Origin: Hyphomicrobiales bacterium
GTDB taxonomy: Bacteria > Pseudomonadota > Alphaproteobacteria > Rhizobiales > Rhodobiaceae
Direction: 5' to 3'
Length of the DNA stretch: 64,000 bases
Assembly (NCBI GenBank): GCA_002869065.1
Contig: PKTR01000005.1
Location: forward strand, 124,001-188,000
The notes beneath the pieces are model-generated. The model ran no database searches, was not told the origin of the DNA, and saw nothing but the letters and a program-made list of their open reading frames with translations. A program made the translations under genes and the position numbers. Shown piece by piece: positions 1 to 64,000 of the stretch. How positions within the stretch are numbered: position 1 is the stretch's first letter; each line of letters opens with the position of its first letter.

Positions 1-221
1 GAAACACTGGAGCAGATGCCGTAACGTCACATGAAATACAGGCGTGAGTAGTGGGAAAAATGAAATTATCCACTTGCGGCGGCAACAAGGACCTCAGGGC
101 AAATTTGCTTGCGAAAAACGGAAAATTCTTTCCCGCAGAAAAGAACGGATTCCGGAATTATTCGGAGGAACGCCACGTTCGACGCATTGATTCGCAGATT
201 GACGTTACGGAAGGGTGATAA
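1..221. other. Left-edge intergenic flank, no gene seen
   Basis: This stretch lies downstream of the RNase P RNA gene and is more AT-rich than the surrounding coding sequence. A 73-codon open frame crosses it on the minus strand but runs into the RNase P RNA and has no recognisable protein features. I see no terminator, tRNA or promoter that I would defend. Confidence 0.5.
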
Positions 222-622
222 AGTGCCAGTCGGCCTGTAAGCCGGGTTCTGTAAGGCGGGCGCGAAGCCCGCGTGACGACCATTCATCTGGGACGCCCGT
301 TACCGGACGCCTCGTGCAACCAACCCGGACGACTGGCCTGGAAACGGGCCTGAACGGCTTGCGCCATCCGCGTCGTCCCTATTCGGTCTTGCTCCCGGTG
401 GGGTTTACCATGCCGCCCCCGTTGCCGGCGGCGCGGTGGGCTCTTACCCCACCCTTTCACCCTTACCGGCTGGCTGACGCCGCCGGCGGTTTGCTTTCTG
501 TGGCCCTTTCCCTAGGGTCACCCCCGCCGGGCGTTACCCGGCACCGTGTCTCCGTGGAGCCCGGACTTTCCTCCCCGGCGGGTTTTCACCGCTTGCCGGA
601 GCGGCCGTCCGGCCAACTGGCC
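222..622 (-). ncRNA. rnpB: RNase P RNA (bacterial class A)
   Basis: This is the catalytic RNA of ribonuclease P, which trims the 5' leaders of tRNA precursors. Read on the minus strand it shows the family hallmarks. The P1 helix forms between GCCAGTTGGCC near 621-611 and GGCCGACTGGC near 235-225. The conserved GAGGAAAGTCCGGGCTCC block sits near the 5' end, and the 3' end carries the ACAGAACCCGGCTTACAGG block. The 5' end is set by the promoter at 629-657, whose expected start point falls at about 622, exactly at the base of P1. The 3' end is accurate to a few bases. The length of about 400 nt is normal for alphaproteobacteria. Confidence 0.95.
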
Positions 623-628
623 TTCCCG

Positions 629-657
629 ATAAAGGGGGCTTTGCCGCCGCCGTCAAG
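629..657 (-). promoter_or_regulatory. Sigma-70-type promoter of rnpB
   Basis: On the minus strand CTTGAC (657-652) is followed by a 17-base spacer and CTTTAT (634-629). This matches the alphaproteobacterial housekeeping pattern, and the expected start lies at the first base of the P1 helix of rnpB. The -35 box contains the TGA stop codon (655-653) of the upstream MocR gene, so promoter and coding end are interlocked. Confidence 0.75.
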
Positions 658-2149
658 AGACTGCCGGGACTTTTGCCATCGAAGGTGTTGCGGCAATCTC
701 TTCGGCGATCACCTGCACCCCCGCCACGATCTCCTCGTCGTCGGGCATGGCGAAGCCGAGCACGAGGCCGCTGCGCCGTTCCTCGCCGATGTGAAAGGCG
801 CTCAGCGCCCCGCAATCGATGCCGCGCGCGATCAGCCGCCGGGCGATCGCGACATCATCCACCGCCGGATCGCGGAACCGCACGGCAAGCTGCATGCCGC
901 CATCGGGCACCGGCTCCGCCGTCAGTTGCGGACAGTGACACTCGATGGCGGCGACCAGCAGATCACGCCGACCCCGATAGATCGCCCCGACGCGGCGCAT
1001 ATGCGCCCGCAAATGCCCCTCGGAAAGGAAGGTCGCAAGCGCGCTTTGCACGGCAAACGCCGGCACCTTGCCGGTGTTGCGCTGCGCCTTGCGGAACGGC
1101 TCGACGAGTTCGTCGGGCAGGATCAGGAACGCGGTGCGGATCGCCGGCATCATGGTCTTGGAGAAGGTGCCGAGATAGATCACCCGCCCGCCGCCATCGA
1201 GGCCGGCGAGCGCCGGGATCGGCCGGCCGCGATAGTGGAACTCGCTGTCGTAATCGTCCTCGATCACATAGGCGCCGGCCTGCGACGCCGCCTCGAGCAA
1301 TGCCAGCCGGCGCTCCAGGCTCATCGTCATGCCGAGCGGGTATTGGTGCGACGGCGTCACGTAAATGAGTCGCGGGTTCGCCCCCGCGAGCACATCCACC
1401 ACGATCCCCTCACCGTCGACGGGCACCGGTGTCACCTTCGCCCCGACGCCACGCAGCGAAATCAGCGCGCCGGTATAGACCGGGTTCTCGACGGCGGATT
1501 CGTCGCCTTCATCGAGCAGCATGCGGGCGGTGAGATCGAGCGCGGCCTGCGCCGAGGAAAGCACCAGCACACGCCCTGGGTCGGCCTTGACGCCACGTGT
1601 TTCGGCAAGGTGATCAACGATCGCCTGTTTCAGAGCCGGCAAGCCGTCATAGGCATCGTAGCCGCTCTGGCCGCGATCGGGCCGCCGCGCGCCGGCTCTC
1701 AGCAACCGCCCCCACAGATCGTTCGGGAACAGCCGTACATCCGGCACGCCCGGACTGAACGCCGGCCCGGTGCCGCTCTCGCGGCGCATAAAGGTGGACA
1801 GGGCCACCCCCTGACGCGACAGCCGCGCTGCGCGCGGACCCGGGTTGTCGTCCCTGCCGACCTTCTCCGCAGGTATCGTCGGCAGCGCTTGTGCCGTTTC
1901 GGCAACGAAGGTGCCCGCCCCAACCCGCGCATCGACGAAGCCTTCCAGCGTCAGCTGATCGAGCGCCGCCGTCACCGTCGTCCGCGACAGGCCGAGCGTC
2001 GCCGAAAGCTGCCGGCTCGATGGCAGGCGGACCCCGGCCGGAATGCGTCCGTCGAGAATGGCGCTACGCATCTGGCGATAGATCTGGCGCGACAGCGGAT
2101 CGCCGCTCTCGCCGTCGACACGGATCAGACCGGAAACCGGGAATGTCAT
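653..2149 (-). CDS. MocR-family regulator (GntR HTH fused to PLP aminotransferase domain)
   Basis: The protein is about 498 residues. A winged-helix GntR domain occupies roughly residues 10-80 (PLSRQIYRQMRSAIL, then SRTTVTAALDQLTLEGFV). A fold-type I aminotransferase domain covers about 115-490, with the PLP lysine in TFSKTMMPAIRT. The start at 2149 is preferred because GAGGG lies five bases upstream; in-frame ATGs at 2179 and 2182 are alternatives. It is transcribed away from the cupin-EamA-DUF1272-PNPOx operon at 2290, which is the usual arrangement of a MocR regulator and its target. Binding of PLP or an amine adduct is the family expectation. The exact ligand is unknown. Confidence 0.9.
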   Translation of the reverse strand: MTFPVSGLIRVDGESGDPLSRQIYRQMRSAILDGRIPAGVRLPSSRQLSATLGLSRTTVTAALDQLTLEGFVDARVGAGTFVAETAQALPTIPAEKVGRDDNPGPRAARLSRQGVALSTFMRRESGTGPAFSPGVPDVRLFPNDLWGRLLRAGARRPDRGQSGYDAYDGLPALKQAIVDHLAETRGVKADPGRVLVLSSAQAALDLTARMLLDEGDESAVENPVYTGALISLRGVGAKVTPVPVDGEGIVVDVLAGANPRLIYVTPSHQYPLGMTMSLERRLALLEAASQAGAYVIEDDYDSEFHYRGRPIPALAGLDGGGRVIYLGTFSKTMMPAIRTAFLILPDELVEPFRKAQRNTGKVPAFAVQSALATFLSEGHLRAHMRRVGAIYRGRRDLLVAAIECHCPQLTAEPVPDGGMQLAVRFRDPAVDDVAIARRLIARGIDCGALSAFHIGEERRSGLVLGFAMPDDEEIVAGVQVIAEEIAATPSMAKVPAVS

Positions 2150-2289
2150 GGCAGCCCTCGCGGCACGGATAATTGGCATCATGATTATTCAAAGAATGGC
2201 TCTTTATGAAGGGCCAATTTTGGATTTCTCATGAGGCCACCGCAGTTCGCGACGGCCAATGCCCGCCGCCGACAGGGGAGTGACCCGAA

Positions 2290-2643
2290 ATGACGCCAGA
2301 CTTCGCCTTTCCGCTCGCCACCGCCATGACCGCGCCGAACGAGCCGGGCCGCGCGTCCGCGCTCCTCTTCGCCCATGGCACCATGACGTTGCGCTACTAC
2401 GCGCCGCGCGGCCACGACGCGCAGACACCGCACGACCAGGACGAAATCTATGTCGTCGCCTCCGGCTCCGGCACCTTCGAATGCGACGGCGTCAGAAAGC
2501 CGTTCGTGGCGGGCGACGCGCTGTTCGTTGCCGCTGGCATCGACCACCGCTTTCTCGATTTCACCGAGGATTTCGGCACCTGGGTGATCTTCTATGGTGC
2601 CACCGGCGGCGAAGCCTCAGCAGAGGAAAGAAGCGAGCCGTGA
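2290..2643 (+). CDS. Cupin-domain protein
   Basis: This is a 117-residue single-domain cupin. Two conserved beta-barrel motifs are visible: HDQDEIYVVASGSGTFEC (about residues 48-65) and the later GDALFVAAGIDHRFLDF. The metal-binding histidine positions are H48 and the H of GIDHRF, with E52 between them. The carrier gene opens a four-gene operon and its TGA overlaps the GTG of the next gene. The substrate is unknown. Cupins in such settings often bind or sense a small molecule handled by the neighbouring transporter. Confidence 0.85.
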   Translation: MTPDFAFPLATAMTAPNEPGRASALLFAHGTMTLRYYAPRGHDAQTPHDQDEIYVVASGSGTFECDGVRKPFVAGDALFVAAGIDHRFLDFTEDFGTWVIFYGATGGEASAEERSEP

Positions 2644-3590
2644 GCCAGCACACCCAGACCGTCGGCCGCGGCATCGCCCTTGCCTTCGTCTGCCTGTTCA
2701 TCCTCGGCGTCATGCCGGTGATTTCGAACGGGCGACCGGAAGGCTTCGACGCGCTCGGCTTCGCCTTCTTCCTGTCGCTGTGGCAACTCGCCTGCGCGCT
2801 GCCGGTCGTCGCGCTCGAACGCGCTGCCGGGCGCAGCGGCCTGTTCGCGGCAAGCCTCTCGGCAGAAGAAAAACGCCGCACCATCCTCGTCGTCATCGGC
2901 ACCGGCGCGATCTTCGGCCTGTCGACCTACATCTACGTGCTGGCGGTGGAAAAAGCCGGCACGGTCAGTGCCGCGCTCGCCATCCAGGCCTATCCGCTGT
3001 TCGCCATGCTGTGGGAGAGCCTGTTCCTGAAGCGCGGCAAGAGCCCGGCCGAACTCGGCTTCACACTGCTCTTGATCGCCGCCCTCTCCTATCTCGCAAC
3101 GGGCGGAAGCTGGAAGATCGACGGGCTTTCCGTCTGGTTCCTGCTGGCGCTCGCGATTCCCTTCCTGTGGAGCGTCGCCCATGTCATCATCAAGGAGGAA
3201 CTTGGCCGCACCCCGATCACGCCGGCCGAGGTGACCTTCCTGCGCGTGCTCGTCTCCAGCATTTTTCTCGGCGCCGTCGCGCTTTCCGGCAACGGCATCG
3301 GCACAACGCTGGAACAGGCCATGAATGGCGGTTTCCAGACCTTCGCGATTGCCATGGGCGTGGTCTATTTCGTCGAGCTGCTGGTGTGGTTCTATGCGGT
3401 CAGAAGCATCGATGTGTCGCTGGCCAGTTCGATCACCATTCCCGCCCCCGTGGTCACCATGGCATTGGCCATCCTGTTCCTCGGCGAAGCGATCGAAACC
3501 TATGAACTCGTCGGCATGGGTCTCGTGTTCGTCAGCCTCTACGGCCTCCTCTATGCCGGCCACCGCCGCCGCAAATCCGTTCTCGCCTGA
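2640..3590 (+). CDS. EamA/DMT-family transporter
   Basis: This 316-residue membrane protein has about ten hydrophobic segments in two EamA repeats (roughly residues 12-140 and 160-305), typical of drug/metabolite transporters. The start is taken as GTG at 2640, which overlaps the cupin stop (GTGA) and implies translational coupling. The same frame continues far upstream but only as a shadow of the cupin gene. It probably exports or imports a small metabolite linked to the MocR regulator. The substrate cannot be read from the sequence. Confidence 0.88.
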   Translation: MSQHTQTVGRGIALAFVCLFILGVMPVISNGRPEGFDALGFAFFLSLWQLACALPVVALERAAGRSGLFAASLSAEEKRRTILVVIGTGAIFGLSTYIYVLAVEKAGTVSAALAIQAYPLFAMLWESLFLKRGKSPAELGFTLLLIAALSYLATGGSWKIDGLSVWFLLALAIPFLWSVAHVIIKEELGRTPITPAEVTFLRVLVSSIFLGAVALSGNGIGTTLEQAMNGGFQTFAIAMGVVYFVELLVWFYAVRSIDVSLASSITIPAPVVTMALAILFLGEAIETYELVGMGLVFVSLYGLLYAGHRRRKSVLA

Positions 3591-3605
3591 GGAAAGGAAC
3601 TCGCC

Positions 3606-3863
3606 ATGCTGATCCTGCGTCCCAACTGCGAATGCTGCGACCGCGACCTGTCGCCCGCCGACCCGGATGCGTTCATCTGCACCTTCGAGTGCACCTTCTG
3701 CGCCGACTGTGCCGAAGGCCTCGACCACACCTGCCCCAACTGTACCGGCAACCTGGTCGTCCGCCCGATCCGGCCACCGGCAAAGCTTGAAAAGTATCCC
3801 GCTTCGACCGAGCGGATCTACAACCCCGCCCACAAGGCCAAACTGAAGAAGCCCCAGGAGTAA
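3606..3863 (+). CDS. DUF1272 cysteine-rich protein
   Basis: This 85-residue protein is dominated by a cysteine-rich zinc-ribbon-like N-terminus (Cys at 8, 10, 11, 25, 29, 32, 35, 43 and 46). The pattern begins LRPNCECCDRDL and is diagnostic of DUF1272. The gene starts 15 bases after the EamA stop, has an AGGAA ribosome site and is followed after five bases by the PNPOx-like gene, so it belongs to the operon. Metal binding is likely. No function is established for the family. Confidence 0.9.
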   Translation: MLILRPNCECCDRDLSPADPDAFICTFECTFCADCAEGLDHTCPNCTGNLVVRPIRPPAKLEKYPASTERIYNPAHKAKLKKPQE

Positions 3864-3868
3864 CTCCC

Positions 3869-4528
3869 ATGTCCGCCGCCTATTCCGCGACGAAAATGAA
3901 CAAGGTCCGCGTCGGCAACCGCGCCGATTACGATCATGAGGCCGTGCACGCAATCCTCGATGCCGGCATGGTCGGCCATGTTGGTTTCATCGACAACGGC
4001 CGCCCGATCGTCATCCCGATGCTCTATGCCCGCGACGGCGAGACCCTCTACCTGCACGGCGCCAAGGCGGCCCGCCTCATCAAGATGCTCGCCGGCGGCG
4101 CGCCGGTCTGCGTCGAGGTCACCCATGTCGATGGTATCGTCGTCGCCCGATCGGCCATGCATTCCTCGATGAACTACCGCTCGGTGGTCGTGCACGGCAC
4201 CGCGCGCGCGATCGAAATCGGCAGTGACGAACACACCCGCGCGCTCGAACTGATCACCGAGCAGGTGATCCCGGGTCGCTGGGCCGAAGTTCGCCCGATG
4301 CTCGACAAGGAGGTGAAGGCGACCGGCGTCATCGCGGTTTCGATCGACGAAGCCGCCGCCAAGGCCCGCGACGGTGAACCGGTCGATGAGGAGGCGGATT
4401 ATGCCGATCCGGTCTGGGGCGGCGTCGTTCCGGTCAAGACCGTCTACGGTCCGGCCGAAGGCGACTCACGCCTGCTGCCGGGGGTCGACGTGCCGGCGTC
4501 GGTTTCGGCCCTGACGAAAAACGGCTGA
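3869..4528 (+). CDS. Pyridoxamine 5'-phosphate oxidase-like flavin-binding protein
   Basis: This 219-residue protein has a split-barrel FMN-binding fold. The hallmarks are GHVGFIDNGRPIVIPMLY, LYLHGAKAARLI and the MNYRSVVVHGTAR strand. It resembles the broad flavin-nucleotide-binding (Nim/PNPOx-like) group rather than true PdxH, so an exact reaction is not assigned. It is the last gene of the operon opposite the MocR regulator. That pairing makes a link to vitamin B6 or amine metabolism attractive, but this is inference. Confidence 0.88.
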   Translation: MSAAYSATKMNKVRVGNRADYDHEAVHAILDAGMVGHVGFIDNGRPIVIPMLYARDGETLYLHGAKAARLIKMLAGGAPVCVEVTHVDGIVVARSAMHSSMNYRSVVVHGTARAIEIGSDEHTRALELITEQVIPGRWAEVRPMLDKEVKATGVIAVSIDEAAAKARDGEPVDEEADYADPVWGGVVPVKTVYGPAEGDSRLLPGVDVPASVSALTKNG

Positions 4529-4551
4529 CGGCAGAGCCTGAAAAAGAAAAG

Positions 4552-4575
4552 GCCGCAGACGATCCCGTCTGCGGC
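4552..4575 (-). terminator. Intrinsic terminator after the DUF2218 gene
   Basis: A perfect 10-bp stem (GCCGCAGACG / CGTCTGCGGC) with a 4-base loop is followed on the minus strand by CCTTTTCTTTTT. It lies between two convergent genes and should end the padR-DUF2218 transcript. The plus-strand side lacks a good T run. Confidence 0.75.
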
Positions 4576-4606
4576 TTCATCCTGCGGCACGCTTGTGCCC
4601 CACGCG

Positions 4607-4921
4607 CTAGCGCCAGTCGAAGGAAAGCGGGGCCTCGCGAAACGCGAAGCGGTCGAGATGGCTCTCGACGACGCCTTTCAACGCTTCGAGCTGGCCCGGC
4701 GCGCTTGCCTCGATACGGCATTCGAGTACGTCTTCGCGGGCGACCATGGTGAAGACGGCGTCGCCCGGCCAGTCGGCGCCGCGCGCATCGCGCGGAAACG
4801 TCACCGTCCCCTTTTCGGGCGTAAACTCCACCGCCAGATTGTGGCTCCAGTGCTTGCAGAGCTGCTGGAGGTAACGGCTGCCGTTCTCTGTGGGAACGCG
4901 CGCTTCGCCAATTACACTCAT
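4607..4921 (-). CDS. DUF2218 domain protein
   Basis: This 104-residue protein matches DUF2218, a small domain commonly found beside or fused to siderophore-interacting ferric reductases. The diagnostic stretch is RYLQQLCKHWSHNLAVEF followed by an acidic C-terminal half. The start at 4921 has AGGAG five bases upstream; a longer frame to 4981 would overlap padR. The gene follows padR by 56 bases on the same strand and shares its terminator. A role in iron or nickel-linked metal handling is inferred from the YqjI-like regulator. No ferric reductase gene is present here. Confidence 0.85.
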   Translation of the reverse strand: MSVIGEARVPTENGSRYLQQLCKHWSHNLAVEFTPEKGTVTFPRDARGADWPGDAVFTMVAREDVLECRIEASAPGQLEALKGVVESHLDRFAFREAPLSFDWR

Positions 4922-4977
4922 GGAGGCTCCTTTCATCGCGGTCTGATCTGCATGCGGCCGGCTTTGCCTGGGAGGGT

Positions 4978-5565
4978 TCAAAGCCGTTCGATCCGCTGCG
5001 CAGTTTCGTCGATGATTGCGGCAACCTCATGCACCGTATCGCGGGTGGTGTCGTCATCCTCGATGCGCGCCCGCAAGGCGGCCTTCAGATTGTCCATCGC
5101 CCGGAAGATCGGGTTGATGTCCCGCTCGCCGATCCGGCCACCGAGCGTGGCGAGGCGGTCGAACAGACGGCGCACCGTTTCGGCATTGGTTTCCAGTTCG
5201 GCCGTGGCCTTTTCGGTCGTCGTGAAGACCTTGCGCGGGCCGCTGGAGTCGACCTCTTCGATGAGGCCCATATCCTGCAGCACCGAAAGAGCCGGATAGA
5301 TCACGCCCGGGCTCGGGGCATAGACGCCCTGCGATGCCTCTTCGATGGCGCGGATCAGATCGTAGCCGTGGCGCGGCTCTTCCGCGACCAGCTTCAGCAC
5401 CACGAGGCGCAGATCGTCGGACGTCAGAACGCGCCGACCATGACGCCGCCGTTCGCCGAAAATCTCTTCACTGCCGCGCCCGTGGCCACGCCCCGCACGG
5501 CCGCCATGGCCATGCTGATGGCGCCCACCCGGGCCTTTTTCATGTTGGTTTCTTCCATGTCTCAT
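4978..5565 (-). CDS. PadR-family repressor, YqjI-like with His-rich N-terminus
   Basis: The protein is 195 residues. Residues 1-45 are rich in His, Gly and Arg (seven His by residue 42). A PadR winged helix spans about 46-125, with PRHGYDLIRAIEE and SPGVIYPALSVLQDMG. A helical dimerisation tail follows. The core closely resembles E. coli YqjI, which uses a His-rich N-terminus to sense nickel and controls the ferric reductase gene yqjH. AGGAG lies eight bases before the ATG at 5565. A perfect palindrome overlaps the -10 region of its own promoter, indicating autorepression. Nickel or iron is the likely effector by homology, not proven here. Confidence 0.88.
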   Translation of the reverse strand: MRHGRNQHEKGPGGRHQHGHGGRAGRGHGRGSEEIFGERRRHGRRVLTSDDLRLVVLKLVAEEPRHGYDLIRAIEEASQGVYAPSPGVIYPALSVLQDMGLIEEVDSSGPRKVFTTTEKATAELETNAETVRRLFDRLATLGGRIGERDINPIFRAMDNLKAALRARIEDDDTTRDTVHEVAAIIDETAQRIERL

Positions 5566-5592
5566 ATGTGTTTTCTCCTGTTTAAGATATAT

Positions 5593-5624
5593 TCAAGATA
5601 TATCTTGATAGATCGCACTTCAAG
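5593..5624 (-). promoter_or_regulatory. padR promoter with overlapping PadR operator
   Basis: TCAAGATATATCTTGA at 5593-5608 is a perfect 16-bp palindrome. An extra direct half-site AAGATATAT lies at 5584-5592. On the minus strand CTTGAA (5624-5619), a 17-base spacer and ATATCT (5601-5596) form a promoter whose -10 box lies inside the palindrome. Repressor bound there would block padR-DUF2218 transcription. Confidence 0.75.
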
Positions 5625-5705
5625 ACCGGCCCAAAAATATTTTTGCCGCCGCCCCGCGTCAAAAACCGCGTTGCCGAAAACCGGCGCGATCCCTACTGTC
5701 GCGTC

Positions 5706-6614
5706 ATGTCGATGAACCCGCCCCGCTTCTCCCATACGCCCTATGCCGATCCGCGCGCCCGGCCCTTTGCCATCGGCATGGTGCCGCTGACGCCACTCGG
5801 CCTGTTCGAGGTCGATGCCGGCTACGGCGATTATCTGGCTGAGAAGCAGCGCCTGCTGGCGGAAAAACGCGACGCGGTCTTTCGCGTCGAGGACGGCACC
5901 GAGAACGCCCAGCGCGAGGTCCTCGATCTCGTCCTCGACGGTCTCGTTACCAATCACGGCGATCTCGTCTCGGTGGATGGCGATACGGTCATCGCAGCAG
6001 CGACCGGCGACAGCTTCCGTGTCTCGGATTTCGCCGCCGCACCGCTCGAACTCGCCAGCCGGCTGGTGCAGGAAGACCTCTGCCTGATGCGCAAGGGCGA
6101 CGAGGGCTGGCGGCTCGCCGCGGCCTGCGTCTGTTTCCCGACGTCATGGTCGCTGGCGGAAAAGTTCTCCCGCCCGATGGCCGACATCCATCAGCCGGTG
6201 CCGGGTTTCGCCGGCCGCATGAACGCCATCATCGAGCGGATATTCGACAATCTGCTGGTCGACCAGCCGGTCGAACGCTTCAACTGGTCGTTCTACAGCG
6301 ACGACGAGCTGCACCATCCCGAACCGCACGCGGAGAAATTCGAGGACCTCGATGACGAGGCGCTCGCCCGCACCCTCATCATCCGCGTGGAACGCCAGAC
6401 CCTGACCCGGCTCGCCGGCAGCGGCGATATCCTGTTCACGATCCGCATCCACCGCGATCGGCTTGGCGAACTGACGAACCACGGCCAAGCAGCGGAACTG
6501 GCGGCCGGTTTGAAGATGCAGTTGATGGCGATGAACGAGGATCAGCTCGCCTACAAGGGCTTCATCCGCTCGCGCGACCGCATCGCAGCCTTTCTCGACA
6601 CGCTCGGAGACTAA
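5706..6614 (+). CDS. DUF3445 protein, haem-dependent oxidative N-demethylase family
   Basis: This 302-residue cytoplasmic protein matches DUF3445 (PF11927). Characteristic stretches are CVCFPTSWSLAEKFSRPM and IHQPVPGFAGRMN in the middle, then RVERQTLTRL near the end. The founding members are haem-dependent oxidases acting on N-methyl groups, often alongside flavin reductase and aminomethyltransferase-type genes. None of those partners is adjacent. The start at 5706 is the first ATG after the PadR control region; ATG at 5712 is also possible. The substrate is unknown. Confidence 0.85.
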   Translation: MSMNPPRFSHTPYADPRARPFAIGMVPLTPLGLFEVDAGYGDYLAEKQRLLAEKRDAVFRVEDGTENAQREVLDLVLDGLVTNHGDLVSVDGDTVIAAATGDSFRVSDFAAAPLELASRLVQEDLCLMRKGDEGWRLAAACVCFPTSWSLAEKFSRPMADIHQPVPGFAGRMNAIIERIFDNLLVDQPVERFNWSFYSDDELHHPEPHAEKFEDLDDEALARTLIIRVERQTLTRLAGSGDILFTIRIHRDRLGELTNHGQAAELAAGLKMQLMAMNEDQLAYKGFIRSRDRIAAFLDTLGD

Positions 6615-6629
6615 GACGGCCCGGTTAGA

Positions 6630-6695
6630 GCGTATTCCCGAACCGGAGGTCCGCGTAAGCGGAAAGTGGGAACCGGTTTTCGGACAAGAATACGC
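6630..6695. repeat. Rhizobial-type intergenic palindromic repeat, copy 1
   Basis: This imperfect 66-bp inverted repeat begins GCGTATTCCCGAACCG and ends CGGTTTTCGG..GAATACGC, with an internal AAGTGGGAACCGG core. It lies between the DUF3445 and rhomboid genes, just after both ends converge. Two further copies occur at 25299-25365 and 27984-28049. Confidence 0.85.
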
Positions 6696-6710
6696 GTCTA
6701 AACAAGCCGA

Positions 6711-7403
6711 CTAACTTGCGTTGCCGTCGAACAACCGCACGCCCGGCCGTCGCAGCACCAGAACCAGCGCCGCCCCGGTCAGCAGACCGCCGATATGCGC
6801 CCACCAGGCGACTTCGCCGTCGTCCGGCAACATCACATTGACGAACTGCAGCGCGATCCATGCGCCGAGCGCCCAGGCTGCCGAGATCGGTACCGGGATC
6901 TTGCTCAGCACCAGCACCCATACGCGGATCTTCGGATGCAGCATGAGATAGGCGGCAATGATGCCCGACGCCGCGCCGGACGCCCCGATCAGCGGCGCGT
7001 CCGAAGTCGGCATCATCATGATGTGGAAGGCGGCGGCACCGGCCGCGCAGGCGACGTAGAAGATCAGGAAGCGGAAGTGCCCCATGGCATCTTCGACATT
7101 GTCGCCGAACACCCAGATGAACAGCATGTTGCCGATCAGATGCAGCCAGTCGCCGTGCACGAAGGTGTAGGTAACGAGCGTCAGATTCTCCGGCACCAGC
7201 CCATAGCCCGGCGGCAGCACCTTCTGGTCGAGGATCACCGAGGGCACGACACCGAGGCCGAGCGCGTTCGCCTTCAGCCCGTCGATAAAGACGCCGCTCT
7301 GGAAGAAAACGAACATGAAGATGGCGATCGCCATCACACCGAGGGTGACATATTGCAGCCGGACGTGTTCGAGCCGGTTGTAATCATAGATCGGAATGAA
7401 CAT
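6711..7403 (-). CDS. Rhomboid-family intramembrane serine protease
   Basis: This 230-residue membrane protein cleaves transmembrane substrates within the bilayer. The catalytic dyad is visible: Ser142 in GASGA (140-144) and His203 in WAHIGG. The family motif HGDWLHLIGNM (83-93) supplies the oxyanion-side histidines and asparagine. There are about six to seven hydrophobic helices. The start at 7403 is chosen because upstream codons are Arg/Gly/Pro-rich non-membrane sequence. The gene follows pduO by 26 bases on the same strand. Confidence 0.93.
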   Translation of the reverse strand: MFIPIYDYNRLEHVRLQYVTLGVMAIAIFMFVFFQSGVFIDGLKANALGLGVVPSVILDQKVLPPGYGLVPENLTLVTYTFVHGDWLHLIGNMLFIWVFGDNVEDAMGHFRFLIFYVACAAGAAAFHIMMMPTSDAPLIGASGAASGIIAAYLMLHPKIRVWVLVLSKIPVPISAAWALGAWIALQFVNVMLPDDGEVAWWAHIGGLLTGAALVLVLRRPGVRLFDGNAS

Positions 7404-7429
7404 CCGCCCGGCTCTCCGTTCTAGCCCGC

Positions 7430-8008
7430 CTACCGGTTCTGGCCCGGCACCCAAAGAACGTCGGCGCGACCATGATCGTTGACGTGGCGCGCGGCGACGA
7501 AGAAGAAATCCGAAAGCCGGTTGAGATAGCGCGGCACCGGCGTGCCGACCTCTTCATCCTCGCATGAGGAAAGTTCGACGACCATACGCTCGGCGCGGCG
7601 CGAAACCGTGCGGCAGAGGTGCAGATAGGCCGCCGCCGGCGACCCGCCCGGCAGCACGAAGGAGCGCAGCGGCTCGAGATCGGCATTCAGCTTGTCGATC
7701 TCTTTTTCCAACCGCGTGACCTGCGCGTCGGTGATGCGCAGCGGCTCGTAGCCGAGATACTCAGCCGTTGGCGGCGTCGCCAGATCGGCGCCAAGATCGA
7801 ACAGATCGTTCTGGATGCGCATCAGCATCGCGTCGAGGTCCGGCAGGTCGGCCGTGTGCAGGCGCACCAGCCCGACCGTCGCGTTGGTTTCGTCGACCGT
7901 GCCGTAGGCCGCAACCCGCAGATCGTATTTCGCGCGGCGCGCTCCGCTTGCCAGCGCCGTGGTGCCGTCATCACCGGTCTTTGTGTAGATCTTGTTCAAA
8001 ACAACCAC
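7430..8008 (-). CDS. pduO: Cob(I)yrinic acid a,c-diamide adenosyltransferase, PduO type
   Basis: This 192-residue enzyme transfers the adenosyl group of ATP to cob(I)alamin, making coenzyme B12. The ATP-binding N-terminus YTKTGDDGTT and the VDETNATVGLVR motif are intact, as is the C-terminal YLNRLSDFFFVAAR. The start codon is GTG at 8008 with GGAGAG seven bases upstream. The small membrane protein gene precedes it by 36 bases on the same strand. No cobalamin riboswitch is apparent upstream. Confidence 0.94.
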   Translation of the reverse strand: MVVLNKIYTKTGDDGTTALASGARRAKYDLRVAAYGTVDETNATVGLVRLHTADLPDLDAMLMRIQNDLFDLGADLATPPTAEYLGYEPLRITDAQVTRLEKEIDKLNADLEPLRSFVLPGGSPAAAYLHLCRTVSRRAERMVVELSSCEDEEVGTPVPRYLNRLSDFFFVAARHVNDHGRADVLWVPGQNR

Positions 8009-8044
8009 GGAACCGCTCTCCGAAACCCGAATCTGTTCGCCCGG

Positions 8045-8239
8045 TCAGGCCTTCGACATGAAGTAGATGGCCGCCATGACGATCGCAAGCGCCACTGCCT
8101 GCAGGATGACGCGGGCGCGCATCAGGTTCTGCGAGGTTTTCGCACTGCCGCCGCGCACCATGTTGAAAAGTCCAAGGATCAGCACGATGGCGACAAGGCC
8201 GAGTGCGATCGGGATGAGGTTGTAAAAGACGCTGGCCAT
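8045..8239 (-). CDS. Small twin-transmembrane protein, HIG1-like
   Basis: This 64-residue protein has two hydrophobic helices (about 6-26 and 44-61). They are separated by a short polar loop with SQNLMRARVILQ, which resembles the hypoxia-induced HIG1 fold. Rhizobial genomes commonly carry such a gene directly before the PduO-type adenosyltransferase, as here. Its function is not established. A role near respiratory complexes is only a guess from HIG1 homologues. Confidence 0.8.
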   Translation of the reverse strand: MASVFYNLIPIALGLVAIVLILGLFNMVRGGSAKTSQNLMRARVILQAVALAIVMAAIYFMSKA

Positions 8240-8349
8240 GATGCGGGCGGAATCCTCGCGCGTGGAAAGGGAACAGGCCGTGAAAGGTAGGGCGTTTCGG
8301 CGGCCTGAGAAAGCCGGGCCGCCACAAAAAGCTGAAAACCCTTCGCGTC

Positions 8350-9192
8350 TCAGGTGTTGGCGTTGGAAACGGCGGCAAGAAATCGCTGCATCAGCCGGTT
8401 CGGCAGGATGCGTTTCAGTGCGCCCATCAGATAGGTCGGGAAGGTCACGCAGTAATAGGGCTTAGGGCGCGAACTCATGAGCGCATGGCGCAGCTTGGCG
8501 ACCACCGCGCTCGATTGCAGCGTGAAGACACCGGCGCTGCGCCCACGGAACCGCCCGAGGCTCTCCTCATAGACCTTTTGATGCGGCGACCCCTCGATCA
8601 CGATGTTGCGGCGGAAGGCGGCAACCGCGTTCTGGCCGAACTTGGTGGCGATCGGTCCCGGCTCGATCGAGACGACCGCAATCCCCGTGCCATAGAGTTC
8701 CTGGCGCAGCGTGTCGGTGAGGCCTTCGAGCGCGAATTTCGACGCGTTGTAGGCGCCGCGATACTTCATCGCGACGAAGCCGAGCACCGACGAGCACTGG
8801 ATGATGCGCCCGCGCCCGTTCGCCCGCATCGCCGGAATGAGCCGCCGCGTCAGCTCATGCCAGCCGAACAGATTGGTCTCGAACTGAACGCGCAGCGCAT
8901 CCGTCGGCAGATCCTCCACCGCGCCCGGCTGGCCATAGGCGCCATTGTTGAAGAGCGCGTAGAGCTTGCCGTTCGTGCGCTCCAGCACCGTTGCGGCAAC
9001 TGCCTCGATCGAGGCCTGATCCGTATAGTCGAGATAGAGCGCCTCGATGCCGTCGACCGCGTCGAGCCGGGCGATGTCTTCCGCCTTGCGCGCGGTCGCA
9101 AACACCCGCCAGCCGCGCGCCGCGAGATCGAGCGCGGCAGCTTCGCCAATGCCCGACGAGCAGCCGGTGATCAGGATCGATTTGTCACTCAT
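8350..9192 (-). CDS. Short-chain dehydrogenase/reductase
   Basis: This 280-residue NAD(P)-dependent oxidoreductase shows the classical SDR glycine motif TGCSSGIG (about residues 8-15), the NNGAYG structural motif, catalytic Ser in QCSSVLG and YNASK (Tyr and Lys). The C-terminal region after about 195 is longer than in minimal SDRs and is typical of the group annotated as SDR family oxidoreductases acting on hydrophobic substrates. The start at 9192 is the methionine directly before the Rossmann strand. The gene lies 13 bases after the DUF4386 gene, so both probably share a transcript. Confidence 0.92.
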   Translation of the reverse strand: MSDKSILITGCSSGIGEAAALDLAARGWRVFATARKAEDIARLDAVDGIEALYLDYTDQASIEAVAATVLERTNGKLYALFNNGAYGQPGAVEDLPTDALRVQFETNLFGWHELTRRLIPAMRANGRGRIIQCSSVLGFVAMKYRGAYNASKFALEGLTDTLRQELYGTGIAVVSIEPGPIATKFGQNAVAAFRRNIVIEGSPHQKVYEESLGRFRGRSAGVFTLQSSAVVAKLRHALMSSRPKPYYCVTFPTYLMGALKRILPNRLMQRFLAAVSNANT

Positions 9193-9205
9193 GGTCACAG
9201 CGTCC

Positions 9206-9913
9206 TCAATGACTGGCGCGAGATGCGGCAAAGGGTCTGTCGCCTCGAACGAGAAGCAGTAGACAAAAGGTGCTCTCGGCAAGCAAGCAAATGGCATAGG
9301 CCGGCATGAAGCTCGCGGTCAGCTCCGGCGCGAGCAGGCGGATGAAACTACCGGCGAGATAGACCGCTCCGGCGGCGAGCAGCGCAAACCCGATCAATCT
9401 GGCGATACCGCCGACGCGAGCCAGCAGCATGCCGACCAGCAGCGAGTTCACGCCGAAGAACAACAGCCCGATATCGTAGCCGATACCGTGCATCGCGATC
9501 AGCGTATAGGCCACGCCCTGCCCTTGATCGGCCGCGGCAAACCCATCGCCACCGAGCGCAACGAGCGCGCCGGCAAGAAGTGCCAGCCCGGCGCCGATGA
9601 TCGCCGCCTGCACCAGCCGGAATGCGGTCGCGGCCAGCGCAAGACCTTCGCCGAACGCCCGCAAGAGCCGATAGAGCAGGATCGCAAGGGCCACGTCCGA
9701 CAGCGCCATCACGGCATCGGCGGACATGCTGAGCCGGAACAGCCCCTCCGCCGCGATCACATTGGCTACCGTCGCAGCCGCATCGCCCGCAACGATCAGA
9801 CCGGCGCGGACGCCCGCCTCGCTCCACACGCCGCAGACGATGATGATGAGATAGAGCACGCCGGCCAGCCGCGCGGTCGGAAAAGCAGTTCGCGAAGCGG
9901 CGCGGTTGGTCAC
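9206..9913 (-). CDS. DUF4386 membrane protein
   Basis: This 235-residue integral membrane protein has about six to seven hydrophobic helices and matches DUF4386. The N-terminal RLAGVLYLIIIVCGVW and the mid-protein ALLYRLLRAFGEGLALAATAFRL pattern are typical. The family has no defined function. It sits between the Met-rich cytochrome c gene (31 bases upstream) and the SDR gene on the same strand. Confidence 0.85.
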   Translation of the reverse strand: MTNRAASRTAFPTARLAGVLYLIIIVCGVWSEAGVRAGLIVAGDAAATVANVIAAEGLFRLSMSADAVMALSDVALAILLYRLLRAFGEGLALAATAFRLVQAAIIGAGLALLAGALVALGGDGFAAADQGQGVAYTLIAMHGIGYDIGLLFFGVNSLLVGMLLARVGGIARLIGFALLAAGAVYLAGSFIRLLAPELTASFMPAYAICLLAESTFCLLLLVRGDRPFAASRASH

Positions 9914-9944
9914 GGCAGATCCTTTGGTGACGGCAGTGGGCGGC

Positions 9945-10565
9945 TCAGTTTCCGTCCGGCAGATTGGCCTGGATGAAGGTGACGAGCTTCCAGCGCTCCT
10001 CGTCGCTCAACACGTCCTTGAAGGCCGGCATATCGGTCTTGAGCGCTTCGCCGCCCTCGCTGATCGACCACATCAGAAAGCCGTCGGAAGACACGAGCTT
10101 CATCATCATGGCCGGACCACCGCCCATGCCCATTCCCATGCCACGGCCCATGCCCATTCCGGGGCCCATGCCCATTCCGGAGCCCATTCCGCCCATACCC
10201 ATACCGCCCATGCCGGCTGCACGGTCCTGCATCATCTTGTCGACAGTGGCCTGATCGAGCATGCGCAGCGCCGGCGCCGGCGGCGTCAGGTCCTTGCCGG
10301 CCTCGCCCTCGCCGCGACCGTTGACGCCGTGGCAGCTCTCGCAATTGTCGGCGAAGAGCTGCCGCCCTTCGGCAATGACATCAATCGATGAGACAACCGG
10401 ATTCTGCATCAGTTGATAGGGAGCCGGCACACCATTGAAGCGCACGACGCGATGGCGGGTCGGATTGTGTCGCCCCATGCCCATCTGCGCGACCGCGACA
10501 CTTGTGCCGACGAGCAGCAGCGCGGCCCCCACGGCCGCGACCGAGGTGAACGGCTTGTTCGACAT
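9945..10565 (-). CDS. Exported cytochrome c with methionine/glycine-rich loop
   Basis: The protein is 206 residues with a Sec signal peptide (residues 1-26, ending SVAVA). A single haem site CESCH lies at 75-79 in a class I cytochrome fold. Between the haem site and the C-terminal helix (LSDEERWKLVTFIQ) there is an insertion, about residues 111-155, made almost only of Gly and Met (about 16 Met). The distal methionine ligand is likely M177 in TDMPAF. The loop resembles copper-binding methionine-rich segments. It opens an operon with DUF4386 and SDR genes. Electron partner unknown. Confidence 0.85.
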   Translation of the reverse strand: MSNKPFTSVAAVGAALLLVGTSVAVAQMGMGRHNPTRHRVVRFNGVPAPYQLMQNPVVSSIDVIAEGRQLFADNCESCHGVNGRGEGEAGKDLTPPAPALRMLDQATVDKMMQDRAAGMGGMGMGGMGSGMGMGPGMGMGRGMGMGMGGGPAMMMKLVSSDGFLMWSISEGGEALKTDMPAFKDVLSDEERWKLVTFIQANLPDGN

Positions 10566-10739
10566 GACGTCTTCCTTCCCAAATGCGGATGCGAGCGGAG
10601 GAGCCTTCCGCAGCGTGATTCTGCAGCTAACATAAATCGTCGGCAGAAATTTTCAGCATCACAAAACGGCAAAGATCGATTGCACCGGCCCATTCCTTCG
10701 CCGAAGATCGCCGCTCTCGCATCCGACGAAGGCAGCTTC

Positions 10740-12059
10740 ATGACCGATGATCGATCCCGCCTCGCCCGCCTGCCGTTCTACTACGGCTGGGTGGTGGTCG
10801 CCGTCGCCTTCGTGACGCTTGGCATCGCGGTCAATGCGCGCACCTCGTTTTCCCTTCTGTTTCCGCCGATCCTCGACGAATTCGGCTGGGATCGCGGCAC
10901 CACTGCGGCGGCCTTTTCGGTCGGCTTCATCGTCTCGACGGCGTTTACCCCGCTGATCGGCCACATGGTCGACCGCCGCGGCCCACAATTCGTCATCCCG
11001 CTCGGCGCGGCGCTGGTCGCAAGCGGCTTCGCGCTCGCCACCCTGATGACCTCGCCGATTGTGCTCTACGCAACGCTCGGCCTGATGGTCGTCGGCGGCA
11101 GCATCTCGATGAGCTATATCGGCCATTCGATGTTCCTGCCGTCCTGGTTCGCCAGAAAGCGCGGCCTTGCCGTCGGCATCGCCTTTGCCGGCGTCGGCAT
11201 CGGCGCCATCGCCTTCCTGCCGCTGATCCAGCACATCATCGAGGCCTATGACTGGCGCGCCGCCTGCCTTGTCATGGCCGCAGCCGTGCTGCTGCTCTTT
11301 CCCCTCAACATGATCTTCCAGCGCCGCCGTCCGGCCGATCTCGGCCTCGAGCCCGACGGCGACGGCCGTGGCGGACGCACCCGCCCGCTCGATGTCGACC
11401 CGGTCGTCGACCGCGTCTGGGTCGAGACAAACTGGACCTTGAAGACGGCGGCGAGAACCGCCCGATTCTGGTGGATCTTCGTCGGCTATTTCTGCGGCCT
11501 CTTTGCCTGGTACGCGGTGCAGGTGCACCAGACCAAGTTCCTCATCGACGCCGGCTTTTCGAGCGAGACGGCGGCCTTCGCGCTCGGGCTCGTTGGCCTC
11601 TTCGCCATCGCTGGCCAGATCGGCATCGGCGCCTTTTCCGATCGCGCCGGGCGCGAACCGGCCTGGGGTCTGGCGCTTGCCGGCTTCGCGCTCTGCTACG
11701 CCGCGCTGATCCTGATCGCCCGCTACCCGACGACGCCGATGATGCTGGCGATGGTGATCACACAAGGGATGTTCGGCTACGGCCTCGCCTCGCTCTATGG
11801 CGCCATCCCCGCCGACATCTTCGCCGGACCGCGCTTCGCCTCGATCTTTTCGGTGTGCAGCCTCGGCGGCAATCTCGGCGCCGGCATCGGCCCATGGATT
11901 ACCGGCATCCTGCACGACCAGACGGGCAGCTACGTGCCGGCCTGGTGGCTCGCCTTCGCTCTGTCGCTGTTCTCGATCCTGTGCATCTTCATGGCAAGCC
12001 CGCGCAAGGTCCGCCTGGTTCCGGGCCGCGCCAAGGCACTCGCCGCAAAGGCCGGCTGA
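10740..12059 (+). CDS. MFS transporter, monocarboxylate/oxalate-formate-antiporter-like
   Basis: This 439-residue protein has twelve predicted membrane helices in two six-helix bundles, with a polar linker around residues 205-235. The N-terminus LPFYYGWVVVAVAFVTLGIAVN is characteristic of the OFA/MCT branch of the major facilitator superfamily. The start at 10740 is the ATG of MTDDRSR; the frame remains open upstream but encodes no membrane sequence. It ends seven bases from the convergent dehydrogenase gene. The substrate is probably an organic anion, by family only. Confidence 0.88.
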   Translation: MTDDRSRLARLPFYYGWVVVAVAFVTLGIAVNARTSFSLLFPPILDEFGWDRGTTAAAFSVGFIVSTAFTPLIGHMVDRRGPQFVIPLGAALVASGFALATLMTSPIVLYATLGLMVVGGSISMSYIGHSMFLPSWFARKRGLAVGIAFAGVGIGAIAFLPLIQHIIEAYDWRAACLVMAAAVLLLFPLNMIFQRRRPADLGLEPDGDGRGGRTRPLDVDPVVDRVWVETNWTLKTAARTARFWWIFVGYFCGLFAWYAVQVHQTKFLIDAGFSSETAAFALGLVGLFAIAGQIGIGAFSDRAGREPAWGLALAGFALCYAALILIARYPTTPMMLAMVITQGMFGYGLASLYGAIPADIFAGPRFASIFSVCSLGGNLGAGIGPWITGILHDQTGSYVPAWWLAFALSLFSILCIFMASPRKVRLVPGRAKALAAKAG

Positions 12060-12065
12060 GCCCGC

Positions 12066-13199
12066 TTATTTCGCGTAAGCGATGCGGTAGATCAGCCCGG
12101 CATAATCGTCGGAGACGAGCAGCGAGCCATCCGCCAGTTCCAGAACATCGACCGGCCGCCCGGTGACGCCCCCGCCCGGCCGCAACCAGCCATCGATGAA
12201 GACCTCATGGTCGACCGCCTTGCCGGCCTCATCGAAGCGGACCCGCACCAGCCGGTAGCCGATCGGATCGGACCGGTTCCACGAGCCGTGCTGCGCGACG
12301 ATGGCATCGCCGCGATACTCAGCCGGAAAGCCAGTCCCCCGGATGAAGCGGAAGCCGAGATTGGCCGAATGGGCGTCGAAATCGATCACGGTGGGGATCG
12401 CCGGCTGCGGCGGCGTGCGGCCCTCATAACCGGTCAGCGCGATGTCCTTGCCGCCACGATAGGGAAAGCCGAAGAAACCGCCGGGCTGTTCGATCTCGTT
12501 CAGCTCGTCCGGCGGGATCAGATCGCCCATGCGGTCGGCGCCATTGTCGGTGAAGAAAAGATTGCCCGTCACCGGGTTCCAGTCGAAGCCGACCGTATTG
12601 CGCACGCCCGACGCCAGAATTTGCGGATTGCCGCCATCCGCATCGATGGCGATCAGCGTGCCCTCATAGTCCTTCGTCTCACAGATGTTGCACGGCGCGC
12701 CGACGCCGATATGGAACCGACCGTCCGGCCCGAAGCGCGCATAGCGCCAGCCATGTCCGCGGTAATTCGGCAGGCCGGTGAAAATCGTCTCGGCGGAGCG
12801 CAACGGCGCGGCGAGCGTGCCGTCGGCATTGATCGGCGCGGCGATCACCCTGTTCTGTAGCGCGATCAAGAGCTTGCCATCGCGACAGTCGAGCCCGTTC
12901 GGCACCCTGAGGCCTGAGCCGACCACCGTCACACTGTCAGCGGCGCCGTTTCGGTCGTCGTCGCGCACCGCATAGACCGTGTCGTCGCGCGTGCCGACAT
13001 AGAGCACCTCGCCGCACATCGCCATTGAACGCGCGCCCGACGCTTGCGCAAAAACGCTGATCGAAAACCCGTCCGGCAACGAGAGCCCATCGAGGATTCG
13101 CTCGGCCTGTGCTGCGGCAGGCAACACCGACAGAACCGAGAGGATCGCTCCGGAAAGCAGAACCGACAGGTGTTTCATCAATCGAGATGGGTTGGTCAT
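12066..13199 (-). CDS. Exported PQQ-dependent sugar/sorbosone dehydrogenase-like beta-propeller
   Basis: This 377-residue protein has a Sec signal peptide (about 1-31, ending AAAQA). A six-bladed propeller of the soluble glucose/L-sorbosone dehydrogenase family follows. Landmarks are LSLPDGFSISVFAQ at the mature N-terminus, GHGWRYARFGPDGRFHIGVG and GSWNRSDPIGYRLVRV. Family members oxidise sugars or aldoses in the periplasm using PQQ, though cofactor use is not universal. The start at 13199 has GGAAGG five bases upstream. It is the last of three haem/redox genes read from the LysR-proximal promoter, after a 79-base gap. Confidence 0.88.
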   Translation of the reverse strand: MTNPSRLMKHLSVLLSGAILSVLSVLPAAAQAERILDGLSLPDGFSISVFAQASGARSMAMCGEVLYVGTRDDTVYAVRDDDRNGAADSVTVVGSGLRVPNGLDCRDGKLLIALQNRVIAAPINADGTLAAPLRSAETIFTGLPNYRGHGWRYARFGPDGRFHIGVGAPCNICETKDYEGTLIAIDADGGNPQILASGVRNTVGFDWNPVTGNLFFTDNGADRMGDLIPPDELNEIEQPGGFFGFPYRGGKDIALTGYEGRTPPQPAIPTVIDFDAHSANLGFRFIRGTGFPAEYRGDAIVAQHGSWNRSDPIGYRLVRVRFDEAGKAVDHEVFIDGWLRPGGGVTGRPVDVLELADGSLLVSDDYAGLIYRIAYAK

Positions 13200-13278
13200 C
13201 ATCGCCTTCCGTTCCGCGCGTCCCGAGCCCTTGCAGGAAAATCTAGCTCACGGGAAATGGCAGAACAGAGGCGGCAGA

Positions 13279-14574
13279 TCACATTTGCGGCAGCGGCCCG
13301 CTCAGCGAGCGCAGGAACGCGGCGATCGCCTCGACCTCGGCGCTGCTCAACGCCCGGTCGCGCACGACGGTCACCCGGCTGCCGGAACCCTCGCCACTGC
13401 CATTGCCGTCGGCGATCAGCGTCACGTCGTCGGCCGGATCGTCGCTCAGAACCTTGTTGAGCTGTGACACCGCCATGACGCGCACCGCTTCTTCCAGCGT
13501 CGCGACAGAGCCGTTGTGAAAATACGGGCCGGTGAGCGCGACATTGCGCAGCGACGGCACCCGCCAGATGGCCGGCTTGCCATCGACCAGCAGGTCGTAT
13601 TTGCCGATGAAATCGTTGTCCGGATAGACCGGGAACGGGCGATAAGTGCCGAAATTCTTGACCTTGCCCGCGCTGGAAAACAGCGGATCGAGATGACAGG
13701 TGCGGCAGCCATTGGCCTCGAACAGCGCCATGCCCTGCCGTTGCTGCGCCGTCAGCGCATTCGTGTCGCCAAGCACGTAGCGGTCATAGGGCGCGTTCGG
13801 CGTGATCAGCGTGCGCTCGAAGGCGGCAATCGCGCGCACAATGTTGCGCGCCGAGATCGGATCCTCCCCGCCGAAGACGGCAGCAAATGCCGGCCGATAG
13901 CCCGAGTTCTCGCGCACCCGCTCGACCAGCGCGTCGGCTGATGGCAACGCCATCTCGACCAGATTGAGGAACGGCCCGAGTGCCTGATCCTCGAGCGAGG
14001 CTGCCCGCCCGTCCCAGAACAGCCGCGTCAGGAACGCCGCGTTCAACACGGTCGGCGCGTTGCGGTTGCCGGTCAGCCCTGAAATGCCGGTCGACACCGA
14101 GGCGTTGTCATCGCCGCCTTCGCCGAGCTTGTGGCAGGAGGCACAGGACACCGTGCGGTCGAGCGAAAGCGAGGCATCGAAGAAAAGCTTCCTGCCGAGC
14201 GCGACCTTGTCCGCTGTTTGCGGATTGTCGCGCGGTGCGGGCGCCGCTTCCGGCAGCGCCCGCCACGCCGCCCACAGCGCCGAGTCAGAGGGGGGTTGGG
14301 GTGATGGCGTCCGAGGGGCGGTGCGTGCCTCGACCGCGCGGCCGTAGTTGGCGGCAAGCGCGGCGATATCGGTGTGATCGAGCGAACCGAGATAGACGAT
14401 CAGCGCGGCCTTGATGGTGAAGGCGATAACGCCGAAGCCGAGCCCGCCCATCAGGGCGAACCTGCCGGGCAGGGACAGCCCCGTGCGCCGGCCAAGCTCG
14501 TTGGCGACAAGCAGAAGCGTCACGACCCCGAACAGGATACTGATGATGAAGATGCTCAGAATGCTGGCGTCCAT
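13279..14574 (-). CDS. Di-haem cytochrome c peroxidase / MauG-family protein with N-terminal membrane helices
   Basis: The protein is 431 residues. Two hydrophobic helices (about 5-24 and 38-62) precede a linker and a bacterial di-haem peroxidase domain. The haem sites are CASCH (144-148) and CRTCH (290-294). The stretch NRNAPTVLNAAF followed by FWDGRA is diagnostic of the family. It should reduce hydrogen peroxide or oxidise a protein substrate in the periplasm while anchored to the inner membrane. GGGAGAA lies five bases before the ATG. It lies 80 bases after the truncated haemoglobin gene in the same direction. Confidence 0.92.
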   Translation of the reverse strand: MDASILSIFIISILFGVVTLLLVANELGRRTGLSLPGRFALMGGLGFGVIAFTIKAALIVYLGSLDHTDIAALAANYGRAVEARTAPRTPSPQPPSDSALWAAWRALPEAAPAPRDNPQTADKVALGRKLFFDASLSLDRTVSCASCHKLGEGGDDNASVSTGISGLTGNRNAPTVLNAAFLTRLFWDGRAASLEDQALGPFLNLVEMALPSADALVERVRENSGYRPAFAAVFGGEDPISARNIVRAIAAFERTLITPNAPYDRYVLGDTNALTAQQRQGMALFEANGCRTCHLDPLFSSAGKVKNFGTYRPFPVYPDNDFIGKYDLLVDGKPAIWRVPSLRNVALTGPYFHNGSVATLEEAVRVMAVSQLNKVLSDDPADDVTLIADGNGSGEGSGSRVTVVRDRALSSAEVEAIAAFLRSLSGPLPQM

Positions 14575-14654
14575 GACACTTCTCCCTGCCGCCTCGGGTG
14601 GCGGGCACGGCGCGGCGGCGACCGCACCCGCCCTTCCGGGGCGTGCTCTCGGCG

Positions 14655-15101
14655 TTACTTGATCTCGACGATGTCGGCGCGGGTGGATTCAAAGAACGCC
14701 ACCACGTCCTTGCGCTCGCGATCGGGCACCTGGAACTTGTCCAGCGTCGCGTTCAGATGCGTCATCAGCCGGTCCCAGTCCTCGCCGTCGATGCGCATGC
14801 CGACATGGGAGAGCTTCATCTCGCGGCCACGGTAATAGAGTGGCCCGCCCGCCTCATGGGCGATGAAATCGACGATGAGCTGCACCTCGCGCTGGATGCC
14901 GTCCTTGCCGCGATGGGCCCAGAAGCGCCCGAGCTTTTCGTCCGCCATCAGACGGGCGGCAACGTCCTGGGTGACGGCTTCGATGGCGTCATAGCCGCCG
15001 AGCCGCTGATAGAGCGTTGCCTCGTCGGCGAGCGCCGCGCCGGGAATCAGCAACAGGCCGGCAAGCGCCAGGCCACGGAAACGGTTGAGGGCGAGAGACA
15101 T
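14655..15101 (-). CDS. Group I truncated haemoglobin with signal peptide
   Basis: This 148-residue protein is a group I truncated globin: ATLYQRLGGYDAIEAVTQDV, FWAHRGKDG, then the proximal histidine H99 in MKLSHVGM. Unlike most truncated globins it begins with a Sec signal peptide (about 1-25, RGLALAGLLLIPGAALA), so it should act in the periplasm. The start at 15101 gives that signal and has AGGAG upstream. The neighbouring di-haem peroxidase and divergent LysR gene suggest a role in peroxide, nitric oxide or oxygen handling outside the cytoplasm. Confidence 0.9.
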   Translation of the reverse strand: MSLALNRFRGLALAGLLLIPGAALADEATLYQRLGGYDAIEAVTQDVAARLMADEKLGRFWAHRGKDGIQREVQLIVDFIAHEAGGPLYYRGREMKLSHVGMRIDGEDWDRLMTHLNATLDKFQVPDRERKDVVAFFESTRADIVEIK

Positions 15102-15168
15102 GGAGTATCTCCTTGAAAACACGGAAGGAAAAGAATGATCGTCAGGCCGTTGGCCCTTGCGCAAAGAG

Positions 15169-15231
15169 ATAGATCAGGCTATTTAAATAGAGAAATTGTA
15201 TTTATGAATGCGATTGATAGAGAAAAACTAT
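15169..15231. promoter_or_regulatory. Repeated ATAG/CTAT boxes between LysR and the globin operon
   Basis: The intergenic region holds ATAG-N7-CTAT at 15217-15231, ATAG-N7-GTAT at 15187-15201 and ATAG-N6-CTAT at 15169-15182, plus the palindrome CTATTTAAATAG at 15179-15190. The spacing pattern resembles the half-sites bound by OxyR-type LysR tetramers. The box nearest the LysR gene ends nine bases before its ATG, fitting autorepression. The remaining boxes sit 68-130 bases upstream of the globin start. Confidence 0.6.
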
Positions 15232-15240
15232 AGGTAAGCC

Positions 15241-16176
15241 ATGAAGCTCCGACAGCTCGAATTCGCCCTCGCCGTTGCCGAGACGACGTCGTTCAGCCGC
15301 GCGGCGGAACAGTGCCACGCGACCCAGCCGACGCTGTCGAACGCGGTGTCGCAACTGGAGGAGGAACTCGGCGGCAAGCTCTTCGTGCGCACCACCCGCA
15401 AGGTCGAGCTGACCCCCTTCGGCACCCACATGCTGCCCTATCTGCGCGCCGTGCTCGACGCCCGCGCCGAGCTGTCGCGCGCGGCCGACGCCTATCGCGA
15501 TCCCGACAACCGCATGCTGCGCATCGGCTTCTCGCCGCTCGTCGACATGAAGCTCCTGGACCGCATCCTCGGCCCCTTCCGCCGGCAGAACCCCGACGTC
15601 GCGATCTTCTTCAAGGAATGTCTGCTCGACGACCTGTCGCAACGCCTCGCCAACAATGTCGTCGACATCGCCATCGTGCCCGAGACCATGCTGGAACCGG
15701 GTCTCGAACGACGCGCCTTCTACAACGACCCGCTGTTCTATCTGCCGCGCGACGGCGGCGGGGTAACGCCCGAGACCGGCGCACTGGCGCTCACCGCCCT
15801 GCCCGACGATCCCGTCATCCTGACCGGCGGCGGCTGCGGCCTCAACGGCGCGCTCGCCACCCTCTTTGCCGAGGACGGCGCCAGCCTCACCGCCTATCCC
15901 GGCCAGGCGATCAGCTATCCGGTGATCGAGGAATGGACCGATCTCGGCATCGGCGCCGGCATATTGCCGAAGGCGAAACTCTCCATCGCGACGAACCGTG
16001 CAGTCCCGCTGCGCCGCGCCGATGGCCGCGCCGCCGCCTTCACCTTCGAATGGCTGTGGACGGAAACGGCGCCGGCAAAGCCCGAGGTCGCCGCCTTCCT
16101 CGACTACATCGGCACAACCGTCCCGGCGCTGATCGCCGGCAATGCCGACGACCGCCTCCGGCTGGTGAAATCGTAA
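15241..16176 (+). CDS. LysR-family regulator with OxyR-like DNA-binding domain
   Basis: The protein is 311 residues. The winged helix (1-65) carries RAAEQCHATQPTLSNAVSQL and FVRTTRKVELTPFG, close to OxyR in the recognition region. A periplasmic-binding-type effector domain follows (about 90-300). Cys occurs in the HTH, in FKECLLDD and in GGGCGLNG near residue 200, but the second peroxidatic cysteine expected of OxyR is not seen, so it is not a standard OxyR. It is divergent from the haemoglobin-peroxidase-dehydrogenase genes and is their likely regulator. Confidence 0.9.
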   Translation: MKLRQLEFALAVAETTSFSRAAEQCHATQPTLSNAVSQLEEELGGKLFVRTTRKVELTPFGTHMLPYLRAVLDARAELSRAADAYRDPDNRMLRIGFSPLVDMKLLDRILGPFRRQNPDVAIFFKECLLDDLSQRLANNVVDIAIVPETMLEPGLERRAFYNDPLFYLPRDGGGVTPETGALALTALPDDPVILTGGGCGLNGALATLFAEDGASLTAYPGQAISYPVIEEWTDLGIGAGILPKAKLSIATNRAVPLRRADGRAAAFTFEWLWTETAPAKPEVAAFLDYIGTTVPALIAGNADDRLRLVKS

Positions 16177-16182
16177 CCGGCG

Positions 16183-19100
16183 CTACGTCCCCGCCTTGCC
16201 GTAGCCACCGCCGGTCGGGGTGATGACGGTGACCGTGTCGCCCGGATTGAGCACGGTGTGATCGCAGCCGGCGAGTTCCTGCTCGCTGCCGTCGGTGCGA
16301 TGCACGATGGTGTGGCCGACCTCGCCCAGCTCGCCGCCATGCAGCCCGTGCGGCGGCACGGTGCGATGCGAGGAGAGGATCGCGCAGTCCATCGTCTCGA
16401 GGAAGCGGATGGTGCGCGACGTGCCGTCGCCCGCATGCCACTTGCCCTTGCCGCCGGAGCCCTTGCGGATGTGGAAATCTTCCAGCAGGACCGGGAAGCG
16501 GAATTCGAGGATTTCCGGGTCGGTCAGCCGCGAATTGGTCATGTGGACATGCACGCCCGAGGTGCCGTTGAAACCCGGTCCCGCCGGCGAGCCCGAGCAG
16601 ATCGTCTCGTAATACTGGTAGGTGTCGTTGCCGAAGGTCAGATTGTTCATCGTCCCTTCCGAAGCCGCCATCGCGTCGAGCGCGCCGAACAGCGCGTTGG
16701 TGACGTGCTGACTGGTCTCCACATTGCCGGCGACGACGGCGGCCGGATAGCTCGGCTTCAACATGCAGCCATCCGGGATGATCACGTTGATGGGGCGCAG
16801 ACAGCCCGCATTCATCGGGATGTTGTCTTCCACCATGACGCGGAAGCAATAGAGCACCGCGGCGCGGGCCACCGGCTCCGGCGCGTTGAAATTGTTCGGC
16901 TGCACCGGGCTCGTGCCGGTGAAGTCGACGGTCGCCTCGCGCTTTTCCTTGTCGACGGTGATCTTCACCTTGATCGTCGCGCCCTGGTCCGTGGTTAGCG
17001 AGAACTCGGAATCCTTCAGCGCGTCGATGACCCGGCGCACGCTCTCCGCCGCATTGTCCTGCACATGGCCCATATAGGCGCGCACCACATCGAGGCCGAA
17101 ATGGCCGACCATCTTGCGCAGTTCCTGCACGCCCTTCTCGTTGGCGGCGATCTGCGCCTTCAGATCGGCGATGTTCTGCGTGACGTTGCGCACCGGATAT
17201 TTGTTGCCGGTGAGAAGCTGGATGAGCCCCGCCTCATCGAAGCGGCCGCGGTCGACCAGCTTGAAATTGTCGATCAGCACGCCTTCCTCGTCGACATTGG
17301 TCGCGAGCGGTGTCATCGAGCCCGGCGCCGTGCCGCCGACATCGGCGTGGTGGCCGCGCGAGGCAACCCAGAACAGCACCTCGCTTTCGGCCTCGTCGAA
17401 CACCGGCGTCACCACCGTGATGTCGGGCAGATGCGTGCCGCCATTGTAGGGGGCGTTCAGCGCAAACACGTCGCCCGGCGCGATCCGGCCCTTGTTCAGC
17501 TCGATGATCGTCTCGACGCTGCGGTCCATAGAGCCGAGATGCACCGGCATGTGCGGCGCATTGGCGACCAGCGTGCCCTCGGACGCAAACACCGCGCAGG
17601 AGAAGTCGAGCCGCTCCTTGATATTGACCGAATAGGCCGTGTTCTGCAGCGTCATGCCCATCTGCTCGGCAATCGACATGAACAGGTTGTTGAACACTTC
17701 GAGCATCACCGGATCGGCGTCGGTGCCGAGCGCGGTACGCTTCGGCAGCGGCACGGCGCGCGTCAGGATGACGTGATCGAGCGACGAGATTTCCGCCTGC
17801 CAGCCCGGCTCGACGACGATGGTCTGGTGCGGCTCGACGATCAGCGCCGGGCCGCCAAGCTTGTGACCGGGCGCCAGTGCCTCGCGCCGGTAGATCGCCG
17901 CGTCGTGCCAGCAGCCATCGGAGAAGATCGGGTTCTGGCCGGCAGCCTCCGGCGTGCCGCGCGCCGGCGTGTGTGCCGGCTCGGTCATGTCGACATCGCC
18001 GCCGACCGCCTCGACCTCGATCGCCTCGACGACGACCGGCTTATCCTCGAAAATGAATCCGAATTGCTTCTTGTGCGCTTCTTCGAAGATCGCGATCATT
18101 TCTTCCGTTGACGTAAACGGAATCTGGATCGGCATATCGGAGCCTTCGTAGCGCAGATGGGCGCGGCGCAACACGATGATATCGCTCGCAGCCAGCCCCT
18201 GCCCGGTCAGTTCGGCGGTGACCTCACCGGACAGCGCGTCGAGGACCGGCGCGAGCATCGCCGGCGTATCGGCCTCGAGCCGCTTGACGACGGCCTGCTG
18301 GCGGTCAGCGCGGATCTGCGCCAGCCCCATGCCATAGGCCGACAAAACGCCGGAAAGCGGGTGGATCAGCACCGTCTTCATGCCAAGCGCGTCGGCCACC
18401 ATGCAGGCGTGCTGACCGCCAGCGCCACCGAAGCAGGTCAGCGCATATTCGGTGACGTCGTAGCCGCGCTGCACCGAGATCTTCTTGATCGCATTGGCCA
18501 TGTTCTCGACCGCGATCTTGAGGAAGCCGTCGGCGACATCCTCGGGCGTGCGGCCGTTGCCGATCTCGCCCGCCATGTCGGCAAAAGCCGCCTTCACCGC
18601 ACCCCCATCGAGCCGCTCGTCGCGGTTCGGGCCGAAGATCGGCGGGAAGTAGTCCGGCAGCAGCTTGCCGACCATGACGTTAGCGTCAGTTACCGCCAGT
18701 GGCCCGCCGCGGCGGTAGCATTTCGGCCCCGGATTGGCACCCGCCGAGTCCGGGCCGACGCGGAACCGCGCGCCGTCGAAGAACAGGATCGAGCCGCCGC
18801 CCGCCGCGACCGTGTGGATGCGCATCATCGGTGCGCGCATGCGCACGCCGGCAACCTCGGTCTCGAAGGCGCGCTCGAACTCACCATCGTAATGCGACAC
18901 GTCGGTCGAGGTGCCGCCCATATCGAAGCCGATGACCTTCTCGAAACCGGCCATGCGGCTCGTTTCGACCGCGCCGACGACACCGCCCGCCGGGCCGGAC
19001 AGGATCGCGTCCTTGCCCTGGAACAGATCGGCCGCCGTCAGGCCGCCCGACGACATCATGAACATCAGCTTGGTCGCCTCGGCGCCCACCGCCTGCTCGC

Positions 19101-19809
19101 CGGCGTTCAGCTGACTCGCCACCTGCTCCACATAGCGGCGCAGGATCGGCGACAGATAGGCATCGACCACGGTCGTGTCGCCGCGCCCGACCAGCTTGAT
19201 AAGCGGCGAAACCTCGTGGCTCACCGAAACCTGCGTGAAGCCGATCTCGCGGGCCACCTTGGCAACACGCTTTTCGTGCTCGGGGAACGCATAAGCATGC
19301 ATGAGGACAACCGCGACTGCACGGATGCCCGTATCGAAAGCGGCCTGCAGATCGGCGCGCACGGCGGCGAGATCCGGCTCGGCCTCGATCGTTCCGTCGG
19401 CGCGCACCCGCTCGGCGACCTCGACGACGCTCTCATAGAGCTGCTCGGGCAGGATGATTTCCTTGGCGAAAATCTCCGGCCGCGCCTGATAGCCTATGCG
19501 CAGCGCATCGCGGAACCCTCTAGTGATGACAAGCAGCGTGCGGTCGCCCTTGCGCTCGAGCAACGCGTTGGTCGCAACCGTCGTACCCATCTTCACCGCC
19601 GAAACCTGCGCCGCCGGGATCGGTTCGCCAGACGCAACGCCAAGCAGCTCGCGAATGCCCTGAATGGCCGCGTCGCGATAGCTCTCGGGGTTTTCGGAAA
19701 GGAGCTTGTGCGCCTTCAGGCTGCCATCAGGCTTGCGCGCGACGATGTCGGTGAAGGTGCCGCCGCGATCGATCCAGAAATCCCACTTGCCGCTGCCAAT
19801 CGCCGCCAT
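16183..19809 (-). CDS. 5-Oxoprolinase / hydantoinase A-B fusion
   Basis: This 1208-residue protein fuses HyuA (about 1-680) and HyuB (about 690-1205). The N-terminus [21 protein letters not shown] and the internal [17 protein letters not shown] are phosphate-binding motifs of the actin-like ATPase half. The HyuB half shows [19 protein letters not shown] and [16 protein letters not shown]. Fused proteins of this length normally hydrolyse 5-oxo-L-proline to glutamate at the cost of ATP in the cytoplasm. Hydantoin use is possible but usually involves separate subunits. It is divergent from the MarR gene at 20022. Confidence 0.93.
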
Positions 19810-19956
19810 GTCCGTCTCCGTGAAGCCTGTCCGGGGTGTCTGCGAGCGTCATCGCCTGCAATGCCCGGTTGGTAATCCAGCGCTTTTTCAAGGCCGAAAA
19901 GTCGCGCAACTTTCCGCCAATATGCTCTAGACTGTGCACATAAGGACGATATCACG

Positions 19957-19971
19957 TCAACATTTTGTTGA
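19957..19971. promoter_or_regulatory. Candidate operator in the oxoprolinase/MarR intergenic region
   Basis: TCAACA-TTT-TGTTGA is a perfect 15-bp inverted repeat between the two divergent starts. A wider pair ACTGTGC (19931-19937) and GCACAGT (19990-19996) encloses it. Either could bind the MarR-type dimer encoded next door. No expression evidence exists here. Confidence 0.45.
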
Positions 19972-20021
19972 TAAATTATCGATGTCATCGCACAGTGAAT
20001 GCGATGGAGGAGCCGGGAACA

Positions 20022-20591
20022 ATGGCCGACAACAAAAGCGCAAAGCCCGCCGGAAAATCGGAAAACGCCACCAGCCCGGCGCCGCGCCGCACCGGCCCGG
20101 TCGTCTCGGCCGCCCATCTGGCGACCGGCGCCCTGCCGGCCATGTCGGAACTCGAATTCGCGCTCACCATGACCAACAACGCCTTCCAGCGCTGGATCGT
20201 GCGCTGCATGGCGGCGACCGGTATCGAGGGCCTCGGCGCGCTCGATGTGCTCGTCCTGCACAGCGTCAACCATCGCGGCCGCGCCAAGACGATCGCCGAC
20301 ATCTGCCTGATCCTCAACATCGAAGACACCCACACGGTGATCTACGCCGTGCGCAAGCTGGAGGCCGCCGGCCTCGTCGAATCCGGCAAGCGCGGCAAGG
20401 AAAAGACCGTCGCCATCACGCCTGCCGGCGAAGAGACCTGCTCGGCCTATCGCGAGCTGCGCGAAGACCTGCTGATCGGCAACATCGCCGGCTTCTCCTT
20501 CAGCGAGGAAGACATCTCCCGCCTCGCCGCCCTGTTGCGCGCCGTCTCCGGCCACTACGACCAGGCGGCGCGGGCAGCCGCGAGCCTCTAA
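20022..20591 (+). CDS. MarR-type winged-helix regulator
   Basis: This 189-residue protein has a polar N-terminal tail of about 40 residues and a winged helix, roughly 50-150. LGALDVLVLHSVNHRGRAKTI leads into the recognition region EDTHTVIYAVRKLEAAGLV and the wing KRGKEKTVAITPAGEE. The start at 20022 has GGAGGAG 8-14 bases upstream. It is divergent from the oxoprolinase gene and likely controls it. The ligand may be oxoproline or a related imide, which is inference from context. Confidence 0.85.
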   Translation: MADNKSAKPAGKSENATSPAPRRTGPVVSAAHLATGALPAMSELEFALTMTNNAFQRWIVRCMAATGIEGLGALDVLVLHSVNHRGRAKTIADICLILNIEDTHTVIYAVRKLEAAGLVESGKRGKEKTVAITPAGEETCSAYRELREDLLIGNIAGFSFSEEDISRLAALLRAVSGHYDQAARAAASL

Positions 20592-20613
20592 AGCGCGTTC
20601 CCGAACCGGCCAC

Positions 20614-20644
20614 AAAAAACGGCGGCCCGAGAGCCGCCGTTTTT
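20614..20644. terminator. Bidirectional intrinsic terminator
   Basis: ACGGCGGC and GCCGCCGT form a strong stem flanked by AAAAA on the left and TTTTT on the right. It therefore works for the MarR gene on the plus strand and for the lipoprotein gene on the minus strand. Confidence 0.85.
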
Positions 20645-20666
20645 GTATTCGCAGTAAGCCTCTGCC

Positions 20667-21335
20667 TTACTGGCTGTCGCCCGACATGCCGGACATGCCG
20701 CTCTGGGCATCGCTGGCCGCATCCTTGACCGCGTCAGCCGCATCCGACGCGGTGTCGGCGGCCGCGTCAGCAGCGTCGCCCGCCGCGTCCTTCACGGCTT
20801 CGGTGGCTTCGCTCGCCGTCTCTGCCGTGGCCTCGGCCGCATCGCTGGCCGTTTCCTTGGCAGCTTCGGCGGCATCGCCGGCAGCTTCCGTCGTCGCCTC
20901 GGTGGCTTCGCCGGCGGCATCGGTCGCGCTCTCGGTCACGCCCTTGACTGCGTTCATTGCCTTTTCACCGGCGTCCTTCGCGGCGTCCATGGCCTCGCCG
21001 GCGCTCTCCTTGGCCGAATCCATCGCCTCGCCCGCCGCCTTGGTCGCGTCGTCGGCAGCTTCTTTCGCAGCATCCATGGCTTCGCCGGCCGCCTTCGAGG
21101 CGTCTTTCGCCGCTTCCTTGGCCATTTCCTTGGCCGCTTCGCCAGCCGCCTTCGCCGCTTCACCGGCGGCTTCGGCCGCTTCGCCGGCCTTGTCCATCGC
21201 TTCGCCGGCCTTTTCGACGGCTTCCTGCTTCGCCTCGCCTGCCGGAGAGGCTTTTTCGGCCTCCGTCTTGCTCGAATCGTCACAACCGGCAAGCGCAACG
21301 GCCGCAACGAACATCAGTGCCAGAGTTTTCTTCAA
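20667..21335 (-). CDS. LEA-like repeat lipoprotein
   Basis: This 222-residue protein begins with a lipoprotein signal ending in LAGC (Cys18). The rest is a continuous low-complexity helix of Ala, Glu, Asp, Lys and Gly. Units such as GEAMDAAKEAA recur with about 11-residue spacing, like group 3 LEA or apolipoprotein helices. The start is taken as TTG at 21335 because GGAGG sits six bases upstream; another TTG at 21347 would contain that GGAGG. The protein is likely periplasmic and lipid-anchored. A desiccation, osmotic or envelope-spacer role is inference. The C-terminus ends in SGMSGMSGDSQ. Confidence 0.85.
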   Translation of the reverse strand: MKKTLALMFVAAVALAGCDDSSKTEAEKASPAGEAKQEAVEKAGEAMDKAGEAAEAAGEAAKAAGEAAKEMAKEAAKDASKAAGEAMDAAKEAADDATKAAGEAMDSAKESAGEAMDAAKDAGEKAMNAVKGVTESATDAAGEATEATTEAAGDAAEAAKETASDAAEATAETASEATEAVKDAAGDAADAAADTASDAADAVKDAASDAQSGMSGMSGDSQ

Positions 21336-21628
21336 AATTGCCTCCAATGGTTTCTGAATAGCCCGGTTTTAAGCAGTTTTATGTTTTTCCAGCCACAAAA
21401 CACGCTGCAGCCGGTCACCGGAAAGTCAAAACAATGCCCCCATCGACACCGTTTCCTCAATTTGAACAGTGATCCGCCAAGAATACGGTGATTTTTCGGC
21501 GCTTTGAGGCGGAGAAATTGCGCCAAGTGTCGCGCCAGAATGTCACTTCATCATGACGAAATGGCACATCGCCGAAATAGTTCGCCGGCGAATCTCGAAA
21601 ACTGCACCGGTTTTTTTGAGAGCCCCAC

Positions 21629-22531
21629 CTATCGGCGGGCAACCCGCGTCCGCCGGCTGGCCGCGACGGTTGCAACCACGGCAACCGCAAAGAGGATCAT
21701 TTCAAGATCCACCGATTCGCCGAGCAGCACTGCCGAAACGCCGAGCGTGACGAAGGTCTGCAGCAATTGCACCTGCCCGACGCGCGCCACGCCGCCAAGC
21801 GCCATACCCGCATTCCAGGCGAAGAAGCCGAGAAACATGGAAAAGAGGCCGAGATAGGAAAACGCCGCCCACACCGAAAGCGGCGCCACGGCATAGGCCG
21901 GTTGCCAGAGGATCAGCGTCAGCGGCAGGCTGATCGGGAACGCCAGCACCAGCGCCCAGGAAATAACCGCCCAGCCGGGCATGGTTCGCGCCAACGCGCC
22001 AGACAGCGCGTAGCCGACGGCCGCGCTCGCCCCGGCTGCGAGCAACCAGAAATCGCCGGCCGCGAACCGCATGCCGCCTTCGCGCAATGTAAACGCGATC
22101 ACCAGACAGGCACCGACCGCACCCCAGCCCCAGAAGGCGGGCGACGGACGCTCACCGGCGAACAACAGCGCCGCAATGCCGGTCGCCAGCGGCAGCAGAC
22201 CGAGCACCACGCCGCCATGCGCGGCCGGCACGCTCTGCATCGCCAGCGCCGTGAAGGCGGCAAATCCGAAGGCGGTGCACGCGGCGACCACGGCGAGGCG
22301 CGGCCACTGCCCGCGTTTGGGCAAAGGCGCACGCATCGCGATCACGGTGAAGATCGCGCACGTTCCTGCCAGCGCCGCGCGTCCGGCCGTGATGAACCAG
22401 GGATCGAAAGCCTCGAGCGCGAACCGCGTCATCGGCAGGGTGACGCCGAAAATGACGACGCCGACAAAGCCGAGGAAAAACCCCAAAAGGTCGCTGCCGC
22501 GCGTTTCCTCCGCCCCGACTTCGACTGTCAT
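21629..22531 (-). CDS. EamA/DMT-family transporter
   Basis: This 300-residue protein has ten hydrophobic helices in two EamA repeats. Typical segments are GVVIFGVTLPMTRFALE in helix 1-2 and AAHGGVVLGLLPLATGIAALLFAGERP in the first repeat. The start at 22531 is the methionine closest to the first helix; an upstream extension to 22603 is Arg-rich. A short Arg-rich tail ends the protein. The substrate is unknown. It is transcribed away from the djlA gene. Confidence 0.87.
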   Translation of the reverse strand: MTVEVGAEETRGSDLLGFFLGFVGVVIFGVTLPMTRFALEAFDPWFITAGRAALAGTCAIFTVIAMRAPLPKRGQWPRLAVVAACTAFGFAAFTALAMQSVPAAHGGVVLGLLPLATGIAALLFAGERPSPAFWGWGAVGACLVIAFTLREGGMRFAAGDFWLLAAGASAAVGYALSGALARTMPGWAVISWALVLAFPISLPLTLILWQPAYAVAPLSVWAAFSYLGLFSMFLGFFAWNAGMALGGVARVGQVQLLQTFVTLGVSAVLLGESVDLEMILFAVAVVATVAASRRTRVARR

Positions 22532-22685
22532 ATGCCTGATCCGCCTGTCGCCCGCAAATGTCGCGGCGGACTGTAGGCGGGACGGAACCGGCCGGCGAGT
22601 CACTTATTGTCGGGCCGACAAATCGCCTCTCTCCCTGCGCCATTTGCCCGCACACTTGCGGCCGAAAATGCAGTAAACTTCGGGC

Positions 22686-23381
22686 ATGTCGATTTGGGAA
22701 AAACTGGGCGCCGTGATCGCCGCCATCGGGAGTGGTGGCCAGAAGGTCATCGACAGCGTGGTGAGCGCCGTCACCGGCGGGAACGACCGCCAGCCGGTCG
22801 CCTTCACCGTGTCGATGATTGCGCTAACCGCGAAGATGGCGAAGGCCGACGGCATCGTCACGCCCGACGAGATCGACGCCTTCCGCGAGCTGTTCGAAAT
22901 GCCGCCCGGCGAGGAGCGCAACGTCGCGCGCCTGTTCAATCTCGCCAAGCAGGACGTCGCCGGCTACGAGTATTACGCCAACCGTATCGCCAGGCTGTTC
23001 GCCGACGACGTGCAGACCCGTGAGGACATCCTCGACGGCCTGTTTCACATCGCCAAGGCCGACGGCATCCTGCACGAGGCGGAACTCGCCTATCTCGAGC
23101 GGGTCGCCGAGATCTTCGAAATCGGCGCAGCGCATTTCCGCTGCATCAAGGCGCGCCACGTCGGCGCCGATGCCGCCGATCCGTACATGATCCTCGAAAT
23201 CGAGCACACGGCCGGCGACGACGAGGTGAAGCGTCATTACCGCAGGCTCGTTGCCGAGACCCATCCGGACCGGTTGATCGCTCGCGGCGTACCGGAAGAA
23301 TTCGTGCGCATCGCCAACGACCGGCTTGCCGCGATCAACGCCGCCTGGGCGAAGATCCGCGCCGAACGAGGCATCTCGTGA
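22686..23381 (+). CDS. djlA: DjlA-family J-domain co-chaperone
   Basis: This 231-residue protein combines a TerB-like helical domain (about 35-150, MAKADGIVTPDEIDAF and IAKADGILHEAELAYL) with a C-terminal J domain (about 165-228). The HPD motif needed to stimulate DnaK is present in ETHPDRL. There is a short amphipathic N-terminus rather than a clear membrane anchor. Its stop overlaps the GTG of the amidase gene (GTGA), so the two are translationally coupled. This pairing is usual in rhizobia. Confidence 0.9.
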   Translation: MSIWEKLGAVIAAIGSGGQKVIDSVVSAVTGGNDRQPVAFTVSMIALTAKMAKADGIVTPDEIDAFRELFEMPPGEERNVARLFNLAKQDVAGYEYYANRIARLFADDVQTREDILDGLFHIAKADGILHEAELAYLERVAEIFEIGAAHFRCIKARHVGADAADPYMILEIEHTAGDDEVKRHYRRLVAETHPDRLIARGVPEEFVRIANDRLAAINAAWAKIRAERGIS

Positions 23382-24184
23382 GCGCGTCCCCCGCCAGCAG
23401 TTTCTCGCCGGACAGCGCATGCGTCGATGCGGTGCGCCCGTCGCCCAATTTCGGCCCGCGAAAGGGCTGCGGCCAGGCCGATATCCTGCTGCTGCACTAT
23501 ACAGGCATGGTGACGGGCCCCGCCGCGCTCGACTGGCTGGTGACGCCAGAAAGCGGCGTCTCCTGCCACTATTTCGTCGACGAAGACGGTACCGTCACGC
23601 AGCTTGTCGCCGAAGCCGACCGCGCCTGGCATGCCGGCGTCTCGTCATGGGCCGGCATCACCGACATCAATTCCCACTCGATCGGCATTGAGATCGTCAA
23701 TCCGGGCCATGAATTCGGCTATCGCGAATTCCCTGAAGCACAGATCGCCGCCGTCGTCGAATTGTGCCGCGACATCGTCGCGCGAAACGGCATCGCCGCC
23801 GACCGGGTGCTCGGCCATTCCGACGTCGCCCCCGCCCGCAAGACCGACCCGGGAGAGAAATTCCCCTGGAGCCGGCTCGCCGCCGCCGGCGTCGGCCTGT
23901 GGCGCGAACCCGCCCCGATCGAGGCCGGCCCGCAACTGAGCGAGGGCGACAGCGGACCGGACGTCTTCACCCTGCGCCGCCGCCTGCGCGCCTTCGGCTA
24001 CGGGCTTGGCGAGGGCGACATCTACGACCCGGAAACCGCGCTTGTCGTCGCCGCCTTCCAACGCCATTTCCGCACCGCGAGGATCGACGGCGTCGCCGAT
24101 CTCTCGACGCTCGAAACTCTGACACGGCTCGAGGCGGCGCGCGCCGAAGCGCTTTCCCTCTCCCCGCCAGCCACCGGCGTGTAA
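23378..24184 (+). CDS. N-acetylmuramoyl-L-alanine amidase with peptidoglycan-binding domain
   Basis: This 268-residue enzyme has an Amidase_2 (AmpD/AmiD) domain at about 20-180. Its zinc-site histidines appear in LLLHYTG and LGHSDVAP, with the acidic residue in KTDPGEKFPW. A peptidoglycan-binding domain 1 follows at about 190-255 (LSEGDSGPDVFTLRRRLRAFGY). It cleaves the amide bond between N-acetylmuramic acid and the peptide, most likely in cell-wall recycling or turnover. No signal peptide is evident, which favours a cytoplasmic AmpD-like role. GTG start overlapping djlA. Confidence 0.92.
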   Translation: MSASPASSFSPDSACVDAVRPSPNFGPRKGCGQADILLLHYTGMVTGPAALDWLVTPESGVSCHYFVDEDGTVTQLVAEADRAWHAGVSSWAGITDINSHSIGIEIVNPGHEFGYREFPEAQIAAVVELCRDIVARNGIAADRVLGHSDVAPARKTDPGEKFPWSRLAAAGVGLWREPAPIEAGPQLSEGDSGPDVFTLRRRLRAFGYGLGEGDIYDPETALVVAAFQRHFRTARIDGVADLSTLETLTRLEAARAEALSLSPPATGV

Positions 24185-24310
24185 CGCGCTTCTCCCGCTT
24201 TCGGGAGTATTCCCTCTCGGCGGTTGAAGATGTCGTGACCCGGCGTGATTTGCGCGAACACCCACCGCGCTTTAGCTCTGACGTCAGATTGGAACGACGG
24301 AGCAGCACCA

Positions 24311-25297
24311 ATGCTGATCAAGATCCCCCGCGGATGGGAATTGCCGGAACGCCTCGCCTCGCCGCCTGAAGCGGTCTTCAACCGCCGCCGCTTTCTGGAA
24401 GCGAGCGGTCTGGTTCTTGGCTCCGCCCTGTTGACCGGCTGCGGTGACAGCAGCTCCAGCGCCGGCGTGGCCGAGAGCGATCTTCCGGCCGATCCGAGCG
24501 CCGGCCTCTACCCGGTCGAGCGCAACAAGCGCTTCATCGTCAACCGGCCGATCACCAAGGAAAGCGTTGCCGGCAGCTACAACAACTTCTTCGAGTTCGG
24601 CTCGCACAAGCAGATCCAAGCCGCCGCCTCTCACCTGCCGATCCGCCCCTGGGAACTCCGCGTCGAAGGCGCCGTCGAAAAGCCTTTCACCATCGCCATC
24701 GACGAACTGCTGGCCAAGATGCCGCTCGAGGAGCGCGTCTACCGGCTGCGCTGCGTTGAAACCTGGGCGATCACCGTGCCGTGGTCCGGCTTCCCGCTTG
24801 CCGAGCTGGTCAAGCTCGCTCGCCCGCTGTCGAACGCCAAATACCTGCGCATGGAAACCTTCATGAATCCGGAGGTCGCGCGCTCGCAGAAACAGAGCTG
24901 GTATCCCTGGCCTTATGTCGAGGCACTGACGATGGCCGAGGCGACCAACGAGCTGGCGTTTATGGTCACCGGCGCCTACGGCAAACCGCTGGCGCGCCAT
25001 TTCGGCGCCCCGCTGCGCCTCGCCGTGCCGTGGAAATACGGCTTCAAGTCGATCAAGTCGATCACCCGCTTCGTGTTCGAGGAAAAGCGCCCGACCACAT
25101 TCTGGGAAGCGGTCGACGCCCGCGAATACGGCTTCTGGGCCAACATCAACCCGAAGGTGCCGCATCGCCGCTGGAGCCAGGCCAGCGAGCGCCTGCTGCC
25201 CACCGGCGAGCGCCGCGATACGCAGCTTTTCAACGGCTACGCGGCCTTCGTCGCCGACCTCTATCCCGACCTGACCGACGAGACCTACTTCCGCTAA
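24311..25297 (+). CDS. msrP: Protein-methionine-sulfoxide reductase catalytic subunit MsrP (YedY)
   Basis: This 328-residue protein repairs oxidised methionines in periplasmic proteins using a molybdopterin cofactor. A Tat signal NRRRFLEAS lies at 24-32, and LLTGC follows at 41-45. The molybdenum-ligating cysteine is C148 in RLRCVETW. The C-terminal YGFKSIKSITR and FWEAVDAREYGFWANINP stretches are diagnostic. The start at 24311 puts the twin arginines in normal position. The haem membrane partner MsrQ is not encoded next to it. A palindromic repeat begins directly after the stop. Confidence 0.95.
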   Translation: MLIKIPRGWELPERLASPPEAVFNRRRFLEASGLVLGSALLTGCGDSSSSAGVAESDLPADPSAGLYPVERNKRFIVNRPITKESVAGSYNNFFEFGSHKQIQAAASHLPIRPWELRVEGAVEKPFTIAIDELLAKMPLEERVYRLRCVETWAITVPWSGFPLAELVKLARPLSNAKYLRMETFMNPEVARSQKQSWYPWPYVEALTMAEATNELAFMVTGAYGKPLARHFGAPLRLAVPWKYGFKSIKSITRFVFEEKRPTTFWEAVDAREYGFWANINPKVPHRRWSQASERLLPTGERRDTQLFNGYAAFVADLYPDLTDETYFR

Positions 25298-25298
25298 A

Positions 25299-25365
25299 AC
25301 GTATCCCCGAACCGCAGGACCGCGTAAGCGAACAGTGGGAGCCGGTTTTCGGGACAGAATCCGCG
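25299..25365. repeat. Rhizobial-type intergenic palindromic repeat, copy 2
   Basis: This 67-bp imperfect inverted repeat shares with copies 1 and 3 the ATTCCCGAACCG-type arm (here ATCCCCGAACCG), the AGTGGGAGCCGGTTTTCGG core and the closing GAATCCGCG. It starts immediately after the msrP stop and could affect mRNA 3' stability. Confidence 0.8.
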
Positions 25366-25664
25366 AAAGGAAAAAGTGGAGGCGTTTCACGCGACTCAAT
25401 AATCACGGGGAACACTCAACGCGAGCACGTAGGCGGCCCGTTTTTCATGCAACGCACAATCGTTCGTGATTGATATTTAGGCAGGATCAACGCGCACGCA
25501 TTTCCGGCAAACAGAATTCCACCACTCCGGTGGAACCAAAATGCCCGAGCCATGCCGCGCGCGCATGACCAAGGCCCCCACAAGACCAAACCACTAAAGA
25601 ACAGCCCATGAATAGGACAAAGGTCTCATAGTCTTTTGCCCTTCCCCTAGGTCAGGCATAAAGA
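25366..25664. other. Intergenic region, no gene seen
   Basis: This is AT-richer sequence between the msrP repeat and the terminator of the candidate sRNA. No open frame with coding character, tRNA or clear promoter was found. A second tandem sRNA, as in some rhizobia, is not recognisable here by eye. Confidence 0.4.
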
Positions 25665-25695
25665 CAAAAAAATACCGGGCCCTAGGGGCCCGGTA
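25665..25695 (-). terminator. Intrinsic terminator of the candidate sRNA
   Basis: TACCGGGCCC and GGGCCCGGTA form a nearly perfect stem with a three-base loop. It is followed on the minus strand by ATTTTTTT. The T run exists only for minus-strand transcription, proving the direction of the transcript. No protein gene ends near it; lsrB stops 250 bases upstream. Confidence 0.88.
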
Positions 25696-25800
25696 GTCAA
25701 TTGTCATACCGAAGTATGAGCCAATCACTTTACAGAGGGGAACAGCTGGAAGCAGTTATCGCCCAAAGGGAGGAGAGAGACGACACTTGCGATCAGCTGA
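25665..25800 (-). ncRNA. Candidate AbcR (alpha-r15) type trans-acting sRNA
   Basis: Directly downstream of lsrB on its strand lies a stretch of about 135 nt with no gene. It reads through CTCTCTCCTCCC (an anti-Shine-Dalgarno sequence), then TTCCCCTCT, then a CATAC-TTCG-GTATG hairpin (25718-25705). It ends in a very strong intrinsic terminator. A palindromic LysR-type box lies 57 bases upstream of the predicted start. In Sinorhizobium and Agrobacterium, AbcR sRNAs silence many ABC-transporter mRNAs by masking ribosome sites, are encoded beside lsrB/vtlR and depend on it. The synteny carB-greA-lrp-trxB-lsrB supports the match. The 5' end is approximate. Confidence 0.6.
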
Positions 25801-25805
25801 AAAAC

Positions 25806-25865
25806 AATATGGGTTATTTGATCTGCTTAATCCATAAGCAGAAACGCATAATTGCTATGCAATTA
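25806..25865 (-). promoter_or_regulatory. LsrB/VtlR-type box and weak promoter of the sRNA
   Basis: TAATTGC-TAT-GCAATTA at 25849-25865 is a perfect inverted repeat containing T-N11-A, the LysR-regulator signature. Downstream on the minus strand a weak -35 (TGGATT, 25834-25829) and a -10 (CATATT, 25811-25806) are 17 bases apart. A poor -35 with an upstream LysR box suits an activator-dependent promoter. Confidence 0.55.
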
Positions 25866-25942
25866 TTGCAGAGGACATGCGACTTTCCGCTAAAGGCACG
25901 GAAGCCCATGAAAAACTTGGGGAAATTGGGGTTTTTGCCGGC

Positions 25943-26833
25943 CTAGAAGGTCCAGCGCTCGGCTTTTGTCACCAGAAAGTCCCGGAACACCTTGATACGA
26001 GCGGTGTTCCGCAATTCCGACGGATAGACAAAATACGTATCGAAAACGGGTACATCTGCCCCCGGAATGAGCTGAACGAGCCCCGAATCGACTTCAATCA
26101 GATAGTCCGGAAGCATTGCGATGCCGACCCCGTGCTGCACCGCACGCTTGACCGCGACGATATTGTTGATGCGCAAGACCGCCGTGCGCGGATCGTCCGG
26201 ATCGCGTCCGGCGCTCTCCAGCCAGTTCATTTCCCGCAAGTAAGCCGGCGCATTTTCCCCGAACGTGATCAGCCGGTGATCGTCGAGATCGGCGACCGAT
26301 TTCGGATTGCCGAAGCGCTTCAGGTAACGCGGCGCCGCATAGAGATGGAAGTGGACCGAAAACAGCTTGCGCTGGATCAGGTCGGGCTGCACCGGCTGGC
26401 GCAGCCGGATGGCGACGTCAGCCTCGCGCATGGAAAGGTCGAGTTCCTGATCGGCCAGGATCACTTCGAGCTGGATATCGGGATAGAGCTCGACGAACTC
26501 ATCGAGCCGCGCGGTCAGCCAGGTCGAGCCGAGGCCGACCGTCGTGGTCACCCTGAGCTTACCCGAGGGGCGTTGCTTTGCATCCGTCAGCCTGGTTCGC
26601 ACGGCATCAAGCTTGAGGAACACCTCACGCGCGGTGCGAAACAACAATTCGCCCTGCTCGGTGAGGATCAGGCCGCGCGCATGCCGGTGGAACAGCGAAA
26701 CGCCGAGTTCCTGTTCCAGCGTGCTGACCTGACGGCTGACCGCCGACTGGCTCATCGCCAGGCTCTCGCCGGCGCGCGTGAAACTGCCCGCCCGCGCCGC
26801 AGCGTGAAAGATCCTCAGCTTGTCCCAGTCCAT
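25943..26833 (-). CDS. lsrB: LysR-family regulator LsrB/VtlR
   Basis: This 296-residue protein has the winged helix at 1-60, MDWDKLRIFHAAARAGSFTR through SQSAVSRQVSTLEQELG, followed by a LysR substrate-binding domain. The sequence and its place after trxB identify it as LsrB (Sinorhizobium) / VtlR (Brucella, Agrobacterium), which controls AbcR sRNAs, symbiosis or virulence and envelope traits. It contains no cysteine at all, so the cysteine-based redox sensing reported for S. meliloti LsrB cannot operate. It follows trxB by 70 bases in the same direction. Confidence 0.92.
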   Translation of the reverse strand: MDWDKLRIFHAAARAGSFTRAGESLAMSQSAVSRQVSTLEQELGVSLFHRHARGLILTEQGELLFRTAREVFLKLDAVRTRLTDAKQRPSGKLRVTTTVGLGSTWLTARLDEFVELYPDIQLEVILADQELDLSMREADVAIRLRQPVQPDLIQRKLFSVHFHLYAAPRYLKRFGNPKSVADLDDHRLITFGENAPAYLREMNWLESAGRDPDDPRTAVLRINNIVAVKRAVQHGVGIAMLPDYLIEVDSGLVQLIPGADVPVFDTYFVYPSELRNTARIKVFRDFLVTKAERWTF

Positions 26834-26903
26834 GGGCTTTCCCCTCTTTCGCCCCGGGCGGTCCGGCTGGCGCGGAAAAGACCGCGGCGCTGCCGTGGCG
26901 CTG

Positions 26904-27926
<1,023 letters not shown>

Positions 27927-27983
27927 TTACCGGAACTCTATCACCGCGCAACCGCACTGGTCACGCCGAATGGCGCGCCGATA

Positions 27984-28049
27984 GCGTATTCCCGAACCGA
28001 AGGTCCACGGACGCGAACAGTGGGAATCGGTTTTCGGATAAGAATACGC
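27984..28049. repeat. Rhizobial-type intergenic palindromic repeat, copy 3
   Basis: This 66-bp copy has GCGTATTCCCGAACCG at one end and CGGTTTTCGG..GAATACGC at the other. It sits between trxB and the dehydrogenase small-subunit gene, at one edge of the apparent insertion in the lrp-trxB block. Confidence 0.85.
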
Positions 28050-28127
28050 GCCAAAGAACGGCGCGTTCCGGCAATCGAACTTGCTTGCGATATAGGAAGT
28101 CGGCGCGTGCCGCGAAAGGGCCTAGGC

Positions 28128-28535
28128 TCAGGCGTATTTCGCCGCCGCCCCGCACAGCCGGATTTCGGTCTCCGACAGCACCCAGCCATCGAGCACCCGC
28201 ACCTCGCCAGCTGCGAAATCCGCCGCGCACTGATCCTGCAGCAGGCTGCGCCGGTCGCCGGGACAGGTGGCATTGGCCGCGGTCTGCAGCAGTGGCCGCG
28301 CCTCCAGAAAGCGGTCGAGCGCGACATCCTCGATCAGCTCGGGATGCATCGCGAGCACCCGCTCGCCGACACCGCGAGCCGCCGCCCGCAACGCCTCGTC
28401 ATCGAGACCGGCGAAGAAGTCCGGCGTGTTGCGCGGCACGAAGCGGCAGGCGAGCAGCGTGCCGCCATAGCCGACAACGGCAATAGTCCCCACCCCTGCC
28501 AGTCCAAGGAAAACCCGTCGGGTCAGTTTCGACAT
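28128..28535 (-). CDS. Small Tat-exported subunit of a GMC dehydrogenase (gluconate 2-dehydrogenase subunit 3-like)
   Basis: This 135-residue protein begins with a twin-arginine-like signal (TRRVFLGLAG, residues 5-14) and a hydrophobic stretch. The remainder is a small helical domain resembling subunit 3 of gluconate/fructose dehydrogenases. Such subunits carry the cofactor-loaded flavoprotein through the Tat system. It follows the GMC flavoprotein gene by 27 bases on the same strand, the expected pairing. The haem c subunit of complete complexes is missing nearby, so electrons may pass to a separate cytochrome or directly to quinone. Confidence 0.75.
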   Translation of the reverse strand: MSKLTRRVFLGLAGVGTIAVVGYGGTLLACRFVPRNTPDFFAGLDDEALRAAARGVGERVLAMHPELIEDVALDRFLEARPLLQTAANATCPGDRRSLLQDQCAADFAAGEVRVLDGWVLSETEIRLCGAAAKYA

Positions 28536-28562
28536 CGTTTGACTCCCCAGAGGTGTTGAAGG

Positions 28563-30164
28563 TTACAGGCCCGGCCGCAACGCCCACTCGCCGAGATGAT
28601 CGGCAAGGCGGACGGCAAGCGCGGTGATGGTGAGCGTCGGATTGGCCGTACCGGCGGTGGTGAACACCGAACTGCCGGCCATGTAGAGGTTCTTCGTCGA
28701 GTGCACCCGGCAATCCTTGTCGACAACGCCCTGTTTGGGGTCGTCATGCATGCGGGTCGTGCCGATGTGATGGTAGCCGGTGAAGATGTCGTCACGGCTC
28801 GGCGGCACATCGAGGCCGAGCTTGACCCGTCCGAGGCCGGCTTCGCCGATCGCGATACCGATCAGCTCGTGCGTCCGGCGCAACGACATAAGATCGTCGT
28901 CGGAGATCCGCCAGTCGAGCGCGGCGCGCCGCATGCCGAACTTGTCCGTATCCTCGCCGAGCAGCACCCGGCTGTCCGGGTTCGGCGCCTGTTCCGCGTC
29001 CTGCTTGAAATTGACCGTCTTGATCGTGCCCGCCGGCTCGAACTTGCGGCGGATGTGGCGTGTCACCCCGGTGATCACGCTGCCCGGATTCTCCGCCACC
29101 ATGCACAGCCGCGCCGTGAACTGGTCCGGCTTGTTGCCCTTGGCCAGCGCCTTGGCGATCGAGGAGAAGGCGAGCCAGGCGTGATCCCGAAAATCGTCGT
29201 TGAAGCTTTCCGTCTCCCACACCGGCGACAGGAACGTGGTGTTGTTGCGCAGCTTCTCGCTCTCGAGCACCGCCGGCGGCAGCTTCAGCCCGACCGAAAC
29301 CGGCACGCCGTCGACCGCCTGGTCGCTGTAATAGTCGAGATTGAGCTGCAGATCCGCCGGAACGAACTCGCCGAGCGTGCAGTTCAGATGGTCCATGAAG
29401 TAGCGGCCGACGAGGTCGTTGCCATTGCCGATACCGGCCGGACGCGCCTTGGTGAAGTTGAGCAGGAGGCGGGCGTTTTCGACACCGCCGGCCGCGATCA
29501 CGAAATTCGCCGCTTCGATGCGAACGGTCTTGCCGCCAAAGCTCTTGATCTCCGCACCGCCGATCACGCCATCCTCGCCGATATCGAGGTCGGTCAGGTT
29601 GGCATGGAAGAAGGCGTTGATCGTCTTCGCATCCTTGATGTCGCCGAGATAGGTGTCGACGAACCGGGTCGGCGGGCTGTTCTTGTAGGCCGTATCGACC
29701 ACCTTGGCGGGATCGAGCGGCAGCGGCTTACCCTCGCGCTTGCCGTTGTATGCCGCGCTGTCATAGGCGTAGGCCCCGAGCTCCAGATAGGGCTGGGCGC
29801 GCTCATAGAACGGATCGAGATCGGCGCGGGTGATCGGCCAGCCGCTATGGGCGATGGCCTCGCGCTTTTCGAAGTCGATCGGATCGAGCGGCGCGCAAAG
29901 ACCGGTCCAATGGCCGGTGGTGCCGCCGAACTGGCGCAGCCGCGAATAGGCCAGGTCGGTGTTCTGGTTGCCGACCAGCTCGCCTTCGTAGATTTCCTGC
30001 GAAGGGTCTTCATACTCGAGGCCGCCGCCCTCGAGCAGAATGCAGTCGATGTTGCGTTTGGCCAGTTCGAGCGCGATCGTGATGCCGGCGGCGCCCGCCC
30101 CGACGATACAGACCGGGGTCTTCAAGACCGCGCCGTCGTCTACGCTTTCAAGATCGGTGAGCAT
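28563..30164 (-). CDS. GMC-family FAD oxidoreductase
   Basis: This 533-residue flavoprotein has the N-terminal dinucleotide site VCIVGAGAAGITIALELAKR (about 18-37). The C-terminal GMC domain includes GYHHIGTTRMHDDP with the catalytic histidine, then NLYMAGSSVFTTAGTANPTL. It has no signal peptide of its own and is probably exported by hitch-hiking on the downstream Tat subunit. Likely substrates are sugars, sugar acids or alcohols. The pair is divergent from lrp. Confidence 0.9.
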   Translation of the reverse strand: MLTDLESVDDGAVLKTPVCIVGAGAAGITIALELAKRNIDCILLEGGGLEYEDPSQEIYEGELVGNQNTDLAYSRLRQFGGTTGHWTGLCAPLDPIDFEKREAIAHSGWPITRADLDPFYERAQPYLELGAYAYDSAAYNGKREGKPLPLDPAKVVDTAYKNSPPTRFVDTYLGDIKDAKTINAFFHANLTDLDIGEDGVIGGAEIKSFGGKTVRIEAANFVIAAGGVENARLLLNFTKARPAGIGNGNDLVGRYFMDHLNCTLGEFVPADLQLNLDYYSDQAVDGVPVSVGLKLPPAVLESEKLRNNTTFLSPVWETESFNDDFRDHAWLAFSSIAKALAKGNKPDQFTARLCMVAENPGSVITGVTRHIRRKFEPAGTIKTVNFKQDAEQAPNPDSRVLLGEDTDKFGMRRAALDWRISDDDLMSLRRTHELIGIAIGEAGLGRVKLGLDVPPSRDDIFTGYHHIGTTRMHDDPKQGVVDKDCRVHSTKNLYMAGSSVFTTAGTANPTLTITALAVRLADHLGEWALRPGL

Positions 30165-30424
30165 GCTTCCCCGTCCGGTCGCAAATATCCGCGTCGAAAG
30201 GATCGAAGTCGGATTGCCTCAATTTAGGCACCGACTATAGACGCGGCATCTAAACGCCGGCTTAAAGCGATCCGCGCACGCGAAAGCCGGGGCGCGTGGA
30301 AATTTCCTTGGGGTTGTCTGCGCGAAGCGCGTAGGAATCTTACCGGATTTTGTTAGTATCTTGCCCGTAGCGGCTGGGCGACCAACATATCGAGCCACCG
30401 CGCACCCTCGCCTGGAGATCGCCG

Positions 30425-30901
30425 GTGAAACTTCGCCTCGACGCCATTGACTGGAAAATCCTCAAGGAACTGCAGGAAAACGGCCGCATCACCAATGTGG
30501 AACTGGCCAGCCGGATCGGCATTTCCGCGCCCCCCTGCCTGCGCCGGGTGCGCTCGCTGGAAAAGGACGGCGTGATTCGCGGCTACCGCACGCTGGTCGA
30601 CGAAAAGGCACTCGGCTACGACGTCACCGCCTTCGCCATGGTCGGGCTCGCCAGCCAGGCCGAAGCGGATCTGATCGCGTTCGAGGAAAAGGCCCGCAGC
30701 TGGGATGTGGTGCGGGAATGCTGGATGCTGTCCGGCGAGGTCGACTTCATCCTGCGTTGCGTCGCCACCGATCTGCAGAGCTTTCAGAACTTCGTCATTC
30801 AGGATCTTGCCGCGACGCCGAATGTCGACAGCGTGCGCACCGCCCTGACTATTCGCAAGTCTAAGGATTCGACCGGCGTTCCGATCACCGCCGGGGAATA
30901 A
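30425..30901 (+). CDS. lrp: Lrp/AsnC-family regulator
   Basis: This 158-residue protein has the Lrp DNA-binding domain at 1-60 (LDAIDWKILKELQENGRITN, ISAPPCLRRVRSLEKDGVI) and an RAM ligand domain after it. GTG start at 30425 with GGAGATCGCCG upstream. In rhizobia this gene precedes trxB-lsrB. Here it is separated from trxB and read in the opposite direction from both trxB and greA. Family ligands are amino acids. Targets are unknown. Confidence 0.92.
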   Translation: MKLRLDAIDWKILKELQENGRITNVELASRIGISAPPCLRRVRSLEKDGVIRGYRTLVDEKALGYDVTAFAMVGLASQAEADLIAFEEKARSWDVVRECWMLSGEVDFILRCVATDLQSFQNFVIQDLAATPNVDSVRTALTIRKSKDSTGVPITAGE

Positions 30902-30995
30902 TCCCGGCAACGCCGCCCCCGACGCACGAACGGCCGCCCGGAAGGCGGCCGCTGCGGAACTGTCGAGACAGGGCGGAAACGCCGCGTCAGATCGC

Positions 30996-31469
30996 TCAGG
31001 AGAACTTGACTTCGAGGATCTCGTAGGCGCGCGAGCCGCCCGGCGTCGTCACCTCGACGGAGTCGCCCACGCTCTTGCCGATCAACGCGCGAGAGATCGG
31101 CGAGGAGATCGACACCTTGCCCTCCTTCACGTCGGCCTCGAGATCGCCAACGATCTGGTAGCGCTTTTCCTCGTCGGTATCCTCGTCGACCAGCAGCACG
31201 GTCGCGCCGAACTTCACCGTGTCGCCACCGAGCTTCGACACATCGATGACCTCGGCGCGCGACAGCACGTCTTCGAGTTCCGCGATGCGGCCTTCATTGT
31301 GGCTCTGGGCTTCCTTGGCGGCGTGGTATTCCGCATTCTCCGAGAGATCGCCGTGGGCGCGCGCTTCCGAGATCGCCTGAATGATACGCGGGCGCTCTTC
31401 AGAGGTAAGGCGCTTCAACTCGACTTCTAGTGCCGAGTGGCCGCCGGCGGTCATGGGAACTTTGATCAT
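30996..31469 (-). CDS. greA: Transcription elongation factor GreA
   Basis: This 157-residue factor rescues backtracked RNA polymerase by stimulating transcript cleavage. The N-terminal coiled coil contains [20 protein letters not shown] and [18 protein letters not shown] with the acidic tip residues. The C-terminal FKBP-like domain ends with [14 protein letters not shown]. It is full length. It lies 103 bases downstream of carB on the same strand, the usual rhizobial order. Confidence 0.97.
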
Positions 31470-31572
31470 CCGTCGTTGACCTCACTTCACGCGGGGCGCT
31501 GCCAGCGCGCCGCTTTCGTAAAGACGGGTTTTCGTTGCCGCCCCTCCCGAGGCGGCCCCGTCGCGTTATCGC

Positions 31573-35091
<3,519 letters not shown>

Positions 35092-35328
35092 GCTGTTATT
35101 CAGTACTTTCTCGAGACGACAGGACCGCCATTTGAAACGAGCGCACAGGAGACCCCGGCACGCGGGCGCAACCGGGGCTCAAAAGATGCAATGTTCTCGG
35201 CTAAACCGGCCTTATAGGGGAAAAGACCTCATTTAGAAACCCCGTGCGGCCCTCACTTCCCCAACTTCGCGCAGCTTTTTCGCATATGCACAATAAGTCG
35301 CGCCCGACACGCCGGAAAACACCCCCGG

Positions 35329-36855
35329 TCAGTGCGAATGCGGCGGCACTTTTTTCGCCAGCTCGCGGCGCTGCACCTTGCCCGACGGCGTACGCGGAAG
35401 ATCGTGCACGAACACCCAGCGGCGTGGCCGTTTGTATTCGGCGAGCCGGGCATGACACCAGTCGTTGAGCTCGCCCTCATTCGGGTGCTCGTCGCCATTC
35501 GGCACGACAAAGGCGGTGATCAGGCGGATGCCGTCGCGCACCTCGGTTTCGGTGACGGCGACGTCGTGGACGAGCGGATGCCCGGCAAGCGCGGCCTCGA
35601 CCTCTTCCGGCGCGACCCGATAGCCGAACGCATTCATCACGTCGTCGGCGCGGCCCTCGTACCAGACATAGCCGTCGGCATCGATGCGAGCGCGGTCGCC
35701 GGTGCGGAACCACTCGCCGAGGAAGGCCTCGTCGGTGCCGGCCTCGTCCTGCCAATAGCCGAGCATCAGCCCCGGGTCGGACCGGTGCACGCACAACAGC
35801 CCCGGCTCGTCGGGGCCGAGCACCGTGCCGTCCGCCTCTTCGCTGAGGATGGCGACGTTGCGGCCCGGTTGCGGCCGCCCCGGACTGCCGGGCCGGGTCG
35901 GCGTTTCCGGGCCAGACGAGATGTAGGTCGAGATCTCGCTCATCCCGAGCGCCTCGTAAAGCGGCCGCCCGGTCTTCTCCAGCCATTCGGCATGCATCGA
36001 GGGCCGCAACGCCTCGCCCGCCGTCAGCCCGTGGCGCAGCGACGGGAACGAGTGGCTGCCGATATGGCCGTATTTCAGGATCCGCCGGTAGAGGCTCGGC
36101 ACCGCGGCGAACAGCGTCGCGCCGGTGCTCTCGAGCAGCGACGGCCAGACATCGGGATCGCGATGACCGGTATAGACGATCGAGGTTGCGCCATTCGCCC
36201 ACGGATCGGTCAGCCCGACGCCGAGCGTGTAGGTCCAGTTGAACGCCCCGGCATGCAACAGTACGTCGTCCGGCCCGATGCCGTACCAGCCGCGATACAT
36301 CGGCCGCCGGCCAAAGGCCGAACGCTGCGCGTGCAACACGCCCTTCGGCTTGCCGCTGGTGCCCGACGTATAGACGAGGAACGCCGGATCGTCCGCCGCC
36401 GTGTCGGCATAGCTGCCGCGCGCGGCCTTGTGCAACGCTGCGATCCCCTCGGAGCCGAGCCGCCCGACGCCCGCGCGTTCAGCCGGCAATGGCGTGTGAT
36501 CGTCATGCACCACGAGCCGCGCGCCGGAATCGATCAACAGCTTGTCGCATTCCCCGGACGTCAGCTGCGCCGAGGTCGGTACCGGCACACATCCCGCGGC
36601 AATCGCGCCGAAGAACACCAGCGGGAACTCCGGCGTATTGCCGAGGCGAAGCAGGAGTCGGTCGCCCCGCTCGACGCCGCGTTCGACAAGGCCGGTGGCG
36701 ATGCGCAGCACCGCGTCTTCGATCTCGGCAAAGGTGAAGGTCACTTCCGGCGCGGCGGCCGGCTCGGAATAGACAAGCAGCGCCGCCTTTTCGGGATGTT
36801 CCGACGCGGAACGGGCAAGGACGTATTCGGCGAGATTGAAGTGCGACGGCAGCAT
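35329..36855 (-). CDS. Acyl-CoA synthetase / benzoate-CoA-ligase-like AMP-forming enzyme
   Basis: This 508-residue ligase activates a carboxylic acid as acyl-AMP and then acyl-CoA. The phosphate loop LVYTSGTSGKPKGVLHAQ lies near residue 165, the adenine motif LGMSEIST near 300 and the hinge GDRARIDADGYVWYEGRADD near 395. The catalytic lysine lies in RTPSGKVQRREL at the end. The ending in KKVPPHSH is normal. It follows the sterol-desaturase-like gene by 21 bases. The substrate may be an aromatic or medium-chain acid. The sequence does not settle it. Confidence 0.9.
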   Translation of the reverse strand: MLPSHFNLAEYVLARSASEHPEKAALLVYSEPAAAPEVTFTFAEIEDAVLRIATGLVERGVERGDRLLLRLGNTPEFPLVFFGAIAAGCVPVPTSAQLTSGECDKLLIDSGARLVVHDDHTPLPAERAGVGRLGSEGIAALHKAARGSYADTAADDPAFLVYTSGTSGKPKGVLHAQRSAFGRRPMYRGWYGIGPDDVLLHAGAFNWTYTLGVGLTDPWANGATSIVYTGHRDPDVWPSLLESTGATLFAAVPSLYRRILKYGHIGSHSFPSLRHGLTAGEALRPSMHAEWLEKTGRPLYEALGMSEISTYISSGPETPTRPGSPGRPQPGRNVAILSEEADGTVLGPDEPGLLCVHRSDPGLMLGYWQDEAGTDEAFLGEWFRTGDRARIDADGYVWYEGRADDVMNAFGYRVAPEEVEAALAGHPLVHDVAVTETEVRDGIRLITAFVVPNGDEHPNEGELNDWCHARLAEYKRPRRWVFVHDLPRTPSGKVQRRELAKKVPPHSH

Positions 36856-36876
36856 GGCGAGCTCCGGACGGCGCGC

Positions 36877-37641
36877 TCAGTCCTTGATCGCGCCCTTGAC
36901 GTTGGCGTGAGCCGGATCGGTTTCGAACGCCTTCACCGCCTCGTCGTAGCGCGGATCGATGGTGCCGAACAGCCGGTCGAGATAGGAGAAGTGGTTGGCG
37001 AAATTGGTGTTGAAGTGCGCGTGGTGCTGATCGTGAAACACCGTGCACACGCCGATCGACGGCCAGCGCGCCGACTTGCCGGCGAAGTGCTCGAAGCCGC
37101 AATGGCCGAACATGCCGTTGAAGTGGTCGAACAGACGATGCGCGATCAGAACCTCGGGCGGGATCGGCAGCACGAACACGATCCACAGGAAGTAGCTCTG
37201 CATGGCAAACGCATCGAGCCAGGTGTCGTAGTAGTTCGACCACACCGTCGGCGCGACCGCCGTGTGATGCAGATGGTGGATCTTGTAGAACGGCTTCAGA
37301 TGCACGAAACGGTGCGCGAAGTAGAACCAGGCATCGAACAGAATGACGGACACGACGAACATGCCGACCGCCGACCAGATGGTGAGCGGCAGCGGCGTGA
37401 TCGTCCAGCCCTGATGCTGCGAGAACAGGCCGAAGGCGAGGCAGCCCGCCGTGACCAACAGCGACGACAGGCTCTGCAGGATTTCCTGCTTCGTGCGCGT
37501 GTTCTTCCGGGTCTTCTGGATGCGCCGCTCGGGATAGCGGTTGTTGATCGCAGTGATGAACAGTCCGCCGCCAAGATAGAGCGTGACGAAGCCGAAATAG
37601 GTCGCGGCATAGATCAGAAGAAACGTAATCAACGAGTCCAT
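36877..37641 (-). CDS. Sterol desaturase / fatty acid hydroxylase superfamily protein
   Basis: This 254-residue membrane protein has three or four hydrophobic segments and the histidine clusters that bind two irons. HRFVH lies near residue 111, HHLHH near 122, and HDQHHAHFNTNFANHF near 200-215. Such enzymes hydroxylate or desaturate lipids or carotenoids at the membrane using oxygen. It precedes the acyl-CoA ligase gene as a tight pair, suggesting action on an activated or free fatty acid. No further pathway genes are nearby. Confidence 0.9.
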   Translation of the reverse strand: MDSLITFLLIYAATYFGFVTLYLGGGLFITAINNRYPERRIQKTRKNTRTKQEILQSLSSLLVTAGCLAFGLFSQHQGWTITPLPLTIWSAVGMFVVSVILFDAWFYFAHRFVHLKPFYKIHHLHHTAVAPTVWSNYYDTWLDAFAMQSYFLWIVFVLPIPPEVLIAHRLFDHFNGMFGHCGFEHFAGKSARWPSIGVCTVFHDQHHAHFNTNFANHFSYLDRLFGTIDPRYDEAVKAFETDPAHANVKGAIKD

Positions 37642-37768
37642 GACATCTCTCGCTAATCGAACACGCGCCGCTCCGGGAGCGCATCACCCCCACGTCACGA
37701 ACCCGATCCGCCAACCGGCAGGGCGTGCCCGGCCCGGCTTGGCCAGGTCGGACTTTTTGGCGTCGGAC

Positions 37769-38650
<882 letters not shown>

Positions 38651-38825
38651 GACCGAACCGTTTCCCTGTCGTCGTGCGAACAGCCGCCGGCGCCATTTTC
38701 GCTCTTTGGCGGCCTAGAAACAATCACCTCCGACCGGCTTTGTCGAGCCGGCCGGAGGTTGTTTTCGTTGCACCATTGCCGCAGCCGGCAACGGCAAGGC
38801 CCTGCCGGGCCGATTGGAGAGCCGT

Positions 38826-39770
38826 TCAGCCCTTGATCTTGTCCAGCTCGCCCTCGAGCTCGGGCAGTGCCTGGAACAGATCGGCGACGAGGCCGTAATC
38901 GGCGATCTGGAAGATCGGTGCTTCCTCGTCCTTGTTGATGGCGACGATGACCTTGGAGTCCTTCATGCCGGCGAGGTGCTGGATGGCACCCGAAATACCG
39001 CAGGCAATATAGAGTTCCGGTGCCACGACCTTGCCGGTCTGGCCGACCTGCAGGTCGTTCGGCGCGTAGCCCGCGTCGACGGCCGCACGGCTCGCGCCGA
39101 TGGCAGCACCCAGCCTGTCGGCGACTGGCGTGATGACGGTCTCGAACTGCTCCTTGGAACCGGTGCCGCGACCGCCGGAAATGATGATGCGGGCCGAGGT
39201 CAGTTCCGGACGCTCGGATTCCGAGAGCTTGGCGCCGACAAAGGACGACAGGCCCGGATCGGCGGCAGCCGACACGGTCTCGACGGCGGCCGAACCGCCC
39301 TCGCCCGTTGCCTGGAAGCCGGCGGTACGCACGGTGATGACCTTCTTGGCATCGCCCGACTTGACGGTCTGGATGGCGTTGCCGGCATAGATCGGCCGCT
39401 GGAAGGTGTCGGCACCCTCGACCGCGATGATGTCGGAAATCTGCATCACGTCGAGCAGGGCAGCAACGCGCGGCATGATGTTCTTGCCCGCGGTCGTGGC
39501 CGGCGCGACGATGGCGTCGTAACCCTCGGCGATCGAGACGATCAGCGCGGCGGTCGGTTCGGCGAGCCGGTGCTCAAGCGCCGCATCGTCGGCGAGCAGC
39601 ACCTTGGAAACGCCCTCGAGCTTGGCGGCCGCATCGGCCGCCGCAGCGGCACCCTGGCCGGCGACGAGGATATGCACGTCACCACCGAGTTCGCGGGCAG
39701 CCGTCAGCGCCTTGTTAGTCTGATCGCTCAGCGCGGCGTTGTCGTGTTCGGCGAAAAGAAGCGTGGTCAT
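38826..39770 (-). CDS. etfA: Electron transfer flavoprotein alpha subunit
   Basis: This 314-residue subunit binds FAD and carries electrons from acyl-CoA and related dehydrogenases to ETF-quinone oxidoreductase. The C-terminal FAD domain is complete: [34 protein letters not shown] and [14 protein letters not shown]. The start at 39770 is [10 protein letters not shown], the normal N-terminus. It follows etfB after 28 bases. Confidence 0.97.
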
Positions 39771-39798
39771 TGTCTGGTCTCCGTTCCCTTCGCGCGCC

Positions 39799-40548
39799 TT
39801 AAAGGACGCCGGCCTCGTTCTTGAGCTTGTCGACAAGCTCCGCGACCGAGCCGACCTTTACGCCGGCTTCGCGCTTCGGCGGCTCGACGGTCGTCACGAC
39901 CGAGAGGCGCGGCGCGATGTCGACGCCGTAGTCGTCCGGCGTCTTCATGTCGATCGGCTTCTTCTTCGCCTTCATGATGTTCGGCAGCGACGCATAGCGC
40001 GGCTCGTTGAGGCGAAGATCGGTGGTCACCACCGCCGGCATCGAAATCTTGATGGTCTGCAGACCGCCGTCGATTTCTCGGGTCACTTCGGCCGCATCGC
40101 CATCAATGGCGAGTTCGGAGATGAAGGTGCCCTGCGACCAGCCGAGCAGCGCGGCCAGCATCTGGCCGGTCTGGTTGGCATCGTCATCGATCGCCTGCTT
40201 GCCGAGAATGACGAGGCCCGGGGCCTCGGCTTCGACGACCTGCTTCAGCAGCTTGGCAACGCCGAGCGGCTCGACCGTCTGGTCGGTCTCGATCAGGATG
40301 CCGCGGTCGGCGCCCATCGCAAGGCCGGTCCGGATCGTCTCCTGCGCCTGCTTCGGGCCGATGGAGACGAGAACGATCTCCTCCACCTTTCCCGCTTCCT
40401 TCAGACGAATCGCTTCTTCAACGGCGATCTCGTCGAACGGATTCATCGACATCTTCACGTTGGCCAGGTCGACGCCACTGCCATCCGGCTTGACGCGAAC
40501 CTTCACGTTGTAGTCGATCACCCGTTTGACAGGCACGAGGATCTTCAT
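39799..40548 (-). CDS. etfB: Electron transfer flavoprotein beta subunit
   Basis: This 249-residue subunit binds AMP and docks partner dehydrogenases. The N-terminus [20 protein letters not shown] and the signature [31 protein letters not shown] region are typical; the recognition-loop leucine region [10 protein letters not shown]-type segment is present as [18 protein letters not shown] precedes the ATG. It opens the etfB-etfA-hbd transcription unit. Confidence 0.97.
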
Positions 40549-40852
40549 GGTCCAGAACCTCCTTGGCCGCACCGCGGAGCGTCTGCGATGCGGGATAAGT
40601 TTGACTTAGAAAACCGGGTTCGCGCCGGTCCGTCGCCATGCGGCGGTGCGGTCGCTGCCCGATGAAAACGCCCGCGACCGTACTGACGGGCCAACAGGGT
40701 GTCAACGGCGGAACGCGACAGGAATACGCCTGTTTCCGCCCTCGCGGCAATTCGACCAACAGCGCCCCCGACCATAGTCTTAGCGCTTTCGCTGCACCGC
40801 ACCCAAACCCGCTGCGCCAAGCCCCCGGAAATGCTACGGCAGGCAATCGCAA
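40549..40852. other. Intergenic region upstream of etfB, no gene seen
   Basis: About 300 bases separate the etfB start from the terminator of the EF-G-like gene. It should hold the etfB promoter, but no box stands out. Open frames in it run into neighbouring genes and have no protein character. Confidence 0.5.
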
Positions 40853-40890
40853 CGAAAAAGCCGGCCGGGTTGCCCCGGCCGGCTGTTTTT
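40853..40890 (-). terminator. Intrinsic terminator after the EF-G-like gene
   Basis: AGCCGGCCGGG and CCCCGGCCGGCT form a strong stem with T runs on both sides (CTTTTTCG on the minus strand). It lies 45 bases after the EF-G-like stop and can also insulate plus-strand transcription. Confidence 0.82.
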
Positions 40891-40935
40891 CTCACCAGAG
40901 CGGCGGCGGCAAAGGCCGCCGCACAGCCCCGGAGA

Positions 40936-42984
40936 TCAGTCCTTCTTGCCGTAACGTTCCAGCACGGCCTCGGCGTGGCGCCCGGTCAGCTCGGCCAGAT
41001 GGTCGAAGCGGGTGACGAAGGAGCCGACGCCCTGCGTCGCCGAACGCAGCTCGATGATCAGGCTGCGCACCTCGTCTTCCGGCATCATCGCCCGCACCTC
41101 GTCCCAGCCCGGCCAACCCGGACGGGCATCGAAGCCCATCAACTGGCCGCGCCGGCCCGACACGATCGCGTTGATCCGCGCCGTTGCCTCGCTCGGGCAG
41201 TAGATCGTCACGTCGAGGATCGGTTCGAGCAGCACGGGATTGCACTGCGCCATGCCCTCGCGCATGGCGATCTGCGCCGCCATCTTGAAGGCCTGATCCG
41301 AGGAGTCGACCGTGTGGTAGGAGCCGTCGGTCAGCGTCACCGCGATGTCGACCACCTCGAAGCCGAGCGGACCCGACTTCAGGAAGTCGGCAACACCGTG
41401 CTCGACCGAGGGGATGTACTGCTTCGGCACCACACCGCCGGTGATCGTGTCGGAGAACACGAAGCCTTCGCCACGCGGCAGCGGCTTGATGTCGAGCACC
41501 ACGTCGCCGAACTGGCCGTGGCCGCCCGACTGCTTCTTGTGCCGACCGCGCAGGCTGACCTTGCCGCGGATCGTTTCCTTGTAGGGAATCGACGGCTCAT
41601 GCCGCTCGACCGTGATGCCGTACTTGCTGTTCAGCCGCTCGAGCACGACGCGCAGATGCATCTCGCCCTGACCGCCGACGACGGTCTCGCCGGTTTCCTG
41701 ATTGTGGGTGATCTTGAGCGAAGGGTCTTCCTCGACGATCTTGGCGAGCGAGGCCGACAGCTTCACCTCGTCCTTGTGATCGGTCGGGCTGACCGCCATC
41801 AGCAGCACGGGCTCCGGCGGATTGAGCGTGACAAAGTCGGCAACGCCGTCCTTTTCGTCGCTCAGCGTCATGCCGGTCTGTGCCACGTCGAGCTTGCCGA
41901 GTGCCACGGTTTCGCCGACGTCGGCCGCATCGCGCTTGGTCACCTGCTGGCCCATGATGCGGAACACGCCCGAAACCCGGCTGTCTGTGCCGTCGGTTGC
42001 ATGAAACACCGTGCCGTCGGCCACCTTGCCGGCGAGCACACGGGCGACCGACATCTTGCCGCCATGCGATGTGTGGATGGTCTTCATCACCTGCACCACG
42101 GTGCCGGGCATATCGGTCGCGCCGAGACGTTCCAGCGTCTGATCGATACCCGGCGCCTCATGCCGCAGCGCTTTCAGCAGGCGGAAGATGCCATTGCCGC
42201 CTTCGGCAGACCCGATGAACACCGGGCAGATCACACCGTCACGCAGTTCATCGACGAGATCGTGAAACACGACGTCGGCCTTCGGCTGGATATCCTCCAG
42301 CAGCTGTTCCATCAGCTCGTCGTCGTAGTCGGCGATCTTTTCCAGCATCGAGAAGCGCGCCTCGACCTCGCGGGCGCGTTCGGCATCGGGGATCTCAACG
42401 ACCTCGCTCGCCGCATGCTCGTGGTAGACGAAGGCGCGTTCGAGCGCGAGATCGATGAAGCCGGTGGCAATGCCGTCCTTCCAGATCGGGATCTGGCGCA
42501 GCACCAGCGGCGTTGCGCTAGCTTGCTGCAGAACCTCGAGGGTTTCGCGCACGCCGTGATCGGCCTTGTCGATCTTGTTGAGGAACAGGACATGCGGAAC
42601 GTTGCGATCGTCGAGCGCCTTCAGAATGACCTGCAAGGCCGGCAGCTTCTTTTCGTCGGCTTCCGCGACCACGATCGCCATGTCGACGCCGGCCAGAACG
42701 CCGTCGGCTTCCGACAGGAACTCGACCGAACCGGGGCAGTCGATGAACGTATAGGTGTCGTCCATGAAGGTCATCTCGGCGACATTCGCCTCGACGCTCA
42801 TCCCATGGGCGCGCGCTTCGGGAGACCCGTCACCAACCGTATTGCCGCCGGCGATCGTTCCCTGCCTGTCAGTGGCCCCCGTGCGTGCGAGGATGGCCTC
42901 GAGCAGAGTGGTCTTGCCGCTCGCGAATGGGCCAACCAGCGCAATGCACCGGGGCCCAGCTTCTCTGCCGTTGCCGTCTCCCAT
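40936..42984 (-). CDS. Elongation factor G-like GTPase (EF-G paralogue)
   Basis: This 682-residue protein has the domain order of EF-G: GTPase domain (1-270), domain II, and domains III-V (EPSIPYKETIRGKVSLRGRH starts IV). The P loop is GPFASGKT (18-25) and the G4 motif NKID (136-139). The switch II motif reads DCPGSVEF (82-89), with Ser86 replacing the histidine that activates GTP hydrolysis in standard EF-G. This marks it as a divergent, probably non-essential paralogue rather than the translation factor itself. The true fusA is expected in a ribosomal operon elsewhere. Confidence 0.9.
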   Translation of the reverse strand: MGDGNGREAGPRCIALVGPFASGKTTLLEAILARTGATDRQGTIAGGNTVGDGSPEARAHGMSVEANVAEMTFMDDTYTFIDCPGSVEFLSEADGVLAGVDMAIVVAEADEKKLPALQVILKALDDRNVPHVLFLNKIDKADHGVRETLEVLQQASATPLVLRQIPIWKDGIATGFIDLALERAFVYHEHAASEVVEIPDAERAREVEARFSMLEKIADYDDELMEQLLEDIQPKADVVFHDLVDELRDGVICPVFIGSAEGGNGIFRLLKALRHEAPGIDQTLERLGATDMPGTVVQVMKTIHTSHGGKMSVARVLAGKVADGTVFHATDGTDSRVSGVFRIMGQQVTKRDAADVGETVALGKLDVAQTGMTLSDEKDGVADFVTLNPPEPVLLMAVSPTDHKDEVKLSASLAKIVEEDPSLKITHNQETGETVVGGQGEMHLRVVLERLNSKYGITVERHEPSIPYKETIRGKVSLRGRHKKQSGGHGQFGDVVLDIKPLPRGEGFVFSDTITGGVVPKQYIPSVEHGVADFLKSGPLGFEVVDIAVTLTDGSYHTVDSSDQAFKMAAQIAMREGMAQCNPVLLEPILDVTIYCPSEATARINAIVSGRRGQLMGFDARPGWPGWDEVRAMMPEDEVRSLIIELRSATQGVGSFVTRFDHLAELTGRHAEAVLERYGKKD

Positions 42985-43459
42985 GATACCTACTCCTTGT
43001 TCTTGTCGCTTCTTGTCTGAAAACGCCCCACGGGACCGTGGCGGCGGATGTGGCCCGGAAAGACCCGTGCCTTGCGCGCGATGCTGGCGCTAAGGCCGGC
43101 GCGAAACTCATCGTCTCAGTCTGAAAGGCATCGCGCAAGAGGCTCGACAGCCGGCGCGCAGCGCCCTCCCCGCCCGTACGAAAAAGACCGCATCGATCTT
43201 ACTAGCCCCTTTCCGGCAGCCTCACGCTGACATAGCGCAAATCGCGCGCCCGCGACCGCACTTTTGGCAAGCCGTCGGCACAATCCCCGCCGCACCGGCA
43301 CGTACGCTCTGTGGAGCGAAAGGACAAAACGGCCAAACCACTGAAAAACAATCGCGTTGCGGAGGATATCTCGCGGCAAAGGAACCCCACCCGCGTCAAT
43401 CCTCGTCCGGTTTTACCGCTCCTAGACTTGCTGTCGACGCAAGACACGGAGCCCTGACC
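42985..43459. other. Intergenic region, no gene seen
   Basis: This 475-base gap lies between the divergent EF-G-like and GH19 genes. It should carry both promoters. I looked for tRNA arms and terminators and found none. Several short open frames overlap each other and show no protein signature. Confidence 0.5.
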
Positions 43460-44017
43460 ATGATCGACCGCAAGATTTTCTTCGACCGCGTCCGCGCCAC
43501 GCCCTTCAAGGGACGGCTCGGCGAAGCGCAGGTCGCCGGCATGGACGCGATCCTCGACGAATGGGAGCGCCGCGCGCTGCCCGACCCGCGCTGGCTCGCC
43601 TACATGTTAGCCACCACCTTCCACGAAACCGCCCGCACCATGCAGCCGATCCGCGAATACGGACGCGGCCGTGGACGTCGTTATGGCCGCCCCGACCCGG
43701 ACACCGGCCAGACCTATTACGGACGCGGCTTCGTCCAGCTCACCTGGAAGGGCAACTACCGCACCATGGGCAAGTTGCTCGGCATCGACCTCGTCGCCGA
43801 TCCCGAACGCGCGCTCGACCTCGCCCACGCCACCGCGATCCTGTTCGAAGGCATGATCGGCGGCCATTTCACCGGCCGCAAACTGGCAGACTACATCGAC
43901 GGCGAGCGTGCCGACTTGGTCAATGCGCGGCGCATCATCAACGGCCGCGACCGCGCTCCGCTGGTCGCCGGCTATGCGCAAGCCTTCCTCGACGCGATCA
44001 CCGCCGCCACCGAGTGA
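43460..44017 (+). CDS. GH19-type chitinase/endolysin-like lysozyme
   Basis: This 185-residue single-domain protein belongs to the chitinase class I/GH19 lysin group. The putative catalytic glutamate lies in LATTFHETARTMQPI, and YYGRGFVQLTWKGNY is the family signature. There is no signal peptide or cell-wall-binding domain, as in phage endolysins that rely on a holin. No other phage genes are close. It may be a domesticated lysin or take part in cell-wall turnover. GAGCCCTGACC precedes the ATG, a weak ribosome site. Confidence 0.87.
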   Translation: MIDRKIFFDRVRATPFKGRLGEAQVAGMDAILDEWERRALPDPRWLAYMLATTFHETARTMQPIREYGRGRGRRYGRPDPDTGQTYYGRGFVQLTWKGNYRTMGKLLGIDLVADPERALDLAHATAILFEGMIGGHFTGRKLADYIDGERADLVNARRIINGRDRAPLVAGYAQAFLDAITAATE

Positions 44018-44026
44018 GCCCCGCCA

Positions 44027-44062
44027 AAAGAAAACGCCCCGGCGATCGTCTCGCCGGGGCGT
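44027..44062 (-). terminator. Intrinsic terminator after the aspartate aminotransferase gene
   Basis: ACGCCCCGGCGA and TCGCCGGGGCGT form a perfect 12-bp stem with a five-base loop. It is followed on the minus strand by TTTTCTTTT. It separates two convergent genes. Confidence 0.82.
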
Positions 44063-44091
44063 CTCGTTCGCTCGCTTCGCACTGACCCGAT

Positions 44092-46307
<2,216 letters not shown>

Positions 46308-46517
46308 GTCCCGCTCCCCTGCCTGATCCGGCATGTCGCCCGCGCGCCGTCTGACCGGTCGCAAGCCCTTTCAGGATACATCTCTAATCCCTAACCGTTC
46401 ATTGTAAAGCCGCCAGGCACGGGAATCCTTCCCGCCGGCAGTCTTTCCAATGCAGTGTGGCCGGATGCCAACACAAACCTGCACATGCGAATAATAATAA
46501 AGAGAAATACCGCAATT

Positions 46518-46583
46518 ATCGACCAAAGAACCGGTCGATCAGCGTACAACCTATCTTGACTCGGGACGGACATATCTCTTATT
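46518..46583 (+). promoter_or_regulatory. Promoter and inverted repeat upstream of the octaheme cytochrome gene
   Basis: CTTGAC (46555-46560), a 17-base spacer and CTTATT (46578-46583) form a good alphaproteobacterial promoter. A perfect inverted repeat ATCGACC-N8-GGTCGAT (46518-46539) is centred about 61 bases before the expected start, where an activator would bind. The surrounding 355 bases between mipA and the cytochrome gene are AT-rich and hold nothing else I can identify. No FNR-type TTGAT-N4-ATCAA box was seen. Confidence 0.6.
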
Positions 46584-46662
46584 CGGCATATTAAGTGCAT
46601 CTAAAATAACGCCGGGAATCGGCTGGAAAACCACCCGACGAGGCCCGAAAAGGGAAACGCTG

Positions 46663-48309
46663 ATGATCCGTTCACTCGCTCGAGGCAGCACCGCGGCTTT
46701 CGCGCTCTGTTTCGGTCTGCTCTTGCCGATGACCCCGGTAACTGCAGAAAACCACGAAGAAAAACCGGCGGCCACGACGATCTCGGCGGGTCCGCAAAAG
46801 ACCGCCAAGAAGCCCGGCGCAACCGCGGATCACACCAAGTTCGAGATCCTGCAGAAACCCTTCGCCTCCGGCCCCGAAGTGACCCAGGCCTGCCTGAGCT
46901 GCCACACTGAAGCGGCAAAGCAGGTTCATAAATCGATTCACTGGACCTGGGACTACACCCATCCCAAAACAGGCCAGAAGCTCGGAAAGAAGAATGTGAT
47001 TAATGCCTTTTGCGGCAATATCGCATCCAACGAGCCGCGCTGCACCAGCTGCCACGTCGGCTATGGCTGGAAGGACAACAGCTTCGACTTCACGTCTGAA
47101 CAGAACGTCGACTGTCTCGCCTGTCACGACACCACCGGCGACTACGTCAAGTGGCCGACCAATGCCGGTCATCCGCTCTATGAACCGCTGACCAAGAACG
47201 GCAAGACCTTCATGCCGCCCGATCTGACCAAGATCGCACAGAAGGTCGGCATGCCGGGTCGCGCCAATTGCGGCGCCTGCCACTTCAACGGCGGCGGCGG
47301 CGATGCGGTCAAGCACGGCGACCTCGACTCCTCGCTGACCCATCCGACTAAGGCACTCGACGTGCACATGGCCGAGGACGGGCCCAACTTCGCCTGCTCC
47401 GCCTGCCACGTGTCTGACCAGCATATCTGGCCGGGTTCGCGCTACGACACGCTCGCCAAGGACACCGGCGGCACCGGCAAGCCGGGTCAGCGCCGCGACG
47501 TCGCTTCCTGCGAAAGCTGCCACAGCGACCAGCCGCACAAGGGCGTCAACCTCGAGGCGATCAAGCTCAACGGCCACACCGACAAGGTCGCCTGCCAGAC
47601 CTGTCACATCCCGGCCTTTGCCCGCGGCGGCGTCGCCACCAAGACCTATTGGGACTGGTCGACCGCCGGCAAGCTGAAGGACGGCAAACCCTATTCGGAG
47701 GAAAACGAAAAGGGCCTGCACACCTACATGTCGATCAAGGGCACCTTCGAGTGGGAAGAAAACGTCACGCCGTATTACGCCTGGTTCGACGGACAGGTGC
47801 AGTACACCACCGCTGACGAAACCATCGATCCGGAAAACGTCGTCGAGATCAACAAGATCGCCGGCAACGCGACCGACGGCAAATCCCGCATCTGGCCGTT
47901 CAAGAAGATGCGCGGCCGTCAGGCCTACGACGCCGGCACCAACCATCTCGTCTACAACCACGTGTTCGGCAAGGACGACACCGCGCTGTGGACCAATCTC
48001 GATTGGGAAAAGGCGATCGCCGCCGGCCAGAAGGCCGTTGGCCGCGAGTTCTCCGGCAAATACGGCTTCGTCGACACCGCCATGTACTGGCCGATCACCC
48101 ACATGGTGGCGCCGAAGGAAGACGCGCTCAAATGCGGCGAATGCCACGCCAAGGACGGCCGGCTCGCCGGCGTCACCGGCGTCTACATGCCCGGCCGCGA
48201 CAGCTACCGCTGGCTCGACCTGATCGGCTACACGCTGTTCGGCCTGACGCTGCTCGGCATCTTCATCCACGGCATCCTGCGGTTTGCCATGCGCAAGCGC
48301 ACGCGCTGA
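46663..48309 (+). CDS. Octaheme c-type cytochrome, tetrathionate reductase (OTR) family
   Basis: This 548-residue exported protein has a signal peptide (about 1-28) and eight CxxCH sites, at 77, 127, 151, 203, 245, 283, 311 and 491. A C-terminal membrane helix lies at about 519-541. The block NEPRCTSCHVGYGWKDNSFD matches the active-site region of the Shewanella OTR family; the lysine after YGW is a candidate haem ligand, as reported there. That enzyme reduces tetrathionate, nitrite and hydroxylamine in vitro, but the physiological substrate is unsettled. The cytochrome b gene 13 bases downstream should supply electrons from quinol. Confidence 0.93.
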   Translation: MIRSLARGSTAAFALCFGLLLPMTPVTAENHEEKPAATTISAGPQKTAKKPGATADHTKFEILQKPFASGPEVTQACLSCHTEAAKQVHKSIHWTWDYTHPKTGQKLGKKNVINAFCGNIASNEPRCTSCHVGYGWKDNSFDFTSEQNVDCLACHDTTGDYVKWPTNAGHPLYEPLTKNGKTFMPPDLTKIAQKVGMPGRANCGACHFNGGGGDAVKHGDLDSSLTHPTKALDVHMAEDGPNFACSACHVSDQHIWPGSRYDTLAKDTGGTGKPGQRRDVASCESCHSDQPHKGVNLEAIKLNGHTDKVACQTCHIPAFARGGVATKTYWDWSTAGKLKDGKPYSEENEKGLHTYMSIKGTFEWEENVTPYYAWFDGQVQYTTADETIDPENVVEINKIAGNATDGKSRIWPFKKMRGRQAYDAGTNHLVYNHVFGKDDTALWTNLDWEKAIAAGQKAVGREFSGKYGFVDTAMYWPITHMVAPKEDALKCGECHAKDGRLAGVTGVYMPGRDSYRWLDLIGYTLFGLTLLGIFIHGILRFAMRKRTR

Positions 48310-48321
48310 GGAGACATCGAT

Positions 48322-49008
48322 ATGGCTAACTCCACCCCCATCAACGAGGGCAAGACCTCGGTCCGCGCGGTCAAGATCTACTCCCGCTACGAGCGCTTCT
48401 GGCACTGGTCGCAGGCACTGCTGATCTTCATCCTGGTGTTCTCCGGCTTCGGCCTGCACGGCACGCATTCGCTGCTGCCGTTCAAGGCCGCCGTCGGCGT
48501 CCACACCTTCGCGGCGATTGCACTGATCGTGCTGTGGATCTTCACCACCTTCTGGCACTTCACCACCGGTCAGTGGCGGCACTACCTGCCGACCAGCTCC
48601 GGCCTCTTCAACGTCATCAAGTTCTATGCGGTCGGCATTCTGACAGGTGCACCGCACCCCTATTCGAAGACGCTGAAGCGCAAGCAGAACGCGCTGCAGT
48701 CGCTGGCCTATCTGACCTTCATGGTCATCATCGGCCCGGCCCTGTGGGCCTCCGGCATCGTCTACCTGCTCTACGAAGTCTGGCAGACCTACGATCAGAC
48801 CGGCACAATCTTCTCGATCGTGGTGTTCGTCCACACCGCCGCCGCGTTCCTGATGATCACCTTCGTCGTCATCCACGTCTACATGACGACCACCGGCAAG
48901 ACCGTCACCCACTACATCAAGACGATGATCACGGGTTACGAGAAGGTCGAACTGTCCGACGTCGAAGAGGCCTATCTCGAGGCCGAGGAGCCGGATCGCC
49001 TGCGCTAG
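48322..49008 (+). CDS. Membrane cytochrome b partner of the octaheme cytochrome
   Basis: This 228-residue protein of the Ni/Fe-hydrogenase / thiosulfate reductase cytochrome b group has four to five membrane helices. Haem-ligand candidates are H29 in RFWHWSQALLI, the histidines in VGVHTFAAI and FWHFTTGQWRH, and H in VFVHTAAAF and VVIHVYM. A short acidic tail follows. It is co-transcribed with the octaheme gene and ends in a clear terminator. The pair resembles a quinol-oxidising membrane module feeding a periplasmic multihaem reductase, or the reverse. Confidence 0.9.
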   Translation: MANSTPINEGKTSVRAVKIYSRYERFWHWSQALLIFILVFSGFGLHGTHSLLPFKAAVGVHTFAAIALIVLWIFTTFWHFTTGQWRHYLPTSSGLFNVIKFYAVGILTGAPHPYSKTLKRKQNALQSLAYLTFMVIIGPALWASGIVYLLYEVWQTYDQTGTIFSIVVFVHTAAAFLMITFVVIHVYMTTTGKTVTHYIKTMITGYEKVELSDVEEAYLEAEEPDRLR

Positions 49009-49033
49009 CGCTGTCGCACCGGATCACGAATTG

Positions 49034-49067
49034 AAAAGCCGCGCCCCTGGGACGCGGCTTTTTCTTT
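49034..49067 (+). terminator. Intrinsic terminator of the octaheme-cytochrome b operon
   Basis: AAAAGCCGCG and CGCGGCTTTT form a stem around a nine-base loop, followed by TTTTTCTTT. It lies 25 bases after the cytochrome b stop codon. Confidence 0.85.
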
Positions 49068-49092
49068 GCGGCTCTCGCGATGCTAACTAAGC

Positions 49093-49932
49093 CTACTGCT
49101 CAGGTAGCTTCACCTCGCGCCCGAAGATCATGCGCCGAGCGAGGTTCTTCGTCTTCGTTGGCGACTGAAGGTAAGCGGGCTTCATACGGCGGCTGTACAT
49201 CATCCGCAGCAGGAACTTCGCGACCGGCGCCAGCGAATATCGCGCAGCCCCGTGCTTGCGAAGGTCGCGCCGAATGGTGTGGCTCTTTTTCAAGAGAAAA
49301 GGATTGATGCCAAGCGCAATGAGCAAGGACCGCGCAATACACGTCTCATTGGCATCAAGGTTAAGCAACATCAAACCATATTTGGCCTCTGGCATGCCAT
49401 TGCGAGACCTGGACGAGAGTGTCGCCATACACGTGCGCGAGTCCTTCAGCTTGTGAATCAGACTGACATCCTTTTCACCCTTGAGGGCCGCTCCAAGTTG
49501 AAGAAAGTTGCGCAAGAACTCCCGGTTGCCGACGAGGACGATGAAATCTCTGCTCCTCCCGACGCGCAGATGAACGTCAGTCTCCTTGTTGATCTGCCGA
49601 ATGTACTTGTCGAAGTATCCGCGAATCCGCTTTTCCGCCTGAGACACGGAGCCATTGAGGCTTGGCTCGAATACCAGAGTGATGGTGATCTCCGGCTTCT
49701 GCCATTTGACCAGGCGCCCGCCGTAGGAACACTTCGCCAAGGACGAATAGGATTCGCACCTGAAGGCGAGTTTGCTGAAGAGCCTGAAGGCCTCTTCCAT
49801 ACGCAAACGCGCATCGATCGCGTTTTCGGACGGCACGGCCAACACGTCGCGCGGCCACAGCACGGCTGCAAAAAGGACCATCACCACCAACGCCGTCAAC
49901 CGCACAACAGACACACCCCAAAATGATCCCAC
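49093..49932 (-). CDS. Exported DUF2927-like protein
   Basis: This 279-residue protein has a signal peptide (about 1-32, ending DVLAV). The C-terminal part, CIARSLLIALGINPFLL followed by KFLLRMMYSRRMKP, resembles the DUF2927 pattern of an ELAQALGL-type helix and a LLRLLYDPRLKPGM-type end. The match is distant and several usual acidic residues are replaced by basic ones. The protein is unusually basic, and its codon use is less GC-biased than its neighbours, hinting at later acquisition. No function is known. Confidence 0.6.
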   Translation of the reverse strand: MGSFWGVSVVRLTALVVMVLFAAVLWPRDVLAVPSENAIDARLRMEEAFRLFSKLAFRCESYSSLAKCSYGGRLVKWQKPEITITLVFEPSLNGSVSQAEKRIRGYFDKYIRQINKETDVHLRVGRSRDFIVLVGNREFLRNFLQLGAALKGEKDVSLIHKLKDSRTCMATLSSRSRNGMPEAKYGLMLLNLDANETCIARSLLIALGINPFLLKKSHTIRRDLRKHGAARYSLAPVAKFLLRMMYSRRMKPAYLQSPTKTKNLARRMIFGREVKLPEQ

Positions 49933-50134
49933 GGTAGATAGCTACTAGAGCCGCACCTCCCTGTGAAGTTGCAGCCGGGCAAGGGAACCACCTTTGCCGT
50001 TCACCCTGCACGACAACAGGCTTCACAACGCCTGTTCATTTTCCGAATCCTCTTTCATAGTCGGGGCCAACCAGAACGGGCGGCTTCAACGAATGCCGCA
50101 CCGAACCAAAAGATTTTTCGGGAGGCCTCACCAC

Positions 50135-51436
50135 ATGAACCTGACGACGATGCTTGCTGCCCGCAGCGATGCCGACAACCCCGTCCGTGCCGGCCTCATC
50201 GGCGCCGGCAAGTTCGGCTCCATGTTCCTGTCGCAGGTCCCTCATATTACCGGGCTCGAAGTCGCCGCCATCGCCGACCTCAATGTAGACCGCGCCAGGG
50301 CGAGCTGCCGCGCCGTTGGTTGGGACGAGGGCCGCATCGCGACTTGCGCCTATCTCGAGGACGGCGGAGAACTGTGCCGCCACAAGGAGGTCGACGTCGT
50401 CATCGAGGCGACCGGAAACCCGGCCGCCGGCATTGCGCACGCACTCGCCGCCATCGATGCCGGCAAGCACATCGTCATTGTCAATGTCGAGGCCGACGTG
50501 TTGGCAGGCGCGGCACTCGCCAAACGCGCCCGCAACGCCGGTGTCGTCTATTCCATGGCCTATGGCGACCAGCCGGCGCTGGTTTCGGAAATGGTCGACT
50601 GGGCTCGCGCCACCGGCTTCAAGGTCGCCGCCGCCGGCAAGGGAACCAAATATCTGCCGCTCTACCACTCGGTGACGCCGGACACGGTCTGGGACCACTA
50701 CGGCCTGACGCCGGATGCCGCCCGCGCCGCCGGCATGAACCCGCAGATGTTCAATTCCTTCCTCGACGGCACCAAATCGGCGATCGAGATGGCGGCGATC
50801 GCCAATGCCTGCGATCTGGCGGTGCCGACGGACGGTCTGGCCTTCCCGCCCTGCGGCGTCGACGATCTCGCCCAGATCCTCAAGCCCCGCTCGGCCGGCG
50901 GTCTGCTCGAGGGCAACGGAATGGTCGAGGTGATCTCGTCGCTCGAACGCGACGGCCGGCCGGTGTTCCGCGATCTGCGCTGGGGCGTCTATGTGGTGCT
51001 GGAGGCGCCGAACGACTACGCCGCCGCATGCTTCCGCCAATACGGGCTGAAGACCGACGACAGCGGCCGCTTCGCCGCCATGTACAAGCCGTTCCACCTG
51101 ATCGGACTGGAGCTCAGCATCTCGGTGCTGAACGCGGCGCTGCGCGGCGAGCCGACCGGCCAGACCCGCGCCTTCCGCGGCGACGCTGTTGCCGTCGCCA
51201 AGAAGGACCTCAAGCCCGGCGACACGCTCGACGGCGAGGGCGGCTACACGGTGTGGGGCAAGCTGCAACCGGCAGACGCGAGCCTTGCCGCCGGCGCCCT
51301 GCCGATCGGCCTTGCCCATGGCGTGCCGCTGACCCGCCCGGTGAAGCAAGGTTCGGTCGTCACCTGGCAGGACGTCAACATCGACGAGACCCGCCTCGAC
51401 ATGCGCCTGCGCCGCGAAGCCGAAGCGATGGCATGA
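50135..51436 (+). CDS. NAD(P)-dependent homoserine-dehydrogenase-like protein with SAF domain (COG4091)
   Basis: This 433-residue protein has a Rossmann domain starting RAGLIGAGKFGSMFLSQV (about residue 18), then ATGNPAAGIAHALAAI and a middle catalytic-like domain. A C-terminal SAF domain begins near residue 345 (FRGDAVAVAKKDLKPGDTLDG). This is the architecture of COG4091, a predicted oxidoreductase family found in carbohydrate catabolic loci. The start at 50135 has GGGAGG nine bases upstream; an upstream in-frame ATG at 49994 lacks one. Standing alone here, its substrate is unknown. Confidence 0.85.
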   Translation: MNLTTMLAARSDADNPVRAGLIGAGKFGSMFLSQVPHITGLEVAAIADLNVDRARASCRAVGWDEGRIATCAYLEDGGELCRHKEVDVVIEATGNPAAGIAHALAAIDAGKHIVIVNVEADVLAGAALAKRARNAGVVYSMAYGDQPALVSEMVDWARATGFKVAAAGKGTKYLPLYHSVTPDTVWDHYGLTPDAARAAGMNPQMFNSFLDGTKSAIEMAAIANACDLAVPTDGLAFPPCGVDDLAQILKPRSAGGLLEGNGMVEVISSLERDGRPVFRDLRWGVYVVLEAPNDYAAACFRQYGLKTDDSGRFAAMYKPFHLIGLELSISVLNAALRGEPTGQTRAFRGDAVAVAKKDLKPGDTLDGEGGYTVWGKLQPADASLAAGALPIGLAHGVPLTRPVKQGSVVTWQDVNIDETRLDMRLRREAEAMA

Positions 51437-51566
51437 GGCTGGCACACGCTCCGAAAAACCCAATCTTAATCCCTGCCATCTAAAGTGCCCGCGAACCATG
51501 GCTTGCCCCTTTTTGGCGAAATTCCTCGCCGGAAATCGGCGGCCATGAGCAAGTTGGGGATTGCCG

Positions 51567-52793
51567 ATGCCAGAGACGCTCCGGAGCGGCGCTTGGCTGA
51601 CCAGAGCGCGCCGTACCACCTACGCCTGGATCTTTCTGGCCCTGTCCGCCGTCGCGCTCGTCGCACTGGTCGCGACATCGGACGGACTTGTGGCGCGGGA
51701 CGGCAAACCGCTCGGCACAGACTTCTCGAACGTCTATGCCGCCGGTCGCCTCGTTCTGAAGGGCGAAGCCCCCGCCGCCTATGACTGGGACATCCAGCAC
51801 GCCGAGGAGAAGGCCGTCTTCGGCCGCGAGGACATCCCGTTCTACGGCTGGCACTACCCGCCGTTCTTCCTCGCGCTCGCAGCCCTTCTCGCAACCATGC
51901 CGTATCTGCTCGCCCTGTTCGTCTGGCAGGCAACGACATTCGCGCTCTATCTGCGGTTGGCGGCACGGATCGTACCCGGGCGAGAGACCCTGCTGCTGGC
52001 CGCGGCCTTCCCGGCGGTCTTCGTCAATTTCGGCCACGGCCACAACGGCTTCCTCACCACCGCACTGCTTGCCGGCGCCCTGCTCGTTCTCGATCGCCGG
52101 CCCATCCTCGCCGGCCTGTTGATCGGCCTGCTTGCCTACAAGCCGCAATTCGGCCTGCTGATCCCGCTGGTTCTCGTTGCAACCGGCCGCTGGCAGACCT
52201 TCTTCGCGGCCGCCACGACGGTGCTCGCCATGGCCGCTATCGCCACCGCCGCTTTCGGCATCGACGTCTGGCCGGCCTTCATCGCCAGCCTGGAGCCGAC
52301 CCGCACCATCGTGCTCGAAGCCGGCTCGACGGGCTGGGAGAAGATCCAGAGCATCTTTGCAGCCGTTCGCATGTGGGGCGGCACAGTCCCCGCAGCCCAT
52401 GCCGCGCAAGGGGTCGTCACGCTCCTGGTCGCAGCCGCGCTCGTCTGGCAATGGCGTCGGCCGGTCGCCTTCGAACTGAAAGCCGCCGCGCTCTGCCTCG
52501 CCAGCCTGCTGGCAACCCCCTATACGCTCGACTACGACATGGTTCTGGTCGGCGGCGCGCTTGCTTTCCTCGCCCGTCATGGCCTGCGCACCGGCTTCGG
52601 TCCCTACGAGATCAGCCTTGCCGCGATTGCCTGGACGGCACCGCTGATCGCCCGCCAGGTCGCCACCTACACCGCCATTCCGATCGGCGCGCTGGCAACG
52701 CTCGCCTTGTTCACCCTCATCCTGCTGCGCACGCAACGCGATGCGCGCGCCACACAGAATCCGTCACCGGAGATCCGCCATGCTCTCGCCTGA
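51567..52793 (+). CDS. Glycosyltransferase family 87 (DUF2029) membrane protein
   Basis: This 408-residue protein has about nine to ten membrane helices. The GT87 signature is visible: LGTDFSNVYAAGRLVLKGEAPAAYD in the first periplasmic loop (with catalytic Asp candidates) and YGWHYPPFFL following. Members transfer sugars from polyprenyl-phosphate donors on the periplasmic side. ATG at 51567 has GGGGA six bases upstream; TTG at 51561 is an alternative. Its end overlaps the next gene by 14 bases. Confidence 0.88.
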   Translation: MPETLRSGAWLTRARRTTYAWIFLALSAVALVALVATSDGLVARDGKPLGTDFSNVYAAGRLVLKGEAPAAYDWDIQHAEEKAVFGREDIPFYGWHYPPFFLALAALLATMPYLLALFVWQATTFALYLRLAARIVPGRETLLLAAAFPAVFVNFGHGHNGFLTTALLAGALLVLDRRPILAGLLIGLLAYKPQFGLLIPLVLVATGRWQTFFAAATTVLAMAAIATAAFGIDVWPAFIASLEPTRTIVLEAGSTGWEKIQSIFAAVRMWGGTVPAAHAAQGVVTLLVAAALVWQWRRPVAFELKAAALCLASLLATPYTLDYDMVLVGGALAFLARHGLRTGFGPYEISLAAIAWTAPLIARQVATYTAIPIGALATLALFTLILLRTQRDARATQNPSPEIRHALA

Positions 52794-53841
52794 CGCCCTG
52801 CCGCGCACCGGGCGGCACGCCGATCCGCGTGAAACCCACACCGTCTCGCACATCGATGCAAACGCCGAACCGCGCGCCAACGCGATTGCCGTTCTGCTGC
52901 CCTGCTACAATGAGGAAGCGACCATTGCCGGGGTCGTGAACGGCTTTCGCGCCGCGCTGCCGAGCGCCGAGATCTACGTCTACGACAACAACTCGACCGA
53001 CCAGACCTCGGAGGAAGCCGCCCGCGCCGGCGCCATCGTGCGTCGCGAGATGCATCAGGGCAAAGGCAACGTGGTGCGCCGCATGTTCGCCGACATCGAC
53101 GCCGACATCTTCGTGCTCGCCGACGGCGACGGCACCTATGAGCCGGCAGCCGCCGCGCAGCTGATCAATCGGATGGTGCAGGACAATCTCGACATGGTCG
53201 TCGGAACCCGGGTCGGCGGCGGCCCCGAGGCCTACCGGCGCGGTCACCGCTTCGGCAACCGCATGTTCAATCACATCGTCGGCTATCTGTTCGGCCGCAA
53301 TTTCTCCGACATCCTGTCCGGCTACCGGGTGTTCTCGCGCCGCTTCGCGAAGTCCTTCCCGGCCGCCTCGAACGGCTTCGAGATCGAAACGGAGCTGAGC
53401 GTCCACGCCATCGACATCAAGCTGGCGACGGCGGAAATCCCGCTGCCCTATGGCGAGCGCCCGAGCCATTCGCCGAGCAAGCTGCGCACCTATCACGACG
53501 GCATGCGCATTCTGTGGACCATCATGAAGATGTACCGCGCGCTGCGCCCGTTCCGCTTCTACGGCATCGGCGCGATCGTGCTCGCCATGATCTCGGTGTT
53601 CCTCGCCTTGCCGGTCTTCGACACCTATCTCGAAACCGGCCTGGTGCCGCGCCTGCCCACCGCCGTGCTGGCCGCCAGCATCATGCAGCTCGCCTTCCTC
53701 AGCTTCATGTGCGGTATCATCATCGAATCGGTCAGCAACACCCGACGGGAACTGAAACGCATGCGCTACCTCGATCTGCCCTCGCTTGCAGCGAGCCGCC
53801 GCCGGTCCGAACGGGCAGGTGTCGTCGAGCCGCTGAAATGA
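52780..53841 (+). CDS. Family 2 glycosyltransferase, polyprenyl-phosphate sugar synthase type
   Basis: This 353-residue protein has a GT-A domain (about 35-260): IAVLLPCYNEEATIAGVV, YDNNSTDQTSEEA and the DGDGTY variant of the metal-binding DxD. DILSGYRVFSRRF is typical of dolichol/undecaprenyl-phosphate glycosyltransferases. Two C-terminal membrane helices follow (about 270-325). It should make a lipid-linked sugar at the inner face for the GT87 partner. Its TGA overlaps the ATG of the GtrA gene (ATGA). Confidence 0.92.
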   Translation: MLSPDALPRTGRHADPRETHTVSHIDANAEPRANAIAVLLPCYNEEATIAGVVNGFRAALPSAEIYVYDNNSTDQTSEEAARAGAIVRREMHQGKGNVVRRMFADIDADIFVLADGDGTYEPAAAAQLINRMVQDNLDMVVGTRVGGGPEAYRRGHRFGNRMFNHIVGYLFGRNFSDILSGYRVFSRRFAKSFPAASNGFEIETELSVHAIDIKLATAEIPLPYGERPSHSPSKLRTYHDGMRILWTIMKMYRALRPFRFYGIGAIVLAMISVFLALPVFDTYLETGLVPRLPTAVLAASIMQLAFLSFMCGIIIESVSNTRRELKRMRYLDLPSLAASRRRSERAGVVEPLK

Positions 53842-54248
53842 GCGGCAGCCGCCCGCTCTCAGCTCTGTTTCCGCGCTTTCTGCTGGTCGGCGCCTTCGGC
53901 TTCATCGTCGATGCGGGTGTGCTGCTTGGCTTGACCGAATGGGCCGGCATGGGCGCCTACAGCGCGCGCGTCATCTCGGTCGTGGTCGCCGTCAGCGCGA
54001 CATGGGGCCTGCACCGCGTCTTCACCTTCCGCTCCCGCGACCCGAAACGGCTTGGCGAATGGAGCCGCTTCGCCGGTGTTAACGGCGTCGGCGCGGCGGT
54101 CAATTACGCGCTCTACGCGATCGCGCTGGCCATCGTGCCCGCGCTACCGCCCCTTGCCGCGCTGGCGATTGCCTCGGCAGGCGCGCTCGCCGTCAATTTC
54201 CTCGGCTCGGCACTGTTTGCCTTCCGAACCGCCTTCCGCGCCCACTGA
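53838..54248 (+). CDS. GtrA-family membrane protein (lipid-linked sugar flippase candidate)
   Basis: This 136-residue protein has four membrane helices matching GtrA: FPRFLLVGAFGFIVDAGVLL, then SVVVAVSATWGLHRVFTFRS. GtrA proteins are thought to flip undecaprenyl-phosphate sugars. The start overlaps the upstream stop (ATGA), so the GT87-GT2-GtrA set is one coupled unit: make, flip and transfer a sugar onto an envelope target. Confidence 0.9.
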   Translation: MSGSRPLSALFPRFLLVGAFGFIVDAGVLLGLTEWAGMGAYSARVISVVVAVSATWGLHRVFTFRSRDPKRLGEWSRFAGVNGVGAAVNYALYAIALAIVPALPPLAALAIASAGALAVNFLGSALFAFRTAFRAH

Positions 54249-54269
54249 CCAATCCTTATTGGCCGACCT

Positions 54270-54590
54270 CTATTGCCCGGGCCTCAGCGTATCGAAATAG
54301 GCCACCAGCGCGTTTATGTCGCTCGGCGACAGGATGAATTGCTGCATCGGCCAATGGGTCTTCTGCAGCGATTGCCGGATTCTGGCCTCGGTGTAGGTTT
54401 CCCGATCCCAGCCGATCGACGTGAAGGTCGGCGCGCCGACATCGGCAGGCTTGGTGTCGAGCCCCGGCACTTCGTGGCAATCCGCGCAACGCTCGACGAT
54501 CAATCCCTTGACCGCGTTGGCGTCCGCCGCGGCAGCGCCGGAAATCCCGAAAAGAACAAGGCCCAGAACGGCAAGACTGGTGCGAAGCAT
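54270..54590 (-). CDS. Small exported cytochrome c
   Basis: This 106-residue protein has a signal peptide (about 1-22, ending SGAAAA) and one haem site CADCH (residues 35-39). A distal methionine candidate lies in HWPMQQFIL, and the C-terminal helix LSPSDINALVAYFDTL fits class I cytochromes. The start at 54590 supplies the signal. It ends 21 bases from the convergent GtrA gene and is monocistronic. Electron partner unknown. Confidence 0.88.
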   Translation of the reverse strand: MLRTSLAVLGLVLFGISGAAAADANAVKGLIVERCADCHEVPGLDTKPADVGAPTFTSIGWDRETYTEARIRQSLQKTHWPMQQFILSPSDINALVAYFDTLRPGQ

Positions 54591-54755
54591 GATGCGGCTC
54601 CCGTGTCTCTCACAAATGCGCGACATACCCGAATATGTGGGGGCGCGGCCGGCGGTTTGAAACCCGCTGGCAACAATTGACCATCGCATTGCCGCAGCGC
54701 TGTGTCGACCGCCAAGCCGATGGCATCGCGGCGCGCGATCCACTATCGTTCAACC

Positions 54756-55259
54756 ATGACGAAGGGCACATCCGCCGACACACCGACGAGCACCCCGGAG
54801 CGCGACGAACACCCGCGCCCGCTTCGCGTGTTCCGCGCCCATTGGAGCCTGTTCCTGCCGGCGCTCGTCATCGGCGTACTCTATCTCGGGGGCTGGGGCG
54901 TGACCTGGATTTCCGGCGGCGGCAGCGGCTCCATCGCACGCCTGCTCTTGCTGGTCGGCACGGTCGCGCCGCCACTCTTGATCGCCTATGCCTTCTTCCG
55001 CTGGCGGTCGATCCACATCGCGTTGTACGATGACCACGTGCTGGCGCGGCGCAGCCCGGCCGGCCATCCAACGCACATTCCGGCAACCATCATCCATTCG
55101 GTACGTTTGCGGCGCGGCCTTGCCGGCCACCTTTTCGATGTCGCCACGCTGGTGATCCGGCGCACCGACGGGCGCCGCATGGTGATCCCCGACGTCGCCG
55201 GTCCTGACACCGTGAAGGCCGCGCTCGAAGGGCTCAGGGATTCGCCACGGTCGCCGTAA
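54756..55259 (+). CDS. Membrane protein with PH-like domain
   Basis: This 167-residue protein has two central membrane helices (about 32-50 and 62-80) and a C-terminal domain starting IHIALYDDHVLARRSP with the strand pattern of bacterial PH (YdbS/bPH2) domains. The N-terminal 25 residues are polar. ATG at 54756 is chosen because the sequence before it is not membrane-compatible. Its last 26 bases overlap the convergent sortase gene. Function unknown. Confidence 0.7.
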   Translation: MTKGTSADTPTSTPERDEHPRPLRVFRAHWSLFLPALVIGVLYLGGWGVTWISGGGSGSIARLLLLVGTVAPPLLIAYAFFRWRSIHIALYDDHVLARRSPAGHPTHIPATIIHSVRLRRGLAGHLFDVATLVIRRTDGRRMVIPDVAGPDTVKAALEGLRDSPRSP

Positions 55260-55875
55260 CGGTCGGGTCGAGTTCGGCATCGACCACGAGGCGTTCATCG
55301 CCCGGACCGAGCGCGCCGATCGGCCAGCAGGTCGACAGCGCAAGGTGCGAACCCTCGGCCGCCGCATCGATCCCCGACGCATTCCACTTCACCACCCGTG
55401 AGCCGGTCACCCGGTAGCGAAAGCGGTGCCCGTCGCCACGCTCGACCTCGATCACATCATCGGGCCGGACATCGGCGAGAAACGCGAAATGGGTGTCCCG
55501 GTGGGCGGCGAAGACCGCCGTACCGTCCTCGCCCACTTCTGCCGTGTTGAGCAGATGGCCGGGCCCGAAGGCCAGCGCCTCGCCGTTGCCGCCCGAAAGC
55601 ACGATCGCCGAACGTTTCAACCTCGGCACCGTCAGCCGCGCCACCGGCCAGGTATCGGCCCAGGGCCACGCCCGCACCGGCATCCCGTCCCGCTTCGAGC
55701 GCTCGAACGCGTCGTCGAGCAGAACCTGCGCCAGCGCGGCTTTCGCCTTGATAAAGACGCCTTCGCCGATCAGCACCAGACCGGCCAATGCCGAGGCTGC
55801 GACTATGCCGGCCATCACCCACCCGAACGGCGACAGCGCCCGTAGGCGCTGCCCGATATGTGTATTCGCGCGCAT
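55234..55875 (-). CDS. Class GN sortase
   Basis: This 213-residue transpeptidase of the Gram-negative sortase class has an N-terminal anchor helix (about 18-45). The catalytic histidine lies in VFAAHRDTHFAFL and the catalytic cysteine in LALSTCWPIG. The arginine partner is likely in the DERLVVDAEL stretch. It should cleave the LPxTx-like signal of the adjacent VIT/vWA protein at the inner membrane. The ATG at 55875 overlaps the target stop (TGATG), so the two are coupled. GTG at 55878 is an alternative. Confidence 0.93.
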   Translation of the reverse strand: MRANTHIGQRLRALSPFGWVMAGIVAASALAGLVLIGEGVFIKAKAALAQVLLDDAFERSKRDGMPVRAWPWADTWPVARLTVPRLKRSAIVLSGGNGEALAFGPGHLLNTAEVGEDGTAVFAAHRDTHFAFLADVRPDDVIEVERGDGHRFRYRVTGSRVVKWNASGIDAAAEGSHLALSTCWPIGALGPGDERLVVDAELDPTVTATVANP

Positions 55876-58394
55876 CACCAGTCCCGCCGCCGAACATTCG
55901 GCGCTCCTGCCTCAATACTGGCGGCAAGCCGGTGCCACATCATGCCGACCACGGTCGCCATCGCCGCGAACAGCAGCATGACCAGACCGATGATGATCTT
56001 GCGGTCGGCCGGGGTCGCGGTCTGCGGCAACAGAACGGCGCGCTTGGAAACCGAGCCGAGCGACATGACGCCAGCACCCGTCGGTGCGGCCATGTTGGGC
56101 GCGCCACGCGCCATCGCAAGCTTGGCATAGGCCGCCTGTTCTGCAGCCGGCGCTTCCGCATCGCGCTGCGGCGTCGGCTGGCCGACCGGATTCGGCTGAC
56201 GAGGCCCCGTATCGGTCGGTGTGCCGGCGGGAGCATCCGGGCCGCCGAACACCTTGTCGTAAACCCAGCCATGCGGCAGGTTGAGCGGCACCTCGGCACT
56301 CGAAATCTGCTCGCCGGCCGGCCGGCTAGGCGTCACGTCGACGGCAACGAGGCTCGTCTTGCGGCTGACCAGATGATGGGTCATCGCCACCCGCTCGATA
56401 CCCGTATCGATGGTTGCCGGCTGCCGCGTAGCCGCCCGCTCGATCTCGAGATCGGCAATCTTGCGCCGCGCCCACAATTTGCCGATGCCCGACCCTTCGG
56501 CGGCCTTGGCGAGCGGCAGATCGAGCCGCCACGGCTGGCCGCGATAGGTGCCGCTCAGCGCCAGCGTACCGCGCAACGTCTCGGTCTGCGCCGTCAGCAC
56601 GATCGGTTCGCCCAGATAGAGATCCGGCAGGGCGTCCGGGGTGATGTCATCGAGCGTGCCGCCGCGCACCTCCGCCTGCAAATCGGTGATGACCGGGTTA
56701 CGCAGCTTGGCGAACAGCTCGTTCATGCGGAACAGGACTTCGGACACCGAGTCGATATGGGTGAAGGTGCCACGGCCGATTTCTGCCGCCCGGTTCATGA
56801 AGAAGGTGTTCGGCGCCGAGCCGATGCCGACCGTGAACACCCGCGAGCGGCCACGCAGCCGGTTGATCGCCTCGAACAGCTGCGTCTCGTTGCCGATCGC
56901 GCCATCGGTCAGGAAGACAACCTGACGGACCGTGCTGCTGTCGCCGGCATTGTCGTCGACGAATGCCGCCTGCAGCGCCGACAGCATCTCCGTGCCGCCA
57001 TTGGCATCGAGTTTTTCGACGAAGCGCATCGCTGTGTCGAGATGCGCCTTGTCGGCCGGCATCGCGGCCGGGAAGAGCTGCTCATAGTCGTTAGAGAAGC
57101 GAATGATGTTGAAGCGGTCGCCGGGGCGCAGCTGATCGAGCGCGAAACCAAGACTCGCCCGCGCCTGCGCCATCGACAGGCCGGCCATCGAGCCCGACGT
57201 GTCGACCACGAAGATCATCTCGCGCGGCGGGATCGCCATGCGGTTTTCCGGAACCTGCGGCGGCATGACGAAGGCAAGCAGATAGTCCTTGCCGTCGACG
57301 CGCTCGCGGAACAGGCCGGCAGTGGGCGCCATGTCGGCCTTCGCCGACCAGCTCAGCTCGAAATCCCGGTCCGCCGGTACCGTCTCGTCGGCCAGTGTGA
57401 CACGGATATGGTCGTCGCCGAGCGTTTCGCGCGACAGCGTATGGGTCGCGCTCTTGACCTCGCCGAGTGCAAAGCCCGCCTTGATGTCGACGCTCAGCGT
57501 CACCGGATTGGTCTTCGGATTGTCCGCCGGATCGAGCACCGGCGGGTCGATTCGATCACGATCGGGCACCGGATCGGTGCCGCTTGCCCAACCGCCATCA
57601 TTGTCGAATTTCACCGTGTGAACGACCGGCTTCGGGCTGTAGCGCGGTGCCACGACCAGCGGCACGCGCAGCGAGAAGACGCCCTGCGAACGGCGCACCG
57701 TCTCCTGATATTCGATCTGCACGACGATGGTTTCGCCGGGGCCGATATTGGCGACCGAATTGGTGAAGAGGTTGGCCCGCTCCTGCTCCAGCAGGCTCGC
57801 CTTGCGGCCTTCCTGCTTGGCCTTCTCATAAATCGCCCGCGCCTCGCCGCGCGGCTTGATCTCACCTTCGATGAAGCGGTCGCCGATCCGCATCTTCAGC
57901 GTGTCGACGGCAGACGTCTCCGGCAGCGGAAAGACGTAGAGCCCTTCCACCCAGCCGCCGGTCGGATTGGTGAAACGCTGCGTGACGACGGTGCGCGCAA
58001 TCGGCCCGGAGATCGACACGGCGACATCGGTCGCGACCAGCGGGGCAACGACATAGCGCCCGTCTTCCTGCGCCGGCAGAAGCAACGCACCGCCCTTCAT
58101 GTCGCCCGGCTTGACGAGCGCAAGCCGAGGCGCGGTGTCTGATGTACCGCTCGCCACATCGCCGGCGGCGAATGCCGGCGCGACCACAGACGTTCCGCCG
58201 AGCACGACGGCAAGCGCCAGCATGGCCGCGCGCATCAACGCTCCACGGCGCTGAAGGCCGCGCATCCAACGCGGACCCGCCACGCGTCCTTCCACGGCTC
58301 GTCCCGGCGAACCGTCCTGAATACGGTCCTGCGAATTCCTGAAATCCCCGGCCCATCGTGCCCCGACCGAAATCCTGTCGTGCGCCCTCTGCAT
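55875..58394 (-). CDS. Marine proteobacterial sortase target protein (VIT and vWA domains)
   Basis: The protein is about 839 residues. An extended signal region ends around APAFAAG. A VIT domain follows (VAVSISGPIARTVVTQRFTN). The vWA domain has an intact metal site (FVVDTSGSMAGLS). A Pro/Gln-rich region leads to LPQTA, 51 residues from the end, followed by a membrane helix and an Arg-rich tail. This is the single dedicated substrate of the class GN sortase next to it. Its role is unknown. A surface or periplasmic adhesion or complex-assembly function is inference. Starts at 58394 or 58418 are both possible. Confidence 0.92.
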   Translation of the reverse strand: MQRAHDRISVGARWAGDFRNSQDRIQDGSPGRAVEGRVAGPRWMRGLQRRGALMRAAMLALAVVLGGTSVVAPAFAAGDVASGTSDTAPRLALVKPGDMKGGALLLPAQEDGRYVVAPLVATDVAVSISGPIARTVVTQRFTNPTGGWVEGLYVFPLPETSAVDTLKMRIGDRFIEGEIKPRGEARAIYEKAKQEGRKASLLEQERANLFTNSVANIGPGETIVVQIEYQETVRRSQGVFSLRVPLVVAPRYSPKPVVHTVKFDNDGGWASGTDPVPDRDRIDPPVLDPADNPKTNPVTLSVDIKAGFALGEVKSATHTLSRETLGDDHIRVTLADETVPADRDFELSWSAKADMAPTAGLFRERVDGKDYLLAFVMPPQVPENRMAIPPREMIFVVDTSGSMAGLSMAQARASLGFALDQLRPGDRFNIIRFSNDYEQLFPAAMPADKAHLDTAMRFVEKLDANGGTEMLSALQAAFVDDNAGDSSTVRQVVFLTDGAIGNETQLFEAINRLRGRSRVFTVGIGSAPNTFFMNRAAEIGRGTFTHIDSVSEVLFRMNELFAKLRNPVITDLQAEVRGGTLDDITPDALPDLYLGEPIVLTAQTETLRGTLALSGTYRGQPWRLDLPLAKAAEGSGIGKLWARRKIADLEIERAATRQPATIDTGIERVAMTHHLVSRKTSLVAVDVTPSRPAGEQISSAEVPLNLPHGWVYDKVFGGPDAPAGTPTDTGPRQPNPVGQPTPQRDAEAPAAEQAAYAKLAMARGAPNMAAPTGAGVMSLGSVSKRAVLLPQTATPADRKIIIGLVMLLFAAMATVVGMMWHRLAASIEAGAPNVRRRDW

Positions 58395-58647
58395 GGTCGA
58401 TCCCTCTCGTCGTCTCACGTCGTCCCCGGTCCGACGACCATTGAGACATGCGAATGGGACCAGTGAGGGCCGGCAATGGGGCGCTCAGGGACATATTTCG
58501 TGGCCATAGTGTGTTCGTGGTAATCTTTGCGGCACTGCGCGCGTGCGCGGGGAGCGGGGTCGCCTTCGCCTTTACAAGGGTGCGGCTTGCTTGGTAAGAG
58601 GCGCGACCGCTTTGTATTAGAATTTGATGAAATAAGGAGCCCCGTCC

Positions 58648-58848
58648 ATGTCCATCGATCGCATGGTGATGGCCTTCGCAGGCGTCGTGATCCTCGCTTC
58701 CGTCCTGCTCGCCATCTACGTCAATGTCAACTTCCTGTGGCTGACCGCCTTCGTCGGCGCCAACCTGCTTCAGGCGTCGTTCACCGGTTTCTGCCCGCTC
58801 GCCCTGATCCTGAAGAAGATGGGTGTGCGCCCGGGCGCGGCGTTCTAA
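58648..58848 (+). CDS. DUF2892 small membrane protein (YgaP-like)
   Basis: This 66-residue protein has two hydrophobic helices: [16 protein letters not shown] and [17 protein letters not shown]. The [16 protein letters not shown] motif is diagnostic of the membrane domain of YgaP. In E. coli that domain is fused to a rhodanese; here it stands alone. AAGGAG precedes the ATG and a strong terminator follows. Confidence 0.92.
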
Positions 58849-58866
58849 TCACGAACCGCCCCTGAA

Positions 58867-58906
58867 AAACAAAAACGCCGCGCAAATCCCGCGCGGCGTT
58901 TTTTTG
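58867..58906. terminator. Bidirectional intrinsic terminator
   Basis: ACGCCGCGC and GCGCGGCGT form a stem with a seven-base loop, with AAAAA before and TTTTTTT after. It serves both the DUF2892 gene (plus) and the DUF1501 gene (minus). Confidence 0.88.
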
Positions 58907-58923
58907 TTCCCGGCCCGAACGGG

Positions 58924-60156
58924 TCAGACCATCAACCCGTCCAGCGCCCGAACGGCGCGGCTTTCGGGGAAGATCGTCTCGGCGAGCGCCCGCTCCGACA
59001 CATCGAGATGGTCGCGCAATACGCCTTTCAGCACGCTGCGCAGATCGGTCGTCGGCATCAGGTCGCGCTCCTCGAAAAGCGCCTTTCTCGACAAGCCCGG
59101 CCAGTCGCTGACCACCCGGCCACCGCGCACAGCACCGCCGAGGACGAAGGCGAGCGTGCCCGTGCCATGATCCGTGCCCTTGTTGCCGTTCATGGCGACG
59201 GTGCGCCCGAACTCGGTCACGATGATCACCGCGGTATCGGCCCACACCGGCCGCATCTCCTGGTGCAGCGCGTCGATCATCCCGTCGAGGCCCTCGAGCA
59301 GCTGGGCCAGCCGGCCATTGGCGGGCCGTTCGGCAACGTGGGTATCCCAACCCGTCAGATCGAACGCACCGATGCGCGGACCGTTGGCGCCGGCGAGCGC
59401 CTTGCCGGCAACACTGCCGGCGACCCGGAAAGTTCTCGCCCGGGCGTTTTCGGTCATCCCGCGCGCTTTGCGCATGGTCTTCGTCACGGCCGCCTCGCCG
59501 CCCAGCATATCGTCGAGGTCGAGTCCTTCCTGCATCACGTCGGCAAGCTGCGGATCGACATGGCGGTAGATGTCGAGCAGCCGCATCTTGGTGTCCGGCG
59601 ACGCATCACTGAAGCCCGGCGGCACCCAGTTCAGCACCGGCGCCTTGCCCTTCATGATCAGCGGCACCTGCGCCCCGATCGCGAACGCCTTTTGCGGCTC
59701 GACCGCATCGCCGGGCGTGACAGCCTGCAAGGCCCGATTCATCCAGCCGCTGCCGGTCAGCTTCGGGCGGACATTGCCGCTTTCGAGAATATCCTGGGCA
59801 TCGAAATGCGACCGTGCGCGATAGGGCGTCGCCGTCGCGTGAACGATCAGCGCCTCGCCCCTGGCATACAGCTTGCCGAGTGTCGGCATCTTCGGATTGA
59901 GCGCGAACAGGGAATCGAGCGGAATGCCTTTGATACCCGCCTCGGCCAGCGTCAGCCCCGCGCGCACCCGGGCATAGTCGGGATCGCCGACGGGCTCGAC
60001 GGTCGACAGCCCGTCGAGACCACCGCGCAGCACGATGGTGAGCAGGCGGGGGTCGCGACCCGGCGCAGCGTGGGCGATGCGCGGCACCTGCGTCCAGGCG
60101 ACAAGGCTACCGACACCGGCAAGAACCTCTCGGCGATTGACGGAAAAACCGGTCAT
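58924..60156 (-). CDS. DUF1501 Tat-exported protein
   Basis: This 410-residue protein has a Tat-type signal (NRREVLAGVG near residue 7). The sulfatase-like DUF1501 fold is shown by LLTIVLRGGLDGLSTVEP, YRARSHFDAQDILES and VTEFGRTVAMNGNKGTDHGTGT. The family is almost always paired with DUF1800, as here (gap of four bases). The metal-site residues look intact. The role is unknown; an exported hydrolase is the usual guess. Confidence 0.93.
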   Translation of the reverse strand: MTGFSVNRREVLAGVGSLVAWTQVPRIAHAAPGRDPRLLTIVLRGGLDGLSTVEPVGDPDYARVRAGLTLAEAGIKGIPLDSLFALNPKMPTLGKLYARGEALIVHATATPYRARSHFDAQDILESGNVRPKLTGSGWMNRALQAVTPGDAVEPQKAFAIGAQVPLIMKGKAPVLNWVPPGFSDASPDTKMRLLDIYRHVDPQLADVMQEGLDLDDMLGGEAAVTKTMRKARGMTENARARTFRVAGSVAGKALAGANGPRIGAFDLTGWDTHVAERPANGRLAQLLEGLDGMIDALHQEMRPVWADTAVIIVTEFGRTVAMNGNKGTDHGTGTLAFVLGGAVRGGRVVSDWPGLSRKALFEERDLMPTTDLRSVLKGVLRDHLDVSERALAETIFPESRAVRALDGLMV

Positions 60157-60160
60157 CCGA

Positions 60161-61573
60161 TTACCTCCTCTGGAACTCGGGGCTCATCAACAGCAATGCC
60201 AGCGCCTGCTGGCGGCTTTCGGCACGTCTGAGTGCCTGCGCGGTGTAGTCGGTCAGCGCGGGGCCGAACAGGGCATCGGCCAATTGCCGCACGTCGACGG
60301 CTTCGGCCCGTTCCGAGGCAATCTGATCGGCCCAGTCGAGCCGCTCCAGAAGCGCGTCGGCAGCCAGCCACGTCGTGCTGTCATCGGGCCAGCCGGCCGG
60401 CGACGGTGGTCCCCATATCGGCTGGCCGAGCAGGTTCAGCGCCCGCACGATCTCGTTGCCGCCCGGTACCCAGTCAAGTGCCCGGCCTGCGGCCACCATC
60501 ATCTCGTAGGGCGACAGCAGTTTCGACGCCGGCTGCTCCCACAACTCGTCGGCCAGCACCAGCGCGCGGGACATCGACATCAGATCTCCGTCGGTGTCCA
60601 TGAACAGCGTCGCCAGCCGTTTCGACAGCGCGGGGATCGGCGTGCCATTGCCGAAATAGGCGACGAGCTTGTCGGCGACGTGCCGCGCCGTCGAAGGATG
60701 ACGGGCGAGATCGTCCAGCGCGGCAACGCCTTTCTCCATCCCGTCCTGATCATAAGTCTTGCCAAGCAGCGGAAACGCGCCCGGCTCATGCCAGTTCTTG
60801 TGAAACACGAACTGGCCGCCAAGCGGATGCTTGAACTTGCGGACCGACCACCCGGTCAGGATGCGGGCGAAATTGGTGACGTCGTCCTGGCTGTAACCGC
60901 CATCGACGCCCAGCGTATGCAGTTCAAGGATTTCGCGGGCGAGGTTCTCGTTGAGGCCGTTGCCGCCGCGCTGGCCGGCGACCGAATTCGGGCCGCGCGA
61001 CCGGGCGTTTTCGAGATAGAGCAGCATCGCCGGATGGCGGGCCGACGCATGCAGCATCTCGCGGAAGCTGCCGAGCACGTTGGGCCGGATCGCCTCACGT
61101 TCATTGGCACCGGTGAGGACACGAATCCGCCCGCTGTGCTGTGCGGAGACGCAGAAATGATCGGCCCAGAATGTCACCAGACGTTCGACGAACGGCGCCG
61201 GCGTACGCACGACCTTGGCCACCCGCAACTCCGCCTCCTGGCGATAGACGCTGAAGGCAGGGTTGTTCGCGCGGGCGAGCTTGCGCTCCATGCGCTGCGC
61301 CTCTGCGCTCCTGTCACCGGCTTGCTTACCCTGCATCCCGGCCGTCGCATCGTCACGCCCGCCCTGTTCCCGCTCCATCTGGCGAAAGCCGATGAAGCTC
61401 CGATAGAGCGCATCCGAGCCCTGTGTCCGGCTGTCCTCGATCAACGCCACATCCGGATCGTCGCATTGCTGCAACAACCACTCGCGGGCATGGCCGTCGA
61501 TGGTAAGGGCGTCATTCGCCGACGGCCCCATACCGAAGCGCTTGAGCGCCGTGATCGTCTCGTGTCGGACCAT
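60161..61573 (-). CDS. DUF1800 domain protein
   Basis: This 470-residue protein matches DUF1800: FWADHFCVSAQHSGRIR, RSRGPNSVAGQRGGNGLNENLAREILELHTLGVDGGY-type block (near residues 190-225) and DDVTNFARILTGWSV. GGAAGGAG precedes the ATG at 61573. No clear signal peptide is seen, which suggests that it travels with the Tat-exported DUF1501 partner or acts inside the cell. The two genes form one transcript. Confidence 0.93.
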   Translation of the reverse strand: MVRHETITALKRFGMGPSANDALTIDGHAREWLLQQCDDPDVALIEDSRTQGSDALYRSFIGFRQMEREQGGRDDATAGMQGKQAGDRSAEAQRMERKLARANNPAFSVYRQEAELRVAKVVRTPAPFVERLVTFWADHFCVSAQHSGRIRVLTGANEREAIRPNVLGSFREMLHASARHPAMLLYLENARSRGPNSVAGQRGGNGLNENLAREILELHTLGVDGGYSQDDVTNFARILTGWSVRKFKHPLGGQFVFHKNWHEPGAFPLLGKTYDQDGMEKGVAALDDLARHPSTARHVADKLVAYFGNGTPIPALSKRLATLFMDTDGDLMSMSRALVLADELWEQPASKLLSPYEMMVAAGRALDWVPGGNEIVRALNLLGQPIWGPPSPAGWPDDSTTWLAADALLERLDWADQIASERAEAVDVRQLADALFGPALTDYTAQALRRAESRQQALALLLMSPEFQRR

Positions 61574-61848
61574 AGGATCTCCTTCCCCCCGCCGCCGGCA
61601 GTTCCGGCCCCATCGCTCGGGACCCGCACCAGGACCAGCGCCCGGTCGCTGCCGTGTTCGGTCAGGACATGCCCGATAGATGACGCCGGCGGGCTGAACC
61701 GACCATGAATGGCAGAATAACACCGCATTCATGCCGACCCATTCAGGCAATAACCGGGCACCAGGCAAAGAGATATCGGAACCAGGGGCGGGACGCGCAA
61801 CAGAACGCGATGGCATACCGCGCGGGCCGCACGACACCGGCGTTCAGG

Positions 61849-61886
61849 CAAAAAAAGAAGCGGCGAACCCGCCGGTCCGCCGCTTC
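61849..61886 (-). terminator. Intrinsic terminator of sqr
   Basis: GAAGCGGCG and CGCCGCTTC form a nine-bp stem followed on the minus strand by TTTTTTT. It lies 40 bases after the sqr stop. The remaining 275 bases up to the DUF1800 start hold no recognisable gene. Confidence 0.85.
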
Positions 61887-61925
61887 GTTGTTCATCCTGC
61901 CGGCATCCGCGCCGGCTAGCCGCGG

Positions 61926-63197
61926 CTAGCGCTTCAGCTTGCCGATATCGAGGATCTGCAGCACGACCTTTTCGAAGTACGGCTCGGTCGATCCCTTGCG
62001 GACCTTGCGCAGGAAGTACTTCTCGAAGGCGATCTTCGCCAGGTGCACCCAGCGGCCGCTCGACGACCAGTTGACGTTGCGCGGCGGGTTCTGCGGCAGC
62101 GCCACGAAGGCAATGCCGGTATCGCCGAAGTCAGCGAGGCAGATCGCGTTCCACGTCGCTTCATGCGTCGGCTGCTGGTTGGCGATGATCTCGGCGATGT
62201 TGAGCGCCGTCGCCGTCACCATGCTCTCGATCATGTAGCCGGTCTTCGGCACACCGACCGGAACCGGGGTCGATTCGAGCGGCGCGATCGCGATGCAGAC
62301 GCCGACGCCGAAGATGTTCGGATACTTCGGGTTGCGCTGGTGCTTGTCGACGACGATGAAGCCGCGCGGATTGACCAGACCGTCGATGCCGCGCACCGCG
62401 CCGATGCCGCGGAAGGCCGGCAGCATCATCGAGTACTTGAACGGCAACTCGTGCGTCTGTTTCACCGAGCCGTCGTCATTGTGCTCGCTGACATGCATTG
62501 TGCCGTCTTCGACCTTGTCGACCTTGGCATTGCAGATCCAGCGGATATGACGCTCGCGGAAGCCCGATTCGAGCAGGCTCTTGGTGTCGCCGACGCCGCC
62601 GAGGCCGAGATGGCCCGGATAGGGCTCCGCAGTAACGAAGGTCATCGGCACCTTGTCGCGGAGGCGGCGCTTGCGCAGGTCGGTGTCCATGATCAGCGCG
62701 AATTCGTAGGCCGGGCCGTAGCACGACGCGCCCTGAACGGCGCCAACGACGATCGGACCCGGATCGGCGCAGAACTTTTCCCACTTGTTGGAAGCAGAGG
62801 TGGCGTGCTCGACGTCGCAGATCGACGCGGTGTAGCCGTCGGGACCGAGGCCCTCGATTTCGTCGAAGGCGAGTTCCGGACCGGTCGCGATGATCAGGTA
62901 ATCGTAGGCAACGCTGTCGCCGTTCTCCAGCTCGACCTTGTTGTCGTCGGCATGAAGCTTGGTCGCGGCGCTGCAAATGAAGTCGATCTTGTGCTTGCCA
63001 AGCACCGGAGCGAGATCGATCGTTATGTCTTTCTTGCTCCGCCATTTCACCGCAACCCACGGGTTGGACGGCGTGAACTGGAAGTAAGGGACCTTGGAAA
63101 TGACCGTGACCTGATGTTCCCGGCGAAGCGCCTGGCGAACCTCATAGGCCGCGGAGATACCGCCAATGCCTCCCCCGAGCACAACAATATGTGCCAT
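61926..63197 (-). CDS. sqr: Sulfide:quinone oxidoreductase, type I
   Basis: This 423-residue flavoprotein oxidises sulfide to polysulfide or sulfane sulfur and reduces quinone at the membrane. The FAD site is VVLGGGIGGISAAYEV at the N-terminus. The three redox cysteines are C127 (SICDVEHA), C159 (QGASCYGP) and C353 (NAICLADFG). These positions equal those of Rhodobacter capsulatus SQR. The C-terminal amphipathic region (FEKYFLRKVRKGSTEPYFEK) should dock to the membrane. The start at 63197 is MAHIVV with GGAAAGGAA upstream. It is monocistronic. Confidence 0.95.
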   Translation of the reverse strand: MAHIVVLGGGIGGISAAYEVRQALRREHQVTVISKVPYFQFTPSNPWVAVKWRSKKDITIDLAPVLGKHKIDFICSAATKLHADDNKVELENGDSVAYDYLIIATGPELAFDEIEGLGPDGYTASICDVEHATSASNKWEKFCADPGPIVVGAVQGASCYGPAYEFALIMDTDLRKRRLRDKVPMTFVTAEPYPGHLGLGGVGDTKSLLESGFRERHIRWICNAKVDKVEDGTMHVSEHNDDGSVKQTHELPFKYSMMLPAFRGIGAVRGIDGLVNPRGFIVVDKHQRNPKYPNIFGVGVCIAIAPLESTPVPVGVPKTGYMIESMVTATALNIAEIIANQQPTHEATWNAICLADFGDTGIAFVALPQNPPRNVNWSSSGRWVHLAKIAFEKYFLRKVRKGSTEPYFEKVVLQILDIGKLKR

Positions 63198-63231
63198 GAT
63201 GTTTCCTTTCCCCAACTGAACTGTGTTTTTA

Positions 63232-63258
63232 CAAATGCCCCGTCACGGCGAGCATTTG
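63232..63258. promoter_or_regulatory. Inverted repeat in the sqr leader
   Basis: CAAATGC and GCATTTG are perfect 7-bp arms 13 bases apart, 35-60 bases upstream of the sqr start. It could be an operator or a leader hairpin. It does not match the published BigR/SqrR consensus as I remember it. Confidence 0.35.
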
Positions 63259-63481
63259 CACACCTTAATGTTCACTACTTTCGAATTCAAACATATACAA
63301 CAGGAGCATGGGGGTGGACATTCGTCATATCACCACCCTTTTGCCTCTTTTCTCAGAGCTGAAGCTGCGTAAGATTGGAGGCACAAACGCCGATGGCGCA
63401 TCGCCGCGCGAATTCGGCAGACATTTCGTGAATGGCGCGTCTCGCTACCGCCCAAAAACAACAAACCAAGGGAGCCAGGTC

Positions 63482-63892
63482 ATGGCGGTCGACATCACCA
63501 TTGATCCCGATACCGTCCGATTGTTCGCCCAGAAGGCACGTGCCATCGCGTCGGCGGTCGACGACACGTTCGAAGACGGTCACGAGCACGAAGTCGAGTT
63601 CGACACTCAAAACCTCAGCGACACCCATGCCCACGAAGGTTTGCGCGAGGAAGAATCGGAAAACCTGACCCGCGAAGAGCTCAAGGAACTTATCGACGAC
63701 CTCAATGTCGACGAAGCCTCCGAGCTTGTCGCCATCGTCTGGATCGGCCGCGGCGACTACGATGCCAATGACTGGGAGAGCGCCGTATCGGACGCTGCCG
63801 GCCGGGCGCAGGGGTCGACGTCGCGCTACCTGCTCGGCATGACCATGCTCGCCGACTATATCGAGGAAGGGCTCGACGCCATCGGGCGGTGA
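63482..63892 (+). CDS. DUF3775 protein
   Basis: This 136-residue acidic protein matches DUF3775: MAVDITIDPDTVRLFAQKAR at the start, the LIDDLNVDEASELVAIVWIGRG core and LLGMTMLADYIEEGLDAIG at the end. AGGGAGCC precedes the ATG; an upstream extension to 63308 is not conserved in character. Family function is unknown. It is divergent from sqr. Confidence 0.88.
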   Translation: MAVDITIDPDTVRLFAQKARAIASAVDDTFEDGHEHEVEFDTQNLSDTHAHEGLREEESENLTREELKELIDDLNVDEASELVAIVWIGRGDYDANDWESAVSDAAGRAQGSTSRYLLGMTMLADYIEEGLDAIGR

Positions 63893-64000
63893 CCGCCGCC
63901 AGCGCCGCCAGCCCTACCCCGCCCCAATGTCGCCTGCCTGGCGAAAGCCCTACCCGTGCAATCCGATTTCGGGTTGCGCCGGCCGGTAAAAGGGGGAACC

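Follow-up and report, generated by a model that had tools for sequence, protein, structure and literature searches.

Studied AbcR RNAs come from Agrobacterium, Brucella and Sinorhizobium, where they form sibling pairs (PMC4211561), and Rhizobiaceae and Brucellaceae are described as normally carrying multiple copies (PMC3712013). S. meliloti AbcR1/2 carry two anti-Shine-Dalgarno seeds, aSD1 and aSD2, of defined sequence and place, and AbcR1 has a box (GCAT-N3-TG-N3-T, at −61 to −49) that is bound by LsrB (PMC8844928); in A. tumefaciens, VtlR binds abcR1 (PMC7486931). Agrobacterium LsrB is reported to have four cysteines, of which C144 and C273 are shared by the S. meliloti and B. abortus proteins, and C273 is needed for resistance to H2O2 (PMC11975290). 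Here we describe an RNA locus in a 64,000-nt stretch of DNA from a Hyphomicrobiales bacterium (the window, taken at its full length), which, at a probability of about 0.85 in our estimate, encodes a diverged, single-copy AbcR (alpha-r15) under an LsrB-type operator, i.e. a trans-acting sRNA that LsrB is predicted to activate. The features of the locus are as follows.

25666–25799, minus strand: AbcR-type sRNA of about 134 nt with three stem-loops (start predicted; end set by the terminator T tract)
25743–25799, minus strand: stem-loop 1, closing helix CAGCUG/CAGCUG (from the fold; helices 1 and 2 covary)
25768–25775, minus strand: seed 1 (aSD1), CUCCUCCC, in the loop of stem-loop 1, identical to S. 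meliloti aSD1
25735–25742, minus strand: seed 2 (aSD2), UUCCCCUC, in the unpaired linker between stem-loops 1 and 2, identical to S. meliloti aSD2
25704–25719, minus strand: stem-loop 2 core with a UUCG loop (from the fold)
25666–25695, minus strand: stem-loop 3, the intrinsic terminator with T7 (terminator scan; covarying helix)
25806–25811, minus strand: −10-like CATATT, of which CATAT is kept in many relatives (alignment of homologues)
25846–25860, minus strand: predicted LsrB-type operator GCATAGCAATTATGC (GCAT-N7-ATGC), conserved in register with relatives
25848–25866, no strand assigned: 19-bp perfect inverted repeat overlapping the operator (read directly)
25943–26833, minus strand: lsrB, LysR-type activator of 296 residues without cysteine (ORF and protein comparison)
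26839–26847, minus strand: AGAGGGGAA, nine nucleotides within the ribosome-binding site of lsrB that are complementary to seed 2 plus the next base (possible feedback site, weak)
26904–27857, minus strand: trxB (Pyr_redox_2), upstream of lsrB (ORF and domain)

The strand-specific terminator, anti-Shine-Dalgarno stretch and UUCG hairpin to which the sequence-only reading had pointed are all present: the terminator has a 10-bp stem (25695–25673) followed by T7 ending at 25666 and is found on the minus strand only, the stretch is CTCCTCCC at 25775–25768 of the minus strand, and the hairpin spans 25719–25704. That reading had placed the RNA and its box together at 25665–25865; the RNA itself occupies 25799–25666, whereas 25846–25866 belongs to the promoter and lies outside it, and the second seed, UUCCCCUC, had been overlooked. 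Seed 1 stands letter for letter at the same place as in S. meliloti, seed 2 is exact between stem-loops 1 and 2, and the last of the three stem-loops is a Rho-independent terminator, as in AbcR RNAs.

Several of the single motifs occur at chance frequency (three terminator-like sites within 24500–27000 where 3.0 are expected and, across the 64-kb window, two occurrences of CTCCTCCC against 2.4 expected, one GCAT-N7-ATGC against 1.95, and seven matches to the published LsrB consensus GCAT-N3-TG-N3-T against 6.4), so the case for the RNA rests on arrangement, fold stability, conservation and covariation. Many relatives show the same succession of operator, −10, seed 1, seed 2 and terminator. The fold has a z-score of −4.1, none of 200 shuffles being as stable. 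An alignment of 21 sequences, window included, shows changes on both sides of 14 of the 19 tested pairs, and 87.6% of its cells pair compared with 21–46% in slid versions; its covariation score was reached by 0/500 shuffles, and the count of further pair types by 19/500. The structure tested was itself derived from this alignment, which somewhat favours it.

Kinship with AbcR had been proposed from the letters, with an Rfam covariance search as the check. At gathering scores, Rfam reports RNase P alone in the whole window (bacterial class A, 222–620, minus strand, 295.7 bits), and ar15 is absent. A permissive scan (E up to 10) aligns the RNA with the full length (1–112) of ar15 (RF02345) at 22.9 bits, under the cut-off of 40, so that taken literally there is no covariance-model hit; six families match in all, of which anti-hemB (RF02837) lies slightly above ar15 and the other four below both. 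The ar15 gathering score is a curators' cut-off and no biological trait, and we attribute the sub-threshold score to the range of the Rfam model, as only 8/43 scanned RNA-bearing relatives' loci pass it (3/16, 4/20 and 1/7 in three batches). These are L046, L056 and L083; L131, L132, L133 and L147; and L016 (Pleomorphomonas).

Models built from relatives bear out the kinship. Two covariance models trained without the window, R2 and R3, score the window RNA at 80.9 and 72.9 bits, respectively; the score given by R1 is not independent, since its training set contains the window. R2 lost stem-loop 1, leaving 11 pairs, because its alignment was sequence-only. Loci that pass ar15 were part of both training sets (L016, L046, L056 and L083 for R2, L016 for R3). 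A stricter test, prompted by L016 in R3, used an nhmmer profile whose 17 rows come from 16 loci, all of them scanned and found not to pass ar15; the window, L014 and L016 were left out. This profile finds the window RNA at 57.5 bits (E 9e-17), its same-genus relatives L011 and L012 at 60 bits, and all six tandem copies in L131–L133, which represent three genomes, at 19–31 bits (E 1.5e-8 to 5e-5). The latter pass Rfam ar15 with 92–126 bits, and the tandem ar15 pair beside lsrB suggests that these loci are Rhizobiaceae-like. That one profile, built from neither, reaches both supports common descent of the window RNA and the ar15-passing RNAs.

The perfect palindrome noticed upstream of the start is the 19-bp inverted repeat at 25848–25866, and the element conserved across relatives is GCATAGCAATTATGC. 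Promoter alignments used 64 of 96 R1 matches, those of at least 23.9 bits; for the operator, the best match in 21 start positions was taken in 63 homologues, window included and L010 dropped as a duplicate of L031. GCAT-N7-ATGC with seven or eight of its eight letters starts between −62 and −42 in 55/63 homologues, compared with 2/63 and 1/63 in control intervals of equal width further up- and downstream, so that the proposed LsrB/VtlR box holds. The literal consensus GCAT-N3-TG-N3-T is found at the window operator on the plus strand only, opposite to the RNA. If the S. meliloti box spacing is kept, transcription would start within about two bases of 25798, the position at which the ar15 match begins. 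A scan for sigma-70-like promoters in 24500–27000 found none, with 0.9 expected, which fits an activator-dependent promoter and is no proof of one. Searching the own genome for further LsrB promoters, as the box plus CATAT, gave four matches including this locus, compared with two for the reversed pattern; nothing follows from these numbers.

As had been read from the sequence, the RNA follows lsrB directly on the same strand. Along the locus stand carB, greA, lrp (on the opposite strand), a gene for a GMC oxidoreductase, a small ORF, trxB and lsrB, in this order: the genes of the proposed carB-greA-lrp-trxB-lsrB synteny are present, but lrp and trxB are not adjacent, as the oxidoreductase gene and the small ORF stand between them. 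A molybdopterin oxidoreductase gene (PF00174; 24245–25297, plus strand), presumably MsrP-like, faces the RNA gene. Elsewhere in the window, an ORF at 20667–21347 (minus strand) encodes an alanine-rich, repetitive, lipoprotein-like product.

Unbiased counts of the distribution were restricted to the 80 loci that were retrieved purely by LsrB similarity (L013–L092), since L101–L130 were picked for carrying the RNA. At 23.9 bits or more, R1 matches 50 of the 80: in 40 the RNA shares the strand of lsrB and begins 76–675 nt beyond it, and in 10 it lies elsewhere in the locus. In the other 30, none was seen within the locus DNA examined, and these include near relatives of the window LsrB (L013, L017, L022 and L025), indicating that loss or relocation happens. 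R2 matches occur in 136/297 genomes sampled from the order and in 6/289 from the class, own genome counted in both; the other five in the class are weak (E 3e-5 to 4e-4). Strict filters make absences in these surveys soft. A wider spread of AbcR may already be in print.

The single visible copy that had been noted stands in the whole genome: a blastn and R1 search of its 4,036,153 bases (99.19% complete), with 150 of 1159 first-look candidates scored, gave one convincing copy, where several per genome are described for Rhizobiaceae and Brucellaceae. The next best R1 match (L094; 20.6 bits, E 0.006) was rejected, having 0/4 seed words in 3083 bases. A match at 58730–58905 of the window (R1 22.1, R2 16.9 and R3 16.7 bits, at 58736) was also discarded; it is a seedless terminator after a small ORF. 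Copy number varies among relatives. Genome G143 has a second AbcR-type copy (L135, 2682–2827) with lsrB absent from the 5.3 kb around it, and several genomes of group g70 have two R2 matches far apart. Tandem copies past lsrB are seen in L085 and L086 (Sneathiella; three weak R1 matches each), L052 (two strong R1 matches, each with a box) and L061 (two R1 matches below E 0.01–0.06). At L042 (4100–4250) and L050 (4098–4250), a three-hairpin RNA past lsrB, under the same LsrB-type box, has CCUCCUCCC in each hairpin loop, terminator included, and lacks seed UUCCCCUC; it is apparently a rebuilt AbcR gene.

These data bear on three other accounts of the locus. The segment might have no transcript of its own and be the 3′ UTR and terminator of a trxB-lsrB operon, acting, if at all, after processing; it does share its strand and its one terminator with lsrB, whose stop lies about 145 nt before it. 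However, a conserved operator and −10 separate lsrB from the RNA, the RNA is found elsewhere in the locus in 10/50 RNA-bearing LsrB loci, and the L135 copy is free of lsrB over 5.3 kb, and we give this account only a slim chance. A small protein gene, for which an 81-residue ORF antisense to the RNA exists on the plus strand (25701–25946), has a next to negligible probability, given that homologues of the locus differ by many indels and that the base pairs are kept on the other strand.

A different C-rich sRNA merely resembling AbcR, either NfeR1 (ar14) or anti-hemB, is highly improbable, even though the anti-hemB score (24.0 bits) slightly exceeds that of ar15 and S. meliloti NfeR1 is described as LsrB-activated through TGCA-N6-GCAT, with an anti-Shine-Dalgarno seed (PMC10746234). 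The anti-hemB match stays below the RF02837 gathering score of 49.5, Rfam ar14 gives no match at E up to 10, the ar15-free profiles reach loci that pass ar15, among them the tandem pairs next to lsrB, and the Pleomorphomonas relative (L016) passes ar15 outright. The locus is thus best read as an AbcR gene under an LsrB-type operator.

The putative activator of this AbcR differs from its studied counterparts. The window LsrB contains no cysteine among its 296 residues and has V140 and V269 at the C144 and C273 positions of Agrobacterium LsrB (C140 and C269 in the numbering used here). Its best structure-chain match, 9hh1, would be A. tumefaciens LsrB, given that its cysteines stand where PMC11975290 places them. 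Among 118 distinct LsrBs (identical sequences merged; cut locus L143 left out), both cysteines are present in 8, one in 13 and neither in 97. In a quick tree, midpoint-rooted for drawing only, a single clade of 13 rows (SH-aLRT 98) holds all eight LsrBs with both cysteines and every C140 except that of L091. However, C269, the functionally needed one, occurs alone in a separate group of seven rows (L034, L035, L101, L102, L114, L123 and L124): one of the cysteines was gained or retained outside the clade, which speaks against a simple story. The RNA extends far outside the clade to which the pair is limited: among 77 distinct LsrBs fetched by LsrB alone, it is present with 38 of the 65 lacking both cysteines and with 17 of the 32 lacking any cysteine. 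Similarity to a query that itself lacks cysteine defined the sample, which biases these proportions and, to a lesser degree, the clade pattern.

Without a cysteine, the window LsrB probably does not have its activity set by an Agrobacterium-type thiol switch. The distribution is most simply read as a circuit that came before the thiol pair, and a firm statement needs a rooted tree. In a fuller account, on which we would place about even odds, the LsrB-to-AbcR switch would be an old circuit of the order that predates the LsrB thiol redox pair; AbcR would be a brake on nutrient uptake, brought later under redox control in the rhizobia-brucella lineage, the window LsrB would answer to something besides disulfide formation, and the RNA may, more weakly, dampen its own activator via the lsrB ribosome-binding site.

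Transcription of the window RNA, its activation by LsrB, the involvement of Hfq and the targets are predicted from relatives and from sequence. LsrB, whose gene immediately precedes the RNA on the same strand, would bind the GCAT-N7-ATGC operator before the start and bring RNA polymerase to a promoter whose −10 would be usable and whose −35 is presumably weak. The resulting RNA of about 134 nt would end at its own terminator. By analogy with studied relatives, base pairing of its two C-rich seeds to G-rich ribosome-binding sites would, probably together with Hfq, keep mRNAs for nutrient uptake from being translated.

Candidate targets were sought as seed complements 3–11 nt before an ATG. The seed-2 complement GAGGGGAA gave 14 matches (13 sites; reversed word, one), the seed-1 complement GGGAGGAG 12 (reversed, seven) and a permuted control word nine (reversed, two); not all of these 35 matches precede plausible genes. 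Transport genes, assigned by eye, follow 3/12 seed-1 sites compared with 0/9 permuted sites, both small counts. Genes after seed-1 sites include those for a DctP-type solute-binding protein, an ABC_sub_bind protein and an oligopeptide-type ABC ATPase, and those after seed-2 sites include an Lrp/AsnC regulator gene and lsrB; the counts are too few for a target claim. The 9-nt seed-2 complement in the lsrB leader is found in the window and in 0/128 other LsrB leaders, and 95/1000 shuffled leaders pair equally well with seed 2; feedback of the RNA on lsrB via the ribosome-binding site is a weak lead that the complementarity may hint at.

As an RNA, the window AbcR is ordinary in kind and sound in fact; its interest is in the cysteine-free activator, which is new as is the restriction of the C144/C273 pair to one clade, and in the circuit's reach across the order. 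The cysteine-free LsrB makes directly testable whether LsrB drives AbcR without thiol chemistry. With its conserved operator, this diverged AbcR, present once, gives an idea of how the ancestral circuit may have looked, and it can be studied free of redundancy between siblings. With 8/43 scanned RNA-bearing loci passing, the current Rfam ar15 model misses many members.

Among known systems, the multi-loop anti-Shine-Dalgarno RNAs SmelA075/A099 (PMC3927594) resemble the RNA of L042 and L050. NfeR1 (alpha-r14) of S. meliloti is LsrB-activated and has a similar palindromic box (PMC10746234); unlike it, the window RNA has no ar14 match at E up to 10. In Brucella, AbcR is reported to be activated by the LsrB orthologue VtlR (PMC7486931), as LsrB is predicted to do here; the two Brucella copies lie at distant places (PMC4211561), whereas the window holds one, beside lsrB. 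The AbcR1/AbcR2 RNAs of S. meliloti and A. tumefaciens (RF02345) form a pair, compared with the one copy, sub-cut-off ar15 score and cysteine-free activator of the window; like them, the window RNA lies 3′ of lsrB, folds into three stem-loops, carries both seeds, stands under an LsrB-type box (exact to the published consensus on the plus strand only) and has its own terminator.
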